DNA of 64,000 nt, from assembly GCF_000160755.1 (NCBI RefSeq), contig NZ_GG668576.1, forward strand, positions 792,271 to 856,270, read 5' to 3'. This DNA is from Proteus mirabilis ATCC 29906 (lineage in GTDB: Bacteria > Pseudomonadota > Gammaproteobacteria > Enterobacterales > Enterobacteriaceae). Below are positions 1 through 64,000 of this stretch, one piece after another; within the stretch, counting starts at the first letter, position 1, and every line of letters begins with the position of its first letter. Under the pieces are notes generated by a model. That model was given only the letters and a program-made list of their open reading frames with translations, had not been told where the DNA came from and did not search any database. The position numbers and the translations under genes were made by a program.

Positions 1-11
1 TAAGATAACAT

Positions 12-38
12 TAAAGTTTATATCTACACTGCCGATAT
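12..38 (+). promoter_or_regulatory. sigma-28 (FliA) class 3 promoter of flgMN
   Basis: TAAAGTTT at 12-19, an 11-base spacer, then GCCGATAT at 31-38. This matches the FliA consensus TAAAGTTT-N11-GCCGATAA at all but the last base. It lies about 90 bases before the flgM start. In enteric bacteria flgM is transcribed late from such a promoter, in addition to read-through from flgA. The TAA at 1-3 could be the stop of an upstream flgA, but too little sequence is present to say. Confidence 0.9.
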
Positions 39-126
39 AAAGCTACAAGATGATAGGCGAAAACACATAGGTTGTTTACAATGGCTTCATCTGACGATTA
101 ATTGATGCCTAACAAAGGATTTTCCT

Positions 127-426
127 ATGAGTATTGAACGCACAAATCCACTTATCCCAATCACGGCCATTTCTCAGCGTAACCTTAATGAAGGTGCCCA
201 AGAAGCACGAAAAACCGGTAATGCGCAAACAAAAGCAATGGCGGGTGATACTTCTGTGAAACTAAGTGAAGCACAGAAAAAATTAGTTCAACCTAGCAAT
301 CAAGACATCAATGTCGAGAAAGTTGCCCGTTTAAAAGCAGCGATTGCCGATGGAACATTAACAATGGACAGTAGCAAAATTGCGGAAGCACTTTTCCGAG
401 AAGCTGCTGAAAGCATAACTAAATAA
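127..426 (+). CDS. flgM: Anti-sigma-28 factor FlgM
   Basis: A 99-residue protein of the FlgM family. FlgM binds FliA (sigma-28) in the cytoplasm and holds back late flagellar genes until the hook-basal body is complete; it is then exported through the flagellar secretion channel. The sequence has the typical start (MSIERTNPL), a low-complexity disordered first half, and a C-terminal sigma-binding helix region (VEKVARLKAAIADGTLTMDS, about residues 60-80). An AAGGAT-type ribosome site lies just upstream. flgN follows after 11 bases and a sigma-28 promoter precedes it, which is the usual flgMN arrangement. Confidence 0.95.
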   Translation: MSIERTNPLIPITAISQRNLNEGAQEARKTGNAQTKAMAGDTSVKLSEAQKKLVQPSNQDINVEKVARLKAAIADGTLTMDSSKIAEALFREAAESITK

Positions 427-437
427 TATTAAAGATT

Positions 438-878
438 ATGATGGAAGAACTCCGCCAGACCTTAGATCTTCAGTTATCACAGCTCAATACCATTGCGGGT
501 ATTTTACGTGCTGAGCAACAGTTATTATGTGCAGGAAGTATTGATATCAATAAGCTGCATGAAATAACTGAACAGAAAAATTTTGTATTAACAGCTCTGG
601 GTCATACCGATCAAAAACGTCAAATACTCAGTAAACAAGTTGGTATTGATAGACCCTATCAAGGACAGCCTTTTTTAGCTGATTTATGGGGACAACTGGT
701 TGATCTAACGGAAGAGTTAAAACATCTTAATCAACACAATGGCTTATTGTTAGAGCAACATATTACTCGCAATAGTGAAACGCTACATTTTCTACAGAAA
801 AATCATAGCCCAACACTTTATGGTGCAGATGGACAAGCACAGCGTTCAATATTAGCTGGGCGAAAAATACAAATATAA
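438..878 (+). CDS. flgN: Flagellar export chaperone FlgN
   Basis: A 146-residue, largely helical protein, the usual FlgN length. FlgN is the cytoplasmic chaperone for the hook-filament junction proteins FlgK and FlgL and delivers them to the flagellar export gate. Seen here: a long leucine- and glutamine-rich helical N-terminal half, and a C-terminal segment (LHFLQKNHSPTLYGADGQ) like the substrate-binding tail of the family. Two ATG codons are adjacent (438 and 441); neither has a strong ribosome site, so translation may be coupled to flgM 11 bases upstream. A clear hairpin terminator follows. Confidence 0.92.
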   Translation: MMEELRQTLDLQLSQLNTIAGILRAEQQLLCAGSIDINKLHEITEQKNFVLTALGHTDQKRQILSKQVGIDRPYQGQPFLADLWGQLVDLTEELKHLNQHNGLLLEQHITRNSETLHFLQKNHSPTLYGADGQAQRSILAGRKIQI

Positions 879-903
879 TTTTCTTTTATAATTAAAGAAT
901 AGT

Positions 904-940
904 CCCTGTATTATCTCAATATAATACAGGGAGTGTTTTA
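904..940 (+). terminator. Intrinsic terminator after flgMN
   Basis: An 11-bp stem (CCCTGTATTAT at 904-914 pairing with ATAATACAGGG at 921-931) with a 6-base loop, followed by a T-rich tail (GTGTTTTA). It lies 26 bases after the flgN stop. Confidence 0.85.
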
Positions 941-1046
941 TTTAATATATTGATTTATATGTAACAACCTTCAAATAAAGATTGAATTAGCGTTAGGATT
1001 TAAATCGATAGTAACAATTAAAATTACATTTTTAATTAAAATAGCC

Positions 1047-2303
1047 TTATTTGTATTCAGTATAATCTATAATAGTTGATCTACCTAATTTATATTTTGT
1101 TCCCCCCTCTAATCTTAATCCCTCTGTTCCTATTAACAAGTTTTTACCTTCAATATCAACTTTATCATCATTTAATTGTAATATAACATGACCATCCCCC
1201 TGGATTTTACCACCAAGAAATATACTATCCTCAGCGACAATATGAAAAACACTATTATACGACAATGATATATTACCTATTCCTATGGTTCCTACTCTTC
1301 CATATAAATAACTATCATCAATATTAAATGTTCTATCTAAAAGCAACGTATCCGCTTTCATAAATAGAATACTATCTTTAACATTAAATGATGAATTATT
1401 AAGAACAGAAGAATATTTATAAACCATTACTTTTGATTGTTTCGTCCCATCATAAGCTGTTCTATATAAATTATCATCTTGATTTATATCTATGTTTCCT
1501 GCATTAATTAAGCTATAAGACTCATGATTTAGTGACAAAGTATTTATATTACCATCATTATAAACGTTACCCTGTTTTGCTTTTATTATTAAATATCGAC
1601 TATTTATTCCTGCCTCTGTCCTTAACAAAAAATGGCTGTATTTATTATAATCATTTTTAGCTCCAAGATTAAACTCACTTAACCCTATATCAAAACGAAT
1701 ATATTCAGCATTTAAATCACCGTCAATCAAGTCTACATTATTAGAGATAATATTTATCATTCCAGATGAAATATCTTTATAATTGCGATGAATATGACTA
1801 TATTCATTTTTATCTAATTTATTTCTCATATCAAAAACAACACTAGAACCTATATCTGCTATAGTGAATGTCTTAGAAAATTTCCCTGTACTGCTACCTG
1901 CAATTAGTTTAATATCATTAATTCCAGAGAAAGAACAATCACGACAAGAAATTCCATTAGGATTAGCTATAACCACTGTCGCCTTTTTTCCTTGTAACTC
2001 AAGCTCACCTCTTAGAATTGAAACATCTTTAGAAACAACCTCATTAATAATTAATTCTGCTTCAGCATTATTTTTTAATGATAAACCAAAATTACCAACA
2101 TCAAGACGATTATAATAGATATGGGCGGTACCATCTTGATTAGTATTTATCACTTCAATTTGTGTTTTCCCTGTGTCATCATTAATAGATACTTTTGCAT
2201 CTGATAATGAATCAGAATGTAAAATAACATCTTGATGAGCATAGCAAGATAATGAAATAAATACAGATAACAGTGAGACAGTAAATAGAGCGTTTTTTTT
2301 CAT
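1047..2303 (-). CDS. Small TPS-domain (hemagglutinin/hemolysin-type) exoprotein
   Basis: About 418 residues. An N-terminal Sec signal (MKKNALFTVSLLSVFISLSCYA) leads into a two-partner-secretion domain. The key motif is ANPNGISCRDCSF (about residues 110-122), the NPNG motif followed by the CxxC pair typical of HpmA/ShlA-type hemolysins. The rest is predicted beta-helix-like with no toxin domain or long repeats, so it is far shorter than real TpsA proteins. I start at the second ATG (2303), which sits 7 bases after AGGA; an ATG two codons earlier (2309) is too close. No TpsB transporter gene is nearby. It is very AT-rich compared with the flagellar genes and probably acquired. Function unknown; it may be a degenerate or miniature TpsA. 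Confidence 0.75.
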   Translation of the reverse strand: MKKNALFTVSLLSVFISLSCYAHQDVILHSDSLSDAKVSINDDTGKTQIEVINTNQDGTAHIYYNRLDVGNFGLSLKNNAEAELIINEVVSKDVSILRGELELQGKKATVVIANPNGISCRDCSFSGINDIKLIAGSSTGKFSKTFTIADIGSSVVFDMRNKLDKNEYSHIHRNYKDISSGMINIISNNVDLIDGDLNAEYIRFDIGLSEFNLGAKNDYNKYSHFLLRTEAGINSRYLIIKAKQGNVYNDGNINTLSLNHESYSLINAGNIDINQDDNLYRTAYDGTKQSKVMVYKYSSVLNNSSFNVKDSILFMKADTLLLDRTFNIDDSYLYGRVGTIGIGNISLSYNSVFHIVAEDSIFLGGKIQGDGHVILQLNDDKVDIEGKNLLIGTEGLRLEGGTKYKLGRSTIIDYTEYK

Positions 2304-2473
2304 GGACATTTCCTTTGGTTTTAAAACTGATTATCATAATTAGCACAAGGAACAATTAATTTAAAAAAAAATCCATATAAAAAACATATAGACAAAGCAT
2401 TTAAAAAAATATATAAATAATATATTAATGATTAAGCATTCATATTAAAAAATACAAATAATACTTTTATATA

Positions 2474-3211
2474 TTAATAATAAGATATATAAACAGCCCT
2501 ATTACCAAACAAGCTATTAATATTTAATTTTCTTTCTATTATTCTATAAGCTTCTTTATCAAAATAAATCTCACCATATCCATGCTTAATATTAATTTTA
2601 TTTAAATAAGCGTCAAAACCATCAAAAAAAGAAATCCGCCCATATGAATTTACTTTATTCTCTAACTGCGGATTATAAGTTACTAATCCACTTGTTATAT
2701 TTAAATCATTAACATTCCCATATATCCCACCCTCTAAATAGACTTCGTTAGAAATGATATTTATATTTTTTGCTACTCTAGAGAAAATTCTTACGTCATT
2801 AATATAAACATAATTTCTATTAGATAAAAAAAAGTCGCTACCCTGATTTTTGGTATATCCACTGATTAATGTAAAACCAGTGACATCAGATGCAGAGCAT
2901 TGATAACATTCAATACCATTTGGATTAGCTATAATAACATGTGCCATTTTCCCGATAACATGTATATTGCCATTGAGAAAACTAATTTGATCTCCTGTGA
3001 TTTCATTAATAATAGTGTCAGCCTGTGCTTCTTTATTATTCAATATCACGCCTTCTGGTGGCACATTAAAATATTCAAAATAGTTATGAGAAATTCCTTT
3101 TACAATAGGACGATCAATATCAATTATTGCAGTTTTCTTAATTTTTTCTTCGCTACAAAATACCTGTGTAGAATGTAAAAATAATAAAAATAATAATAGA
3201 TTTTCTTTCAT
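2474..3211 (-). CDS. Second small TPS-domain exoprotein
   Basis: A 245-residue protein with a signal peptide (about residues 1-19, ending near STQVFCS) and a TPS domain. It has the same diagnostic motif as its neighbour, ANPNGIECYQCSA (about residues 94-106), again NPNG plus CxxC. It ends soon after the TPS domain. A GGAGAG ribosome site precedes the ATG at 3211. It is probably a diverged duplicate of the gene at 1047-2303, on the same strand. No dedicated secretion partner is seen; export through another locus's TpsB (for instance a hemolysin transporter) is possible but is inference. Confidence 0.72.
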   Translation of the reverse strand: MKENLLLFLLFLHSTQVFCSEEKIKKTAIIDIDRPIVKGISHNYFEYFNVPPEGVILNNKEAQADTIINEITGDQISFLNGNIHVIGKMAHVIIANPNGIECYQCSASDVTGFTLISGYTKNQGSDFFLSNRNYVYINDVRIFSRVAKNINIISNEVYLEGGIYGNVNDLNITSGLVTYNPQLENKVNSYGRISFFDGFDAYLNKINIKHGYGEIYFDKEAYRIIERKLNINSLFGNRAVYISYY

Positions 3212-3341
3212 TAATAGCTCTCCTATAAAAAATTTATATTAATGAAATTATTTTTTTTAGATTTTATAAATAAAACATTCCATATGCATAAGAATTATTG
3301 CAAGAATAATTATTTATATTTCCTTTTTATGTATAAACTGC

Positions 3342-3375
3342 AAAAAAAACCACTAAATGATGATTTAGTGGTTTT
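3342..3375 (-). terminator. Terminator after flhA (probably bidirectional)
   Basis: The stem pairs AAAACCACTAAAT (3346-3358) with ATTTAGTGGTTTT (3363-3375) around a 4-base loop. An 8-base A-run on the plus strand becomes the U-tract for leftward flhBA transcripts. It lies 26 bases after the flhA stop. Confidence 0.85.
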
Positions 3376-3401
3376 AGTAGATTTTTATCAATGATTAATA
3401 A

Positions 3402-5492
3402 TTAATGATTTTGTCCACCAATCATTGATGTCATACGAATATGACGACCTTCGCTAATTTCCATATTTGATAATACCGCTAACTGTGGCAAGCTACGGCG
3501 TAAAAAGCGCGATAACAGCGAACGTAGTGCATGGTTAACCAAGAGTACTGGCACGCCCCCTGACATCTCTTGACGGCGTACCGCATCTAAGGCTTGTTGT
3601 TCAATGTTTTCAGCAAGGCCAGGCTCTAATCCCCCCCCACTTTGCATCGCTTGTAATAATAGACGCTCTAGTCCCGCATCTAATCCGATAACTTGTATCT
3701 CTTCTTTATCACCAAACCAGTGTTGTGTTATCGCCCTGCGTAATGCCACACGAACTACCGCCGTTAATTCTGCCGGATCTTTTTGCTCAGGTGCATGCTC
3801 TGCTAGTGCTTCTAATATGGTTCTCATATCGCGAATAGGCACTTGCTCTGCCAACAGGTTTTGCAATACTTTATGTAACACCGTTAATGACAGCATATCG
3901 GGGATCATATTTTCCGTCATTTTCGGTAGTTCTTTGCTTACCCTATCAAATAGCATTTGCGCTTCTTGGCGACCAAATAACTCTGATGCGTATTGGTTAA
4001 GTACATGATTAAAATGTGTTGCAATCACTGTACTTGCCGCCACAACCGTATAGCCTTGTACTTGTGCTTGCTCTCTTAAACTGTCATCAATCCATACTGC
4101 AGGTAAACCAAATGCCGGCTCTTGAGTGTTATCACCTTCTAGCGTTCCGACTGCATTACCAGGGTTTATGGCCAACCAACGCCCAGGATGAGCTTCGCCA
4201 TGACCGATTTCTACCCCTTTCATTAAAATGCGGTAGGAGGAAGGTTTTACTTCCATATTATCGCGAATATGTACAACAGGAGGTAAATACCCCATTTCTT
4301 GTGCAAACTTTTTGCGAATACCACTAATTCGACCTAACAATTCACCATTTTGGCGATTGTCGACCATGGGAATAAGACGATAACCTACTTCCATTGACAG
4401 CGGATCTTCTAATTGCACATCTTCCCAAGAGGCTTCAACAACCCGGTTTTGTTTTTCAACTTGTTCCAACTCTTTTTGTTGTTGCACTTGAGGACTGCTA
4501 TGGCGTTTTAAGATATACCATCCTAATCCTGCTAATGCAGCCGTAAAGAAGAGAAAAACAAAGTTTGGCATACCTGGTACTAACCCCAGCAATCCTAAAA
4601 CGCCCGCAGTTAGCATTAGTACACGAGGGTTATCAAAGAGTTGCGTCACCATTTGTTGACCGACATCTTCATCGGTTGCAACGCGAGTAACAATAACACC
4701 CGCCGCTGTTGATATAATCAGTGCTGGTATTTGTGCCACCAGCCCATCACCGATGGTTAATAAGGTATAAGTGCTTGCCGCATCGTTAAGTGCCATATTA
4801 TGTTGTGCAACACCGACCACTAAACCACCAACGACGTTTATTACCAAGATCATTAAGCCGGCAATCGCATCCCCTCGGACGAATTTACTTGCACCATCCA
4901 TAGATCCATAAAAGTCAGACTCAAGCGAGACTTCTTTACGACGTTTTTTAGCTTCTTCTTCGTTTATGATCCCAGCATTTAAATCAGCATCGATAGCCAT
5001 CTGCTTACCCGGCATCCCATCTAATACAAAGCGTGCGCCTACTTCAGCAATACGCCCTGCACCTTTGGTGATAACCATAAAGTTAATCAGAATAAGAATG
5101 ATAAAAACAACGATACCGATAGCAAAATTGCCACCTACGAGGAAATGACCAAAAGCTTCAACAACACGCCCTGCAGCTGCTGAACCTGTATGTCCTTCCA
5201 TCAAGATAATACGTGTTGATGCAACGTTAAGCGATAAGCGTAACAATGTAGTGAACAGGAGTATTGTAGGAAAGGCAGCAAAGTCCAATGTGCGCCTAGT
5301 AAACATGGCCACTAATAGCACCATGATAGAAAGGGCAATGTTAAAGGTAAACAATAAGTCCAATAGAAAAGGTGGCAATGGCAGTACCATCATTGACAGT
5401 ATAAGCAAAATAAGTACTGGCCCTGCCAGTATCTGCCACTGAGAACTTTTCCAATTTCCCGGCAAGCGGAGTAATGAGGCCAAATTAGCCAT
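3402..5492 (-). CDS. flhA: Flagellar export gate protein FlhA
   Basis: About 696 residues, against 692 in E. coli. FlhA is the main subunit of the flagellar type III export gate. About eight membrane segments fill residues 20-330, including the conserved cytoplasmic loop GKQMAIDADLNAG. The C-terminal half is the cytosolic ring domain that docks chaperone-substrate complexes. Near-identity to the enteric FlhA signature is visible (VLDGMPGKQMAIDAD, FVRGDAIAG, LPPVVHIRDN). The reading frame extends upstream to a TTG at 5513, but the ATG at 5492 begins the family's normal MANLASLLRLP. It overlaps the end of flhB by 8 bases, implying translational coupling. Confidence 0.96.
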   Translation of the reverse strand: MANLASLLRLPGNWKSSQWQILAGPVLILLILSMMVLPLPPFLLDLLFTFNIALSIMVLLVAMFTRRTLDFAAFPTILLFTTLLRLSLNVASTRIILMEGHTGSAAAGRVVEAFGHFLVGGNFAIGIVVFIILILINFMVITKGAGRIAEVGARFVLDGMPGKQMAIDADLNAGIINEEEAKKRRKEVSLESDFYGSMDGASKFVRGDAIAGLMILVINVVGGLVVGVAQHNMALNDAASTYTLLTIGDGLVAQIPALIISTAAGVIVTRVATDEDVGQQMVTQLFDNPRVLMLTAGVLGLLGLVPGMPNFVFLFFTAALAGLGWYILKRHSSPQVQQQKELEQVEKQNRVVEASWEDVQLEDPLSMEVGYRLIPMVDNRQNGELLGRISGIRKKFAQEMGYLPPVVHIRDNMEVKPSSYRILMKGVEIGHGEAHPGRWLAINPGNAVGTLEGDNTQEPAFGLPAVWIDDSLREQAQVQGYTVVAASTVIATHFNHVLNQYASELFGRQEAQMLFDRVSKELPKMTENMIPDMLSLTVLHKVLQNLLAEQVPIRDMRTILEALAEHAPEQKDPAELTAVVRVALRRAITQHWFGDKEEIQVIGLDAGLERLLLQAMQSGGGLEPGLAENIEQQALDAVRRQEMSGGVPVLLVNHALRSLLSRFLRRSLPQLAVLSNMEISEGRHIRMTSMIGGQNH

Positions 5493-6633
5493 GACGATTA
5501 TCTTCTCCAGCAAAGTCCAGTGCGGGAGGCACTGGCAAGTTCATAGGTTGTTTAGGTTTTAAACCACCTTCGGTTTTCCATCGTCTCAGTTGATAGACCC
5601 AAGCTAAAACTTCTGCAACAGCGGCATAGAGTGTTGCAGGAATAGCCTGTCCTATCTCACTGTGACGATATAACGCCCTAGCAAGCGGTGGCGCTTCTAG
5701 AAGCGGAATTCGATGTTCAGCACCAATTTCTTTAATTTTTAAGGCAATGGCACCCGCCCCTTTAGCAAGTACTTTTGGGGCAACCATTTTGTCGTTATAT
5801 TGCAAAGCAACCGCGTAATGCGTTGGGTTAGTGACAATGACATCTGCTTTTGGCACATCTGCCATCATTCGTCGACGCGACATCTCGTGTTGTTGTTGGC
5901 GAATACGCGCCTTTAATTGCGGATCACCTTCTTGTTGTTTAAATTCGTCTTTGATTTCTTGGCGTGTCATGCGTAACTTTTTCAAATGGCTACGAATTTG
6001 AAAAATAATATCGAATGCCACCATCGGGATAAGCATAAAAACCGCAATATAGACCGCAAAAATAAGCAGTTGCATCGCATTAGCTAAAGCACTTAAAGGA
6101 GGAAGCGTGATCAAATGAAGAATATCGTTCCAGTTGTGCCATAAGAAAACCGTTGCGGCTAAGCCGACAAAGAGTGATTTTAAAATCGCTTTAAATAATT
6201 CAGCTAACGCATTCATTGAAAAAATACGTTTTAAGCCAGAAATAGGGTTCCATTTTTTCGGATCAAACTTGATAGATTTGCTACTAAAATTAATCCCCCC
6301 CAATACGGCTGAACCACCAATTGCCACTAAGACCAAGCCTAGAAACACTGGCGATAACGCAAATACAGCCTGTTTCATTAAACTGGCAAAACGGGGGATC
6401 AATAAATTCTCGTTGCCGATTATGTGATGATTAAAAGTAAAACCTTCCGTTAACATGGCATAAAGCTCACGAGTGATAAAACGCCCACTCATCCACAGTA
6501 AACTGACGCCCCCTAAAATCATTAATACGGACGAAAGCTCTTTGGAACGAACAATTTGCCCATCCTTTTTTGCTTTTTCCCGTTTATGGGGAGTGGGTTC
6601 TTCTGTCTTTTCGAGATCGCTATCTTCAGCCAC
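5485..6633 (-). CDS. flhB: Flagellar export switch protein FlhB
   Basis: A 382-residue protein matching full-length FlhB. FlhB sits in the inner membrane export gate and switches export from hook to filament substrates after self-cleavage. Visible features: the start MAEDSDLEKTEEPTPHK, four membrane segments between about residues 30 and 210, and the cytoplasmic domain with the autocleavage motif NPTHYAVAL (cleavage between N and P). It lies in the order flhB-flhA. The 428 bases upstream contain the cheZ terminator and presumably a class 2 flagellar promoter I could not pinpoint. Confidence 0.96.
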   Translation of the reverse strand: MAEDSDLEKTEEPTPHKREKAKKDGQIVRSKELSSVLMILGGVSLLWMSGRFITRELYAMLTEGFTFNHHIIGNENLLIPRFASLMKQAVFALSPVFLGLVLVAIGGSAVLGGINFSSKSIKFDPKKWNPISGLKRIFSMNALAELFKAILKSLFVGLAATVFLWHNWNDILHLITLPPLSALANAMQLLIFAVYIAVFMLIPMVAFDIIFQIRSHLKKLRMTRQEIKDEFKQQEGDPQLKARIRQQQHEMSRRRMMADVPKADVIVTNPTHYAVALQYNDKMVAPKVLAKGAGAIALKIKEIGAEHRIPLLEAPPLARALYRHSEIGQAIPATLYAAVAEVLAWVYQLRRWKTEGGLKPKQPMNLPVPPALDFAGEDNRHG

Positions 6634-7061
6634 AGTCTGTCCGATTTAGATAATTAGATTAAAGCCTGAATGAAATGTCTCTTAGCATGACAAATTCAGA
6701 AGAAATTGATGGGTTGAACAATCGCAAATTTACGGGGCTTTTTGGGCTATGAAGGTATAAACAGCAAAAAAGTGTGCTACTTACACATCACCTTTGAAAC
6801 AACATATTTATTTGGTGCAAATATGGAGGGTTTATCGCAAGAATAATTCTGTGGTGAATATAAGGTAAAAGCGTGTATTTCTCACCATCAAACAAAAGCC
6901 GCTTAGATAAAGCGGCTTACATTTTCTTCAATAGCCTGCGCTATCAACCTGTTTTTTGGTTGTTTTTTATCCATAAAATAGAACATCCTCAAAGAGCAGA
7001 GATAGAGCGAATGCCTCCTGCAAGCCAGTTATGTCCTTATCGCCCTAAACTCACCAATAGA
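6634..7061. other. cheZ-flhB intergenic region
   Basis: 428 bases without a supported gene. It holds the terminator at 6891-6918 and, between there and flhB, the likely flhBA promoter region. A 66-codon rightward frame at 6873-7073 has no ribosome site and overlaps the end of cheZ, so I do not call it. Confidence 0.6.
6891..6918 (-). terminator. Terminator of the cheRBYZ end
   Basis: AAGCCGCTT (6896-6904) pairs with AAGCGGCTT (6910-6918) around a 5-base loop. Read leftward the stem is followed by TTTTGTTT. It lies about 145 bases beyond the cheZ stop. Confidence 0.75.
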
Positions 7062-7718
7062 TTAGAAACCTAAACTTTCCAGTAAATCATCAACCTGATC
7101 TTGATTCTTAATCACACCAGCATTGTTTTTATTGACTTGTGGGCCATTTAATAATGAATCAGTCTTTTTTTTCGCATTGGATTTTTCAAGTTGCTCTGGT
7201 GGCAGATTTTCCATTAATACCATAACAAGTTGTTTTTCAATTTCTTGAACCACACTCATCATACGTTTAATCACTTGGCCTGTTAAATCTTGGAAATCTT
7301 GCGCCATCATAATTTCAAGTAATTGGCTATTTGTAAAAGCCGCACTTTCAGGGATATCCCGCAAATAATTGCGGGTATCCGTTACAAGAGAGCGTACATC
7401 TTTGAGATCTTCTGGATGCTCAAACCATTGATCCCAGCGTTCAGTTAACTTAGTTGCATGACTACTTAACTCATCCTGTTTTGGTTGCGCAGCTTCCACA
7501 CAATTTAATGTACGCTCAGCTGCCTGAGCGGTCATTTGAGCAACATAGTCCAATCTTTCCCTTGCATCAGGAATGGCTTCTGCTGCTTCTGCTATTGCTT
7601 TATCCAATCCTAATTCTCGCAAACTGTCGCGTAACATACGCGTCAATTGTCCGATCCGACTGATAATATCTGACGTTATTTCGACATTATCTTTCGGCAT
7701 AATTGGATCCCCACTCAT
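7062..7718 (-). CDS. cheZ: CheY-P phosphatase CheZ
   Basis: 218 residues; E. coli CheZ is 214. CheZ speeds dephosphorylation of CheY-P and so ends tumble signals. Seen: the catalytic helix [15 protein letters not shown] containing the conserved Asp and Gln, a long helical hairpin before it, and the C-terminal CheY-binding peptide [12 protein letters not shown]. The chosen ATG lies 7 bases after AAGGAG. cheY ends only 9 bases upstream, so the two are co-transcribed in the cheRBYZ order. Confidence 0.96.
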
Positions 7719-7727
7719 TGCGACTCC

Positions 7728-8117
7728 TTAGATGCCCAGTTTTTCAAAAATTTTATTGAGTTTTTCTTCAAGAATGGCTGCAGTAAAAGGTTTAACAACA
7801 TATCCACTTGCTCCTGATTGCGCAGCAGCAATAATATTTTCTTTTTTCGCTTCGGCGGTCACCATCAGAACGGGAAGCGTTGCAAGCCCTGCGTCACTAC
7901 GAATATTCTTCAGCAACTCTAACCCATCCATATTGGGCATATTCCAATCGGTGATAACAAAATCATATGCCGAACTCTGTAACTTGGCTAACGCGTCAGC
8001 ACCATCTTCTGCTTCTTCTACGTTCATAAATCCTAACTCCTTTAGTAAATTACGAACGATGCGGCGCATTGTTGAAAAATCATCAACCACTAAAAATCTC
8101 AGATCCTTACTTGCCAT
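7728..8117 (-). CDS. cheY: Chemotaxis response regulator CheY
   Basis: A 129-residue single receiver domain. CheY-P binds FliM at the flagellar switch and promotes clockwise rotation. Phosphoacceptor Asp57 lies in [11 protein letters not shown]; Asp12 and Asp13, Thr87 ([10 protein letters not shown]) and Lys109 (VVKPF) are all present. The ATG at 8117 follows AAGGAG at good spacing and gives the normal [13 protein letters not shown] start; a frame extension to 8132 lacks a ribosome site. Confidence 0.97.
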
Positions 8118-8176
8118 TGAAAACTCCTTCAAAATATATTGGCAAATTACTGTGTTGCTGTTTAAACTGAACTTAA

Positions 8177-9229
8177 TCAGATACGCAATGATTGTGTTGT
8201 GCTGATTTTCATCAGCACGGCTTTACTCATTGAGCTTATACTTTTTACCTCATCTACGGCTCCCAATTCGACCGCGGAACGAGGCATCCCAAAGACGACG
8301 CAACTTGCTTCATCTTGTGCAAATGTGTAGCTACCTGCACGACGCATTGCTAATAAACCTGTAGCACCATCACTGCCCATCCCTGTTAAAATGACACCAA
8401 TAGCATTACGTCCCGCATATTTAGCAACCGAATTAAATAGCACATCAACAGAAGGTCGATGCCGATTTACCGCAGGATCTTTATTTATATGGATCTGGTA
8501 ATTAGCACCATTACGACGAAGCTCCATATGATAATCACCCGGTGCGATGTAGGCGTGTCCAGGTAAAACCCGTTCTCCATCTTCAGCTTCTTTCACACTG
8601 ATTTGGCATAAACGGTTTAACCGCTCTGCAAATGAGTGGGTAAAACCCGCCGGCATATGTTGGGTTATTAATACTGCAGGGCTGGTAATAGGTAATGGCT
8701 CTAAAAAATGACGAATGGCCTCCGTGCCCCCTGTTGAAGCACCAACAGCGATTAACTTTTCACTCGAAATCATGGGAGTAAATGATAACGACTTAGACGG
8801 TAATGTTTTCGTTTCATGACGACTAATTCTTGCCTGAGCCGCTGCTCGGATTTTTTCTGCAATAAGTTCACTGTAGGCCAACATTCCTTCACGTAGACCT
8901 AACTGAGGTTTAGTGACAAAATCAACTGCCCCCAGTTCTAATGCTTTTAATGTCACTTCTGAACCTTTGGCTGTGAGTGATGAAACCATCACCACTGGCA
9001 TAGGGCGTAAGCGCATTAATTTTTCCAAAAAATCAATACCATCCATGCGTGGCATTTCAACATCTAACGTCAATACCTGTGGATTAAACTTTTTTATTAA
9101 GTCACGAGCGACTATCGGATCTGGCGCACAATCAACGACCTCCATATCATGGTGACTATTAATTATTTCTCGCATGATCTGGCGCATTAACGCCGAATCA
9201 TCAACACAGAGTACCGTTATTTTATTCAT
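8177..9229 (-). CDS. cheB: Chemoreceptor methylesterase CheB
   Basis: A 350-residue, two-domain protein. The N-terminal receiver has Asp56 ([11 protein letters not shown]). The C-terminal methylesterase/deamidase has the catalytic serine region [11 protein letters not shown], the histidine in [10 protein letters not shown], and the aspartate in [12 protein letters not shown]. CheB removes methyl groups from receptors during adaptation and is activated by CheA. Its start overlaps the cheR stop by 8 bases, with an AGGAGAGG-like ribosome site inside cheR. Confidence 0.97.
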
Positions 9230-10112
9230 AACCTCTCCTTGCTGGTGTCAGCCCGTAAACCGTATGCCCCTGCAAGTAAAAATCCTTGCTTAGTTGGCTC
9301 ACATTTTCAGAATGCCCTACAAACAACATTCCATCGGGTTTAAGCAATGGTATAAATCGATGAAGTAAGCTTTGCTGTGTCGTTTTATCAAAATAAATCA
9401 TGACATTACGACAAAAAATCGCATCAAATGGCCCTTCTAATTTCCACTGCTTGTCGAGTAAATTCAAATACTGAAAAGTGACCATTTCACTTACTTGTGG
9501 TCTAATTTTCACGTATCCGGCAAAATCACCAACACCTTTGAGAAAATATTTTTTCAAATATTCTTCGTTTAACGTTTTTAACTCTTCCAGTCGATAAACA
9601 CCTTTACGGGCTTTTTCCAACACATTAGTGTCGATATCGCTGGCAATAATTTTTGTTTTATAGGGGTTATCCCCAAAAACATCGCGCAAAGTCATCGCTA
9701 TTGAATAAGGCTCTTCTCCAGTAGATGCGGCAGCACACCATACTCGGTAAACTCCTCCTGCCCTGTTTTTGGCGTGTTTAGCCAAAATAGGAAAGTGATG
9801 TGCTTCCCTAAAAAATGCAGTTAAGTTTGTGGTTAACGCATTAATAAACTCTTGCCATTCAGGGTTGCATACATCACTTTTTAGAAACGCAAGATAGTCA
9901 CCAAAGTTATTCATCCGTAATTCACGTAACCTCCTCGTGAGACGGTTATAAACCATTTCCCGTTTGTTGTTAGTCAGCACAATACCTGCTTTTTGATAAA
10001 TCAATTGGCAGATTGATTGAAACTGATCATCGGACAACATAAACCGTTCAGAAAAAAAATCTAACGGTTGAGCAGCGATATCTGGCAATTCTTCAGTAAC
10101 ATTACGTTTCAT
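9222..10112 (-). CDS. cheR: Chemoreceptor methyltransferase CheR
   Basis: A 296-residue SAM-dependent methyltransferase that adds methyl groups to receptor glutamates. It has an N-terminal helical domain ([22 protein letters not shown] in part) and the SAM-binding domain ([17 protein letters not shown], about residues 123-139; [14 protein letters not shown], about 229-242). The length fits the family. It starts 6 bases after the upstream receptor gene, so it is translated from the same mRNA; the ribosome site is weak. Confidence 0.96.
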
Positions 10113-10118
10113 TATTTT

Positions 10119-11765
10119 TTAATGGGTCTTTTTAAAAAATGATTTTTTATCTGCTTTCTTCAACCCATTACCTTCTAAGGAGTGAGAAGATCCGTCTTCA
10201 TCCGTGTCAGGCAATTCGAATGCCGATACAGCATTAACCAGGTTGTTAGCCTGATCTTCTAATGCTGTGGCAGCAGATGCTGATTGCTCCACCAAAGCAG
10301 CGTTTTGTTGTGTCACCTGATCCATCTGACTAACAGCATCAGCAACTTGGTGAATACCTCTACTTTGTTCGTCTGAAGCCGAGGCAATTTCGGCCATTAA
10401 CTCAGTGACTTTATTTACAGATGTGACAAGCTCCTCCATCGTTTGCCCCGCATCATTTACTAATCGAGATCCCTGAGAGACTCGAGACACAGACTCGTCA
10501 ATAAGTGTTTTAATTTCTTTAGCCGCTTCAGCACTACGCTGAGCAAGATTACGCACCTCTCCTGCAACAACTGAGAAACCGCGTCCTTGTTCACCCGCTC
10601 GCGCCGCTTCTACCGCAGCATTAAGCGCTAAGATATTGGTTTGAAAGGCAATACCATCAATGACACTAATAATAGCGCCTATCTTTTGAGAACTTTGAGT
10701 AATAGCATCCATCATTTCGACCACACTGTGAGTAATTTCACCGCCTCGTAGTGCAGTTTCAGATGCAGATTCCGCCAACTTACTCGCTTGTAACGCGTTA
10801 TCCGCATTTTGTTTAACTGTCGCCGTTAATTGCTCCATACTCGCAGCCGTCTCTTCCAAAGAAGCAGCTTGTTGTTCTGTGCGCGAGGATAAATCGGTAT
10901 TACCTTTGGAAATTTCTTGAATACCCGAATACATCGCCTGACTGTTATCACGAACAATACGAATAGAGCGCGCCAACTCGCCACGCATCTCACGTAACCG
11001 TCTAAAAATGTCACCTATTTCGTCATCAGTAAAAACCAGAATTTCACGATTTAATTTGCCTGTTGCGACATCATTAAAGTAACGGCTTAAACTTGCGAAA
11101 GGTTTAATAATATTAAAACTTAACCAGCGATGAGAGGCGATTGACACCACAATTACCATGGTGATTGCGCCAATAAACATTAAAATAGCGATGGTATAAA
11201 AATGATGTCCTTGTTCAATCGAATCAGCCACTTCATATTGAACGTAATTCATATAGGTATTAAATGAATTTTCCATCGCAGTTTGATAGCGTTCCGTTGG
11301 TTGATCTAAAAACCCTTGAAAATCGCCTTTTTTTAACATGCCATGTAATTCAACTAGTGCACTATAAAGAACGTGATAATCATTTTTTACGGTATTAAAA
11401 ATCTCTTTTTCTTCTTGTGGAATAACCTCTTGATTAATATCTGTAAGGAAATTTTGAAAATGAGTATTTGCTGTTTCCAAACGTGATAATGCGATTGATT
11501 CAATAGATTGGATATAATCTGTTGACTGTTCAGTTTTCATTCCTATCGCAACGCGATTTATTGCATTACGTGCTTGTACTAAAGATACCCAACTTAATCC
11601 TAATTCATCTCGCTTAGCAGTATCTAAATCAATTCTAGTGATCTGATTGTTGTTTAAATGAATAATTCCCAGTGAGATCCCACTGGAAATAACTTGCATC
11701 ACACAAAACATCATCAGTAATAAATAGAGACTGGTGGATATCTTTAATTTACGAAACCTAAACAT
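10119..11765 (-). CDS. Methyl-accepting chemotaxis protein (Tar/Tap-like)
   Basis: A 548-residue receptor. TM1 is at about residues 12-35, the periplasmic four-helix ligand domain at about 36-190, TM2 at about 192-212, then a HAMP domain and the long signalling hairpin with the tip sequence [21 protein letters not shown] split around residue 380. The ligand domain has the Tar/Tsr-like block [14 protein letters not shown]. It ends in KKSFFKKTH and lacks the C-terminal NWETF pentapeptide that tethers CheR and CheB, as in Tap. The position before cheR also matches enteric tap, but the ligand cannot be told from sequence alone. Confidence 0.9.
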
Positions 11766-11824
11766 GCCTTCACCTCGTTATAAGCGGTAGCAAATCACTA
11801 CCGCTTGTCAGCCACTTGTTGTTG

Positions 11825-13531
11825 TTAGAAAGTTTCCCAGTTAGCGGGATCTTCAACACTGCTGCTCTTTTTCTTTTCTGAGGTTCCTGGTTTTATAAGT
11901 GGAGCAGCGGCTTGTACTACAGGGAGTGCATCCAATTCCTTTTTCTCTAATGCTTTTTCTTCCTGACCCGGTAATTTGAAGATGGAAACTAAGCGGGTTA
12001 ATGCAACTGCTTGATCTTCAAGACCCGCAGCAGCGGCGGCAGATTGTTCTACTAAAGAGGCGTTTTGCTGAGTAACACGATCCATTTCAGAAACCGCAAG
12101 ACCCACTTGTGAAATTCCTCGACTTTGTTCATCCGATGCCGAGGCAATTTCCCCCATAATATCGGTAACACGTGTCACAGATTCGACAATACGAGTCATG
12201 GTTTCCCCTGCACTTTCAACTAATACCGATCCGGTTTCAGTGCGACTAACAGAGTCTTCAATCAACGTTTTTATTTCTTTAGCAGCTTCTGCACTTCTCT
12301 GTGCAAGATTACGGACTTCGCCGGCAACTACCGCAAATCCGCGACCATGCTCACCGGCTCTCGCAGCTTCAACAGCCGCATTCAACGCCAAAATATTGGT
12401 TTGAAATGCGATACCATCAATCACTGCTGTAATATCGGTGATTTTTTGAGAACTTCCGGCTATGTCGTGCATCGTTTGCACCACATTAGCCACAACTTTT
12501 CCACCTTGGCGGGCAATATCTGAGGCATCATTGGCAAGGTTACTTGCTTGGCGTGCGTTATCAGCATTTTGTTTTACTGTCGCGGTTAACTGCTCCATAC
12601 TCGCAGCAGTCTCTTCTAATGAAGCAACTTGCTCCTCAGTACGTGAGGATAAATCATTATTACCTGCGGCAATTTCACTGGTGCTGTTATAGATATTCTC
12701 AGTACTTTGATAAACTCCACGAACAGTATGTATAAGCTCTTGTTGCATGTGCTTTAAGCCACTTGCTAATAAGCTCATTTCATTACGTCCATGCACCTCG
12801 ATATCGGGACGTAGATCCCCTTCAGAAAATGCTTTAATATTTAATAACAATGAATTAAGTGGTCGAATTAATGCATTGCGTAGTGCAAACCAACAAATGA
12901 TGAGTGCTGTAACAACAATAATGGCTAATATCACCATCGTGATAATAGAACGCTGATGAGAAGCTTCTAATGCACTATTTAATTGATTATTAAACTTCTC
13001 ATTACGCATAACATAAGCAAGATACTCTTTATAAAAACCATCTTGATAAGAAGTCGTTGGTTGTTCGAAAAAATCTTTTAAGTTTTTATCTTGCAGTAAA
13101 ATTTCTAACTGATTTAATGCAGAAAAATACTCAATAAAACGCCCTTTTAAATTGCGTATTTCTTCTTCTGAATGAATTTGATAAGCATTTATATGCTGTT
13201 CAAACTCTTTAAATTTATCATCGGCCCGAGACATATTTTTACGTGCCAGACCAGTTAAATATTCTACAGACAACGAGCTATCAACATTCAGATCTTTATC
13301 CTGTAACAGATAGCTTATAGCTGCACGATTGATATTGTTACGCGCTTGCAATAAGTTTGCCCAGCTTTCATCTAAACGTTCACGCTGTTTTTGTATTGTG
13401 AGAGTTTTATCCAGATCTTGTCTTGTTTCACTGAGATTTGAGTAAAAAACACCCCCGGAGATAAACTGCAAAACACCAAACAACAGAAGAATGGATAACA
13501 ACCCAGTCACTATTTTCATTCGGCTAAACAT
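11825..13531 (-). CDS. tsr: Methyl-accepting chemotaxis protein, Tsr-like
   Basis: A 568-residue receptor with TM1 (about 7-30), periplasmic sensor, TM2 (about 196-216), HAMP and signalling domain. Arg64, Asn68 and Arg69 in [12 protein letters not shown] fall at the same numbers as the serine-binding residues of E. coli Tsr, and [11 protein letters not shown] matches the second ligand-contact region. It ends with the CheR/CheB-docking pentapeptide NWETF. A perfect sigma-28 promoter lies upstream. Serine sensing is inferred from these residues. Confidence 0.88.
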
Positions 13532-13566
13532 GAGTTTCCCTTTTTATAATAGATGGTATGACCAAG

Positions 13567-13593
13567 TTATCGGCAGACTTAAGAGAAACTTTA
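13567..13593 (-). promoter_or_regulatory. sigma-28 (FliA) promoter of the tsr-MCP-cheRBYZ operon
   Basis: Read on the minus strand: TAAAGTTT (13593-13586), 11 bases, GCCGATAA (13574-13567). This is an exact match to the FliA consensus, about 36 bases before the tsr start. Confidence 0.93.
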
Positions 13594-13817
13594 TAGGTTT
13601 TATCCTATATAGATACTATTTTCTATTTACAATAAATAAATTAAATATCAATAAGTTATATTTTAAATTCTCATTTTAAAAACCTGCTAGGCATAATGCA
13701 CATTCATTTTTTAGTTAATACATTTAAAAAAAATAACTTAACTAAAATTAAAAGTACTCTTTCTGCTTTAATTTCACTTAATTAATATTAAAGCCCCAAG
13801 AAATAACAAATAATTGA

Positions 13818-13845
13818 AAAAACTATTCCGGCAAGATAGCCGGAA
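13818..13845 (-). terminator. Terminator after cheW
   Basis: TTCCGGC (13826-13832) pairs with GCCGGAA (13839-13845) around a 6-base loop; read leftward it is followed by TAGTTTTTT. It lies about 33 bases after the cheW stop and closes the motAB-cheAW unit. Confidence 0.85.
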
Positions 13846-13878
13846 CAGTATTAAAGAATAAGATTAATAGGCTAAACT

Positions 13879-14379
13879 TTATTTAGCCATAATTGTTGCG
13901 CTATCAACTAATTCCATTTCTTCGCTATTGAGTAATTTTTCAATATCAACCAGAATTAACATTCTTTCATCTAAAGTACCCAATCCTGTTAAATATTCTG
14001 TTGACATTGTTACCGCAAATTCAGGAGCAGGACAGATTTGTTCAGGTTTTAAAGTTAATACATCAGAAACACCATCAACAACAATGCCGACAATACGGTT
14101 GAGTAAATTAACCACGATCACCACTGTGTTGTCATTATAGGTAACATTTTCTTGTGAAAACTTAATTCGTAGATCAACGATAGGTACAATAACCCCTCGT
14201 AAGTTAGTAACACCTTTAATAAAACTAGGTGCATTCGCAATACGAGTGACTTGGTCATAGCCCCGAATTTCTTGTACTTTTAGAATATCAATGCCATATT
14301 CTTCGTTGCCCAACGTAAAAATTAGAAATCCTTGTCCAACAGTTTCACCGGATAATTTCTCGAAATGTTCCGCAGCCAT
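13879..14379 (-). CDS. cheW: Chemotaxis coupling protein CheW
   Basis: 166 residues; one CheW domain. CheW links receptors to the CheA kinase in the polar array. Family hallmarks are clear: [21 protein letters not shown] near the N-terminus (seen in part), then [16 protein letters not shown] and VVDGVSDVL. It lies 21 bases after cheA, the standard order. Confidence 0.96.
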
Positions 14380-14400
14380 AATCTTATTTTATCCTCACTA

Positions 14401-16620
14401 TTAAATAACTGTATGCGCAGTTGTATTCTTTTTCTTTTCTGTCATTTGAGAATGACTTAAACGTTGTAATTCTGGAACATCAAGAATTAAAGCAACACTA
14501 CCATCGCCCATGATTGTGGCAGCAGAAATACCCGGTACTTTTCGGTAATTGCTTTCTATATTTTTAACAACCACTTGATGTTGACCAACTAACTTATCGA
14601 CCAATAAAGCATAACGGCGCCCTGCACTTTGTACGATAACCGCAATCGCTTGAGTAATATCTGTTTGCGCACCTTCAATATTAAAAGTACGGTGTAATTC
14701 AATAAGCGGTAAATATTCACCTCTTACTTGCAATAATTTTTCATCTCCTGCTAAAGGATAAATATCTTCCTCTTCAGGTTGTAATGAGCTAACCACTGTT
14801 CCTAATGGTAAAATAAATACTTCATCATTCACTTTTACTGACATGCCATCTAAAATGGCCAAGGTGAGTGGCAGCAAGATGCGAATACGTGTGCCTTTTC
14901 CAACTTCAAAACTAATTTGAATTTGCCCCCCCATTTCTTGGATATTTCGTTTTACAACATCCATACCCACACCACGTCCAGAAACATCGGTGACAACCTC
15001 AGCGGTAGAGAAACCTGGCGCAAATATCAACATCGCAACTTCTTCATTGCTCATATTTTCAGAAACAGCTAAGCCCGATGATATCGCCTTTTTCAAAATA
15101 CGCTCACGATTTAATCCGGCACCATCATCTGTCACTTCAATACAAATATTGCCACCTTGATGCTCTGCTGAAAGCGTTAATTGACCCGCCTCTGGTTTGC
15201 CCGCGGCAATGCGATCGGCAGGCATTTCAATACCATGATCAAGACTATTACGGACTAAGTGAGTTAAAGGATCGATGATTTTCTCAATTAAACTTTTATC
15301 AAGTTCAGTTGAACTACCAATCATATTTAACTCAACTTTTTTATGCATTTTGCCAGCTAAATCACGAACGACCCGCGGAAAACGACTAAAAACATATTCC
15401 ATCGGCATCATACGGATAGACATCACTGACTCTTGCAGATCACGAGAGTTACGCTGTAGCTGTGCAATACAACTGAGTAGATCACTATGAATAGATGGCT
15501 CAAGCGTGTCACTATGTTGCGCTAACATAGACTGAGTGATCACCAATTCCCCGACCAAGTTAATCAGTTGGTCCACCTTTTCAACCGCAACGCGAATACT
15601 GGTTGATTCCGTTTTGGCCTGAGCAACAACAGGTTTTCGCGCAGGGGCTGGTGTCGCAGTTGGTGGCAAGGTTGTAGCAACTTTAGTCACTTCATCTGCT
15701 TGACTATTTTTATTCAACTCAGCAACGTTTTTTTCTATCGTAGCTGGCTGCTCTGTTTGAGCAGCAGGCTGGATACTTTCTGTCACAGATGAGGGTGAGT
15801 GTTCGGCTTGCTCTTGCGTTTTATCTGTAGACGTTACCTTTTCCTCAGTAGCAGCAACGTTAGCAAAGGAAATCTGTTCTGGTTCAATCACAAAACATAA
15901 TACCGCACTGATATCTTCTTGAGTTGCTGTGGTTTTTAATACCGCTTCCAACCCATGGTGCTGTTTTTCAACCTGACTGACTTCACCCAGATGCTTTAAT
16001 TCATCTAGCATTAAATCAATATCGGTCTCTTTTAAATCAGATAAAATAATATGGTGCTGATAAAGACCGTCAGTATTTGGTGTATTAGCCGTTGCTAGCG
16101 GTTGATTTTCTTTACTAAGCTCATCGTCAGTATGATGCACTGCAGAAACAGGAGTGATGTTCTCCGTTGGGGCATTACTTTCAGCTAAAGATACTGAGTC
16201 ACTCCCCTCACCTAATTGAGTTGATTGTTCCTCTTTGACTTCTAGAGCTAACTGACGCAACTTCTCACAAATATAGTTAAATGTTTCCTCGTCTGGCTCT
16301 TGTGAGTTTTTATGTGCATCCAATTGCTGTTGCATAATATCTTTCGCTTCCAGAAACAGGTTAATAATGTCATCGGTAAGTACCATTTCATGGCGTCTTG
16401 CACTATCGAGCAAGTTTTCCAGCACATGAGTGGTCTGCTGAAGTTTAACGAAGCCAAATGTTGCGGCTCCTCCTTTTATGGAGTGCGCACTACGAAAAAT
16501 AGCATTTAACTGCTCTTGATCTGGATTTTGCGGATCAAGTAACAGTAAATGCTGTTCCATATCAGCTAACAACTCATCTGCTTCATCAAAAAATGTTTGA
16601 TAAAACTCGGTAATATCCAT
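14401..16620 (-). CDS. cheA: Chemotaxis histidine kinase CheA
   Basis: 739 residues, longer than the 654 of E. coli because of an extended Ala/Thr/Pro/Glu-rich linker (about 255-340). Domains in order: P1 with phosphorylated His46 (FRSAHSIKGGAATFGF); P2 for CheY/CheB docking (about 185-255); P3 dimerization; the P4 ATPase with N-box (HLVRNSLDHGIE), G1 (VTDDGAGLN) and G2 (GRGVGMDVV) boxes; and the P5 CheW-like domain. It phosphorylates CheY and CheB. It sits between motB and cheW as in the enteric mocha operon. Confidence 0.97.
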   Translation of the reverse strand: MDITEFYQTFFDEADELLADMEQHLLLLDPQNPDQEQLNAIFRSAHSIKGGAATFGFVKLQQTTHVLENLLDSARRHEMVLTDDIINLFLEAKDIMQQQLDAHKNSQEPDEETFNYICEKLRQLALEVKEEQSTQLGEGSDSVSLAESNAPTENITPVSAVHHTDDELSKENQPLATANTPNTDGLYQHHIILSDLKETDIDLMLDELKHLGEVSQVEKQHHGLEAVLKTTATQEDISAVLCFVIEPEQISFANVAATEEKVTSTDKTQEQAEHSPSSVTESIQPAAQTEQPATIEKNVAELNKNSQADEVTKVATTLPPTATPAPARKPVVAQAKTESTSIRVAVEKVDQLINLVGELVITQSMLAQHSDTLEPSIHSDLLSCIAQLQRNSRDLQESVMSIRMMPMEYVFSRFPRVVRDLAGKMHKKVELNMIGSSTELDKSLIEKIIDPLTHLVRNSLDHGIEMPADRIAAGKPEAGQLTLSAEHQGGNICIEVTDDGAGLNRERILKKAISSGLAVSENMSNEEVAMLIFAPGFSTAEVVTDVSGRGVGMDVVKRNIQEMGGQIQISFEVGKGTRIRILLPLTLAILDGMSVKVNDEVFILPLGTVVSSLQPEEEDIYPLAGDEKLLQVRGEYLPLIELHRTFNIEGAQTDITQAIAVIVQSAGRRYALLVDKLVGQHQVVVKNIESNYRKVPGISAATIMGDGSVALILDVPELQRLSHSQMTEKKKNTTAHTVI

Positions 16621-16655
16621 CGTTACTCATTCACCTTTACGCGATTACATACAAA

Positions 16656-17705
16656 CTAAGGAGTTGTTTCCTGTTTTGTCGTAATATTTGTCGATTGTGA
16701 TGGCAAACTTTCCCCAGAAACTCCTGTTTCAACATTTTCCTTTTTTGATTCGGGAAGCTTAGATGTAGAAGAAGACACAGACGAATTCGTCTGTGTATTT
16801 TCTCCGTTTTCTTGTGGGGTTTCTTGCCCTGAAAGCAGAGGTTTAATTTCTGATGCCTCTTTTATTGCTGGTGCAACCCGCTCATTTTCATGTACAATTT
16901 TCTTTTCTTCCTGCTTAGTTAAAACTAATATACTGATCCTTCTATTCGCCGGAGCAAAACCATCCTCTTTTACTAAGTGAACAGTTGATGCCATACCTAC
17001 AACCCGTAGTACTTTCCATTCTGCAAGCCCTGCACCAATAAGTTCTCGACGAGATGCATTGGCTCGATCCGTTGATAACTCCCAGTTACTGTATTTGAGT
17101 GCACCACTCGCATAAGGAATATCATCGGTATGACCTGATAAACTGATTTTATAAGGCGAGTCATTTAGTATTGGCGCTATCGCAGTTAAAATATCTTTCA
17201 TATAAGGTTCAACAGTGGCACTACCAACTTTAAACATTGGCCGGCTTTCTTTATCTATAATTTGGATACGTAAGCCTTCGTCCATCATGTCGATTAATAA
17301 ATGAGGTTTTAAATCTTTTAAGCGAGGATCTTGTAAAATAACTTGCTCTAAATTCTCTTTCAGTTTACGGAATTGCTGTTTTTCATTGAGCTGTTTATCT
17401 TCGACACCTTTTGGCAGTACATCACCTTCGTTATACACAGGATCACGTCCTCCCCCTGGTATCGGGTTTGTCACGTCTCCACTAACGCGGCCTTTTTCAA
17501 TGGCAACTTTTAGAGGTGTGCGAAAATATTCAGCAACACGAGTTAACTCTTGAGGACTAGCGATAGAAAGTAACCACATCACCAGAAAGAAAGCCATCAT
17601 GGCAGTCATAAAGTCAGCGTAAGCTATCTTCCACGCACCATGTTGTGCGTTGTGCTGTTTTTTCCCTCGCTTTTTAACTCTGATTATCTGTGAATTACTT
17701 TTCAT
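16656..17705 (-). CDS. motB: Flagellar stator protein MotB
   Basis: A 349-residue proton-channel stator subunit that anchors MotA to peptidoglycan. The single membrane helix follows a basic N-terminus and contains the proton-binding aspartate Asp31 ([20 protein letters not shown], in part). The OmpA-like peptidoglycan-binding domain ([22 protein letters not shown]) occupies about residues 150-275. A Ser/Thr/Glu/Gln-rich C-terminal tail of about 70 residues makes it longer than E. coli MotB (308). It starts 2 bases after motA ends. Confidence 0.96.
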
Positions 17706-17707
17706 AA

Positions 17708-18601
17708 TTACTCTTCTTTCATTGCATCAGGATTTGCCTGCATCGGTGTCCGTACCTGACGTACATGTTCTTCCAATTCAATAAATGAAGGTCTGTCTGC
17801 CAGAAAGAGGGTCTTACGACCAAACTCAACCGCTATCTGTGGTGCATATCCATTCATGCTAGATAACAGGGTGGTCTTGATGCACTCCATCATTTTCATT
17901 TGTTGACTAGAGCGTTGTCTGATACGAGAGGCTAATGGTGAAACAAAGCCATAAGCTAATAAAATACCTAAGAAAGTACCTACCATTGCGTGACCAATAA
18001 GTGCCCCCATTTCCCCAGCAGGTCTATCGGCAGCACCTAGCGCATTAACCACCCCCATAACCGCGGCCACAATACCAAATGCGGGTAATGAATCGCCCAT
18101 CGTAGAGAGCCCCGCCGCAGGTACTTCACTTTCTTCTTCAAAAGTGGCAATTTCTTCGTCCATTAGCGCTTCAATTTCATAAGGATTCATATTCCCCGTC
18201 ACCATCAAACGCATATAATCAGTAATAAAACTGAGCATATAAACGTCTTTCATAATGCGAGGATATTGGGAAAAAATGTCACTTTGTTGTGGATTTTCAA
18301 TATCTCTCTCTAATGCCAACATGCCGTTTTGGCGCGCTTTAGACAGCAAACGAAACATTAATGCCATTAGATCCATATACATCGCTTTATTGTAGTTAGT
18401 GTTACGAAGTAATTTCGGTAGGATTTTTACCGTTGATACGATCGCACGACCATTATTACCTACAACAAAAGCACCGATACCGGCACCAAAAATAATTAAA
18501 AATTCAGCGGGTTGATATAATGCGCCTAGATGTCCACCTACGAGGGTAAACCCTCCGAGGACAGCACAAATCACCACGATATATCCTAAGAGTACTAACA
18601 C
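17708..18601 (-). CDS. motA: Flagellar stator protein MotA
   Basis: 297 residues; four membrane segments (about 2-22, 33-51, 170-190, 201-221) with the large cytoplasmic loop between the second and third. Conserved MotA blocks: the [17 protein letters not shown] segment containing the essential proline, and the end [12 protein letters not shown]. It pairs with MotB to form the proton channel that drives rotation. The start codon is GTG ([10 protein letters not shown]), as in E. coli motA, 6 bases after AAGGGAT. It lies 134 bases after flhC. Confidence 0.96.
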
Positions 18602-18683
18602 GCGATATCCCTTTAGCTAATTTCGTTATAGAGAGAATGGCGAACATAACCGCAAGGAGATAGGAGGGGAAGAGGAAACAACT

Positions 18684-18713
18684 CAGGTTATAGAGTCTTT
18701 AATCTATAACCTG
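18684..18713 (-). terminator. Inverted repeat after flhDC, possible terminator
   Basis: A perfect 10-bp stem (CAGGTTATAG at 18684-18693, CTATAACCTG at 18704-18713) with a 10-base loop, 22 bases beyond the flhC stop. Read leftward the tail is only moderately U-rich (AGTTGTTTCC), so termination may be partial and allow read-through into motAB. Confidence 0.55.
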
Positions 18714-18735
18714 ATATTTAACTTTCAATCTCGAA

Positions 18736-19317
18736 TCACATTGCAAACTGTTCAAGACCATCCAACAGTTGTAAGTTAATATCGGCAGGATTGGCGGAAA
18801 GTTTACGTTTTTTTATTGCCCGAGATGGAGGCTGACAAAGACTACAAACATAATTACTTGCAGGCTGATGTGCGTGTGTAATAAATGAACCATTACATTT
18901 GGTACATACAGAAAGTTGTAACATACCACTTTCAACAAAACGAACTAATGTCCATGCTCGTGTTAGTGCTAAAATAGGTTCTTGATCTTTAACGGGTGGA
19001 CATTGTTCTAAATATAAACGATAGGCTTTTACAACAGCTTCAACACCTACGCTCCCCCCGCTTTTTAATAAAAAGCGGTAAGCATTATAAAACATTGAAG
19101 AATGGATATTTTGTTCCCATGTCATAAACCAATCTGTTGAAAAAGGTAGCATACCTTTAGGAGGAGGGCTTCCTCTTAATTCTTTGTATAATTTAATTAA
19201 ACGCCCTCGACTTAATTGCGTTTCGCTTTCAAGCATTTGTAAGCGAGCACCTAAGGTGATTAATTCCATTGCTAGGCGAATATCTTTCGCCTCTCGGACG
19301 ATACTTTTCTCACTCAT
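18736..19317 (-). CDS. flhC: Flagellar master regulator subunit FlhC
   Basis: 193 residues, as in enteric FlhC. With FlhD it forms the FlhD4C2 activator of class 2 flagellar genes; in Proteus this complex is also the master switch of swarmer-cell differentiation. The zinc-binding cysteines are present in two pairs, CTKCNGSF and CSLCQPP (about residues 138-160). It starts 2 bases after the flhD stop. Confidence 0.97.
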
Positions 19318-19319
19318 TG

Positions 19320-19670
19320 TTATGCCCGTTTCTTTGTAGCAGAGGTATCATGTTCCGATAGTTGACGGAACAAGTTAGAAGAAAGAAGGATACCAGTATG
19401 AATTTGTTGCAAATCATCCACTCTGGATTCTTTAGTGAGTTGTTCTATTGTTTCGCTGTCTTCAAACCGGAAATTACAGATTAGTTGGTTTGTTTCAGCC
19501 AACTTAACCAATTGAGGCAATGTTAGCTCTTTTAGTGCATCAGCCATAGAATCGCTGATACCCAGTCTAAACATTGCGGAAGCCTTTTCTTGGTTAATTA
19601 ACCTCTGCGCCAAAAGCAAATACGATAAATTTATGTCATAAATATGCTTAAGCAATTCAACCGTACTCAT
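19320..19670 (-). CDS. flhD: Flagellar master regulator subunit FlhD
   Basis: A 116-residue helical protein typical of FlhD ([21 protein letters not shown], in part). It partners FlhC. The start lies close to an AAAGAG sequence, and the preceding leader is rich in GGA triplets on the transcribed strand (two within 19682-19690), possible CsrA/RsmA contacts. The upstream control region is unusually long (see 19671-22990). Confidence 0.96.
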
Positions 19671-19705
19671 CTCTTTACATCCCGTCCGATTATATTGAAC
19701 AAAGA

Positions 19706-19728
19706 GGATCTTGTTTAAAGTAAGATCC
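19706..19728 (-). promoter_or_regulatory. Stem-loop in the flhDC 5' leader
   Basis: GGATCTT (19706-19712) pairs with AAGATCC (19722-19728) around a 9-base loop, about 36 bases before the flhD start and inside the likely mRNA leader. It could shape translation or carry GGA sites for CsrA/RsmA. Role is inference. Confidence 0.45.
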
Positions 19729-19970
19729 CGAGGAAATTAATATAAATGTATATTGAATTTCCAGGCCCCATTTTATGAATATGACTCGTAGTAACACTAC
19801 CTTGTATTACTTGATTACGATCATTTCAAAAAGTAGCGAGAAAAACATTTAAATTAAAAAGGATTTTAAATGCTCGCCAATATATCACGTTAAGAATAAT
19901 CCTAACGAGATAACTTTACTCCTTAATGATTAAGTTATTCAACGGATAAAGTAGTCTAATTTAAATACTA

Positions 19971-19986
19971 TGTGAGTTACATCACA
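19971..19986. promoter_or_regulatory. CRP-cAMP box upstream of flhDC
   Basis: TGTGA-GTTACA-TCACA, a perfect match to both half-sites of the CRP consensus with the required 6-base spacer. It is about 300 bases before the flhD start. CRP activates flhDC in E. coli from a site in its promoter; a matching promoter here would give a long leader. The -10 element could not be fixed. Confidence 0.75.
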
Positions 19987-21484
19987 AAAAGATAATCATT
20001 ATTATGGAATTAGTTCATTAACTATTCAAGTAATATTAGTAATAAAACTTGCTGAGAATTAATAAGCGAATCTACCCAAATTAAAATATTAATGATAATT
20101 TTTTATTTTATACGATCTATTAAACTTATAAACCTAAAAATACAGCATAAAAAATTGACAAATCTAAAATTGAAGTTTTTTTCGATCACAGTAACATATA
20201 TTGCCATAGCTCCTCCTCATCTTTGTCTGAACAAAGCACTTGTATTTAATAAATATTTCTATAGATATAGTTTTTTTAGTCATTTACCGAAAACACCATA
20301 AATGATCACTTTTTATTTACAATTGGCATAAAAAACAACCAATCATAATTAATTTGAGTTATCTAATTTTATAAATTAATTAAATAAAAAAAATTACACT
20401 TAAAATTCATAAAGATAAAGCATAACACTCTTACATTAGCAGGATAAGTTATACAAAATTAAATTCCTAGTTATGCATCTTACCTTATAAATTATTGAAT
20501 ATTTATTTCTATCACATAAAAGTTTTATTAATAAATAATTAAAAATTACTAATCAATAACTAAAAGTGCAAAATAATAAAGCTATATAACTCTTTATGCG
20601 TGTTTTACCGAACAAAGATTAATCAATATAAAAAAACATGACAATACAGGTAAGATTTATTTATGGTTTTTACGTAACAATCAAATTACTTACCAACTTT
20701 TTTTAGAAAAATAAATATAAATCCATAGGAGAAAAAACTTCATTTAAAAATATAAAGTAGCAATAATAACTTTATTTACCCAATTAAATTCGATAAAAAA
20801 AATATATAATATTTGACTTAAACTTAATATAAACAAAAATAATTTATTTTTTATATTTCAGCCATTACATTTATATAAAAAAATAAAAACACATATAAAT
20901 AAAAAAACAGGCTATTATTTAAATAACATAGTATCAATAAGTAAAAAAAACAGATTGATTTTATTAAAATAATAAATAATTAATTTATTATAAATAATCA
21001 GTGTGATTTTTTTATTTCTTATCCGTTATTCTGATAAAAATAGACTACAAATGAAATAACTATTTCATTTTCAGCAAAAAAGTTTTACCGATCTCTTCTT
21101 TCAAAATGATTGAGACATAGAAAATTTAGAATGGAAATTCCAACTTACTCATTTGCAATTTGATCAATCCCTATCCTGCTTTAACGCTCACCACCTAAAT
21201 ATTAACATTTGTATAAATCATTTATCCAATGTCAATATTAACAACTATTTTTGATCAAAATAACCTCTTATTGCCTACTCAATCATCATCATTAATAAAC
21301 TGTAAAATAGCAAATGTTACTTTTTTTATATATGACAGATAAGATAGCTTAATTTACGACCAAAAATAATACGTTTTTTATTTTTATTTGTCTTTTTTTT
21401 AAGCATGTTTTCCGATGGTTTGAGAAGAGTAGCCTTAGCCATTTCTTAGCGCTAATCAGCTAATATCAATGCTTAACAAAAGAG

Positions 21485-21628
21485 ATGATGGGTTCTTCTA
21501 AGAAAGGTATTGATAAAAAGACTGCTTTTTTAAACAAAAAAGCAAACTTATTTTTATCATTTTTATTTATTGTGATATTGATTATCATCAACATTACTCA
21601 AATAAAGAGTAGAATTGGTGGGAAATAA
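21485..21628 (+). CDS. Possible small single-span membrane protein
   Basis: A 47-codon frame beginning with two ATGs. A basic N-terminal half (KKGIDKKTAFLNKK) leads into a strongly hydrophobic stretch (NLFLSFLFIVILIIINIT) and a short basic tail (KSRIGGK). That layout resembles small inner-membrane proteins. The ribosome site is poor (AAAAGAG almost touching the ATG), and AT-rich DNA yields such frames by chance. Part of the coding DNA is also a nested palindrome (21511-21559). Reported as a candidate only. Confidence 0.22.
   Translation: MMGSSKKGIDKKTAFLNKKANLFLSFLFIVILIIINITQIKSRIGGK
21511..21559. repeat. Nested inverted repeat
   Basis: Outer arms TGATAAAAA (21511-21519) and TTTTTATCA (21551-21559) enclose inner arms TGCTTTTTT (21523-21531) and AAAAAAGCA (21536-21544) with a 4-base loop. 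It could extrude as a cruciform or act as a weak terminator. No function assigned. Confidence 0.5.
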
Positions 21629-22889
21629 CTTTTTGACAGACAACACACAATAAGCAGATTGATATAACAAATTTATTCAAAATAGTTATTTATCACTATT
21701 TTTTATCATAAAAACAAATAACCTCAGTTACGCAACTCATTACTCAACGATCTCATTTTTATGTAACAAATAAGATAAAAATATTGTTAGCCATCTTTCT
21801 GTCACCATCAACTATAATTATTTACGTAACAACGCCCAATAACATGAGCAATAGTTTAGAAGTCGATTAGCCTTTTATCGACCATGTTCTTTTTGATTCT
21901 CGCTAACCTTTAGTATTTTCTTTTCCCCGTACTTTTACTTAATCTTTTTAATCATTTTTGTATCATGATATAATACGAAAAATAAGCCTCTAATTATTTC
22001 TAATAGAAATTACAATGGTGCATTTATTTCGTTATTCGATGATTTTTTTCTTCTATAAGTCAGACTCATCTTCTTGATAAAGATATAAATAATGTAATAT
22101 TGAAATAGATATTTTATACAATAAATAGATTAGTATGTTTTTTCAACCAGTATAATAAGATTACTTATTGGTAGCATTTCCCCTACAGCTTGTTTACAAA
22201 AAAGAATTTATATCCTAATGATATGTATCAACAATCAACACTTCCCCCCATTCATCAGCTTTACTGTAGCCCCCTGCTGTGTCATCTACACAACTTTTCT
22301 CCTCCCCTGACTTGCTTTAAGTGCACTTTTATCAAAAATATTTCTCAAAAAGCAGTAGGTTAACGATCGTCAAATAAAGAATAATGATAAATAATTCATC
22401 GAATATATTGAAATTGTTTGAGAATATCATCGAGTGATATGTACGACACCAAAGTTTTCAATAGAGGCATGTAAGTAAATGCATCTTGTCTTAAGCCCTT
22501 TAGTAACGATTTTGTGTGCTAGGACAATTAATAGACTCATCAAATGGGTTTTTAGTAGGAAAGCCTACCCGCCTACTCAGCTTAACATAATTTTAAAATG
22601 CGTTTTTTGATTTAAAATAAGTTTCCATTGATAAATGGTTTTTTATTATAGATAACTTTATTCTTTCATCTAAACAAAGATTGATGATACATGTTATCGA
22701 TCTTATTCAGCTATAAACATAGTTTCACAATGAATAATTACACATATGAAATAGGTTACCTTTAACCACCAGTATTAATACTTAGTTAATTTTCTATTAT
22801 TTATAATGCTAAACTGTATTAAATAGCGTTTAAAATAAGCTAAATTCCCTCGTTTTCAGTTATTGTTTTATATTCTACTTTTGTTGATA

Positions 22890-22944
22890 TTATCCCCACT
22901 ATTCTTATAAAACACATTAACAAGCTCTATTGCTGTGGGGATAA
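22890..22944. repeat. Inverted repeat beyond mgtC
   Basis: TTATCCCCAC (22890-22899) and GTGGGGATAA (22935-22944) form 10-bp arms around a 35-base spacer, about 50 bases after the mgtC stop. There is no U-tract, so a standard terminator is unlikely. TTATCCCCA differs by one base from the DnaA box TTATCCACA. Confidence 0.45.
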
Positions 22945-22990
22945 CCTCTATTTATACTCACAAAGTATTATATTTTATATCCATAAAGTA

Positions 22991-23689
22991 TTAAGCAGGA
23001 TGCTCAGAAGCAATTTTCCAATTAATTGCACTGACACTTTTTTCTAAACTTATCCTGCAAACAATGGCTTCTATCTCTTTTTGCTCAGCTGGGGTAGCCA
23101 ACACTTCAGCACAAACTTCTAATTGACTAGGCATTGGTGTATCTGCGCTACTTAATGATTGCAATCTCACATGTAAACCGTTTATGGCTTGCAAAATAAG
23201 TGTTCTTACCAAAACTTCATCGTGGGTATCACAAACAATACGAATAGAATAGCGTTGTTCAATATCTGTCGCTTGATATTGCGGTTGGGCATTTATTCGT
23301 TGAGCCGCTTCCCGTAATAGAATATTGGCACAAAGAATAAGCAATGTCGCTACGGTAGCAAGTGGATAGAGTCCAAGTCCACATAACACACCAATGCCCG
23401 CAGAGCACCAAAGTGTCGCCGCGGTATTAAGACCTCGAATATTCATTCCTTCGCGCATAATCACCCCTGCGCCTAAAAAACCAATACCAGAAACCACTTG
23501 TGCAGCAATCCGTCCTGGGCTATCGGGTGAAGTTTCAATGGAGCTTAAGATAAATACCGCAGCACCGGTCGCCACTAAAGCATTGGTGCGAAGTCCTGCC
23601 ATTCTTTGACGCCATTGTCTTTCGGCACCAATCAAAGCACCAAGACACATTGCAACAACCAAATTTAAGATATAAGGAGTCATAGCCAT
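22991..23689 (-). CDS. mgtC: MgtC family protein
   Basis: About 232 residues, the size of Salmonella MgtC (231). Four to five membrane segments lie in the first ~125 residues, with the family blocks GALIGAERQWRQRMAGLRTNALVATGAA (shown in part), GFLGAGVIMREG and GLNTAATLWCSAGIG. A soluble ACT-like domain makes up the C-terminal third. MgtC proteins support growth in low Mg2+ and inside hosts and modulate the F-ATPase in Salmonella. The frame extends to 23710, but GGAGG 8 bases before the ATG at 23689 fixes the start. No mgtB follows. An attenuator-like leader precedes it. Confidence 0.88.
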   Translation of the reverse strand: MAMTPYILNLVVAMCLGALIGAERQWRQRMAGLRTNALVATGAAVFILSSIETSPDSPGRIAAQVVSGIGFLGAGVIMREGMNIRGLNTAATLWCSAGIGVLCGLGLYPLATVATLLILCANILLREAAQRINAQPQYQATDIEQRYSIRIVCDTHDEVLVRTLILQAINGLHVRLQSLSSADTPMPSQLEVCAEVLATPAEQKEIEAIVCRISLEKSVSAINWKIASEHPA

Positions 23690-23715
23690 TTTAATTTCCT
23701 CCATAAACAATGGCT

Positions 23716-23738
23716 AAAAAAACACGCCGTTATACGGC
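23716..23738 (-). terminator. Attenuator terminator in the mgtC leader
   Basis: Read leftward: GCCGT (23738-23734), 3-base loop, ACGGC (23730-23726), then GTG and seven U residues (23722-23716), ending about 15 bases before the mgtC ribosome site. A terminator placed between a leader ORF and its gene suggests attenuation. An upstream CCGTT (23760-23756) can pair instead with AACGG (23731-23727), which would break the terminator stem. Confidence 0.65.
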
Positions 23739-23768
23739 TAATGAAGTAATACAACAACGGATCTTTGG

Positions 23769-23816
23769 CTACAGCAATCTAGGAGGAGGAAATAAGGAGA
23801 AAAAAACATAGCACAT
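23769..23816 (-). CDS. Proline-rich leader peptide of mgtC
   Basis: A 15-codon ORF, MCYVFFSLFPPPRLL, preceded by AGAGGTGA at ideal spacing from its ATG. Three consecutive proline codons (23789-23781) sit near the end and the stop lies 30 bases before the attenuator stem. In Salmonella the mgtA and mgtCBR leaders encode short proline-containing ORFs (mgtL, mgtP) whose translation controls read-through; this ORF has the same layout but a different sequence. It is probably a cis-acting regulator rather than a working protein. Confidence 0.62.
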   Translation of the reverse strand: MCYVFFSLFPPPRLL

Positions 23817-23902
23817 AAAATCACCTCTTAGTAATAAGAGCATCTCAAGGTTAGTGCGATTCTATGTAAAACGAGGTTCAAGAAGTGCACTGCCCACCGG
23901 TA

Positions 23903-23935
23903 GGTAAGCAGTTTTAGCGGAGAAAACGGCTTACC
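23903..23935 (-). promoter_or_regulatory. Long hairpin upstream of the mgtC leader ORF
   Basis: GGTAAGC (23903-23909) pairs with GCTTACC (23929-23935), and the inner arms GTTTT (23911-23915) and AAAAC (23923-23927) extend the stem past one mismatch. No U-tract follows. It may be the 5' part of the mgtC leader RNA or a transcript end; unassigned. Confidence 0.4.
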
Positions 23936-24053
23936 AATTTATTTTTTGCATTAATTTACTACTTTGCGTATCCATCTGTTTTCTCTTCGTCAAAATTTGG
24001 CTGGTAGTATAAATAGGCCATTGCACAATGTAAATGAACGCTTCCTAAACCAA

Positions 24054-24248
24054 TCATTTTTGTTGTACTGGTCGAACAAAAGTGCCTTCACCACCTTCTT
24101 TTTCATTAAAAAACCAAATACCATTCGGATATTCAGGCAGTGAAACCAAGTACATAATGCCTTCATTAAATTCTTCAATCAGTAAAATGGTTCCTTGACG
24201 ATCTTCACAGCCATCCGTTTTTACTACAACATGATCATTAACGTTCAT
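24054..24248 (-). CDS. Small conserved-looking protein, function unknown
   Basis: 64 residues, no signal or membrane segment. It starts [13 protein letters not shown] and has a compact, probably beta-rich pattern ([26 protein letters not shown]). AGGAG sits 6 bases before the ATG, so translation is well supported. It lies between csp and mgtC on the same strand. I do not recognise a named family. A frame overlapping it at 23990-24178 has no ribosome site and is not called. Confidence 0.7.
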
Positions 24249-24300
24249 TTTTACTCCTGATAAAAATTCTCATTATCTTCTTTTTATTTTACCCATAAAG

Positions 24301-24331
24301 AAAAAGCCTGCCACCAGAAGGTGACAGGCTT
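24301..24331 (-). terminator. Terminator after the csp gene
   Basis: AAGCCTG-C-CACC (24304-24315) pairs with GGTG-A-CAGGCTT (24320-24331), 11 pairs with one mismatch and a 4-base loop; leftward tail TTTCTTT after the stem's own TT. It lies 25 bases after the csp stop. Confidence 0.88.
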
Positions 24332-24356
24332 GAAGAAAATTTTTAAAAGGCTTTTA

Positions 24357-24569
24357 TTACAGAGCTGTTACGTTAGCAGCTGCTGGACCTTTTGCACCGT
24401 TTTCAATTGTGAATTCTACGTTCTGACCTTCAGCCAGAGTTTTGAAACCGTTACCTTGAATGGCAGAAAAGTGAACGAATACGTCTTTGCTTCCGTCTGC
24501 TGGAGTAATAAAACCAAAGCCTTTAGACTCGTTGAACCACTTAACTTGACCTTTCATTTTGTCAGACAT
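24357..24569 (-). CDS. CspA-family RNA chaperone (CspC/CspE-like)
   Basis: A 70-residue single cold-shock domain. RNP1 (KGFGFITP) and RNP2 (VFVHFSAIQ) nucleic-acid-binding motifs are intact. The body ([20 protein letters not shown] in part, [15 protein letters not shown]) is closest to E. coli CspC/CspE, while the 70-residue length and the MSDKM start resemble CspA. Such proteins melt RNA secondary structure; CspC/E members are usually expressed at normal temperature. About 450 bases of leader and divergent promoter DNA separate it from ylaC. Confidence 0.93.
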
Positions 24570-25024
24570 GTGACTTTCCTATATATCAATAAAACGTTGC
24601 CTTCTCGGCATCTACTGGCCTGAACTACCTATAACTTATGGGCACACATGAAGAAAACGGTCAAAAAGCGATGCTGTTTAAAACTCATTAACTTAGAATG
24701 TCAATCATAAATCAGGTCTGTATTTAGGCCTTACTCATTAACGCATGAGACAGGGTTAATAGCAATAGTTTTATGCATTGAAAGATTAAAAAAATGCAAA
24801 TTGCACATAAAAAATACAAATTCGCCTCTATTTTTGTCACTGTGTATAAAATTTATTTGATATTTTATAGCAATTATTAACAGCAAGTAGGAATAGTCTT
24901 AATAGACTAACAATAACAGTTAAGCGTCGAATTTAAAAAAACTGTTCTATCTGCTGATCCTGTCTCCATGATAATCTATTCTTAAGAAACAAATTTGCAA
25001 CATTCATCTTTTAAGGTATTTACA
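24570..25024. other. Divergent csp-ylaC control region
   Basis: 455 bases holding the divergent promoters. On the minus strand a TTGACA lies near 24700, roughly 130 bases before csp, which would fit the long leader common in csp genes; a convincing -10 is not fixed. No gene is supported. Confidence 0.5.
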
Positions 25025-25531
25025 ATGAATGTATTAAAAGACATTTTAGAGCGTGATTTAGCACGTATTAATGCCGCAGAAAAGCGTGATGGCAAACCAC
25101 ACTTTAATAGCCAATTTTTAAAAAATCATATTTGGCTTTGCGTCAGTATGGTGTTGTCATATTTATTACTGGCCGCTTTGCTTATTTACTCTCCTTACTT
25201 TGGGGTCATTTCGCTGACTCTTTTCACTTTGATGTTTATTGTGATGGCAGGAATACTGCTATTTGATATCAAACCTATTTATAAGTTTGATGATATCGGC
25301 GTTCTTGACCTTAGAGTTTGCTATAACGGCGAATGGTATACTTTTGAAAAATTATCTGATGAAGCGATTAATGAGATACGCCAGCACCCGGCTATCCCAG
25401 CGCAAATAAAAGAAGACATCAATGACATTATACGCACAAAACAAGAGATACACTTTTATGACGTGTATTTAATCGCATTCGATCCCATCACCAAACCGAT
25501 TTCGTCAGAAAAATTATCACCCCAAGTCTAA
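25025..25531 (+). CDS. ylaC: YlaC family inner-membrane protein
   Basis: 168 residues. Two membrane helices (about 35-55 and 60-80) and a soluble C-terminal domain with DIGVLDLRVCYNGEWYTFEK, the clearest match to E. coli YlaC (IDVLDFRVCYNGEWYN). The frame extends back to a TTG at 24995; the ATG at 25025 with AAGG 9 bases upstream gives the family-like start. Function not established. Confidence 0.85.
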   Translation: MNVLKDILERDLARINAAEKRDGKPHFNSQFLKNHIWLCVSMVLSYLLLAALLIYSPYFGVISLTLFTLMFIVMAGILLFDIKPIYKFDDIGVLDLRVCYNGEWYTFEKLSDEAINEIRQHPAIPAQIKEDINDIIRTKQEIHFYDVYLIAFDPITKPISSEKLSPQV

Positions 25532-25543
25532 TACTATGAGAAA

Positions 25544-25590
25544 TTCTCCGTGTTATTGCACACAACACGGAGAACCTTAACCATTTTTTA
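25544..25590 (+). terminator. Terminator after ylaC
   Basis: An 11-bp stem (TTCTCCGTGTT at 25544-25554, AACACGGAGAA at 25564-25574) with a 9-base loop; a T6 run follows 8 bases later. Confidence 0.7.
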
Positions 25591-25642
25591 GCCATATTGT
25601 CCATAAACCAATCAAACAGTTAATTAATCTATTTTTTAACGT

Positions 25643-25671
25643 TGACACCCTGATATATCATCGCTATTATG
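25643..25671 (+). promoter_or_regulatory. Promoter of tRNA-Asn copy 1
   Basis: TTGACA (25643-25648), 17-base spacer, TATTAT (25666-25671), followed by a GC-rich discriminator (GCGCC). Near-ideal sigma-70 promoter. The discriminator type fits stringent control, which is inference. Confidence 0.88.
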
Positions 25672-25696
25672 CGCCTCGTTCTCAAGAGAACACAAT

Positions 25697-25772
25697 TCCT
25701 CCATAGTTCAGTCGGTAGAACGGCGGACTGTTAATCCGTATGTCACTGGTTCGAGTCCAGTTGGAGGAGCCA
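25697..25772 (+). tRNA. tRNA-Asn (anticodon GTT), copy 1
   Basis: A 76-base tRNA with encoded CCA. Acceptor stem TCCTCCA/TGGAGGA, D arm GTTCAGTCGGTAGAAC, anticodon arm CGGACTGTTAATCCG (GTT anticodon), and T arm CTGGTTCGAGTCCAG. It matches enteric asnT-type genes except in the acceptor stem. A palindrome (GTTCTC-AA-GAGAAC) lies in the 5' leader. First of four identical copies. Confidence 0.98.
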
Positions 25773-25783
25773 AATTTAGAAGA

Positions 25784-25805
25784 GCCCGCTTTATGCGGGC
25801 TTTTT
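25784..25805 (+). terminator. Terminator after tRNA-Asn copy 1
   Basis: GCCCGC (25784-25789), 5-base loop, GCGGGC (25795-25800), then T5. Repeated almost exactly after copies 2 and 3. Confidence 0.92.
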
Positions 25806-25951
25806 GCTTTTCTAAATAAACTAGTCCCTACTAGCCTTTCATGCTCATCAGCGATATCTATATATAACTATTTATTTTTTATACTTTTTTATCAAAAAAA
25901 CAACAAAACGGTGCACTCTTGAGCAAACAAACATTTTTTTTGTTTTTTTGC

Positions 25952-25980
25952 TTTACAAGGGAAAAGAGGATAGCTATTAT
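25952..25980 (+). promoter_or_regulatory. Promoter of tRNA-Asn copy 2
   Basis: TTTACA (25952-25957), 17-base spacer, TATTAT (25975-25980). The downstream leader is almost the same as in copy 1. Confidence 0.85.
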
Positions 25981-26006
25981 TCGCCTCGTTCTCACGAGAA
26001 CACGCT

Positions 26007-26082
26007 TCCTCCATAGTTCAGTCGGTAGAACGGCGGACTGTTAATCCGTATGTCACTGGTTCGAGTCCAGTTGGAGGAGCCA
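26007..26082 (+). tRNA. tRNA-Asn (anticodon GTT), copy 2
   Basis: Identical in all 76 bases to the copy at 25697. Its leader palindrome reads GTTCTC-AC-GAGAAC. Confidence 0.98.
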
Positions 26083-26093
26083 AATTTAGAAAA

Positions 26094-26115
26094 GCCCGCT
26101 TTATGCGGGCTTTTT
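26094..26115 (+). terminator. Terminator after tRNA-Asn copy 2
   Basis: Same GCCCGC/GCGGGC stem and T5 tail as copy 1. Confidence 0.92.
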
Positions 26116-26363
26116 GCTTTTTTTAATGCCCATTATTTCTTTTCTTATTTATCACTTTTATTCATTGTCTAATTTTAAGACACTGCTGCAAAATGATCTT
26201 TAAGTGACTCTTTTCTTACTTATGATATGGCAGAATGTGGCTTTTTAGGGCGGTAAGAATATCAACACAGTATATATACTGTGCCGAAATCGGTATACTT
26301 TTAGATAAAACACATAAATCAGTTATTTTTTAACCACTTAAGCTATTATTTTATTTTTTTTAC

Positions 26364-26392
26364 TTTACAACTGCCCTCTCTCTCGCTATTAT
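26364..26392 (+). promoter_or_regulatory. Promoter of tRNA-Asn copy 3
   Basis: TTTACA (26364-26369), 17-base spacer, TATTAT (26387-26392). Confidence 0.85.
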
Positions 26393-26418
26393 TCACCTCG
26401 TTCTCAAGGGAACACAAT

Positions 26419-26494
26419 TCCTCCATAGTTCAGTCGGTAGAACGGCGGACTGTTAATCCGTATGTCACTGGTTCGAGTCCAGTTGGAGGAGCCA
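26419..26494 (+). tRNA. tRNA-Asn (anticodon GTT), copy 3
   Basis: Identical to the other copies. The leader palindrome is GTTCTC-AA-GGGAAC, in which one pair becomes a G-U wobble, so the RNA hairpin is still possible. Confidence 0.98.
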
Positions 26495-26505
26495 AATTTA
26501 GAGAA

Positions 26506-26527
26506 GCCCGCTTTATGCGGGCTTTTT
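26506..26527 (+). terminator. Terminator after tRNA-Asn copy 3
   Basis: GCCCGC (26506-26511) and GCGGGC (26517-26522) with a T5 tail, as in copies 1 and 2. Confidence 0.92.
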
Positions 26528-26694
26528 GCTTTTTAGCCGATAGCATCCCACACTTAGCATGCTGAAAAATAAATTTTTCTCTGTTTCACCCTATAAATTC
26601 CAGCATCTTTTTCATTATCTTGTTCATTATTCGCTGATAATTGATGCAACTTGCTGTTTATCTATCCATTTAAACAAATATCTACGATTGACCT

Positions 26695-26723
26695 TTGACA
26701 TCTCAATTTTACCACTATATGAT
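26695..26723 (+). promoter_or_regulatory. Promoter of tRNA-Asn copy 4
   Basis: TTGACA (26695-26700), 17-base spacer, TATGAT (26718-26723). The leader differs from the first three copies and has no palindrome. Confidence 0.85.
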
Positions 26724-26742
26724 ACACGCCACTTAATGATGT

Positions 26743-26818
26743 TCCTCCATAGTTCAGTCGGTAGAACGGCGGACTGTTAATCCGTATGTCACTGGTTCGA
26801 GTCCAGTTGGAGGAGCCA
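26743..26818 (+). tRNA. tRNA-Asn (anticodon GTT), copy 4
   Basis: The 76-base gene is identical to copies 1-3, but both flanks differ: a unique leader, and no GCCCGC-type terminator after it. It is probably the older or separately placed member of the array. Confidence 0.98.
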
Positions 26819-26923
26819 TTTCTATTAGCATTACCCTCGTAACTATTTGATTTTATTCTCTGTTTTCCCTCACACACAATAAAAAATACCATTAAAAAGG
26901 TAGCTATTTAATCGTTTTCGTAT

Positions 26924-27001
26924 TACTATTCATTTCCGGCTTGACTATCCAGTCCAATCCAATCGTTGATCTTTCGATTTTCCTAAGACACACGGAGCCG
27001 G
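26924..27001 (+). promoter_or_regulatory. pyrC leader with possible CTP-sensitive start switching
   Basis: A -10-like TACTAT (26924-26929) is followed 7 bases later by CCGG (26936-26939) as the likely start region. CCGGCT (26936-26941) can pair with AGCCGG (26996-27001), which overlaps the GGAG ribosome site of pyrC. In E. coli and Salmonella pyrC, starting at C when CTP is high makes a hairpin over the ribosome site, and starting at the later G avoids it. The -35 is weak. Confidence 0.5.
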
Positions 27002-27004
27002 TAT

Positions 27005-28057
27005 ATGACCACTGCACAACCTATCACCCTCACTATTCGCCGTCCTGATGATTGGCATGTTCACTTTCGTGATGATGACATGCTAAAAACCGTTGTTCCT
27101 TATACCAGTCGTTATTTTGGCAGAGCTATCGTAATGCCAAATCTTGTTCCCCCGATCACCACCATTGAAGCCGCCCGTCGTTATCGTGATCGCATAAAAG
27201 CAGCTATTCCTAGTGGCGATAAATTCGAACCATTAATGACCTGCTATTTAACGGATAGCACTCTGCCATCAGAAGTTGAACAAGGTTTTCTACAAGGCGT
27301 ATTTACTGCTTGTAAACTTTATCCCGCCAATGCGACGACAAATTCTAGCCATGGTGTTTCCGATATCAATAAAATCTATCCTATTCTTAGTGTGATGGAA
27401 AAAATAGGTATGCCATTGCTTATTCATGGGGAAGTTACTGCATCAGATATCGATATTTTTGATAGAGAAGCTCGTTTTATTGATAACGTGATGGCTCCCG
27501 TTCGCAAACAATTTCCTGCCTTAAAAATTGTTTTTGAACATATCACCACCAAAGAAGCGGCACAGTATGTCTTAGAGGGAAATGAATTTCTTGGTGCAAC
27601 TATTACACCACAACACTTAATGTTTAACCGTAATCATATGCTTGTCGGTGGTGTGAAACCGCACTTGTACTGTTTACCTATCCTTAAGCGTAATGTACAC
27701 CAAGAGGCATTAAGACAAGCCGTTGCATCAGGTCATTCGCGTTTCTTCTTAGGTACTGATTCCGCACCTCATTTACAACATCGCAAAGAATCATCTTGTG
27801 GATGCGCTGGCGTGTTTAACGCCCCCACCGCTTTAGCAGCTTATGCTAGCGTATTTAAAGAGCTCAATGCCCTTTCTCACTTTGAAGCCTTCTGTTCACT
27901 CAATGGCCCACGTTTTTATGGTTTACCGGTTAATGAAGGCACTATTACCTTAACGGAAAAATCCGTTACTGCACCTGCAGAAATTATGAGTGGTGATGAA
28001 GCATTAATCCCCTTCTTAGCAAATGAAGATATTCATTGGGATATTAGTGTCAATTAA
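27005..28057 (+). CDS. pyrC: Dihydroorotase PyrC
   Basis: A 350-residue zinc amidohydrolase that closes N-carbamoyl-aspartate to dihydroorotate in pyrimidine synthesis. Metal ligands are visible: HVHFRD near residue 18, the carboxylated lysine in [13 protein letters not shown] (about residue 103), IHGEV, EHITT, and the aspartate in GTDSAPH. GGAG precedes the ATG. The leader suggests pyrimidine control. Confidence 0.96.
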
Positions 28058-28085
28058 TCAATTAGTGACTTGATATCTTCTTTTT

Positions 28086-28134
28086 ATGCACCATATAACC
28101 CCTTATCTGGGATAGTTATGGTGCATATTTTTTG
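28086..28134 (+). terminator. Terminator after pyrC
   Basis: ATGCACCATA (28086-28095) pairs with TATGGTGCAT (28117-28126), with an inner CCC/GGG pairing; T6 follows after ATA. Confidence 0.82.
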
Positions 28135-28269
28135 CTATTCCTCATTGCACTTTTCCATTTTCCATCAAAATTTAGCTTTTTTATTGCGCCAAATTTCGTA
28201 TACTGGAAAGTAACCACTTAGTGGGGGCTTCTCTCTTAGTCAAAACCGGTTGTATGATTAGGAGGTATT

Positions 28270-28524
28270 ATGAGTAGAAAAAATGAAGTTATTCAAACAC
28301 ATCCTGTTGTAGGCTGGGATATTAGCACTGTAGATATCTATGATGCGATGATGCTACGTTTACATTATCTTCCTGAAAACGAACACCATCTAGACAATGC
28401 AGTGGTTGATAAAACACTTTGGCTTACTACTGATGTAGCAAAACAGTTGATTTATATTCTTCAAGCAGGTATTGATAAAATTGAATCATCTGAAGATTTT
28501 GTATCAGACAACACCAAGCATTGA
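28270..28524 (+). CDS. bssS: Biofilm regulator BssS
   Basis: An 84-residue protein matching BssS (YceP): VIQTHPVVGWDISTVD and YDAMMLRLHYL are diagnostic. In E. coli BssS affects biofilm formation and indole/AI-2 signalling. The ribosome site AGGAGG is strong. It lies downstream of pyrC as in other enterics, and carries its own terminator. Confidence 0.88.
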   Translation: MSRKNEVIQTHPVVGWDISTVDIYDAMMLRLHYLPENEHHLDNAVVDKTLWLTTDVAKQLIYILQAGIDKIESSEDFVSDNTKH

Positions 28525-28838
28525 TAAAAAGATAAGTTCGAGAAAAGCATTAAGACACCAAGCAGGAGTACTTTCGTACTCCTGTCTCGTTTTTATTGTT
28601 ATAATCACCTTTCATTTTTATTTCGTTTATCTCTATTATCTATCCCTAACATGTTAATTTTTCATACTGTTTTTTTTAATTAGTTATTATTATAAATTAA
28701 TTTATATTTAATTAAGTTATTATAATTTTCTTTTTATTCGATATATCTTTCACAAAATGATATATAACCCGAATTGACATAAAACTATGTTATCTTTATT
28801 TTAATAACTTGAAAATAGATATCACAAGGAAGTTATTA
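28525..28838. other. bssS to LuxR-regulator spacer
   Basis: 314 bases: the bssS terminator, then AT-rich DNA that must hold the promoter of the LuxR-type gene. Nothing more is supported. Confidence 0.5.
28563..28595 (+). terminator. Terminator after bssS
   Basis: CAGGAGTAC (28563-28571), TTTC loop, GTACTCCTG (28576-28584), then TCTCGTTTTTATT. Confidence 0.88.
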
Positions 28839-29441
28839 GTGAAAATATTAATTATTGATGAGTGTTACTTTACTCGTAATGGTATTCGGCATTTCTTCTT
28901 AAAAAAAAATGTAAGGCATGAAATTATTGATATGTCTTCTATTGAAGAAGCTAATCATTATATTAATAACTCTATGCCTGATATTATTTTTATTGATCTC
29001 ACTAAATATTGTCGTGAAGTAGCACATTGTCAGCACTTGCAATATTTCTTTTCACTGACTCAAGAGTGTCGTTTATACCTCTATATTGATGCCAACTATC
29101 CAGACAAAGATAGACCTATCGCCTTGACAAATAACTGTTTTATCCTTGCTAAACGAGTACTACCTTGGGTATTAGAGAGAACATCAACATTAACTTCTCG
29201 TTGCCAAGTTTTTTTCCCCACTTATAAACATTCTCTTTGCTCAATATTTAGCATACAAGAACAAAAAATCATAAATTACTGGATGGGAGAGTTGCCTAAC
29301 TATCAAATTGCCAAAAAATTAAAAATTAGCAATAGCACCGTTTATTCGCATAAAAGACATATTACTGAAAAAATAAATGTAAAAAATAGAATTGAACTCT
29401 TCTTTATATATAATATATTAAAATATATCTATGAGAAATAA
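28839..29441 (+). CDS. LuxR-family transcriptional regulator
   Basis: About 200 residues. The C-terminal third is a LuxR/NarL-type helix-turn-helix (PNYQIAKKLKISNSTVYSHK, about residues 155-175). The N-terminal part looks like a degenerate receiver (KILIIDECYFTRNG; IIFIDLTKY): an Asp is kept at the usual site but the acidic pocket is incomplete. RcsA, BglJ and similar orphan regulators share this layout. The frame extends to a TTG at 28809, but AAGGAAG sits at good spacing before a GTG at 28839. No kinase is adjacent. The target is unknown. Confidence 0.7.
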   Translation: MKILIIDECYFTRNGIRHFFLKKNVRHEIIDMSSIEEANHYINNSMPDIIFIDLTKYCREVAHCQHLQYFFSLTQECRLYLYIDANYPDKDRPIALTNNCFILAKRVLPWVLERTSTLTSRCQVFFPTYKHSLCSIFSIQEQKIINYWMGELPNYQIAKKLKISNSTVYSHKRHITEKINVKNRIELFFIYNILKYIYEK

Positions 29442-29780
29442 ATACAAACTTATCGTTTAATGATTGATATATTTTATGGAATGAAATTATGAAGCTAATA
29501 GTTTAATTAATTGAGGAAATAACAAATTCCTATTACTTAACATTGAACTCTATAATAGGATTATAAATATGGGTGAACATATCAAAAATTAAAAATATTT
29601 AATCACCTAAGAGCAACGTTTTATAACATAAAAAATCTTCTTCATATTCAATATGACACTAAACATATTAATAAGCACAATATGTCATAGCATGACTCAC
29701 TTCACTCTTACAGCTATCCTAGAGTGAAGTGAGCACCAATAGAGTCATCAACAACAAAAAGACACTATTGCTACATACTA
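29442..29780. other. Convergent spacer between the LuxR gene and ttrA
   Basis: 339 AT-rich bases with no gene. The only clear structure is the inverted repeat at 29696-29733. Confidence 0.6.
29696..29733. terminator. Strong hairpin between convergent genes
   Basis: CTCACTTCACTCT (29696-29708) pairs perfectly with AGAGTGAAGTGAG (29721-29733), 13 bp with a 12-base loop. Neither side has a U-tract, so it may be a transcript-end stabiliser for ttrBCA rather than a classic terminator. Confidence 0.5.
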
Positions 29781-32700
29781 TTAGGCGATACGCTCAATCT
29801 TTGCCGGTAATCCTTGACGTACAGAGGCACCAGAAACCCAATCTAACCAAGTATTCGTTATTTCTCGTGTTGGATCAGCAAAGCCTAAGTCGTTTAAGTT
29901 AATACCACTACCTATTGCTTTATCCATAGCTAATGGTTGCCCATCTAAATAGTGTTGACGCGAGCCTAGCTCTTTATGTCCATAACCATGTTCAATCGCT
30001 AACACTCCAGGCATAACCCCCTCTAATAAACTAATTTCAGCCTCAACCTCTCCACCTGGGGTCACTATGCGCACTTTATCACCATGCTTGATCCCCCATT
30101 TTTTACCATCTAGCGGATTAATCGCGACTAAATTGCTTGGTTTTACCATTCTTAAACGTTGGATCATGCCCGTTGAGCTACTTACCACATGAGATTTAAA
30201 GGACATCAGTTTTAATGGCCATTGCTCTTGTGGAAAATGTTGATGTATATCGCTACCGTCAGATAAACGCGGTGGATAATAAGTTGGGCAACCACTATAT
30301 CGCTCACCGGTAATAGCATGATGATTCTTCGCTACATTTTCATTCCAGATCTGTAATGGTTTCTTCCATTGCGGGCCTGTCGCATCACCATTCCATGCTT
30401 TATCATAAGGGGCAAAACGCCCACCACGAGTATAAATATTCGCCACCCTTAGGACTTCTTCTTCTTTTAAAGTGGCAGTAATAGCAGGAAGAATACGATC
30501 GACACCACTTAATAAAATATCTTCATGGCTGGCAGGTGCTACAGGCTGTTCGCCCATAAAGGCAATATTAGCCGCTACACGCAGATAATAATCTTCAGCA
30601 CTATTAATTGCGTGGAAATGCCCATCTTTATCTTCTAGCGCATTTTCACCAAAGCCGGGTAAGTCTAATGCTTTAGCAACCGCAATGCAGAAAGTTTCCA
30701 TTGATATAGGTTGACCATCGGCTGTTTTCGCCACACGAGGCTCTACAATCGGCCAACGTGCCGTACTGGCTTTGACTTGTACACCAGACCACGGCGCACT
30801 AAATCCCCAACTTTCAAAGTTATGCGTATCAGGCACAATATAGTCCGCCAGTGCAGTGGTCTCATTCATAAAAGCATCGATACCAATAATCAATGGTAGA
30901 TGCTGTGGATCTTTAAGACGCGCTTCCATAACTTGGCGAATACCTGCAATACCGTATAGCGGGTTCGTCATATTGGTTATCCATGCTTTTAATGAATAAG
31001 GATAACCCGCTAATGCCGACCCCAGTTGCTCTGTTAATTGCCCTGCGGCAAACGGATACCACGGCGCTTTAGCAGGATAAGGAGACTCCCCTTTCGCGAT
31101 CCGTTCACGGTATTCATCAGATTGTTCATAAGCCGCTTTACTGCGCGATAGCACCATTCCTTTAGGCTTAATTTTGCCTTTAAAACTATCCATGTTGTAA
31201 CGAGGGCCATCTATCGCACCATTAAATTTACCTCCACCGACAGATACTCCCCCTTTCAGGTTTAGATTTCCAATTAAAGCGTTTAGCATGATGACACTCC
31301 ACGCCGTATAGAAACCATTTCCCCCCATCATGCCACCATGTGAGATAACCGCAGCTTTTCGTCCATAGTCAGTAAATTCACGCGCTAAGGCAACAATAGT
31401 GCTTTCAGGTACTTTACAACGTTCACTATACTCCGCCAATGACATGCGACTTGCAGCTTCAGTTAATAATTGGAAACTTGATTTTACTGTAACCTCAATA
31501 CCTGTTTTTAATGTCACTTTTTGAGTAACAAAAAGCTGTGCTCTGTCTACTTGCGTCGCTGCTGTAAGCTGTCCATTAAGGGCTATAACCATATTTTGCG
31601 CTTCGCCATCATCGGCAATATCCTCAAGATGCGCGGTGGTTAACATCTGCCCTGACAGTGGATGATTTTCATCACTAATGACTAAATGTGTCGCATTAGT
31701 CCAGCTTCGCTCTCCAACATTATTCATCGACACTTCACTGGGCACCGATAAATACTCAGCATTATAGCGTTTGTTTTCAATGATCCAGCGGATCATACCC
31801 ATCACTAAAGCAGCATCTGTTCCCGGTTGTACGGGTACCCAATGACCATGATCATTCGCTAACGTGGTGGTTAGTGGCAAAGCAGGTGCCACAACTACAT
31901 AGTTAAACGAACCACGAATACGCGCATTCGCTAATTGGCGACCTTGGCGTTTAAATGGATTACCTGATTGCGCAGGTGAGGTACCTAAAAATAGTGCAAA
32001 TTCAACATGATCCCAATCAGGCTTCACATGAGCGTTTTTATCCAGATCATTCATTAATGCACCGGAGCCGGCACGATACGCTAATCCACAATAAGAGCCA
32101 TGAGCCCCAAAATTTTTACTACCAAAGGCATTTTGTGCAAAGCGGCGAATAAAACTATCTCGGCCATCATCCCCAGCATTAGTAACTAATAACTGATTTG
32201 CTTTAGGTCCTAGGGCTGGCTGTTTAGGATCAATGGGTGTTGCTAAATCGCGGATAGCACGTAAGCCATCAACATGTCCTTCACCAAATAAATCGCCCCC
32301 CTCAACCACTTCTTTGATCAGTTGCTCAAAGCTAATTCGTTGCCATTTCCCCTCACCTCGTTTACCCACTCGTTTCATGGGTTCAAGAATACGAGTAGGA
32401 CTATCGAGGCTTTCCATCATCGTCGCACCACGAGCACAAGCCGTAGAGCGGTTAGCTAAACCACTTTCGCCCCCCATTTTTTCAAAGGCTTCTTTTATTG
32501 GCATGTTATAACCAAAATGGATATCCTGAGATAATGGGTGATAAGGATTTCCTGCAATACGTAATACTTGATTATTGTTACGATCGACTCTCGCACGCAC
32601 ACCGCACTGAGTCCAACAACCAAAGCATTGAGTCATACAAACAGCTTGATTGGTATTAGGTTGCCAATTCGCTTTCGCCGTGATTTTACCTTCTGGTAAT

Positions 32701-32864
32701 AAAGAGTTACCGTTGATCCTATCCAAAGTAACCTTACCAGAAGTCCCATCAACGAGACCGTCGACAGCACGCTTAGCAACATCGCGATAACTGGCAGCAA
32801 ATGCGGCAATACCACCGATAACCAATCCACCTTTAAGCCATTGACGTCTTGTAAACTTAGCCAT
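29781..32864 (-). CDS. ttrA: Tetrathionate reductase catalytic subunit TtrA
   Basis: About 1027 residues; molybdopterin oxidoreductase family. A twin-arginine signal (FTRRQWLKGG) exports the folded enzyme. A Cys cluster (CMTQCFGCWTQCGV, about residues 76-89) binds 4Fe-4S, and GSYCGLAYRAG holds the likely Mo-ligand cysteine. TtrA reduces tetrathionate to thiosulfate as a respiratory acceptor. The ATG at 32864 has AGGAGAG at good spacing and starts just before the Tat motif; the longer frame to 32882 is less likely. It overlaps the ttrC end by 8 bases. Confidence 0.95.
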   Translation of the reverse strand: MAKFTRRQWLKGGLVIGGIAAFAASYRDVAKRAVDGLVDGTSGKVTLDRINGNSLLPEGKITAKANWQPNTNQAVCMTQCFGCWTQCGVRARVDRNNNQVLRIAGNPYHPLSQDIHFGYNMPIKEAFEKMGGESGLANRSTACARGATMMESLDSPTRILEPMKRVGKRGEGKWQRISFEQLIKEVVEGGDLFGEGHVDGLRAIRDLATPIDPKQPALGPKANQLLVTNAGDDGRDSFIRRFAQNAFGSKNFGAHGSYCGLAYRAGSGALMNDLDKNAHVKPDWDHVEFALFLGTSPAQSGNPFKRQGRQLANARIRGSFNYVVVAPALPLTTTLANDHGHWVPVQPGTDAALVMGMIRWIIENKRYNAEYLSVPSEVSMNNVGERSWTNATHLVISDENHPLSGQMLTTAHLEDIADDGEAQNMVIALNGQLTAATQVDRAQLFVTQKVTLKTGIEVTVKSSFQLLTEAASRMSLAEYSERCKVPESTIVALAREFTDYGRKAAVISHGGMMGGNGFYTAWSVIMLNALIGNLNLKGGVSVGGGKFNGAIDGPRYNMDSFKGKIKPKGMVLSRSKAAYEQSDEYRERIAKGESPYPAKAPWYPFAAGQLTEQLGSALAGYPYSLKAWITNMTNPLYGIAGIRQVMEARLKDPQHLPLIIGIDAFMNETTALADYIVPDTHNFESWGFSAPWSGVQVKASTARWPIVEPRVAKTADGQPISMETFCIAVAKALDLPGFGENALEDKDGHFHAINSAEDYYLRVAANIAFMGEQPVAPASHEDILLSGVDRILPAITATLKEEEVLRVANIYTRGGRFAPYDKAWNGDATGPQWKKPLQIWNENVAKNHHAITGERYSGCPTYYPPRLSDGSDIHQHFPQEQWPLKLMSFKSHVVSSSTGMIQRLRMVKPSNLVAINPLDGKKWGIKHGDKVRIVTPGGEVEAEISLLEGVMPGVLAIEHGYGHKELGSRQHYLDGQPLAMDKAIGSGINLNDLGFADPTREITNTWLDWVSGASVRQGLPAKIERIA

Positions 32865-33885
32865 GCTGTACTCTCCTGACAACCCAACGAATACTTTCTC
32901 TGAATATAATGGTTAACGCTATCCAAAGCCCAAATGTTCCAACAATCGCTAATAATCCATCATTACCCAGCGGGAACTGATAAGGATTGGTAATAATGTT
33001 ATATTTGGGAATATATTGGCTTCCCATTAACATTAGCCAACGTAATACCCACGCCAATCCCATTGAAATAAAAGCCATTACGGTAATAAATGCCACTGAG
33101 CGTGCCTGTTTTGCCATTAATCCGCCCATAGCAACAGACACTATCCATAAGGCAATAACCCCTATCGCACTCCACCAGCCTAAACTTCCTATTGCCAATT
33201 GTTGCCTAATGGCTTGTCCTGAAATAGTATCCCCCGCAATCCAAAAACCTGTACATACAGCAAGTAACATTAAAGATCCGATAAACCACATAGCCAGTTC
33301 ACGCTGATACACAGGCTCTCGTCGCGTACCTAATGCTAATAGCGTAGGCAATACTTGCATGGCACTAAAAAACAGTAATATCGGCAGCCAGTAGGTATAA
33401 AGCACCGGTCTTGCTTTTAAAATAGAAGCTTCACGGCCGGTATAGAGCAATAAACCTATCGAGGTTAAGGCGCAGGCTAAAGCAACCCAACGCGTTAACT
33501 TATATTCACGTTTCCACACTAAACGCACGACCATGGCAATAAAGTACAAAATACTAAATGCAGAGAAGAGTGGCAGTAATAGTGATCCCCATGCCATCCA
33601 CGACCAAGGAGTTGGATAAGCATAAAAATGCCAAACACGTGCGGTTTGATGGAGATCAGCGGTTAATGCTAAAGGGGCGGTGATCCCCGCCGTAACAGCA
33701 ATAAAAACCGCAACAGCTTCTAAACGAGGATTACCTGTACGCCCTTTCCAACATTGCCAGCATGCATAAAGTGTTGCGCAACACGCAATGCCGATAAAAA
33801 AGAAATATTGCACTGCCCAAGGTAACCAAAAGTATTCTTGGGGGATCGCTATCACTTCTTGAATTTGCGAAACGGATGAAATCAT
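32857..33885 (-). CDS. ttrC: Tetrathionate reductase membrane subunit TtrC
   Basis: About 342 residues with roughly nine membrane helices, NrfD/DmsC-like. TtrC anchors TtrAB at the outer face of the inner membrane and oxidises quinol. The ATG at 33885, 7 bases after AGGAGG, overlaps the ttrB stop by 4 bases (ATGA), showing translational coupling; an earlier ATG at 33903 lacks a ribosome site. Confidence 0.93.
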   Translation of the reverse strand: MISSVSQIQEVIAIPQEYFWLPWAVQYFFFIGIACCATLYACWQCWKGRTGNPRLEAVAVFIAVTAGITAPLALTADLHQTARVWHFYAYPTPWSWMAWGSLLLPLFSAFSILYFIAMVVRLVWKREYKLTRWVALACALTSIGLLLYTGREASILKARPVLYTYWLPILLFFSAMQVLPTLLALGTRREPVYQRELAMWFIGSLMLLAVCTGFWIAGDTISGQAIRQQLAIGSLGWWSAIGVIALWIVSVAMGGLMAKQARSVAFITVMAFISMGLAWVLRWLMLMGSQYIPKYNIITNPYQFPLGNDGLLAIVGTFGLWIALTIIFRESIRWVVRRVQHG

Positions 33886-34622
33886 GAGTGAACCTCCTGC
33901 CATAATGCGGGTTGCCCTTGTCCAACTAATGGCTGCACAAATGCATCATCTAAACCAAGATAAAAAACTTGTGGCAAGGTGCCACTTTCTGGTTTAAGTA
34001 CTTTTAATTCATGTTCATGCTCGCGGATCATTTTACTTATTGTGCTGTGTGGATCTTTCATATCACCGATAATACGAGCGCCCCCCACACAAGATTCAAC
34101 ACAGGCAGGTAATAACCCAACTTCTAGGCGATGAGCACAAAAAGTACATTTATCGGCTGTCTGAGTGGAATGGTTGATAAAACGGGCATCATAAGGACAT
34201 GCTTGCACACAATAAGCACAGCCTACACAACGTTCATTATCAATCACGACGATCCCGTCTTTGCGTTGAAATGTTGCTTGAACAGGACAAACAGGTACAC
34301 ACGGAGGCTCGTCACAATGGTTACATAATCTAGGGAGTAAGACGTTCGTTATTCCCTCTTGCCCCTTGATAGCTACTTGATATTGGTTTACTGTCGTCCT
34401 AAATTGTCCTTGTGGCGTTTGGTTTTCAATCGTACAGCTCACTGTACAAGATTGACACCCAACACAACGACGCAGATCGATCAGCATGCCATAACGTTTA
34501 TCCTCTGAGCCTTCACGGCGCTCTGGGGATAGTTTAATGCCAGCTTGAGAGAGAGGAACCAGTGATGCACCTGCGGTAAGGACCCCTAATTGTTGTAAGA
34601 ATTTTCGTTTACCAAGATCCAT
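33882..34622 (-). CDS. ttrB: Tetrathionate reductase iron-sulfur subunit TtrB
   Basis: About 246 residues. Four ferredoxin-type clusters are seen: CVGCQSCTVSC, CNHCDEPPCVPVCP, CVGCAYCVQACP and CTFC...CVESC. It passes electrons from TtrC to TtrA. The N-terminus (GKRKFLQQLGVLTAGA) resembles a Tat-type leader with KR. GGAG lies 8 bases before the ATG at 34622. It is near-identical in pattern to Salmonella TtrB. First gene of the ttrBCA operon. Confidence 0.95.
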   Translation of the reverse strand: MDLGKRKFLQQLGVLTAGASLVPLSQAGIKLSPERREGSEDKRYGMLIDLRRCVGCQSCTVSCTIENQTPQGQFRTTVNQYQVAIKGQEGITNVLLPRLCNHCDEPPCVPVCPVQATFQRKDGIVVIDNERCVGCAYCVQACPYDARFINHSTQTADKCTFCAHRLEVGLLPACVESCVGGARIIGDMKDPHSTISKMIREHEHELKVLKPESGTLPQVFYLGLDDAFVQPLVGQGQPALWQEVHS

Positions 34623-34724
34623 ATTTGTCTCCAGTATCACTCAGTAAATACCTGCCACATTGAGCGAAGGGAATAGAAAATAAGTATTTATGGCATTGTA
34701 AAAATTACTGAGTCCTCCACCTAT

Positions 34725-34766
34725 TGTGGTTTACCACATACTCGGTGCGAACTTGATCCAAAACAA
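34725..34766. promoter_or_regulatory. ttrB-ttrS control region: palindrome and FNR-like site
   Basis: The divergent spacer (34623-34785) holds an inverted repeat TGTGG-TTTA-CCACA (34725-34738) and an FNR-like site TTGAT-CCAA-AACAA (34753-34766, one mismatch from TTGAT-N4-ATCAA). In Salmonella ttrBCA needs TtrSR and FNR; the palindrome is therefore a candidate TtrR operator. Assignment is inference. Confidence 0.42.
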
Positions 34767-34785
34767 TATTTAACATTAGATAGTT

Positions 34786-36548
34786 ATGACGATAAAACAG
34801 ACAATTGGGATAAAAAAAATCGCTAGTTTGAGCTTATTACTGCTCTTTTTTCTACTCTCTTCTTCTGCGGTTGCCAAAGAGTGGACTATTGGTGTGTTAG
34901 CGTTGCGAGGCGACGCCTCAACCCAAAGACATTGGCAACCGCTTATCGATACCTTAGATCAACAAATACCCACAGATAGCTTTCTGCTGTTACCACTTAA
35001 CTTGTCAGAAATGAAGCAAGCAGTGGCGGACAAGAGAGTAGATTTTCTATTGACGAATCCAGCGCAATTTGTCCAGCTTGATAGTGCATATCCGCTACGT
35101 TGGTTACTCTCTTTACGCTCGGGTTATGAGCCGGATAACACAACAAGAAATGTGATTGGTAGCCTTATTTTGGTGCGCAAAGACAGCGCAATTACATCGA
35201 TTCATGAATTAGTCGGAAAGCGTGTTGGCGCCATTGCACCAGATGCCTTTGGTGGATATCTGTTAGGTTACAAAGCACTGCGTGAAGAAGGGATTGATCC
35301 TGAGCAGGATTTTACATTACGTTTTAGTGGTTTTCCGGCTGATGCGTTACTTTACTTATTACGTGATGGCGATATTAATGCAGCGATCATCCCAGTTTGC
35401 TTATTAGAAAATATGGATAACGAAGGTCTTATTAATAAAGAAGATTATCGTCCATTATTAAATTATTCTACCAATACTTCTTGTTTAACCAGTACTCCGC
35501 TCTATCCTAATTGGTCATTTGCTGCATTAGATACTGTTCCTGACACATTAGTGGATAAAGTGACACGAACATTACTCAATGATGAAAGCGACACCATGAA
35601 ATGGGGGGCACCCGCTTCTCATTCTCAAGTGGAAAATTTACTCCGAGAAGTCAACCAACACCCAAGGCAGCGACAACTTTGGCAAGATGCGAAAATTTGG
35701 GCTATCCAGCACCGTTTTATTATTGGATTATCATTGGGTGCCATTATCTTACTGGTTTTCAACCAAATCTGGATTAGTTATTTGGTCAGAAGACGTAGCC
35801 ATCAATTAGAACAAGCGCATATCCATTTAAGAGAGCAAAAAGAGGCATTAGAACAAGCTCAGCGTTTAAATATTTTAGGTGAAATGGCGTCAGGCTTTGC
35901 TCATGAGCTTAATCAACCTCTTTCTGCGATCAAAAGTTATGCCCAAGGTAGTGCGATCCGCCTAGAAAAAGAGAACAAAAATCATCCATTACTCCCCGCG
36001 TTACGACAGATAGACCAGCAAGCCCAACGTGGCGCAGATATTATTCGCAATCTACGTTTATGGGTAGGTAAGCAATCAGCAAATAGTGATACAGTGCCAC
36101 TGTCAGAACAAAATATTGCCCAATGTATTGAACATATTTGGCGGTTATTACGTATTGATGAAAAATATCCACAAGTGACTCTGATCACTAAGATTGATAA
36201 ACATGATACCCTATACTTACCTGAAACATTATTAGAGCAAATATTATCTAATTTGATCACCAATAGCCTACAGGCGGGTACTAAAGTGCTACAGATAAGC
36301 ACCCATAAAGCGCCAGATAGGTTGTTAATTGTGATCAAAGATGATGCGGGAGGAATGAGCCATAGCCAGCTTGAACAACCTTTCTCCCCTTTCAAACCAC
36401 CAAAACAGAAGGTCTTGGTTTAGGTTTGGTGATTTGCCAACGCTTATTAAATTCACAAGGTGCTGATATTCACATAGAAAATCAAAAAGATAAGCAAAAT
36501 AATGTTGGATTAAAAATCACCCTTATTTTCCCCAATAACAATAATTAG
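34786..36548 (+). pseudogene. ttrS: Tetrathionate sensor kinase TtrS, frameshifted
   Basis: Signal peptide (about 1-30), periplasmic PhnD-like tetrathionate-sensing domain (about 35-300), one membrane helix (about 308-330), and a histidine kinase with H-box GFAHELNQPLSAIKSY and N-box LLEQILSNLITNSLQAG. The frame stops at 36423 after a wrong C-terminus (PFKPPKQKVLV). The next frame continues the protein with TTKTEGLGLGLVIC, the G2 ATP-lid box, and runs to a TAG at 36546-36548. One missing A in the AAA at 36394-36396 explains it. Kinase activity should be lost unless this is a sequencing error. Confidence 0.85.
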
Positions 36549-36558
36549 AGGAAGAAAA

Positions 36559-37161
36559 ATGCCAACAATTCATCTGGTTGATGACGATCTCGCCGTCACC
36601 GATGCTTGCCAATTTCTATTAGAAAGCTTAGGTTATGCGGCGCAGGTTTGGAATGACAGCGAATATTTTCTCCATAATATTGACCTTTATCAGCAAGGGG
36701 TTGTGCTGTTAGACATGAGAATGCCTAAAGCAGATGGTAGACAAGTACATCAATATTTAATTGAAAAACACAGTACGCTAGCAGTGATTTTCTTAACGGG
36801 TCATGGTGATATTCCGATGGCGGTTGAAGAAATAAAAAAAGGTGCCATTGATTTTTTACAAAAACCCGTTGATAGCAATGCATTACTCTCTGCACTGAAA
36901 TCCGCCTTTACCGAAACTGCAACACGCTTTACGGCTGATGATATCCGTCGCCGTTATGCCTCACTGACACCAAGAGAAAAAGATATTGCATATTATGTTA
37001 TTCAAGGCCTAATGAATCGAGAAATTGCTGAAACTGCCTGTGTTTCTATCAGAACAGTTGAGGTACATCGAGCAAAAGTGATGGATAAAATGGCCGTTAA
37101 AAATATCGCAGAATTAGTTACCGCATTACAAGGAATTGATATTGTAGCGCCAAATTTATGA
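36559..37161 (+). CDS. ttrR: Tetrathionate response regulator TtrR
   Basis: A 200-residue FixJ/NarL-type regulator. The receiver domain has DDD at the start (HLVDDDLAV), the phosphoacceptor Asp in VVLLDMRMPKADG, and lysine in FLQKPVDS. The C-terminal LuxR helix-turn-helix is LTPREKDIAYYVIQGLMNRE followed by IAETACVSIRTVEVH. It activates ttrBCA with TtrS. GAGGAAG precedes the ATG, 10 bases after the end of ttrS. Confidence 0.94.
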   Translation: MPTIHLVDDDLAVTDACQFLLESLGYAAQVWNDSEYFLHNIDLYQQGVVLLDMRMPKADGRQVHQYLIEKHSTLAVIFLTGHGDIPMAVEEIKKGAIDFLQKPVDSNALLSALKSAFTETATRFTADDIRRRYASLTPREKDIAYYVIQGLMNREIAETACVSIRTVEVHRAKVMDKMAVKNIAELVTALQGIDIVAPNL

Positions 37162-37235
37162 CAAAATTTCTGATCTGCGGTAAAAAGTGTCACAATATAG
37201 AATATTCATTGGAAAAATAGTAAATAGATAGGCTT

Positions 37236-38177
37236 ATGATAAAGTCACCTCCATTTAAAACATCATTTTTACAGCCCAAATATTGGCTGACATGGTTGGG
37301 GATAGGATTACTCTATCTTCTCGTTCTACTCCCTTATCCCGTTATCTACTGGTTGGGTACACGGCTAGGTCGTTTATCTAAAGTCTTTTTAAAAAAACGT
37401 GTACAAATAGCAGAACGTAATCTTGAGCTATGTTTTCCTGACATGCCTAAAAATGAACGTGAAGCGTTAGTGAATAAAAACTTCGAGTCCGTTGGTATGG
37501 GGCTATTTGAAACAGGAATGGCTTGGTTTTGGCCTGATTGGCGTGTGAAACGTTGGTTTAAAATCAGTGGTAGAGAAAATATTCAAAAAGTACAAGAAAC
37601 TGGCCAAGGTATTATTGTCGTTGGTATACACTTTTTAACCCTTGAGTTAGGTGCACGTATATTTGGCATGCTAAACCCCGGTATTGGTGTGTATCGCCCT
37701 AATGACAATCCAGTTATGGATTGGTTACAAACTTGGGGTCGTTTGCGTTCTAACAAATTTATGTTAGATAGAAAAGATGTCAAAGGTATGATCCGCAATC
37801 TAAAAGCTGGAGAGATCCTCTGGTATGCCCCTGATCACGATTACGGCCCACGAAAGAGTGTCTTTGCCCCACTTTTTGCCGTAGATAAAGCAGCGACAAC
37901 AACTGGAACCTATATTCTAGTCAAAACCAGTCATCCGGCTTTGATCCCGTTTACACCAAAGCGCTTACCTGAAGCAAAAGGTTATGAACTGATTATTTCA
38001 CCTGCCGTAGCTGATTTTCCCATCGATAGTGAAGAAAACACCGCTATCGCAATGAATAAAGTGGTCGAACAAGAAATTTTACGTGCTCCTGATCAATATA
38101 TGTGGTTACACCGTCGTTTTAAAACCCGCCCACCTGGAGAAGCTTCTTTATATAATGAGATAAAGAAAGTACACTAG
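37236..38177 (+). CDS. lpxL: Lipid A lauroyl acyltransferase (LpxL family)
   Basis: 313 residues. One N-terminal membrane helix (about 18-38) and the acyltransferase motif HFLTLE (HX4E) within [17 protein letters not shown]; further LpxL/LpxP blocks are [31 protein letters not shown] and [12 protein letters not shown]. It adds a secondary acyl chain from acyl-ACP to Kdo2-lipid IVA. LpxP, the cold-induced palmitoleoyl paralogue, is very similar, so the acyl preference is not settled. Not obviously linked to the ttr genes before it. Confidence 0.85.
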
Positions 38178-38183
38178 TCCCCA

Positions 38184-38217
38184 TCAGTGACTGTTTTAAT
38201 AAAAAAACAGTCACTGA
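38184..38217. terminator. Hairpin after lpxL
   Basis: A perfect 14-bp stem TCAGTGACTGTTTT (38184-38197) / AAAACAGTCACTGA (38204-38217) with a 6-base loop, 7 bases after the stop. There is no U-tract after the stem; probably a transcript-end hairpin. Confidence 0.55.
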
Positions 38218-38461
38218 CAAACAGATTGACTCTCTTAACCAAGATTAAAATACAAGACTAAAATAATAAAATTAGCCATACTCACTACTATTATTTCCTG
38301 CAAATAAACACATTATAAAGCACTACCTATCGTTGTTATTTTGTATTATGGCGATATTCTTATTTAAGAATAGATAACCAACATTGAGATAAAAAAGACA
38401 ACGCAAACACCATTATTCTCACTTTATGTGCTTCGTTTACATTCTTAGATAAAGGAGTGAC

Positions 38462-39670
38462 ATGAACCTAAAGCCCCGCAACAATTCTTGGAAACGAAAT
38501 CTCTACATTGTCTGGTTTGGTTGTTTTTTAACGGGTGCCGGCTTTAGCTTGATTATGCCTTTTCTACCATTGTATGTAGAAGAGCTTGGCATTAAAGATC
38601 ATGAGTCCTTAAACCTATGGACTGGTGTCGCTTTTAGTATTACTTTTCTCTTTTCTGCCATAGCGGCACCTTTTTGGGGAAAATTGTCAGATAGAAAAGG
38701 ACGCAAATTAATGCTATTACGTTCTGCCTTAGGTATGGCGATCGTCATGGTACTCATTGGTTTTGCTCAAAATATTTGGCAACTGTTAATTTTACGCGCT
38801 TTATTAGGGGTATTAGGGGGTTTTGTGCCTAATGCTAATGCTCTTATCGCCACACAAGTGCCCGTTAAAAAAAGTGGTTGGGCATTAGGAACTCTTTCTA
38901 CGGGTGCGGTAAGTGGCGCATTAATTGGGCCATTAATTGGTGGAATACTTGCCGATCTCTACGGTTTACGTCCGGTTTTCTTTATTACAGCCGCGGTTTT
39001 ATTTATCTGTTTTATAGTGACCCTATTTTTTGTTAGCGAAAATTTTACCCCTGTTTCTAAAAAAGATGCATTATCCACCCAGCAAGTTTTTTCATCACTC
39101 AAAAATAAAAGATTAGTCATTTGCCTGTTTTTCACCACCATGATTATCCAAGTGGCAACAGGCTCTGTTACGCCTATTTTAACACTTTATATCCGTGATC
39201 TAGCCGGCTCTATCAGTAATCTTGCCTTTATTAGTGGTGTGATTGCATCTGTTCCCGGTATTGCCGCTTTAATTAGTGCCCCTCGTTTTGGCAAATTAGG
39301 TGATCGCATAGGCCCTGATAAGGTGCTTATTTTCACATTGGGTTTATCTATTTTTATGCTTATTCCGATGGCACTCGTCAGTAATTATTGGGAACTAGGC
39401 GCATTACGTTTTTTATTGGGTGCGGTAAACGCTGCCATGTTACCTGCGGTACAAACGCTTATTTTATACAATATTACGCCTGCAATTGCTGGTCGAATTT
39501 TCAGCTATAATCAAGCCTTACGAGATGTAGGAAATGTTACTGGACCGTTAATGGGCGCGTTTGTTGCGGCCAATTATGGATTTAGAGCTGTTTTTTATTT
39601 CACCGCTGCGGTGGTATTTTTTAATCTTATTTACTCATGGATAAGCTTTCGTACCCCGCAAAGAAAATAG
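38462..39670 (+). CDS. mdtG: MFS multidrug efflux transporter MdtG
   Basis: A 402-residue, 12-helix major facilitator. Strong resemblance to E. coli MdtG (YceE): [20 protein letters not shown] in part, [20 protein letters not shown] (the loop 2-3 motif), and [20 protein letters not shown] (in part). It exports drugs such as fosfomycin and deoxycholate in E. coli. AAGGAG precedes the ATG. Confidence 0.93.
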
Positions 39671-40090
39671 TCAAAAAATCCACCAATAGATTTAGTTAAT
39701 AGTTTTTTTTCAATAAAAAATTACACTTTCTCTCTTAAAGGTCTAATTGTTAATTTTTTTATTTTATTTTTCATAATTTATTGTTTAATAAGAAAAATAT
39801 TTACACACCACGTTTACACCTCTTTACTTTTTCTTGTCCTTTTTTTTCAAAAAATTGCAAGGTTAACTATTGCAAAATGAGATTTTTATCGACTTTTGCA
39901 CTAAAAAATGGTTTATAAAGTATTAAATATGCTTTTAGTCACTGAAGTTCACTAAAAGTGTGTTAAAAATATATTAATTAAATGTAGTAGCAATTGATAA
40001 CAGAATGAAATAATTCTGTATTGCCTCCTACTGATATTTTGTTCTTTTTACTTGCAAACGACCTGCAAAGGTTTTTTTTGGGAATTTAAG
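39671..40090. other. mdtG to peptide-transporter spacer
   Basis: 420 AT-rich bases containing the inverted repeat at 39932-39958; no gene is supported. A frame extension of the next gene to a TTG at 40052 is not convincing. Confidence 0.55.
39932..39958. repeat. Inverted repeat upstream of the POT transporter
   Basis: CTTTTAGT (39932-39939) and ACTAAAAG (39951-39958) with an 11-base spacer, about 130 bases before the start codon. A possible operator; no regulator is identified. Confidence 0.35.
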
Positions 40091-41626
40091 ATGCAATCTA
40101 CTCACTCAAAATCAAGCCGAACCTTTTTTGGCCATCCATACCCTTTAAGCTCTCTGTTCTTCACAGAAATGTGGGAGAGATTTTCTTTCTACGGTATTCG
40201 CCCATTATTAATCCTATTTATGGCTGCAACCGTTTATGAAGGTGGTATGGATATTCCTCGAGAGCAGGCATCTGCTATTGTGGGAATTTTTGCTGGTGGT
40301 GTTTATTTAACATCATTGCCAGGAGGTTGGCTGGCTGATAATTGGTTGGGACAACGTCTTGCGGTTTGGTATGGCTCTATCTTTATTGCATTAGGGCACC
40401 TTTCTATCGCACTTTCAGCGTTTTGGTCTCAGAACCTATTTTTTATCGGCTTATTGCTTATCGTATTAGGTACAGGCCTATTTAAAACCTGTGTCACTGT
40501 TATGGTGGGAACCCTGTATAAAAAAGATGATACACGCCGCGATGGTGGTTTCTCCTTGTTTTATATGGGGATCAATATGGGCTCGTTTATCGCACCGCTG
40601 ATCACTGGCTTCTTAGTTCGTGATTATGGCTGGCATTGGGGCTTTGGTATTGGTGGTATTGGTATGCTAGTTGCACTACTGATCTTCCGCTTTTATGCCG
40701 TACCGACAATGCGTCGTTTTGATAAAGAAGTTGGCTTAGATTCAAGTTGGGATCGCCCTACTGTTGTGCGTCGTAATGTCGGACAATGGGTATTAGCACT
40801 TGCTGTGATATTAATTGCCATTGTTGGTTTAATTATTTCAGGCACTATTCCATTTAATCCGGTTATTGTTGCCAATTTTATGGTTTATGTGATCTCCGGC
40901 AGTGTTATCGCCTATTTTATCTATTTATTCCTATTTGCAGGATTAAGTAGTAGTGACCGTTCTCGCCTGTTTGTTTGCTTCCTATTATTAGTTTCAGCGG
41001 CACTGTTCTGGTCTGCATTCGAACAAAAACCAACCTCATTTAACTTATTTGCTAACGACTATACTGATCTAAATTTTATGGGCTTTGAGATCCCTGCGGT
41101 TTGGTTCCAGTCCGTCAATGCGCTATTTATTATTATTCTTGCCCCTGTATTTAGCTGGTTATGGCCAATGCTAGCACGCAACAATATGAATTTAAGTAGC
41201 ATGAGCAAATTTGTGATTGGTATTTTATTCGCTGCAGGTGGCTTTACCGTCATGATGTACGCCTCTGAAAGCGTGCTTGCAACAGGCAGTGGTGTTTCAC
41301 CATTATGGTTAATTTCCAGTATTTTATTGCTGACCCTAGGTGAATTATGTTTAAGCCCTATAGGACTTGCGACGATGACCATTTTAGCGCCAGCAAGAAT
41401 GCGTGGACAGGTTATGGGTTTATGGTTCTGTGCGAGTGCATTAGGTAACTTAGCCGCAGGTTTAATGGGTGGAAATATTCGTCCTGATAAACTTGATGTT
41501 ATGCCTGATTTCTTCTCTCACGTCTCTATAGCATTGGTTATTTGTGCCGTTGTTCTTGCAGCATTAATTATTCCTGTGCGTAAACTGTTACAAAGTGCAG
41601 ATGATAAAGAGAATGCGCAAGCATAA
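40091..41626 (+). CDS. POT-family proton-dependent peptide transporter
   Basis: About 511 residues, around 14 membrane helices. The POT signature is intact: EMWERFSFYG (E-x-x-E-R-F) in helix 1, plus GTGLFKTCVTVMVG and FSLFYMGINMGSFIAP. It imports di- and tripeptides with protons. It is not especially close to the E. coli DtpA-D sequences I can recall, so no symbol is given. The ATG at 40091 starts MQSTHSKSSRTFFGHP; its ribosome site is weak. Confidence 0.88.
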   Translation: MQSTHSKSSRTFFGHPYPLSSLFFTEMWERFSFYGIRPLLILFMAATVYEGGMDIPREQASAIVGIFAGGVYLTSLPGGWLADNWLGQRLAVWYGSIFIALGHLSIALSAFWSQNLFFIGLLLIVLGTGLFKTCVTVMVGTLYKKDDTRRDGGFSLFYMGINMGSFIAPLITGFLVRDYGWHWGFGIGGIGMLVALLIFRFYAVPTMRRFDKEVGLDSSWDRPTVVRRNVGQWVLALAVILIAIVGLIISGTIPFNPVIVANFMVYVISGSVIAYFIYLFLFAGLSSSDRSRLFVCFLLLVSAALFWSAFEQKPTSFNLFANDYTDLNFMGFEIPAVWFQSVNALFIIILAPVFSWLWPMLARNNMNLSSMSKFVIGILFAAGGFTVMMYASESVLATGSGVSPLWLISSILLLTLGELCLSPIGLATMTILAPARMRGQVMGLWFCASALGNLAAGLMGGNIRPDKLDVMPDFFSHVSIALVICAVVLAALIIPVRKLLQSADDKENAQA

Positions 41627-41667
41627 TGAGTTTTAGGTAACATTTTTCACCCTATAACTCAACTACG

Positions 41668-41710
41668 CTCCTCAAATTAGACACTTCTACTCTAATTTGG
41701 GGAGTTTTTT
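41668..41710 (+). terminator. Terminator after the peptide transporter
   Basis: A 14-pair stem (41668-41681 with 41691-41704, one G-T pair) and 9-base loop, then T6. Confidence 0.9.
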
Positions 41711-41950
41711 ATAAAATTAAAATATAAATGCAAAGTTCTATATAGAGATACACCACAGATATTAGAAATAAAGAAAATAGGTCTCACAGACTATATCCTG
41801 AAAGTGACAATAAAAAATGATATCATAGAAGCGAAATTTACGAGATAATGCTTCAATAGAAAATTTTCGTTCTGCTTAAAATTGAGTCTTTTAATTAAAT
41901 AAATTAAAATGTTAACCTTGAAAACTACTCAAGGGTATAGGATAAGCCAT

Positions 41951-42265
41951 ATGCTAAACAAAAAAGAAAAAAACATATTGAGAAATATAGAAAAAAGTGT
42001 TTTATGTAGGAATATAAAATTTAATATAAAGTGTAATTTACAAACCACTTTTTTTACAATAGTTTTCTCTCTTTTCTTTATTTTTAGTAAAAGTATAACT
42101 CTTACACTACAAAGTAAAATATCAATTAGCTTATTAATCGTTCTATTTGTATATTTATTTGGCTCATGGCATTCATTCCGAAATATAAAACTAGCAACAA
42201 AATTGACAATTATATATATAAAAATAAAAATAAAAAATTTAGTTATCAGTATATTCCGAAAGTAA
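41951..42265 (+). CDS. Small two-helix membrane protein, possibly immunity
   Basis: About 104 residues, lysine-rich, with two hydrophobic segments (TTFFTIVFSLFFIFS; ISISLLIVLFVYLFG) and basic ends. No known family recognised. The ATG at 41951 has AGGA 8 bases upstream; a frame extension to 41909 does not. It converges with the Hcp-linked effector gene and overlaps its 3' end by 27 bases. Position and membrane nature would fit an immunity protein, but immunity genes usually share the effector's strand. Confidence 0.5.
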   Translation: MLNKKEKNILRNIEKSVLCRNIKFNIKCNLQTTFFTIVFSLFFIFSKSITLTLQSKISISLLIVLFVYLFGSWHSFRNIKLATKLTIIYIKIKIKNLVISIFRK

Positions 42266-43177
42266 TAACCTAAACTTATTTGCTGCCATAGCAGAAGTAT
42301 ATAAGAAATAAGGATGTGACATTTGTTTTACTTTAAATGTAAAATCAGCACGCATTGCATGCCATAAAAAAAGCCCCCCCCCTTTTCCATTCAACCAACG
42401 ATCAATTAAGCTAGGATACATAGCTTTATTTCTATTTTTTATAGGAATAAAAGGAGTATTTAGTAACCTTTTAGGATCTTTTAATTTAACTAATGCACCA
42501 AATGAAAGAAACAAACTAACACCAAAATCTACTGTCTTGTAAGTCAACGCCCCGCTATTCCTACTATATCCCGCATATTCAGAAATATCAGCCATAATAT
42601 TTTGTATATAATTATTATTATACCCTCCAGACTCACCTTTAGTTATCTCATATTGGATGATAGCACTATGTTCAGCGATATCACTAAATCCTGTTGCAAT
42701 AGCCAAAGTACCTATTCCTTTTAATTTATTTGATCTCACTATTTTTCCTGTTTTAAATGTCAAATATCCACCCGCTATTTGAACACCACCACCAAGGACT
42801 TGAAACCCTTCTCTTGTATAGAAAATCCATCCCTGCTCTTCAAATTTTTTTGTACTTTCATAAATAGACCAGTCTTTTCTTCTCCCCTTCTGATAATCCG
42901 TCTCTTCATTTTGATATAAATAAATAAGACCATTAAATATATTTTGGCGGCTATTTCTATAAGTAAAATAATCTTCACCACTATTCATTTTTCGATAAAA
43001 TTCTTCACGTAAATATGCTATCGTCCTACTAATATTCTCCCTATAAATTGTTTTTATTTCGGGATCATGCAAAAGATAAACTGTCGCACGCTCAGAAAGA
43101 GTTTTCAATTTACGACAATAATCATCAAATTCACGATTGTAAGCTGGTATAGTTGATAATACTCTAGCTGTTGGCAT
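42239..43177 (-). CDS. Hcp-linked putative T6SS effector (DUF4225-like)
   Basis: A 312-residue protein that starts on the last base of the hcp gene, so it is co-translated. The N-terminal ~120 residues are charged and helical. The middle has a glycine-rich, membrane-like segment (GFQVLGGGVQIAGGYLTFKTG, seen in part, about 123-143) and a second (GIGTLAIATGFSDIAEHSAI, about 154-173), resembling DUF4225 proteins found as secretion cargo. No signal peptide. Direct linkage to hcp suggests delivery by type VI secretion; the activity is unknown, possibly membrane-targeting. Confidence 0.6.
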   Translation of the reverse strand: MPTARVLSTIPAYNREFDDYCRKLKTLSERATVYLLHDPEIKTIYRENISRTIAYLREEFYRKMNSGEDYFTYRNSRQNIFNGLIYLYQNEETDYQKGRRKDWSIYESTKKFEEQGWIFYTREGFQVLGGGVQIAGGYLTFKTGKIVRSNKLKGIGTLAIATGFSDIAEHSAIIQYEITKGESGGYNNNYIQNIMADISEYAGYSRNSGALTYKTVDFGVSLFLSFGALVKLKDPKRLLNTPFIPIKNRNKAMYPSLIDRWLNGKGGGLFLWHAMRADFTFKVKQMSHPYFLYTSAMAANKFRLLLSEYTDN

Positions 43178-43656
43178 CAGAACCCCCTTTCATCCCAAAT
43201 GCTATAAGAACTTGTTCCTGCCGTTACGTGTTCCCACACCACTGATTTAAATCGTATTGAAAGACTTTCTTCTGGCTGAGAATCATTATGTGTCACAGAA
43301 TTAGGATAGAAACAGTTTAAGTTAGTAATAGAAGCTTCTGTAAGTTTTATTTTATAATATAATTCAACTCCACCAGACATAGAGGTACGATAAAATGAAA
43401 AATTACAAGTTAATATTTCATTATTTGTCAATGCCTGAGCAAGCAATGGGGATGATTTATCAATTGGCTTACGAATATCTATTGGTTGAAAACTAACATT
43501 TTGGCTAATAGAAATATTAGAGGAAAATTCAAATATTAGTATTTCATCTTCATGACCAATCTGGTATTTATTACCAATAGAATCAATCGTTGAAGCTCCC
43601 CGTGAAATCAATCCTTGTTTGTTGCCTGTTATTGACAGATAGATGATATTTGCCAT
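43177..43656 (-). CDS. hcp: Hcp-family type VI secretion protein (orphan)
   Basis: A 159-residue Hcp. The start MANIIYLSITGNKQGLISRG, then IGNKYQIGHEDEILIFEF, IDKSSPLLAQALTNNE and YRTSMSGGVELYYKI match the Hcp family throughout. Hcp hexamers stack into the T6SS tube and carry effectors in their lumen. No other T6SS structural genes are in the window, so it is an auxiliary hcp module. AAAGGA precedes the ATG. The effector-like gene follows directly. Confidence 0.9.
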   Translation of the reverse strand: MANIIYLSITGNKQGLISRGASTIDSIGNKYQIGHEDEILIFEFSSNISISQNVSFQPIDIRKPIDKSSPLLAQALTNNEILTCNFSFYRTSMSGGVELYYKIKLTEASITNLNCFYPNSVTHNDSQPEESLSIRFKSVVWEHVTAGTSSYSIWDERGF

Positions 43657-44198
43657 ACTTTATCCTTTATAATACCTAATGTTACAAGTTTTTAAGTTAG
43701 TCAATATTAGTTTAATAAAATTAAATCATTATACGACCAATATCAATACTAAGTAAAAACATTTAATTTATAAATAATATAGTCAAACTATTGTTAACAA
43801 TACCACAAAATTTTACTAAAACTAGCTAGAGATTAAAAAATTTGAATCACTTCAAGTAATTTATTGTCATTTTACAATTGTTGAAGTTTTACTCTTTTTT
43901 TATAGAGCCTATTAATTTTATAAATAATCCTGATATAGATTGATTGTTTTTCAGGTATAAATGCTCTGTGCACTTCATCAATCATTTATAGTTAAAAAAT
44001 AAATTAAGCTATTTTTGTTATAAAAATATTTATTCTTCAAATATTTTCTTGATCTTATTGACAAATACTCCATTTTTAATAATTCATTAATTATATTATT
44101 CTAAATCCCCTACTTCTTATTTTTACTTCCAGCCACTTTTTATCACTGTTTTGCTCTGCTAAATTGTTTCTTCTTCCTCTTTCCGATTAAGGTACTTT
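43657..44198. other. Divergent hcp-phzF spacer
   Basis: 542 strongly AT-rich bases with promoters for hcp (left) and the PhzF gene (right) presumed. No gene, repeat or clear operator seen. Confidence 0.5.
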
Positions 44199-44978
44199 AT
44201 GAACACGCTTCCCATTTATTATGTTAACGCTTTTACTTCAACACCTTTTTCCGGAAATCCGGCTGCGGTTATTTTGTTAGATAAATGGCTACCCGATGAC
44301 ACACTACTTAAATTAGCTAATGAGATTGGTTTATCTGAAACGGCTTTTTTAGTTGCCAATCATATTCGCTGGTTTACGCCTAAAGTAGAAGTTCCCCTAT
44401 GTGGTCATGCGACTTTAGCTACGGCTTTTGTATTAAAAACGATTAACAAAGCACCTGCGACAAGCTTTAAATTCCATTCTCTGTCTGGAGAACTCACGGT
44501 ATCTTGTCACTCCTCAAGTTTTACTCTCGATTTTCCTCAAGTACCTGCATCATTAAATCCAACCATAAAACCGTCATTAGAAGCGGCACTAAACATAGAT
44601 ATTGAAGAAGTTTGGCAATCTCACGACAGATATACCTGCTTTGTGGCTGATCCTAACAAGGTTATTGATTATCAACCTGACTTTAATGCTATAACACAAC
44701 TACCACTTCCCGGTGTAATATTGACGGCGAAAGGTCATGCGCCTTTTGATTTTATTTCACGCTTTTTTGCACCACGTAAAGGGGTTAATGAAGATCCGGT
44801 AACTGGCACTTCACATTGTGTATTAGCACCAATTTGGGCAAAAAAATTAAACAAAGATAAATTAAATGCCAGACAAGTTTCCGCGAGGGGAGGCAATATA
44901 CAGTGTGAACTCAAACAAGAGCGCTTATTGCTTACTGGTGATGCTGTACTATTTTTAACCGGTGAAATAACCTTTTAA
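44199..44978 (+). CDS. PhzF-family isomerase
   Basis: A 259-residue protein of the PhzF/YddE fold. Family marks: VNAFTSTPFSGNPAAV at the N-terminus, the catalytic-glutamate region GLSETAFLV, CGHATLA, and NEDPVTGTSHC near the C-terminus. Members isomerise or epimerise small acids such as trans-2,3-dihydro-3-hydroxyanthranilate in phenazine makers; YddE-like enteric members have no proven substrate. AAGG precedes the ATG. Confidence 0.87.
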   Translation: MNTLPIYYVNAFTSTPFSGNPAAVILLDKWLPDDTLLKLANEIGLSETAFLVANHIRWFTPKVEVPLCGHATLATAFVLKTINKAPATSFKFHSLSGELTVSCHSSSFTLDFPQVPASLNPTIKPSLEAALNIDIEEVWQSHDRYTCFVADPNKVIDYQPDFNAITQLPLPGVILTAKGHAPFDFISRFFAPRKGVNEDPVTGTSHCVLAPIWAKKLNKDKLNARQVSARGGNIQCELKQERLLLTGDAVLFLTGEITF

Positions 44979-44984
44979 AATTAA

Positions 44985-45025
44985 AGAGGAATATCATCTA
45001 TTCCTCTCCTTTGCTTTCATTTTTC
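44985..45025 (+). terminator. Terminator after the PhzF gene
   Basis: AGAGGAATA (44985-44993) pairs with TATTCCTCT (44999-45007), 5-base loop; the tail is moderately T-rich (CCTTTGCTTTCATTTTT). Confidence 0.55.
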
Positions 45026-45078
45026 TCTATTTTATACTTTAGGATCATCCCTACTGTATAGAAAGATAAGGTTTTATT

Positions 45079-45501
45079 ATGTCCACAACGGATTTATCTC
45101 TAGAGTTGCAAGATAAAATTAAACACTCAATCACCCGCGTCTCTAAAGTTATTTTTCCAACCACCACCAATCATCACTCCACACTCTTTGGCGGAACGGC
45201 ATTAGCATGGATGGATGAAGTCTCTTTTATTACCGCTACGCGCTTTTGCCGTAAACGTTTAGTGACAGTTTCTACAGAGAAAATTAATTTTAATCACCCT
45301 ATTCCTTCTGGCACCATTATTGAATTAGTTGGTGAGGTAATACGTGTCGGGCGTACCAGTCTAACGGTAAATGTTTCTATTTTTCTCGAAGATATGTATG
45401 CCGAAGGACGAGAAGAAGTGATCCACGGCCAATTCAATTTTGTTGCCGTTGATGAGCATGGTAAGCCAACCCCTTTATTCGATAAACCATCGCTTTTATA
45501 A
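45079..45501 (+). CDS. Hotdog-fold acyl-CoA thioesterase
   Basis: A 140-residue single hotdog domain of the YciA/BACH type. Diagnostic blocks: NHHSTLFGGTALAWMDEVSF with the catalytic Asp, VTVSTEKINFNHPI, and VGRTSLTVNVSIF. It hydrolyses acyl-CoAs to free acid and CoA. It has its own upstream spacer and terminator. Confidence 0.9.
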   Translation: MSTTDLSLELQDKIKHSITRVSKVIFPTTTNHHSTLFGGTALAWMDEVSFITATRFCRKRLVTVSTEKINFNHPIPSGTIIELVGEVIRVGRTSLTVNVSIFLEDMYAEGREEVIHGQFNFVAVDEHGKPTPLFDKPSLL

Positions 45502-45509
45502 CCGCTAAT

Positions 45510-45550
45510 CTGTCGTTTTATTCTTCAAATTAAAAACGACAGGTTTTATT
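45510..45550 (+). terminator. Terminator after the thioesterase gene
   Basis: CTGTCGTTTT (45510-45519) pairs with AAAACGACAG (45533-45542), 13-base loop, tail GTTTTATT. Confidence 0.8.
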
Positions 45551-45601
45551 ATGCTGTGGGTTAATTAATATCGTCCGATTTTATTTGATCAGATAAATCT
45601 T

Positions 45602-45701
45602 TGTGGATACTTTTCAATCACATGAAAATATCAAATAAAATCAATGGGTAAATTGATTACTCACATGTAAAGCAAGAGTTATCCACAGTTAATGTGGATA
45701 A
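45602..45701. promoter_or_regulatory. DnaA-box cluster
   Basis: Two perfect DnaA boxes face each other 5 bases apart: TTATCCACA at 45679-45687 and TGTGGATAA at 45693-45701. A third near-match, TGTGGATAC, lies at 45602-45610, and a near-consensus IHF-type sequence (AATCAATGGGTAA) at 45639-45651. The spacer between convergent genes has no other evident job. Similar arrangements occur at DnaA-controlling loci such as DARS or datA in E. coli; the gene neighbourhood here does not prove homology. Confidence 0.6.
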
Positions 45702-45729
45702 CAGGAAGACGTTGCAACAACTTTAGCCG

Positions 45730-46047
45730 TTAAATAACACAAATTTTTATCACTTCAAATTCAATTTGGCATACAGTCAACTTTGCCCCCGTGATTGCAC
45801 TTTCAGCCATCACTATCTCTGTTGATGATTGATAACGGCGACACACCTCTAGAGCTAATTCAATACTGGGCTCAATTAATAAAATAGCGCCGATATTTTC
45901 AACCGTCGTCGGAAAATCACTCTCTGAGGAGATGGTATAGAGTAAAGATTGCTGATCTTGGGCAATTTGTTGCGCTTTATCTGTTGCGGCTTGATTAACT
46001 CTTTGTTGTTTAGCGGAGTCACCGCCACCAGAATGCAGATAGATCAT
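45730..46047 (-). CDS. Hypothetical protein
   Basis: 105 residues, no signal or membrane segment. The N-terminal part is polar (SGGGDSAKQQRVNQAATDKA, then a glutamine-rich run) and the C-terminal half is more hydrophobic (IGAILLIEPSIELALEVCRR, VCQIEFEVIKICVI). No family recognised. The ribosome site is poor. It lies 130 bases downstream of the adhesin gene on the same strand. Confidence 0.5.
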   Translation of the reverse strand: MIYLHSGGGDSAKQQRVNQAATDKAQQIAQDQQSLLYTISSESDFPTTVENIGAILLIEPSIELALEVCRRYQSSTEIVMAESAITGAKLTVCQIEFEVIKICVI

Positions 46048-46178
46048 TATTTACTCATCTTATCAAACAAAGGTTGTTATCTTTATTATTTAGCAAATAC
46101 AAATAAAAGCCAATTTATAATAGAAGATAACAACCTTATTTGTTGCTCTATCCTAGTTAATAGAACATAAAGTTGATA

Positions 46179-47762
46179 TTACCAACCATAAGAGATCCCT
46201 CCACCAACTACAGCTCTATCTTCCGTATTCCATGATGCTGATACACGAATAACGGCATTGTCGATAATTTGATATTGTGCTCCCGTTGCCAGTGCATTGG
46301 CGTTACGATAATTCCCAACACCAACACCTAAACTAAAGGTGCGATCAGTGACATAAGGAATATTTGCCATCGCTGCAACAGAAGCAACACCCGCACTTGC
46401 TCTTTTGTCAGCTTTATCTATCTTATTATCCATATTTTTAAGCGCGGCTTTGTTATCAATAAAAATATTCTTAATCTTCTCATTGGTATACTGATTTGCA
46501 ACTAAAATTGAATCTTTTCTTGATTGTTCAATATAATCTCTCAAAGATTCATCTCTTTCATTAATTATTGTATTTGTAGTATTAATATACTCACTTTCTT
46601 TCTGAGTGATATATTTTTCACGCTCTCGTGTGATCTTTTTATTGTTCTGTATGATGATATTATCAATACCTGAAGCAATTTTAGCTATTTCACTATCCGT
46701 ATAATGATTAGCATTTGTTTCTGATTTATTTACTTTATCATCTGTTGAAATTAAAATTTCATTTTTTGTGTTATCAATGTGCGCCACCACTTTATCATTA
46801 TGTTCATTTACTTTAAAGTCCGTATATGATTTCCCCTTATTTTCAATTTCAATTATTTTACTATTTGTATAATCTTTAATATTATTTTCAGATTTAGATA
46901 ATTGATTATCTGTATATTGATTTGCTTTTTTTTCTGCATTATTTGCTAATTCATTGGCTTTTTCTTCACTTTTTTTTAACGTTAAAGAATTTGTATTATC
47001 TATATAGGATTTTATAGTGTTATTATTTTCATTTATTTGATTTTTTGTATCATTAATAATGAATTCTTTTTCCTTTTGTATTTCATTATATATTTTTTCA
47101 TTATTATCACTAATATGATTATCAGCTTCTTTTAGAACACTTTGACTTTCTTTTTTTAATTGAGCAACATTAACCGCATCAGTATTTTCTGTACCTGCGG
47201 CAACATTAACTATCTGCCGTTGATTATCATTACTCCCTATTGATAATGAATTATTGCGATTATTAGTGCTTTTATCCCCCAATATAATAGCATTACTTGC
47301 TGTTCCGAATGAGTGACTTCCTATAATAACCGAGTGACTTGCATCATCAGTAAGTTGACTATTACCGCCTAAAACAACACTATTTTCTGCATTATTTGTA
47401 ATATTTTCACCGATACTAATGGCATTTTTTTTCTGGCTAACTGCTCCTGAACCAATGGAAATCGCCCCGTTACCAATAGACGTTGCACCACTACCTAATG
47501 ACAATGTATTATCGCCAATTGCGGTACTTTTATGTCCAATAGCCGTTGCATTTTCACCTTCAGCCCCTGCACTTGCGCCAATCGCTGTTGATTGATCTGA
47601 ATGCGCCCAAGTATTATATCCAAGTGCCGTCGATTCATTACCATCAGCTTTACTGCTGTCACCTAAAGATGTCGTCTTATTGGCATAAGTTAAAGGAGAT
47701 GATGATAATAATATAATAACTAATAATTTTATTTTAAAACTTTTGTGTCTAATCATATTCAT
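46179..47762 (-). CDS. Trimeric autotransporter adhesin (YadA-like)
   Basis: About 527 residues. Signal peptide (ends near SSPLTYA), then a head of short repeats of the Hep_Hag type (STAIG, NALSIG-like motifs: STALGYN, STAIGAS, ATAIGHK, TSIGNGAISIGSG) to about residue 190, a YadA-type neck (NVAAGTENTDAVNVAQL), a long coiled-coil stalk with recurring YTD/YTN motifs, and the C-terminal four-strand anchor ending ISYGW. It forms a trimer in the outer membrane and mediates adhesion. The ATG at 47762 or 47756 gives a compact signal peptide; the frame begins at 47816. Confidence 0.9.
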   Translation of the reverse strand: MNMIRHKSFKIKLLVIILLSSSPLTYANKTTSLGDSSKADGNESTALGYNTWAHSDQSTAIGASAGAEGENATAIGHKSTAIGDNTLSLGSGATSIGNGAISIGSGAVSQKKNAISIGENITNNAENSVVLGGNSQLTDDASHSVIIGSHSFGTASNAIILGDKSTNNRNNSLSIGSNDNQRQIVNVAAGTENTDAVNVAQLKKESQSVLKEADNHISDNNEKIYNEIQKEKEFIINDTKNQINENNNTIKSYIDNTNSLTLKKSEEKANELANNAEKKANQYTDNQLSKSENNIKDYTNSKIIEIENKGKSYTDFKVNEHNDKVVAHIDNTKNEILISTDDKVNKSETNANHYTDSEIAKIASGIDNIIIQNNKKITREREKYITQKESEYINTTNTIINERDESLRDYIEQSRKDSILVANQYTNEKIKNIFIDNKAALKNMDNKIDKADKRASAGVASVAAMANIPYVTDRTFSLGVGVGNYRNANALATGAQYQIIDNAVIRVSASWNTEDRAVVGGGISYGW

Positions 47763-48213
47763 ATTACCTATAACTAACAAACCTATATATAGAATAATAT
47801 GTATTTTATTTTTCACACATTATAAATTTTTAAAAATAAATTAATAACAAATAAAAATAACTTTAATTTAATATAGTCTTATTTTGATACAATTCACTTT
47901 GCTATATATAACAACGTTTTTTTTATTTATATTTAAAAATAAATCAATAACTAAAGAGAAATAAGAAACAAATTGAAAAAAACAAGAGTTGAACATTTCA
48001 AATAAAAAAACAAATTTAATAAAAATATTATTTTTTATTTTTGAGAACTAGATCAAAAAACAGTCTCGTTATATTTTAAGTTCATATTTTATATAATCGT
48101 TAATATAAGGTTAATATGTCAAAATAATAACATACAAAAAACCACAGAATTGATTTGCCTTTAAAATATGTCATTGGCTATTCTGTGGTTTTTTACTATT
48201 ACCTTTTCATACA
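47763..48213. other. namA-adhesin spacer
   Basis: About 450 very AT-rich bases with the namA terminator (48136-48194) and the presumed adhesin promoter. No gene seen. Confidence 0.6.
48136..48194 (-). terminator. Bidirectional terminator after namA
   Basis: AAAAAACCACAGAAT (48136-48150) pairs with ATTCTGTGGTTTTTT (48180-48194), 15 bp with a 29-base loop; each strand gets a U6 run. Confidence 0.82.
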
Positions 48214-49305
48214 CTATTTAAAAAATTCTTTACTACCATGTGGCGCACAACGCAAATATTGCGGAGCGACTTTAATGGTCTGCTTTAACTTTTCAGCCGC
48301 ATGCCAAGGCCAACGAGGATCATAAAGTATTCCTCTGCCTAATGCGATAAAATCAGCTTGTTCAGTCAGTAAAATAGCTTCTGCTTGCTCTGGCTCTGTA
48401 ATTAACCCAACCGCAATCACGGGTAATTGTGTTTCATTATAGATGGCTTGAGCAAAGGGAACCTGATAATTAGGTCCTAGCTTGATGGCTTGTTTGTCTG
48501 ATAAGCCACCGGAAGAAACATGAATATAGTGGCAACCGAGATCTTCAAGATGTTGAGTTAATGCGATAGAACTTTCCAGATCCCATCCTCCTTCAACCCA
48601 ATCAGTCGCTGATATTCTTACTCCCACACACATTTTGTCAGAGACTGCTTTTTTGACTGCAGTAAAAACATCAATTAACAAGCGGCTACGATTATTAAAA
48701 TCACCGCCATACTGATCGGTGCGATGGTTTGATAATGGTGATAAGAATTCATGCAGTAAATAACCATGAGCACCATGTATCTCAATAACATCAATGCCTG
48801 CTGACTCAGCTCTTTTAGCTGCTTCAACAAATGCGTTTTTTATCTTTTCAATCTCATCAATTGTTAATGCTTGAGGCTGATGATATTGACCAAAAGCAAT
48901 ACTAGAAGGTGCTACTTTTTGCCAGCCATTCTCATCATCAGGAGCCAATGATTTTCCACCTTCCCATGGCAACGATGTTGATGCTTTTCGCCCCGCATGA
49001 GCCAACTGTATACCTATTTTAGCATTAGTATGCTGTTTTATATCGCTAATAAGCTGTTTTAATGCGCGACCATGTTCCTCAGACCATAATCCGAGATCTT
49101 TATAGCTAATTCTACCTCGAGGCTCTACCGCCGTCGCTTCTATAATCACTAAAGCGGCACCTGATAATGCTAATTGCCCATAGTGCATTGTATGCCAAGA
49201 TGTGGGTATTCCATCTTGCGCAGAATATTGGCACATTGGTGCAACAATAATACGGTTGTCTAATTGATGAGGTCCTAATTTATTAGGCGTAAATAACAAA
49301 CTCAT
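48214..49305 (-). CDS. Old yellow enzyme, YqjM/NamA-like
   Basis: About 363 residues, a TIM-barrel FMN oxidoreductase that reduces activated C=C bonds with NADPH. Seen: VAPMCQYSA with the YqjM-class cysteine, HYGQLALSGAALVIIEATAV in part, AHAGRK, the substrate-binding pair in IHGAHGYLLHEFLSPLSNHR, and ALGRGILYDP binding FMN phosphate. AGGAGG lies 7 bases before the ATG at 49305; the longer frame to 49338 is not needed. The physiological substrate is unknown. Confidence 0.9.
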   Translation of the reverse strand: MSLLFTPNKLGPHQLDNRIIVAPMCQYSAQDGIPTSWHTMHYGQLALSGAALVIIEATAVEPRGRISYKDLGLWSEEHGRALKQLISDIKQHTNAKIGIQLAHAGRKASTSLPWEGGKSLAPDDENGWQKVAPSSIAFGQYHQPQALTIDEIEKIKNAFVEAAKRAESAGIDVIEIHGAHGYLLHEFLSPLSNHRTDQYGGDFNNRSRLLIDVFTAVKKAVSDKMCVGVRISATDWVEGGWDLESSIALTQHLEDLGCHYIHVSSGGLSDKQAIKLGPNYQVPFAQAIYNETQLPVIAVGLITEPEQAEAILLTEQADFIALGRGILYDPRWPWHAAEKLKQTIKVAPQYLRCAPHGSKEFFK

Positions 49306-49573
49306 GCAAAGCCTCCTGCTATATAAGCAATGAGACAAAAATCATTTTTATCTTATGGTTACGATTAAAAATAATTATTTGCCCTCTATCTGGTTTTAAA
49401 TGAACCATCACTATAACTTAATAAGGCTAACGCATTAAATGACATAACGCGATAACCTATCTCACAGAGTGCTAAGAAAAACAGACTTCAATGGCTGATC
49501 CTAATACAACATCTAATAAAATAGCGGTATTACATGCCATATTAGGTTATAACGCATTATAGGATATGAAATA

Positions 49574-49840
49574 TTAATGTGGTTTTACTAATAAGAGTGA
49601 TAGCTTTCTTGCAAAGGGTAAAACGAATAAAACGGTTGGAAACGCAATCATCCAAGATACCCCCCATGAAGAGAACCAAGGTGCAAACATAAGGCTATTT
49701 AAGCCCATTGTTTTTGCTGTACTAATAAAAGAAACAATGCCACACATCACAAAAGATAGGAAAAACGGAACCAGGAAAATCATGGCTCTTGGTGGCAATT
49801 TAGGTATACCCAAAATATTATTTTTATCTTGAAAAAACAT
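49574..49840 (-). CDS. DUF2798-like small membrane protein
   Basis: About 88 residues from MFFQDKN, or 110 if the ATG at 49906 is used; neither start has a strong ribosome site. Two membrane helices (IFLVPFFLSFVMCGIVSFIS; WMIAFPTVLFVLPFARKL), the second with the SWMIAFPTVLFVLPF pattern of DUF2798 proteins. Function unknown. A Fur-type box and a near-ideal promoter lie upstream (49980-50030), so it is probably iron-repressed. Confidence 0.68.
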   Translation of the reverse strand: MFFQDKNNILGIPKLPPRAMIFLVPFFLSFVMCGIVSFISTAKTMGLNSLMFAPWFSSWGVSWMIAFPTVLFVLPFARKLSLLLVKPH

Positions 49841-49979
49841 AGAAAAGACCCCAATAAAAACGTGTACTACGGCATATAACCGCCAATACAACAGGCGAAT
49901 ACCCATAAAGGTAAAAAAATTAAGTTATATGCGTTGATTAACGTAAACGCTTACGAGTCTTGTAGACTAGACCGATGCT

Positions 49980-50030
49980 AGTATATAAATGAAAGTATTT
50001 TTGTCAAGTAAACTATTATCATTATCATTT
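49980..50030 (-). promoter_or_regulatory. Promoter with Fur-box-like operator
   Basis: Leftward TTGACA (50007-50002), 16-base spacer, TATACT (49985-49980). Directly upstream on the same strand lies AATGATAATGATAATAG (50029-50013), matching two GATAAT hexamers of the Fur consensus. The box abuts the -35, a typical repressor position. Confidence 0.68.
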
Positions 50031-50154
50031 AATAAAAACAATAGAATTCATGAATAACTTAAGTGGATCTTTATCTTTCAACAGAACTACACCAAGGGTA
50101 TAACATTATTACTCATATTTTGAGTTAATTTTTACCCAATACATTTTATCGGTG

Positions 50155-50181
50155 AAATGCTCCCTGAGGAGGGGAGCATTT
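50155..50181. repeat. Hairpin without T-tract
   Basis: AAATGCTCCC (50155-50164) and GGGAGCATTT (50172-50181) with a 7-base loop. It is the most GC-rich spot in this spacer. It lacks a U-tract on either strand, so its role is unclear. Confidence 0.5.
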
Positions 50182-50822
50182 CTGACACAGAACGATTTAA
50201 TTAATATTAAAAGTGATCATCTAATTGCATATTAATTCCTTTTAATAACAGTGTTTATTCCAATTAAATTGCATAATTTTATTTAGAATATTGAAATGTA
50301 TAGGGTAAATAAATTAATTAACTCTGATACAACATGCTTATCTTACTATATTGTTTTTTATCTAATAGTAAGAAAAGATCGCCTCTTATCTCATATTCAA
50401 TATGATAAAATTATATTTTAGATATTATCCATTTTCATACAACATATTTATTATCTGCTCATTTATAATTAATGCCTTTATTTTCTATTATTAATAGAAT
50501 TAATATTATCAATTTACGTTAATGCATTACTTTCTATGAGTTAACTCTTTGGTTATATTGAAATTTAAAACAATACAGTTCAGCAATAAATGTCATCATC
50601 ATCATAAAAGCAAGTATTTATTTATCACCTCTATAAAAGATTTATGTAGAAAGTGATTATTTTATTACTTAAACACCTTACTTTCAGTAAAAATACATAT
50701 TTAATAACATATTATCTAATATTAAGAGTTGATTAATCACACTTAGCTTTATCTTTTATTATATTGCTCAAACTTTATTTGCCTTTTATACTTTCTTAAA
50801 GCATATTTTTATAGGTGTTATT

Positions 50823-51488
50823 ATGAATATTTTATTAGTTGAAGACGATCTGCAATTAGGAAAGGCGCTCTGTCGTGGTCTAGAAATTGCCGGTTTTCAG
50901 CCCTGCTGGGTAAGATTGCTTGCGGATGCACGTGTTCAATTAAACCAAAAAGCCTTTGATTTAATGTTGCTTGATCTAGGTCTTCCTGATGGTGATGGTC
51001 AAGATGAACTTATCGCACTAAGAAAAAGTGGTGAAAAAATACCCATTATTATTTTGACGGCTCGTACTCAAATAGATAACCTAGTACAAACATTAGATTC
51101 AGGTGCTGACGATTTCTTACCAAAACCTTTTGCTATGCCTGAATTAATTTCTCGTGTAAAAGCCGTAAGTCGCCGTATGGCCGGTTTCTCTTCACAGATT
51201 TGGTCTATTGGTGATTTACAGCTTAATCCCTCGAATCATCAAGTCACTTTAAATGGTGAACTATTGTTATTATCAGGTAAAGAGTACCAGCTATTATATG
51301 AGCTGATGCGCAATACAGATAATGTAGTACGTAAATCTGATTTAGAACAACGCTTATTTGGCTTAGATGACAAAATTGAAAGTAACTCACTTGAAGTTCA
51401 TATGCACAACTTACGCCGTAAAATAGGCAAAGAGCGTATTATTACGGTTCGCGGTATCGGTTATCTCTTAAAAAAAGAAGTGAACTAA
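50823..51488 (+). CDS. rppA: OmpR-family response regulator (RppA-like)
   Basis: A 221-residue receiver plus winged-helix regulator. Phosphoacceptor Asp51 (LMLLDLGLPDGDG), conserved Lys in FLPKPF, and the DNA-binding end (SNSLEVHMHNLRRKIG, TVRGIGYLL). It is of the QseB/PmrA type. In P. mirabilis the RppAB pair affects swarming and polymyxin B resistance; I assign the name from the Proteus context and protein type, not from an alignment. The kinase gene starts at the next base after its stop. Confidence 0.72.
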   Translation: MNILLVEDDLQLGKALCRGLEIAGFQPCWVRLLADARVQLNQKAFDLMLLDLGLPDGDGQDELIALRKSGEKIPIIILTARTQIDNLVQTLDSGADDFLPKPFAMPELISRVKAVSRRMAGFSSQIWSIGDLQLNPSNHQVTLNGELLLLSGKEYQLLYELMRNTDNVVRKSDLEQRLFGLDDKIESNSLEVHMHNLRRKIGKERIITVRGIGYLLKKEVN

Positions 51489-52892
51489 ATGAAGATCCGC
51501 TCTTTCTTTATTTATACTATCTTTCTACAAACGATATCTATCGTGATGTTATGGGGCGTTTGGTTAGCTTGGATAGAATTTGATTATCTTGCTGACTTTG
51601 AAACTATCTACAATAAGCAACAAGAAATTATTGCTGAAGGATTTGCCAATACACTCGAAACGGTTTCTTCTCAACCCGAGACAGTAAAACAGATAGCTCA
51701 CCATTTACAAAACATGTATATCGATACCATGCTTAATGGTGAAGATGATGATTTACACTATTTACCTTGGTTTATTGTCTTAAATAAAGATAATGATCTG
51801 ATTTATACCAATAGACCGGAACTTTCTCTGCCTAAACGGGTACTGTCGCTTGCCTCTGAAAAAATCTCTGTGGCTGGGGAGAAATGGTATTTATCTTATA
51901 GTTGGGGAAAACAACATAAAATTAAAGTTTTTATTGGTGAATCCGTCGAAGATAGAGGACATGTCATTGGTAACCCTATTTCCGGTACTTTTGTGCCCTT
52001 CCTATTTATTTTAGCGACGGTGATCTTGGCTATCTTAATTACTGCTTATTTTAGTTTGCGCCCTTTAAGACAAGCCGCAGAGCTGATTTCTAACCGAAAA
52101 CCTCGTAATTTAACGCCAATTAATGTCGGACAACAATTTAAAGAGATCCGCCCTATCTTTAAAGAGCTTAACCAATTAATGGCAAGAATAGATGCGGCTA
52201 ATATTAGAGAAAAACAATTTATGGCTGATGCGGCTCATGAGCTAAGAACCCCGATTGCAGCAGTGATTGCCCAATTGCACATTCTCTCTTTAGTCGATGA
52301 AAAGCAGGAGCGAGAAGAAATTATTGAAGATATGAAACAATCTCTGGATAGAGCCGCCGCACTTTCCCACCAGCTTATTGATTTAGCAAGATTAGAGTGT
52401 GACGATTTCCCTATAAAAATAGAATCCTTTGATGTTTATAATATTATTGGTAATGCTATTGCTCAGCGCGTGCCTTATGCCTTAACAAAAAATATTGAGC
52501 TATCTTTAAATGAAGGTATGTCACTTAAAATAGAAACAGATAAACAAGCACTACTGTCTATTTTTAATAACTTATTGGATAATGCAATCAAATATTGCCC
52601 CAATAATAGTCAAGTCGAAGTGACTATTGAACATAAAGATACCCATCATCTCAATATTATTCTGCGTGATAATGGACCAGGAATTGCACCTGAGTATATT
52701 AGCTCACTATTTTCCCGTTTTTATCGTGTTCCGGGATCACAAGGGACGGGCAGTGGTTTAGGCTTATCTATTGCACAAAATCTCGCTGAAAAAATTCAAG
52801 CAACCATTTCCATTACTGAAGGGCTACACAATAAAGGTATTGGTTTTATTATTACCTTACCGTTAAAAATTAAACCACTAGATAATGAGTAA
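51489..52892 (+). CDS. rppB: Sensor histidine kinase (RppB-like)
   Basis: 467 residues: TM1 (about 5-27), periplasmic sensor (about 28-165), TM2 (about 166-190), a HAMP-like linker, H-box FMADAAHELRTPIAAV, N-box SIFNNLLDNAIKYCP, and G boxes RDNGPGIAPE and GSGLGLSIAQ. It phosphorylates the adjacent regulator. The start directly follows the rppA stop. Confidence 0.75.
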   Translation: MKIRSFFIYTIFLQTISIVMLWGVWLAWIEFDYLADFETIYNKQQEIIAEGFANTLETVSSQPETVKQIAHHLQNMYIDTMLNGEDDDLHYLPWFIVLNKDNDLIYTNRPELSLPKRVLSLASEKISVAGEKWYLSYSWGKQHKIKVFIGESVEDRGHVIGNPISGTFVPFLFILATVILAILITAYFSLRPLRQAAELISNRKPRNLTPINVGQQFKEIRPIFKELNQLMARIDAANIREKQFMADAAHELRTPIAAVIAQLHILSLVDEKQEREEIIEDMKQSLDRAAALSHQLIDLARLECDDFPIKIESFDVYNIIGNAIAQRVPYALTKNIELSLNEGMSLKIETDKQALLSIFNNLLDNAIKYCPNNSQVEVTIEHKDTHHLNIILRDNGPGIAPEYISSLFSRFYRVPGSQGTGSGLGLSIAQNLAEKIQATISITEGLHNKGIGFIITLPLKIKPLDNE

Positions 52893-52897
52893 ATATA

Positions 52898-52930
52898 TTA
52901 TAGGAGGCCTTTGCCTCCTATAATTTTAGT
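52898..52930. terminator. Terminator between rppB and azlD
   Basis: TTATAGGAGGC (52898-52908) pairs with GCCTCCTATAA (52913-52923), 4-base loop, tail TTTTAGTT on the plus strand. Likely serves both convergent units. Confidence 0.82.
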
Positions 52931-52948
52931 TAAAACTATTAGTTATGC

Positions 52949-53278
52949 TTATCCCCACAAAGTGGCTATCCAACGTAGCATCGCGGTAATAATAGCAGCA
53001 CTTAATACCACCAAAATAAAAGGTTTCTTTTTCCAAGTTAAAACGCCCGCAACACCCACACCAATAATCTTGGCAATATCAGCGAGTTGGTCACTATCAA
53101 AAAAAGTAGATGTCATTGCAACCGAAAATAAGATCACGATTGCTGAAAGTGAAAACATTTCTTTGACCCGCTCAGACATCCCCGTTTTATTATTTAATAA
53201 GATACCGGAGATGCGCATGGCATAAGTTCCTACGGCTAAAATAGCGATACCTGCGATAAGTGAAGTTGTTGAGATCAT
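52949..53278 (-). CDS. AzlD-family branched-chain amino acid exporter subunit
   Basis: 109 residues, about four membrane helices, AzlD domain (GTYAMRISGILL near the N-terminus, VLTWKKKPFILVVLSAAIIT later). AzlCD/YgaZH pairs export branched-chain or related amino acids. It overlaps the AzlC gene by 4 bases, implying coupled translation. Confidence 0.85.
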   Translation of the reverse strand: MISTTSLIAGIAILAVGTYAMRISGILLNNKTGMSERVKEMFSLSAIVILFSVAMTSTFFDSDQLADIAKIIGVGVAGVLTWKKKPFILVVLSAAIITAMLRWIATLWG

Positions 53279-53937
53279 ATTTTTCTCACCACAAATAAAA
53301 CGCCTAACAAGGATAATAAAACCGGTATTCCCGCAGGGAGAAACAGTGTCGTTGCTAAGGCAATCACACTACCAATAATAGCGGCTTTTCGTGTTAATTT
53401 ATTTTTCAATGCCGGTAAACTTAGTGCCAAAATAATCGCTGGGAACATCGCATCTAAACCAAGCATTTTTATATCAACAATAAAAGAGCCTAAATAAACA
53501 CCTAGCATAGTACCTAACGGCCACATCAGTAAAATGCCTAATCCACAAGCCCAAAATGCTAATCTATTTTGCTCAGCAGTCGATTGAGATAACCCAAAAA
53601 CCACACTTTCATCATTTAATATATGAAAGCCTAATAGTGATTTAATCCCTTTTCCGGGTAACTCTTTCACCGCCATACTAAAAGGGATGTGCCTTGCATT
53701 GACCATTAAACCAGCGAGTGCCGCATAGATGGCGCTTCCCCCCATCGCAACCACTCCGATAAATAGAAATTCAGAAGCCCCTGCTAAAACAAAAATCGAT
53801 AACGAAAGAGGTACCCAAAAATCGAAACCTTGAGTATGTGCTAAAGCACCATAAGATATTCCAACGATCCCATCCGCTAATGAAACAAGCAGAATATCTC
53901 TAAGTACGTTATTATCTAGACGACTGTTAATATGCAT
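53275..53937 (-). CDS. AzlC-family amino acid exporter subunit
   Basis: 220 residues, about six to seven helices. AzlC features: SLADGIVGISYGALAHTQGF in part, FLFIGVVAMGGSAIYAALAG, NARHIPFSMAV and FHILNDESV. Large subunit of the exporter. Transcribed away from the XRE-cupin regulator, which probably controls it. Confidence 0.87.
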   Translation of the reverse strand: MHINSRLDNNVLRDILLVSLADGIVGISYGALAHTQGFDFWVPLSLSIFVLAGASEFLFIGVVAMGGSAIYAALAGLMVNARHIPFSMAVKELPGKGIKSLLGFHILNDESVVFGLSQSTAEQNRLAFWACGLGILLMWPLGTMLGVYLGSFIVDIKMLGLDAMFPAIILALSLPALKNKLTRKAAIIGSVIALATTLFLPAGIPVLLSLLGVLFVVRKI

Positions 53938-53954
53938 AAAAAACGTATTATTTA

Positions 53955-53984
53955 TTGAACGATTTGTTCATTATGTTGAACGAT
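53955..53984. promoter_or_regulatory. Candidate operator between azlC and the XRE-cupin gene
   Basis: TTGAACGAT occurs twice (53955-53963 and 53976-53984), and the first overlaps an inverted repeat TGAAC-N5-GTTCA (53956-53970). Position in the divergent spacer suits the adjacent XRE-type regulator. Confidence 0.5.
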
Positions 53985-54018
53985 GTATTTTTTTGCAAGC
54001 TGATTTTTGAAGGAAACT

Positions 54019-54582
54019 ATGATGTCATCACCTTCGGCACCCATTGAAATTATTTCTCAATCTATTGCTAGAGAAAGAAAAAAAGCAGGTCTTTCACTTG
54101 CAGAAATCGCAAGGCGAGCGGGGATCGCAAAGTCAACGTTATCCCAATTAGAAGCGGGACAAGGTAATCCAAGTATCGAAACTTTATGGGCTATTTGCGT
54201 CGCACTCAATATTCCGTTTTCACAACTGATTTCCTCACCTAAACCAGAAGTTAAAGTGATCCGCAAAGGTGATGGATTTAAAATTAGTGCAGAAAAGGCC
54301 TATTACCATGCCTTTTTATTGTCATCTTGCCCCAATGGCGCGAAGCGCGATATTTATACGGTTATTGCTCAACCGGGTAAAGATAGAGTATCAGATCCTC
54401 ATAGTAAAAATGTCACAGAACATATTCTTATAATTAGCGGTCGTGCCATTGTCGGTACTTTAGATAATCAACAAGAGTTATCTCCCGGTGACTATATTTG
54501 TTACCCTGGTGACGTTACTCATGTGCTACGTGCATTAGAGCCAGATACTACCGCTGTCATGATCATTGAACATCACAATTAG
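54019..54582 (+). CDS. XRE-family regulator with cupin domain
   Basis: About 188 residues. N-terminal helix-turn-helix (SLAEIARRAGIAKSTLSQLE, about 24-43) and C-terminal cupin (VTEHILIISGRAIVGTL, LSPGDYICYPGDVTHVL). Such regulators often sense amino acids or small acids and control adjacent transporters. AAGGA precedes the ATG at 54019; an extension to a TTG at 54007 is unlikely. Divergent from azlCD. Confidence 0.85.
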   Translation: MMSSPSAPIEIISQSIARERKKAGLSLAEIARRAGIAKSTLSQLEAGQGNPSIETLWAICVALNIPFSQLISSPKPEVKVIRKGDGFKISAEKAYYHAFLLSSCPNGAKRDIYTVIAQPGKDRVSDPHSKNVTEHILIISGRAIVGTLDNQQELSPGDYICYPGDVTHVLRALEPDTTAVMIIEHHN

Positions 54583-54593
54583 TGACAATGGTA

Positions 54594-54637
54594 TTATCGC
54601 ACTGATTTTTCTGATAAAGTCAAAATCAGTGCGATAA
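54594..54637. terminator. Hairpin between convergent genes
   Basis: A perfect 16-bp stem TTATCGCACTGATTTT (54594-54609) / AAAATCAGTGCGATAA (54622-54637), 12-base loop. No separate U-tract, but placed exactly between two convergent stops. Confidence 0.62.
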
Positions 54638-54644
54638 AAATTTA

Positions 54645-55502
54645 CTATGGTTTCACACCGGCTTTCTCAAGATAAATCTCTCTTAAGCGTTGTGATAACG
54701 CCCCTACCTTACCTTGATTTATTTTTTCATTATCAATGGAGATCACCGGCCAAATTAAGGTAGTCGCTGAACTAATAAAAGCCTCTTTGGCTTGTTTCGC
54801 TTCTTCGAGTGTAAATAAACGCTCAATGATGGTGAGTTTTTGCTCTTTGGCTAACTGAATAATCGCTTGTCGCGTGATCCCCGGTAAAATATCTTGGCTT
54901 AATGGGCGAGTGATAATTTCATCTTGCTGATTAACAATAAAGAAATTGCTTGAACTCCCTTCGGTGATATAACTCTCTTTGATAAAAATAGCATCATCAG
55001 CACCTTGCTGATGCGCATGATGTTTAGCTAGACATGCAGCAAGTAATGCCACCGTTTTAATATCACAGCGTTGCCAACGAATATCCTCAACACTTACGAC
55101 AGAAATTCCTTTGCTTGCATTAGGATGATTTACCACCGTTGAGTGTTGAACAAATAGCACCAATGTAGGAGCGACTGATGAAGACGGGAAATCAAAAAAA
55201 CGTGATGAATCGGCGCCACGAGTGACTTGTAAATAGATAAGTCCTTCATGCAGATGGTTCTTATCTATCAATTGCCCGTGGATCTCTTTTAATTGCTCTT
55301 TGGTTAAAGAAAAAGGCATTGATAATGCTTTGCAAGAGCGCTGTAAACGTTGAAAATGCCCTTCAAAATCAATTAATTGTCCGTTAATAACGGCGGTAAC
55401 TTCATAAACGGCATCAGCAAATAAGAAACCTCGATCAAAAACAGAGATATTAGCTTGTTCTTTAGGTACAAATTGGTTATTTAAATACACAATCTCAGAC
55501 AT
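54645..55502 (-). CDS. D-amino-acid transaminase (class IV)
   Basis: A 285-residue PLP enzyme. The start FVPKEQANISVFDRGFLFADAVYEV (shown in part: ISVFDRGFLFADAVYE), the PLP lysine in RCDIKTVALL (about 147), and YITEGSSSNFFIV are typical of D-alanine transaminases. It interconverts D-amino acids and 2-oxo acids, supplying D-Glu or D-Ala. GGAGG precedes the ATG. Branched-chain aminotransferases share this fold, but the length and FDRGFLFAD block favour Dat. Confidence 0.87.
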   Translation of the reverse strand: MSEIVYLNNQFVPKEQANISVFDRGFLFADAVYEVTAVINGQLIDFEGHFQRLQRSCKALSMPFSLTKEQLKEIHGQLIDKNHLHEGLIYLQVTRGADSSRFFDFPSSSVAPTLVLFVQHSTVVNHPNASKGISVVSVEDIRWQRCDIKTVALLAACLAKHHAHQQGADDAIFIKESYITEGSSSNFFIVNQQDEIITRPLSQDILPGITRQAIIQLAKEQKLTIIERLFTLEEAKQAKEAFISSATTLIWPVISIDNEKINQGKVGALSQRLREIYLEKAGVKP

Positions 55503-55688
55503 TTTACCTCCGTGATAAATTGTATTAACCTTGATAACTTTTCACCACACTACTCTTTCACATTACTATTTCAAATGCTACTGACTTTCTAATACAAATC
55601 TTTAATGGCCTTTTTCTTTAAAGAATTCCTGTTATATAGCTAAAAATTGCTATAATTTGCTATAAGGATTACAAATTAAGAGGTTGTT

Positions 55689-56267
55689 ATGTTAGACATT
55701 AATAAAAATAATTTATCTCAGCTAACAGAGAAACTCGTTAAAAAGCAGTGTACTTTAATGAGTATCATTGCCATGCTGGGATTACTTGCGGGTATTATCT
55801 GTATTATTAACCCTTTTTCTTCAGGGGTCGTGGTCAGTGTTTTCCTCGGTGTGGTGTTTTTTGCTTGTGCAATAACCAGCATAATGGCGGCCTTTAATAG
55901 CCGGATCTCTTCTGGTTGGTCGATGTTAATTACTTTACTTGCTGGTTTTATCTATCTATTTTTAGGTTATATTTTTATTACCGATCCTTTAAATGGCATG
56001 TTAAGCCTTGCATTTATTATCGGTTATTTATTTATCTTTGCAGGAATACTCCGCTTAGTACTCGGCTTTAAGCAAATTAAAGATAGCTTTTATGGCTGGT
56101 TTAATATTTTAGTGGGCTTTTTAGATCTTGTTTTAGCCTATTTCTTACTAGCTTTTGGCCCTGAAACTTCTATAACACTGGTGATGGCATTGATTGGTAT
56201 ACAACTTATTTTAAGTTCTATAACTATTCTATCAATAGCCAGTGCAATCAAGCGAATGACTCGTTAA
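55689..56267 (+). CDS. HdeD-family acid-resistance membrane protein
   Basis: 192 residues, six membrane helices in three pairs (for example IIAMLGLLAGIICIINP; LLAGFIYLFLGYIFITDP; FNILVGFLDLVLAYFLLAFGP), the HdeD pattern. In E. coli HdeD aids acid resistance at high density. AGAGG precedes the ATG. No hdeAB neighbours. Confidence 0.82.
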   Translation: MLDINKNNLSQLTEKLVKKQCTLMSIIAMLGLLAGIICIINPFSSGVVVSVFLGVVFFACAITSIMAAFNSRISSGWSMLITLLAGFIYLFLGYIFITDPLNGMLSLAFIIGYLFIFAGILRLVLGFKQIKDSFYGWFNILVGFLDLVLAYFLLAFGPETSITLVMALIGIQLILSSITILSIASAIKRMTR

Positions 56268-56297
56268 TGATGTCTTACGTTTAATTTGTTATTTAAA

Positions 56298-56324
56298 TTT
56301 AGAGCCACACAATGTGGCTCTAAA
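56298..56324. terminator. Hairpin between hdeD-like gene and the Ig-like gene
   Basis: TTTAGAGCCACA (56298-56309) pairs with TGTGGCTCTAAA (56313-56324), 3-base loop; leftward tail TTTAAAT. Shared between convergent genes. Confidence 0.65.
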
Positions 56325-56346
56325 TCGTAAGCAAAAAAGTTGTATA

Positions 56347-57984
56347 TTAAGCACAAGGTAAGCGTAGAGAAACGGTATACATATTTTCACCACATAAGTA
56401 ACAGTTGCCATTTTTCTCAAATACCATCACCTGAATACCTAATTGTCCCACTTCGATATTTGGCAATGCATCCGCCAAAATACTTTCTAATGCAGGCTCT
56501 GATATTTCAATCATACTTATCGGCTCATTGCTTGGTGTAGTATCTTGCAGGAAATCACCTAAACGAGGATCATCGGCATAAATTTCTAATGTAGAACGAT
56601 AAACCAATGTCCGCTCACTGCTATTGACTTTAGTATATCCATTAAAGATTATAACCATTTTTTGGATATCCAATTTTGCAACACGGTTTTTAATTTGTAA
56701 GCATAAAGAAGGCACAAGCCGAATATTGACAGAATTAAAATAACGATCGCAAATTTGCGGAATAGTGACGCTAATACAAGGCTTCGGTGCAATATTTTTA
56801 ATTTGTTTACCGCATTCCCCAGTTAAGGAATTATCCACAATAATACGTTCACGGCGTGAAAAACAAATATTGTTAAAAATATCCACAGTGAAGAAAGAGA
56901 TATAATGAACGCCATTCGTTAAGGCTTGATTCTCTAACCTGACCGATACCGCTGATTTATCAGTACAGGGCAACATTTTAAGTTGATCATTAAAATAGAA
57001 CCCTACTTGTGTACTTTCACTAATATCACGACCTAAAATTAGGTTCGCATTTACACAGTAATTTTCACTATGATAGCTTAGAATACCATTTAGCGTTGCA
57101 GGAACCTTAGGAGACGGCAACTTCTCTGTCGTCATTTCAACATAATAGTTTCTTGATTTGAGTGGGTTATCTATATCTTCACTGTTTTCTGATTCAGCAT
57201 AAAAAACAGCAATCTGCTTTGGCTCGGTACCTTTAAATCTAACTTTAAAGTTTGCAATACCATATTTATTGGTTTTTGAAATATTGCTTAACTCACCTTC
57301 GGAATTATAAATTTCAGGCTGAGTAAGTAGTGTGCTGTTGTCTTTATCGTAAACTAATGTGACCTCCTTGTTTTGCATATCTTCACCTTCTTGATTTTGA
57401 AGGTGTACCACAAAGCTTTTAGATACCTCTTCCCATTTGCTCGGCCATTGCATAGATTCAGAGTTGATTGTCAGTAAATCATCAAACCTCTCACAATTAG
57501 CCGCTGAGCAATCGGTATTAGGGATCGCGGGTGTCACTCGAATTTGCAACGGCGGGGCATAATAGGCATTATCTTCATTATCTTCATCTCTTAGAATCAA
57601 CTGTAATGAAGCCACTCCACTACGATTGCCAGTTAAAGAGATCTTCGTTTTATGGTCATCAACGATAGTGGTATAAACATCTTTGTTGTTGGGTAAAATT
57701 AAAATTCCTTTAGGATTTGTACTCCATTGAGCCAAACGTAAATCACTATCTTTTACCTCTACTTCATAGCTAATTATCCCGTTCATTTTTACTTCGTTAC
57801 CAGGCTCATCTGGCGAAGATTTTATTTGATTATATTTAATCTCTGTAACTGTATTTTTATCGGGATCTGTATCAGGCTCATCAGCTTGAGGATGAACAGG
57901 CTTAGGTGGTGTTTTTGCGGTATCCTTGCAGTTTTCAGCTGTTAAGATTTTTTGTAAACGTTCTTCTTTTGTTTCGATAGTCAT
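56347..57984 (-). CDS. Ig-like-domain protein without signal peptide
   Basis: 545 residues. After a polar, proline/aspartate-rich N-terminus (about 1-65) come several beta-rich, Ig-like blocks resembling bacterial Ig/invasin repeats (about 70-150, 185-290, 300-395) with KYGIANFKVRFKGTEP as the best Big-1-like stretch, and a C-terminal ~150-residue region of unknown type. It has many cysteines, several in pairs (CSAANC, CYLC). There is no signal peptide or anchor, unusual for such domains. Function unknown. Confidence 0.65.
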   Translation of the reverse strand: MTIETKEERLQKILTAENCKDTAKTPPKPVHPQADEPDTDPDKNTVTEIKYNQIKSSPDEPGNEVKMNGIISYEVEVKDSDLRLAQWSTNPKGILILPNNKDVYTTIVDDHKTKISLTGNRSGVASLQLILRDEDNEDNAYYAPPLQIRVTPAIPNTDCSAANCERFDDLLTINSESMQWPSKWEEVSKSFVVHLQNQEGEDMQNKEVTLVYDKDNSTLLTQPEIYNSEGELSNISKTNKYGIANFKVRFKGTEPKQIAVFYAESENSEDIDNPLKSRNYYVEMTTEKLPSPKVPATLNGILSYHSENYCVNANLILGRDISESTQVGFYFNDQLKMLPCTDKSAVSVRLENQALTNGVHYISFFTVDIFNNICFSRRERIIVDNSLTGECGKQIKNIAPKPCISVTIPQICDRYFNSVNIRLVPSLCLQIKNRVAKLDIQKMVIIFNGYTKVNSSERTLVYRSTLEIYADDPRLGDFLQDTTPSNEPISMIEISEPALESILADALPNIEVGQLGIQVMVFEKNGNCYLCGENMYTVSLRLPCA

Positions 57985-58260
57985 CGCGTCATTTCCTTTC
58001 TTTGCTAAGTTCCATGTTCAGCTTAAAGAAAAAAAATGCAGTGAAAATCACAATAGAAAAAAGTCAACTGAGTATTGCTGATAGGGAAAAATAAAAATAA
58101 TTACTAAACAATAAGATAGATATAATTTTACAGGATCTTAAGCTATAGCCACCAACAAAAAATGCCTTCAATATAAAAAATAATTTAAAATTTAAAATAT
58201 TTTTGTATAAAGCTATTGACTGTTATGAAAATGTGATTAGAATCAATATCAGAAAATATT

Positions 58261-58276
58261 TGTGACGAGAATCACA
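58261..58276. promoter_or_regulatory. CRP box
   Basis: TGTGA-CGAGAA-TCACA, perfect CRP half-sites with the 6-base spacer. Its centre is 30 bases before the small ORF start. A TATGAA (58298-58303) lies at the spacing of a class II CRP promoter, which would start an RNA near 58310. Confidence 0.75.
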
Positions 58277-58298
58277 TTTTATTAATAGGATACTTAAT

Positions 58299-58373
58299 AT
58301 GAAATCAATGACTTCTTTTATTACTCATCTGCACCAAGTTGTTGTTAAATTATCTTCAACTCGTTTATTGTAA
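58299..58373 (+). CDS. Possible 24-residue small protein
   Basis: The ORF begins MKSMTSFITHLHQ and ends VVVKLSSTRLL. AGGA sits 9 bases before the ATG. The three-valine run and short length recall leader or stress-type small proteins, but I recognise no homologue. It lies between a CRP box and a terminator, so it may be the coding part of a small mRNA, or incidental to a small RNA. Confidence 0.4.
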   Translation: MKSMTSFITHLHQVVVKLSSTRLL

Positions 58374-58456
58374 TTCTTTGTATTAAAAAGAATAACTAAG
58401 CATAAAGCCAGAAAATGCACTCTATATCGCAAGAGGCACTATCTGGCTTTTATTTT
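58310..58456 (+). ncRNA. Candidate CRP-controlled small transcript
   Basis: If CRP acts as a class II activator, the start near 58310 and the terminator ending at 58456 would give an RNA of about 145 bases. No sequence match to Spot 42, CyaR or other CRP-linked small RNAs that I know. Bounds are inferred. Confidence 0.3.
58403..58456 (+). terminator. Intrinsic terminator of the small unit
   Basis: AAGCCAGA (58405-58412) pairs with TCTGGCTT (58442-58449), with further TGC/GCA and TCT/AGA pairs inside; tail TTATTTTCT. Confidence 0.78.
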
Positions 58457-58583
58457 CTATCCCTTTGATTTTTTCTTATCTTACTCTTCGCGCATCTTTA
58501 GTAACAAAAATTTCACTTGTTTGAACTAAAATCCCTCTTCTTGTACCCTAGTATTAAATCACCTTTTATGATGAGGATAGTTT

Positions 58584-59840
58584 ATGCAGCAGCAACTGCT
58601 TACATGGATACGTCAGTTTAATGAAGAGTACGCTCAAATCACTTCTCTGTTACTTGTTTTATTGATCATTTTTGTTGTTGCTCTTGTTCTCCACTTTATT
58701 TTGCACAAACTTGTGCTCCCTAAGCTTTCAAAAGCTATCAGTAAATACGATCAAAAGTGGCAACTCTCTTTTGAAATTAATAAGTTATTCAGTCGATTTG
58801 CCTTTCTTATCCAAGGTGTAGTCATTAATATCCAAGCCTTATTATGGATGGGACCCGGTAAGACACAGGAGATATTAACCACCACAGCTCAAGCATGGTG
58901 TTTACTTTTCGGTTTATTGATGATTTTCTCAATTATGGATCTCTGTTTGCAGATCATGAGAAATTCCCCTTCTTTTGGCCGATTACCCCTTAGAGGTATT
59001 TTCCAAAGTTTAAAATTAGTCGCCAGCGTGCTGATTGGTATCATGATTGTTTCATTACTGATCGGTAAATCACCGCTTATTTTATTAAGTGGTTTAGGTG
59101 CCATGACTGCGGTGTTGATGTTGGTGTTTAAAGATCCAATTATGGGACTTGTTGCCGGTATTCAACTCTCCGCCAATAATATGATTAGCTTGGGTGATTG
59201 GTTAGAAATGCCTAAATATGGTGCTGATGGTGCCGTAGTGGATATTAGCCTCACCACAGTAAAAGTACGTAATTGGGATAATACCGTTACGACCATTCCT
59301 ACTTATTCTTTAATTTCTGATTCGTTTAAAAACTGGCAAGCGATGACACAATCAGGTGGGCGTCGAATTAAGCGCAGTTTATCTCTTGATATCAATAGTA
59401 TTTACTTTTTAGATCAAGAGAATATTGATAAATTAGAAAAGGCACAGCTTCTTGAACCTTATATAAAAAGCAAAGTAGGTGAAATCTCCAGCTATAACGC
59501 TAGCCTTTGTCATGATCATCAAATGCCGCTTAATCAACGTGGTATGACGAATGTCGGTACATTTCGCGCTTACGTGGAAGCTTATCTAAAAAATCATCCG
59601 AAGATCCATAAACAGATGACCATTATGGTAAGACAGCTTGCCCCAACCTCTGAAGGGTTACCTATCGAAATTTATGCCTTTACCAATACAACCGTGTGGG
59701 TAGAGTATGAAGCTATTCAGTCCGATATTTTTGATCATATATTCGCTATTCTTCCTCAGTTTGGTTTACGAATACACCAATCACCAACAGGTAGCGATGT
59801 TAGAGCATTAAAATTCCCTACCAATATCGACACACCATAG
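58584..59840 (+). CDS. mscM: Mechanosensitive channel MscM (YbdG)
   Basis: 418 residues, five N-terminal helices and a MscS-type beta domain. The match to E. coli YbdG (415) is clear: SGLGAMTAVLMLVFKDPIMG, LGDWLEMPKYGADGAVVDI, TTVKVRNWDNTVTTIPTYSL, IEIYAFTNTTVW and FGLRIHQSPTGSD. It opens under membrane tension on osmotic downshock. A terminator follows. Confidence 0.94.
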   Translation: MQQQLLTWIRQFNEEYAQITSLLLVLLIIFVVALVLHFILHKLVLPKLSKAISKYDQKWQLSFEINKLFSRFAFLIQGVVINIQALLWMGPGKTQEILTTTAQAWCLLFGLLMIFSIMDLCLQIMRNSPSFGRLPLRGIFQSLKLVASVLIGIMIVSLLIGKSPLILLSGLGAMTAVLMLVFKDPIMGLVAGIQLSANNMISLGDWLEMPKYGADGAVVDISLTTVKVRNWDNTVTTIPTYSLISDSFKNWQAMTQSGGRRIKRSLSLDINSIYFLDQENIDKLEKAQLLEPYIKSKVGEISSYNASLCHDHQMPLNQRGMTNVGTFRAYVEAYLKNHPKIHKQMTIMVRQLAPTSEGLPIEIYAFTNTTVWVEYEAIQSDIFDHIFAILPQFGLRIHQSPTGSDVRALKFPTNIDTP

Positions 59841-59860
59841 CCCTAGCGTTCATTATTTAA

Positions 59861-59885
59861 AAGGGAGATTAATTCTCCCTTTTTT
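59861..59885 (+). terminator. Terminator after mscM
   Basis: AAGGGAGA (59861-59868), 5-base loop, TCTCCCTT (59874-59881) running into a T-rich tail. Confidence 0.87.
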
Positions 59886-60112
59886 CTATTAAATAAATTA
59901 ACAAATATTTATAACTAACGACTTTGTTATCATATTAACAATCTTGTTTTAGGCTATTTTTTTAAAATCGATATGTTATTTTTTATATATCGAATCACTG
60001 TTTTCACCTATATATTTGATATTTTATTTACCACTAAAGTGGTATTAACCGCAAAATGTAACCAATTGTTTAATAATTATTTTTTTAGATAACCTTATTA
60101 ACATTTTTTATA

Positions 60113-60126
60113 TTGATATAAATCAT
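60113..60126 (+). promoter_or_regulatory. FNR-like site upstream of dmsA
   Basis: TTGAT-ATAA-ATCAT, one mismatch from TTGAT-N4-ATCAA. A -10-like TAGATA (60154-60159) lies where an FNR site at about -41.5 would place it. Fits anaerobic induction of dmsABC, as in E. coli. Confidence 0.65.
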
Positions 60127-60199
60127 TATAGGTATAGGTGTAATAACTTAACATAGATATACAACTTTATTTGTTGTGAAAAATGTTAGGGTAATGTCA

Positions 60200-62632
60200 A
60201 TGTCAAAAATTAAAAATAATGTTTCTATCACTGAAATGAGCCGGCGTGGCTTCATTCAGTCTGCAGCTGTTCTTTCTGGCGCTGCTGCTGTAGCTGGAAC
60301 GGTATCATTACCTTTCTCTGCTAATGCTCAAACACCCCAGGGTATTCGTCCTGATGAGACGTCTGAAACCATCAAATACAGTGCATGCTTAGTGAACTGT
60401 GGTAGTCGTTGCCCATTAAAAGTTCATGTTAAAGATGGCGTGATCCGCCGTATTTCCAATGAAACCATGTTTGATGACTCAACCTTTGGTCTTCATCAGA
60501 TCCGTCCTTGCTTACGTGGACGTTCCGTTCGTTGGAAAACTTATAATCCAGACCGTTTAAAATACCCCATGAAACGTGTCGGTAAACGTGGTGAAGGTAA
60601 ATTCGAGCGTATCTCTTGGGATGAAGCGACTTCGATTATCGCTGATAAGCTAAAATATACTATCGATACCTATGGTAATGAGGCTATTTATTACCAATAT
60701 GGTACTGGATCTACCGGAGCGAATTTACATGGTAGAACAGCCTGTAAACGTCTATTAAGTACAGTCGGTGGCTTCTTAAGTGACTACGGTACTTACTCTT
60801 ATTCACAATTAACCGGCATCGTCCCTTATGTGTATGGTGATATGCTGGAATCTCTGTTAACAGAAATCGAAAACTCAGATCTGGTTGTGATGTTTGGTCA
60901 TAATCTTGCTGAAACTCGTATGTCTGGCGGTGGTCAGTTCTATGAAACACTGAATGCGTTAGATAAGAGTAAAAGTAAAGTAATTATTATCGACCCGCGT
61001 CGTACTGATAGTGTCACAACATTAGGTGCAGAGTGGATCCCTATCTATCCGGGTACTGATGCTGCATTAGTGGCTGCGTTAGGTTATGTGATGATCCAAG
61101 AGGGCATCACTGATGAGGCATTTTTACGTGAATATTGCATCGGTTGGGATAAACAAACTCTGCCAGCCTCAGCACCTGAAAATGGCTCTTACAAAGACTA
61201 TATTCTCGGTAATGGTCCTGATGGGATTGCTAAAACCCCTGAATGGGCAAGTCAATTAACCGGAATTTCCGTTGCACGTATTATTCAATTAGCACGTGAA
61301 ATTGGTAATGCCAGAGCTGCGTGGATCTCCCAAGGCTGGGGTATTCAGCGTACCAGTAATGGTGAACAAGCTTGCCGTGCAATTATGATGTTGCCATTAA
61401 TGTCTGGTCATATTGGTCGTCCTGGTACTAATACCGGATGTTGGGGCGGTAGCATTGAATACCCTGTCGCAAGTTTTGCCATACCAAATCCAGTAAAAAC
61501 CCAGATCCCAACGTTTATGTGGTCTGAAGCAGTTGCTCGTGGTGAAGAGTTAACCAGTAAAAATGCCGGTGTCAGAAATAAAGATAAGCTGGATACGGGC
61601 ATTAAATTTATGTGGTGTTACTCCAGTAATGTGATTGGTAACCAGCATGCTGATCTCAATAAAACACATGAATTACTGCAAGATGAATCAAAATGTGAAT
61701 TTATTTTAGTGTGGGATAACCACATGACACCATCAGCAAAATATGCCGATATTTTACTGCCTGATGTCACTACTGTGGAAACTAACGATCTTATCAATAA
61801 CTCTTATGCTAGTGGTGCGTATCATTATATGGTGCGTTTACAAAATGCCATTGAGCCGTTATGGGAAAATCGTCCTAACTATGATGTATTGGCAGATATC
61901 GCTGAAAAATTAGGTGTTAAAGAGAAATTTACTGAAGGTAGAACCTACCAAGAGTGGATTGAGTATTGCTATAACCAAGTAAAAGCAAATAACCCAGCGC
62001 TTCCTTCTTTTGCTGAAACTAACGATATGGGGATTGTGGATAGAAAACTTCCTCCTCGTAGCGCTTATGTGGCATTAGAAGCATTTCGCCAAGATCCTAT
62101 CGCCAACCCACTAAAAACAGCATCAGGTAAAATTGAAATCTATTCTGAGAAATTAATGCAAGACACTGAAGGTTGGATCTTACCAGAAGGTGATCGTATT
62201 CCAGCAATTCCAGAATATTGTAAAAATGAAGAAGGTGTTGAAAACGTTACCTTAAAAGAGAAGTTCCCACTGCAAATGACGGGCTTCCACGATAAAGGTC
62301 ATGTCCACTCTACCTATTTTAACGTCGCAATGTTACGTGAAGCTATTCCTCATCAATTTTGGTTAAACCCCGTTGATGCGGCACAGCGTGGATTAAAATC
62401 TGGCGATATTGCTGAGATTTATAACGAACGTGGTCGCTTGCATATTCGTGTCAAAGTGACAGATCGTGTATTACCTGGTGTGATTGCAGTACCACAAGGT
62501 GCATGGCGTTCACTTGATACAACAGGTGTAGATACCGGTGGATGTATTAATACATTAACAAGCTGGCACCCATCGCCGTTTGCTAAAGGAAATCCACAAC
62601 ATACTAACCTTGTTGAAGTGAAACGTGCATAA
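60200..62632 (+). CDS. dmsA: DMSO reductase catalytic subunit DmsA
   Basis: About 810 residues. Tat signal (MSRRGFIQSAAVLSGAAAVA), a Fe-S-type cysteine set (CLVNCGSRCPLKVHV, then CLRGRSVRW), and molybdopterin blocks (DRLKYPMKRVGKRGEGKFER; DPRRTDSVTTLGAEWIPIYP; PSPFAKGNPQHTNLVEV). It reduces DMSO and N-oxides in anaerobic respiration. The frame opens with a GTG at 60176, but AGGG 8 bases before the ATG at 60200 favours that start. The exact acceptor may differ from E. coli DmsA. Confidence 0.93.
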   Translation: MSKIKNNVSITEMSRRGFIQSAAVLSGAAAVAGTVSLPFSANAQTPQGIRPDETSETIKYSACLVNCGSRCPLKVHVKDGVIRRISNETMFDDSTFGLHQIRPCLRGRSVRWKTYNPDRLKYPMKRVGKRGEGKFERISWDEATSIIADKLKYTIDTYGNEAIYYQYGTGSTGANLHGRTACKRLLSTVGGFLSDYGTYSYSQLTGIVPYVYGDMLESLLTEIENSDLVVMFGHNLAETRMSGGGQFYETLNALDKSKSKVIIIDPRRTDSVTTLGAEWIPIYPGTDAALVAALGYVMIQEGITDEAFLREYCIGWDKQTLPASAPENGSYKDYILGNGPDGIAKTPEWASQLTGISVARIIQLAREIGNARAAWISQGWGIQRTSNGEQACRAIMMLPLMSGHIGRPGTNTGCWGGSIEYPVASFAIPNPVKTQIPTFMWSEAVARGEELTSKNAGVRNKDKLDTGIKFMWCYSSNVIGNQHADLNKTHELLQDESKCEFILVWDNHMTPSAKYADILLPDVTTVETNDLINNSYASGAYHYMVRLQNAIEPLWENRPNYDVLADIAEKLGVKEKFTEGRTYQEWIEYCYNQVKANNPALPSFAETNDMGIVDRKLPPRSAYVALEAFRQDPIANPLKTASGKIEIYSEKLMQDTEGWILPEGDRIPAIPEYCKNEEGVENVTLKEKFPLQMTGFHDKGHVHSTYFNVAMLREAIPHQFWLNPVDAAQRGLKSGDIAEIYNERGRLHIRVKVTDRVLPGVIAVPQGAWRSLDTTGVDTGGCINTLTSWHPSPFAKGNPQHTNLVEVKRA

Positions 62633-62643
62633 GGAGTTAACTC

Positions 62644-63261
62644 ATGAAGCAATATGGTTTTTATTTTGACTCCACTAAATGCACTGGCTGTAAAACCTGT
62701 CAAGTCAGTTGCAAGGACGAAAAAGATTTAGATTTAGGCCCTAAATTCCGTCGTGTTTATGAATATGGCGGTGGTAGCTGGGCAAAACAAGACGGTATCT
62801 GGACACAAAATATTTATAGTTATTATTTATCAATTTCTTGTAACCACTGCTCTAACCCTACTTGCGTGGCAGGTTGCCCTACTGGCGCGATGCATAAACG
62901 TGAAGAAGACGGTTTAGTGGTTGTTAATCAAGATGTTTGTGTTGGATGCCGTTATTGTGAATTACGTTGCCCTTATGGCGCACCACAGTTTGATGAAAAG
63001 AAAAAATTGATGTCAAAATGTGATGGTTGCTATGAGCGTGTCGCCCAAGGTATGAAACCGGTCTGTGTTGAATCTTGTCCACAACGTGCACTGGATTTTG
63101 ATGATATTGAAGTGATCAGAGCGAAACATGGTACAGAGTGTGGTATCGCCCCAATGCCAGATCCAAGCTTAACTAACCCAAATATCGTGATAAAAGCACA
63201 TAAAGATGCAAAACCTTCTGGTGATAAAACCGGCTCAGTTCAAAATGCGGCGGAGGTATAA
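62644..63261 (+). CDS. dmsB: DMSO reductase iron-sulfur subunit DmsB
   Basis: 205 residues with four ferredoxin-type clusters: CTGCKTCQVSC, CNHCSNPTCVAGCP, CVGCRYCELRCP and CDGC...CVESCP. Electron transfer from DmsC to DmsA. Length equals E. coli DmsB. AAGGAG lies upstream, 11 bases after dmsA ends. Confidence 0.95.
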   Translation: MKQYGFYFDSTKCTGCKTCQVSCKDEKDLDLGPKFRRVYEYGGGSWAKQDGIWTQNIYSYYLSISCNHCSNPTCVAGCPTGAMHKREEDGLVVVNQDVCVGCRYCELRCPYGAPQFDEKKKLMSKCDGCYERVAQGMKPVCVESCPQRALDFDDIEVIRAKHGTECGIAPMPDPSLTNPNIVIKAHKDAKPSGDKTGSVQNAAEV

Positions 63262-63264
63262 ACC

Positions 63265-64000
63265 ATGCATGAACTTCCTCTTGTCTTTTTTACTGTTTTA
63301 GGCTCTAGCGCAGCAGGTCTGTTTCTGATCGCTTATATCAGTAAAAAGTTAGGTCAAATTGATGAACAACAACTGCGTAATGCCAATATTCTTGCTCTGA
63401 TATTAATGCTTGTGGGCTTAGGTATTGGTGGATTACACGTAGGTCAGCCACTACGCTTTTTCAATATGTTATTAGGCGTAGGCCGTTCTCCAATGAGTAA
63501 CGAAGCTTTTCTAAGTGGTGTATTTACTGGTTTTGCTTTTGCAACAGTGGCACTCACTATTATGAAAAAATGGCGGGGATTACGTGAAATTTGTAATCTA
63601 TTTACCGTTATTTTTGGTTTAGCTTTTGTTTGGTCAATTCCGCAAGTTTATCATATTCCAACAATTGCTAACTGGAACACAGATTACACCACATTACAGT
63701 TTTGGATGACGCTATTAATTGGCGGTGGGGTACTTGCGATGGTCAGTGGTGCAAGACGTTTAGGGGCATTGTCCTTTATTATCGGTGCCATAATTACCTT
63801 TGCCGCACGCTCCGGTTATGTCAGTTTCCTAAGCTTTAATGGCCCAGAATTAAGTGCTGAGCAATCACTGTTTTGGGGTTTCCAATTAGCAGTATTAGCA
63901 TTAGGTATTGTGGTTGTCGGGTTTAGCGCATTAAAAGCGCAAACCTCAAAAGTGACCTTAGCCACTTGTGCCGCAGCGGTCGTAATTGCTGAATTATCCG
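63265..64000 (+). CDS. dmsC: DMSO reductase membrane anchor DmsC (partial, runs off the window)
   Basis: 245 codons are present and the frame is still open at the window edge. It begins MHELPLVFFTVLGSSAAGLF and has about seven membrane helices in this part; the motif LHVGQPLRFFNMLLGVGRSP and the PMSNEAFLSG block match DmsC. It anchors DmsAB and oxidises menaquinol. GGAGG precedes the ATG, 3 bases after dmsB. Confidence 0.92.
   Translation, partial: MHELPLVFFTVLGSSAAGLFLIAYISKKLGQIDEQQLRNANILALILMLVGLGIGGLHVGQPLRFFNMLLGVGRSPMSNEAFLSGVFTGFAFATVALTIMKKWRGLREICNLFTVIFGLAFVWSIPQVYHIPTIANWNTDYTTLQFWMTLLIGGGVLAMVSGARRLGALSFIIGAIITFAARSGYVSFLSFNGPELSAEQSLFWGFQLAVLALGIVVVGFSALKAQTSKVTLATCAAAVVIAELS

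Follow-up and report, generated by a model that had tools for sequence, protein, structure and literature searches.

What does the short proline-codon open reading frame in front of the lone mgtC gene of Proteus mirabilis do, and is it an invention of this lineage or part of a leader that is already known? We approached this question in a stretch of 64,000 nucleotides (hereafter the window), in which mgtC and its leader lie on the minus strand. The gene itself (22991–23689, ATG at 23689) encodes MgtC proper, as it matches the equivalog model PRK15385 with 334 bits (cut-off 255). Reading 5' to 3', a PhoP-box-like repeat is followed by a predicted promoter, the small ORF mgtM, two alternative stems (A and B), the small ORF mgtP, a hairpin with a run of seven U (U7), and mgtC. 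As in mgtCBR-type leaders, two upstream ORFs (uORFs) sit between the predicted promoter and mgtC. We conclude that the element is very probably the two-uORF leader (mgtM and mgtP) that Salmonella has before mgtC and, by homology, a tandem attenuator. The initial annotation, which had described the second of the two ORFs, overlooked mgtM along with both stems and the PhoP-like promoter sequence. On the other side of mgtC, about 2.7 kb (20302–22990) without an ORF of 60 residues or more separates the gene from a small ORF at 20092–20301, and elsewhere in the window four tRNA matches of equal score, with starts roughly 310 to 410 bases apart, occupy positions 25697–26815.

The proline-codon ORF, MCYVFFSLFPPPRLL, occupies 23769–23816. 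As originally annotated, it starts with an ATG at 23816 behind a GAGG ribosome site (23827–23824), runs for 15 codons to a TAG stop (23771–23769), and contains three consecutive proline codons, CCT CCT CCT, at 23789–23781. We looked for comparable uORFs by regular expression, imposing the form L[FL]PP[GP] on mgtP, upstream of MgtC orthologues drawn from 149 family genomes, 20 genus genomes, and the best 80 of 577 named records. Such a uORF precedes mgtC in all 21 family orthologues of at least 60% identity, is intact upstream of mgtC in 20 of 20 genus genomes, and was found in six of seven enterobacterial records within the named set, that is, the best 80 of 577. Shuffling the leaders by dinucleotide 900 times never produced one, nor did any of 73 other MgtC-like loci contain one, the true upstream region being examined in 68 of these; at the other five (L048, L060, L078, L104, and L108) the match began elsewhere than at base 1501, so that something other than the true upstream region was scanned. 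The initial annotation was right in linking this ORF to the regulation of mgtC and in regarding its proline codons as conserved.

The core L-(F/L)-P-P-(P/G) is common to the window and 44 other leaders, and the LFPPP of the window stands at the homologous position, as in relatives such as L023 (MFMFKNTLFPPPSTRR), which appears to be Salmonella-like and whose peptide length fits the 16 residues of Salmonella mgtP (PMC8092293). A proline-rich ORF has been stated to be conserved before mgtC homologues (Lee & Groisman 2012, PMC3641672), and the legend of Fig. 1B in that paper includes Proteus mirabilis in the mgtP alignment. Judged by its sequence, the feature is the mgtP of Salmonella-type mgtCBR leaders, where it supplies the proline codons; it is already known and not an independent invention, and the earlier description of its peptide as unrelated has to be given up in view of the shared core and of that legend. 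No further paper on the Proteus mgtC leader was among the matches listed for P. mirabilis with mgtC or for mgtP with TrmD.

The regular-expression scan found no L[FL]PP[GP] mgtP before mgtC in Winslowiella (L038, 73% identity) or in the more distant L024, L025, and L027, while in L026 the uORF is present and mgtC is broken; among the weaker family MgtC matches, the scan covered L024–L027 only. An mgtM-like start is kept in L038, L024, and L025, which lack mgtP, and inspection by eye suggests that in Winslowiella the start of mgtP passes directly into that of mgtC. The spacing between mgtP and mgtC, usually about 70 to 95 bases, is longer and insertion-like in L036, L051, and L012 (230, 209, and 245 bases), and the spacer insertion of Yersinia proxima, one of these three, resembles an ERIC element.

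We tabulated 45 leaders, 43 of them distinct: the identical pairs are L008/L037 and L033/L116, and the latter joins a locus of the same genus as the window (L116) with P. cibi (L033). The regular expression set the residues of mgtP and left the codons free. Across the 45 leaders, leucine is written with six codons and phenylalanine with two (one locus has leucine instead), the second proline uses all four codons, and the third core position is P in 27 and G in 18; EF-P dependence is classically associated with the triplets PPP and PPG. All 45 mgtC leaders write the first proline as CCT, and just three of 20 representatives (one per genus) do so for the second. The core of mgtP is thus conserved at the level of the peptide, and one codon within it is conserved letter for letter. 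The invariance of CCT possibly reflects the m1G37-requiring decoding of CC[C/U]-[C/U] that has been reported for proline codons in the mgtA leader (PMC6335274), or else pairing with the Shine-Dalgarno sequence of mgtC.

Upstream of mgtP lies an mgtM-like uORF (MDTQSSKLMQKINW, 23931–23975) with an ATG start. In Salmonella, mgtM starts with UUG (PMC6908480) and has 12 residues (PMC8092293), and its peptide is not conserved according to Lee & Groisman 2012 (PMC3641672). Our mgtM search imposed D or E as residue 2 and restricted residue 3, and we draw nothing from those residues. The arm GCTTACC can pair upstream with GGTAAGC (stem A, 5' arm 23929–23935); in a longer form it can instead pair with the downstream GGTGGGCAGT (stem B, 3' arm 23889–23898). 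The shared arm ACTGCTTACC (23903–23912) provides both the 3' arm of stem A (23909–23903) and the 5' arm of stem B, making the two stems mutually exclusive. In alignment A1, which holds 28 of the 45 leaders, 98.0% of cells are paired in stem A, with 9 double-sided cells and double-sided changes at three of seven pairs; for stem B, 98.2% of cells are paired, with 22 double-sided cells and double-sided changes at five of ten pairs. The covariation scores of both stems were reached by none of 500 shuffles, and both fell when the partner was slid along. Two of five measures are weak for stem A, its count of double-sided pairs being matched by 36 of 500 shuffles and its pair types by 201 of 500. A change between T-A-T and C-G-C carries through all three strands of the two stems. 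RNAalifold, run on the 28 leaders, returned stem B as its sole structure and none around mgtP, and an Rfam search, at the gathering score over the window and permissively over 23600–24080, gave no leader match above the gathering score. Judging from their position, stems A and B would correspond to the published stems of the mgtM part, as the mutually exclusive pair expected of an mgtM attenuator. With mgtM and both stems in place, the RNA can no longer be called simpler than that of Salmonella.

The leader is preceded by a direct repeat, GGTTTA-N5-CGTTCA (24035–24051), that resembles the PhoP-box consensus; such a box recurs at all 20 genus loci and at 23 of the full set of 45. The predicted promoter (24006–24034) consists of a -35 TTTACA, 17 nt, and a -10 TATACT, scoring 10 of 12. 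Its TTTACA/-10 pair is present at 20 of 20 genus loci; promoter-like sites in the upstream stretch number 6 against 6.2 in shuffles, and there is no excess.

How, then, could mgtP act on mgtC? The initial annotation proposed a simple intrinsic attenuator, in which CCGTT just after mgtP (23760–23756) pairs with the 3' arm of a terminator as an antiterminator and a stall on the prolines leads to read-through. Every element of this proposal is present in the sequence: the small hairpin GCCGU-AUA-ACGGC (23726–23738, 5 bp, -5.4 kcal/mol), the U7 behind GUG (23716–23722), and CCGTT itself. The predicted folding, however, works against it. Bare pairing of CCGTT with AACGG is worth -1.7 kcal/mol and has a probability below 0.0001; the same CGTT stretch is taken up, in another register and ahead of the same U7, by a hairpin of 11 bp (CGUUGUUGUAU..GUAUAACGGCG, 23725–23759, -10.4 kcal/mol), beside which the small hairpin is minor. 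With an assumed footprint of 15 nt, the 11-bp hairpin is predicted on the ribosome-free RNA as well as for ribosomes halted at the second proline or at the stop codon. For the small hairpin to prevail (probability >0.9), a stop-codon ribosome has to reach at least 17 nt from the first P-site base; at 16 nt or less the probability of that hairpin stays below 0.05. Toeprints commonly lie near 16 nt, and the 17-nt reach that the small hairpin requires is borderline. The predicted alternative states each leave a hairpin before U7, and the choice between them hangs on the footprint assumed. Freeing that stretch gives the stronger hairpin ahead of U7; in this model, a ribosome stalled at the prolines would thus promote termination if anything, contrary both to the proposal and to what is known from Salmonella. 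Moreover, the exact hairpin with U7 occurs in none of the 19 other genus genomes. Taken together, we consider the simple attenuator improbable and the terminator/CCGTT switch unsupported.

The mutual exclusion of terminator and antiterminator by ribosome position, which defines an intrinsic attenuator of the trp type, is not seen in the predictions, where both states keep a hairpin before U7. Over 2.2 kb, four sites resemble terminators, where shuffles give 1.4 (sd 1.2). A loose terminator scan at -4 kcal/mol or better is passed by 16 of 45 loci and by two of 20 in the genus, namely the window and L129, which passes through a different hairpin (-6.0); L119 nearly passes (-3.8). Seven of the 16 passing loci owe this to a TGTGC..GCAC hairpin, and six-T tails are present at L012 and L035 as well; such loci indicate that the loose scan fails to single out real terminators. 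The published alternatives of stem-loops C/D and E are not recognizable in the window, and hairpins that fit them are present in the Salmonella-like loci. It is possible that U7 marks an intrinsic terminator specific to this species.

An alternative is that translation is the main target of the Proteus leader: the codons for Leu-Phe-Pro-Pro in mgtP would serve as an anti-Shine-Dalgarno of mgtC, and a ribosome sitting on them would unmask the Shine-Dalgarno sequence. In the window, ATTTCCTCC within mgtP (23785–23793) offers 9 nt of complementarity to the Shine-Dalgarno stretch GGAGGAAAT (23694–23702), AUUUCCUCC lying against GGAGGAAAU before mgtC. At 18 of 20 genus loci and 25 of all 45, no better complementary stretch exists elsewhere in the leader. 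Assuming a 15-nt ribosome footprint, the mean predicted unpaired fraction of the Proteus Shine-Dalgarno sequence rises from 0.09 without to 0.66 with a ribosome on the prolines, with a rise of more than 0.1 at 21 of 21 loci (one duplicate). Elsewhere (24 loci, one duplicate) it moves from 0.11 to 0.14, and a rise above 0.1 is predicted at three of 24; at the Salmonella-like loci it stays closed because a local hairpin masks it. The invariant CCT-CC also speaks for this reading. Against it, the start codon in the window is predicted to close (0.02 unpaired) in the stalled state while the Shine-Dalgarno sequence opens (0.97), and in a comparison over 20 genera the own pairs do not outdo swapped ones, 0.66 of permutations being equally good, which led us to reject coevolution at that scale. 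Among ten Proteus loci, 0.04 of permutations are as good as the own pairs, and compensatory changes in this pairing were not seen. We therefore regard a mainly translational action as a tentative reading and lean against it. Slightly more doubtful still is a double duty of the Proteus codons, which would be both the EF-P- and proline-dependent stall site and the anti-Shine-Dalgarno of mgtC, with CCU-CC as a trace of the RNA-level job or of m1G37-dependent decoding.

A search of 149 genomes with the stem B pattern matched 31 places, spread over 27 of the genomes: 13 lie before mgtC, 7 before mgtB, 10 have no uORFs, and 1 was not read; a reversed-pattern control gave seven matches in six genomes, and since the pattern misses divergent leaders such as those of G060, G068, G087, and G093, these counts are lower bounds. 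In at least seven of the 149 genomes (L145, L149, L150, L151, L157, L164, and L165), an MgtB-type ATPase follows immediately on the whole leader (mgtM, stems A and B, and mgtP), with PRK15122 as the best match of the N-terminal parts of the ATPase. These seven leaders likewise read CCT CC, and the seven genomes have no MgtC match of at least 60% identity. By eye, L151 retains an apparent decayed mgtC start, and several of the mgtB-leader genomes have a further short ORF beginning MD before mgtB that resembles the published mgtQ. The window is the mirror case: its genome has mgtC and no MgtA/MgtB-type ATPase over the family cut-off, and tblastn with two N-terminal fragments found no MgtB remnant beside mgtC in 17001–27000. 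The leader thus stays while the gene changes, with mgtC alone in the window and mgtB alone in at least seven genomes. The missing ATPase, together with a 3' half of the leader that is unlike that of relatives, could suggest a decayed relic, with both uORFs fallen out of use in this lineage. This is highly improbable, however, given that mgtP is intact throughout the genus genomes and that stems A and B can form in all eight genus members of alignment A1.

We return to the tandem mgtM-mgtP attenuator, whose working can be outlined by analogy with Salmonella. Low Mg2+ would start transcription through PhoP, mgtM and its stems would respond to ATP, and translation of each small ORF would likely decide which RNA stems form. 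A ribosome slowed on the mgtP prolines, by low charged tRNA-Pro or low EF-P, would favor mgtC expression; in Proteus only, the LFPP codons might mask the mgtC Shine-Dalgarno sequence until a ribosome sits there. In Salmonella, genetic work with start-codon and stop mutants and on proline speaks for this picture and a stall favors expression (Lee & Groisman 2012, PMC3641672), EF-P acts through mgtP (PMC5299641), and a Rho-antagonizing element with a rut site has been reported in the leader (PMC7858274). The comparison of leaders adds testable details to this picture, namely an invariant first proline codon, a third residue that is P or G, and a covarying A/B switch.

Among known systems, trp-type intrinsic attenuators share with this leader a peptide containing a run of one amino acid, but a functioning pair of terminator and antiterminator could not be demonstrated here. 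The mgtL leader of Salmonella mgtA likewise places leader-ORF proline codons in Mg2+ homeostasis, with CC[C/U] conserved (PMC6335274), although it is an unrelated proline-rich ORF in the words of Lee & Groisman (PMC3641672). Compared with Salmonella mgtCBR, Proteus has a lone mgtC without mgtB, its mgtM starts with ATG, and a U7 hairpin follows mgtP, whereas the Salmonella stems are unlike intrinsic terminators (PMC3641672). It is nonetheless this leader that the Proteus element matches in its two uORFs before mgtC, the consecutive prolines of mgtP, the alternative stems, and a putative PhoP-type promoter (PMC3641672).
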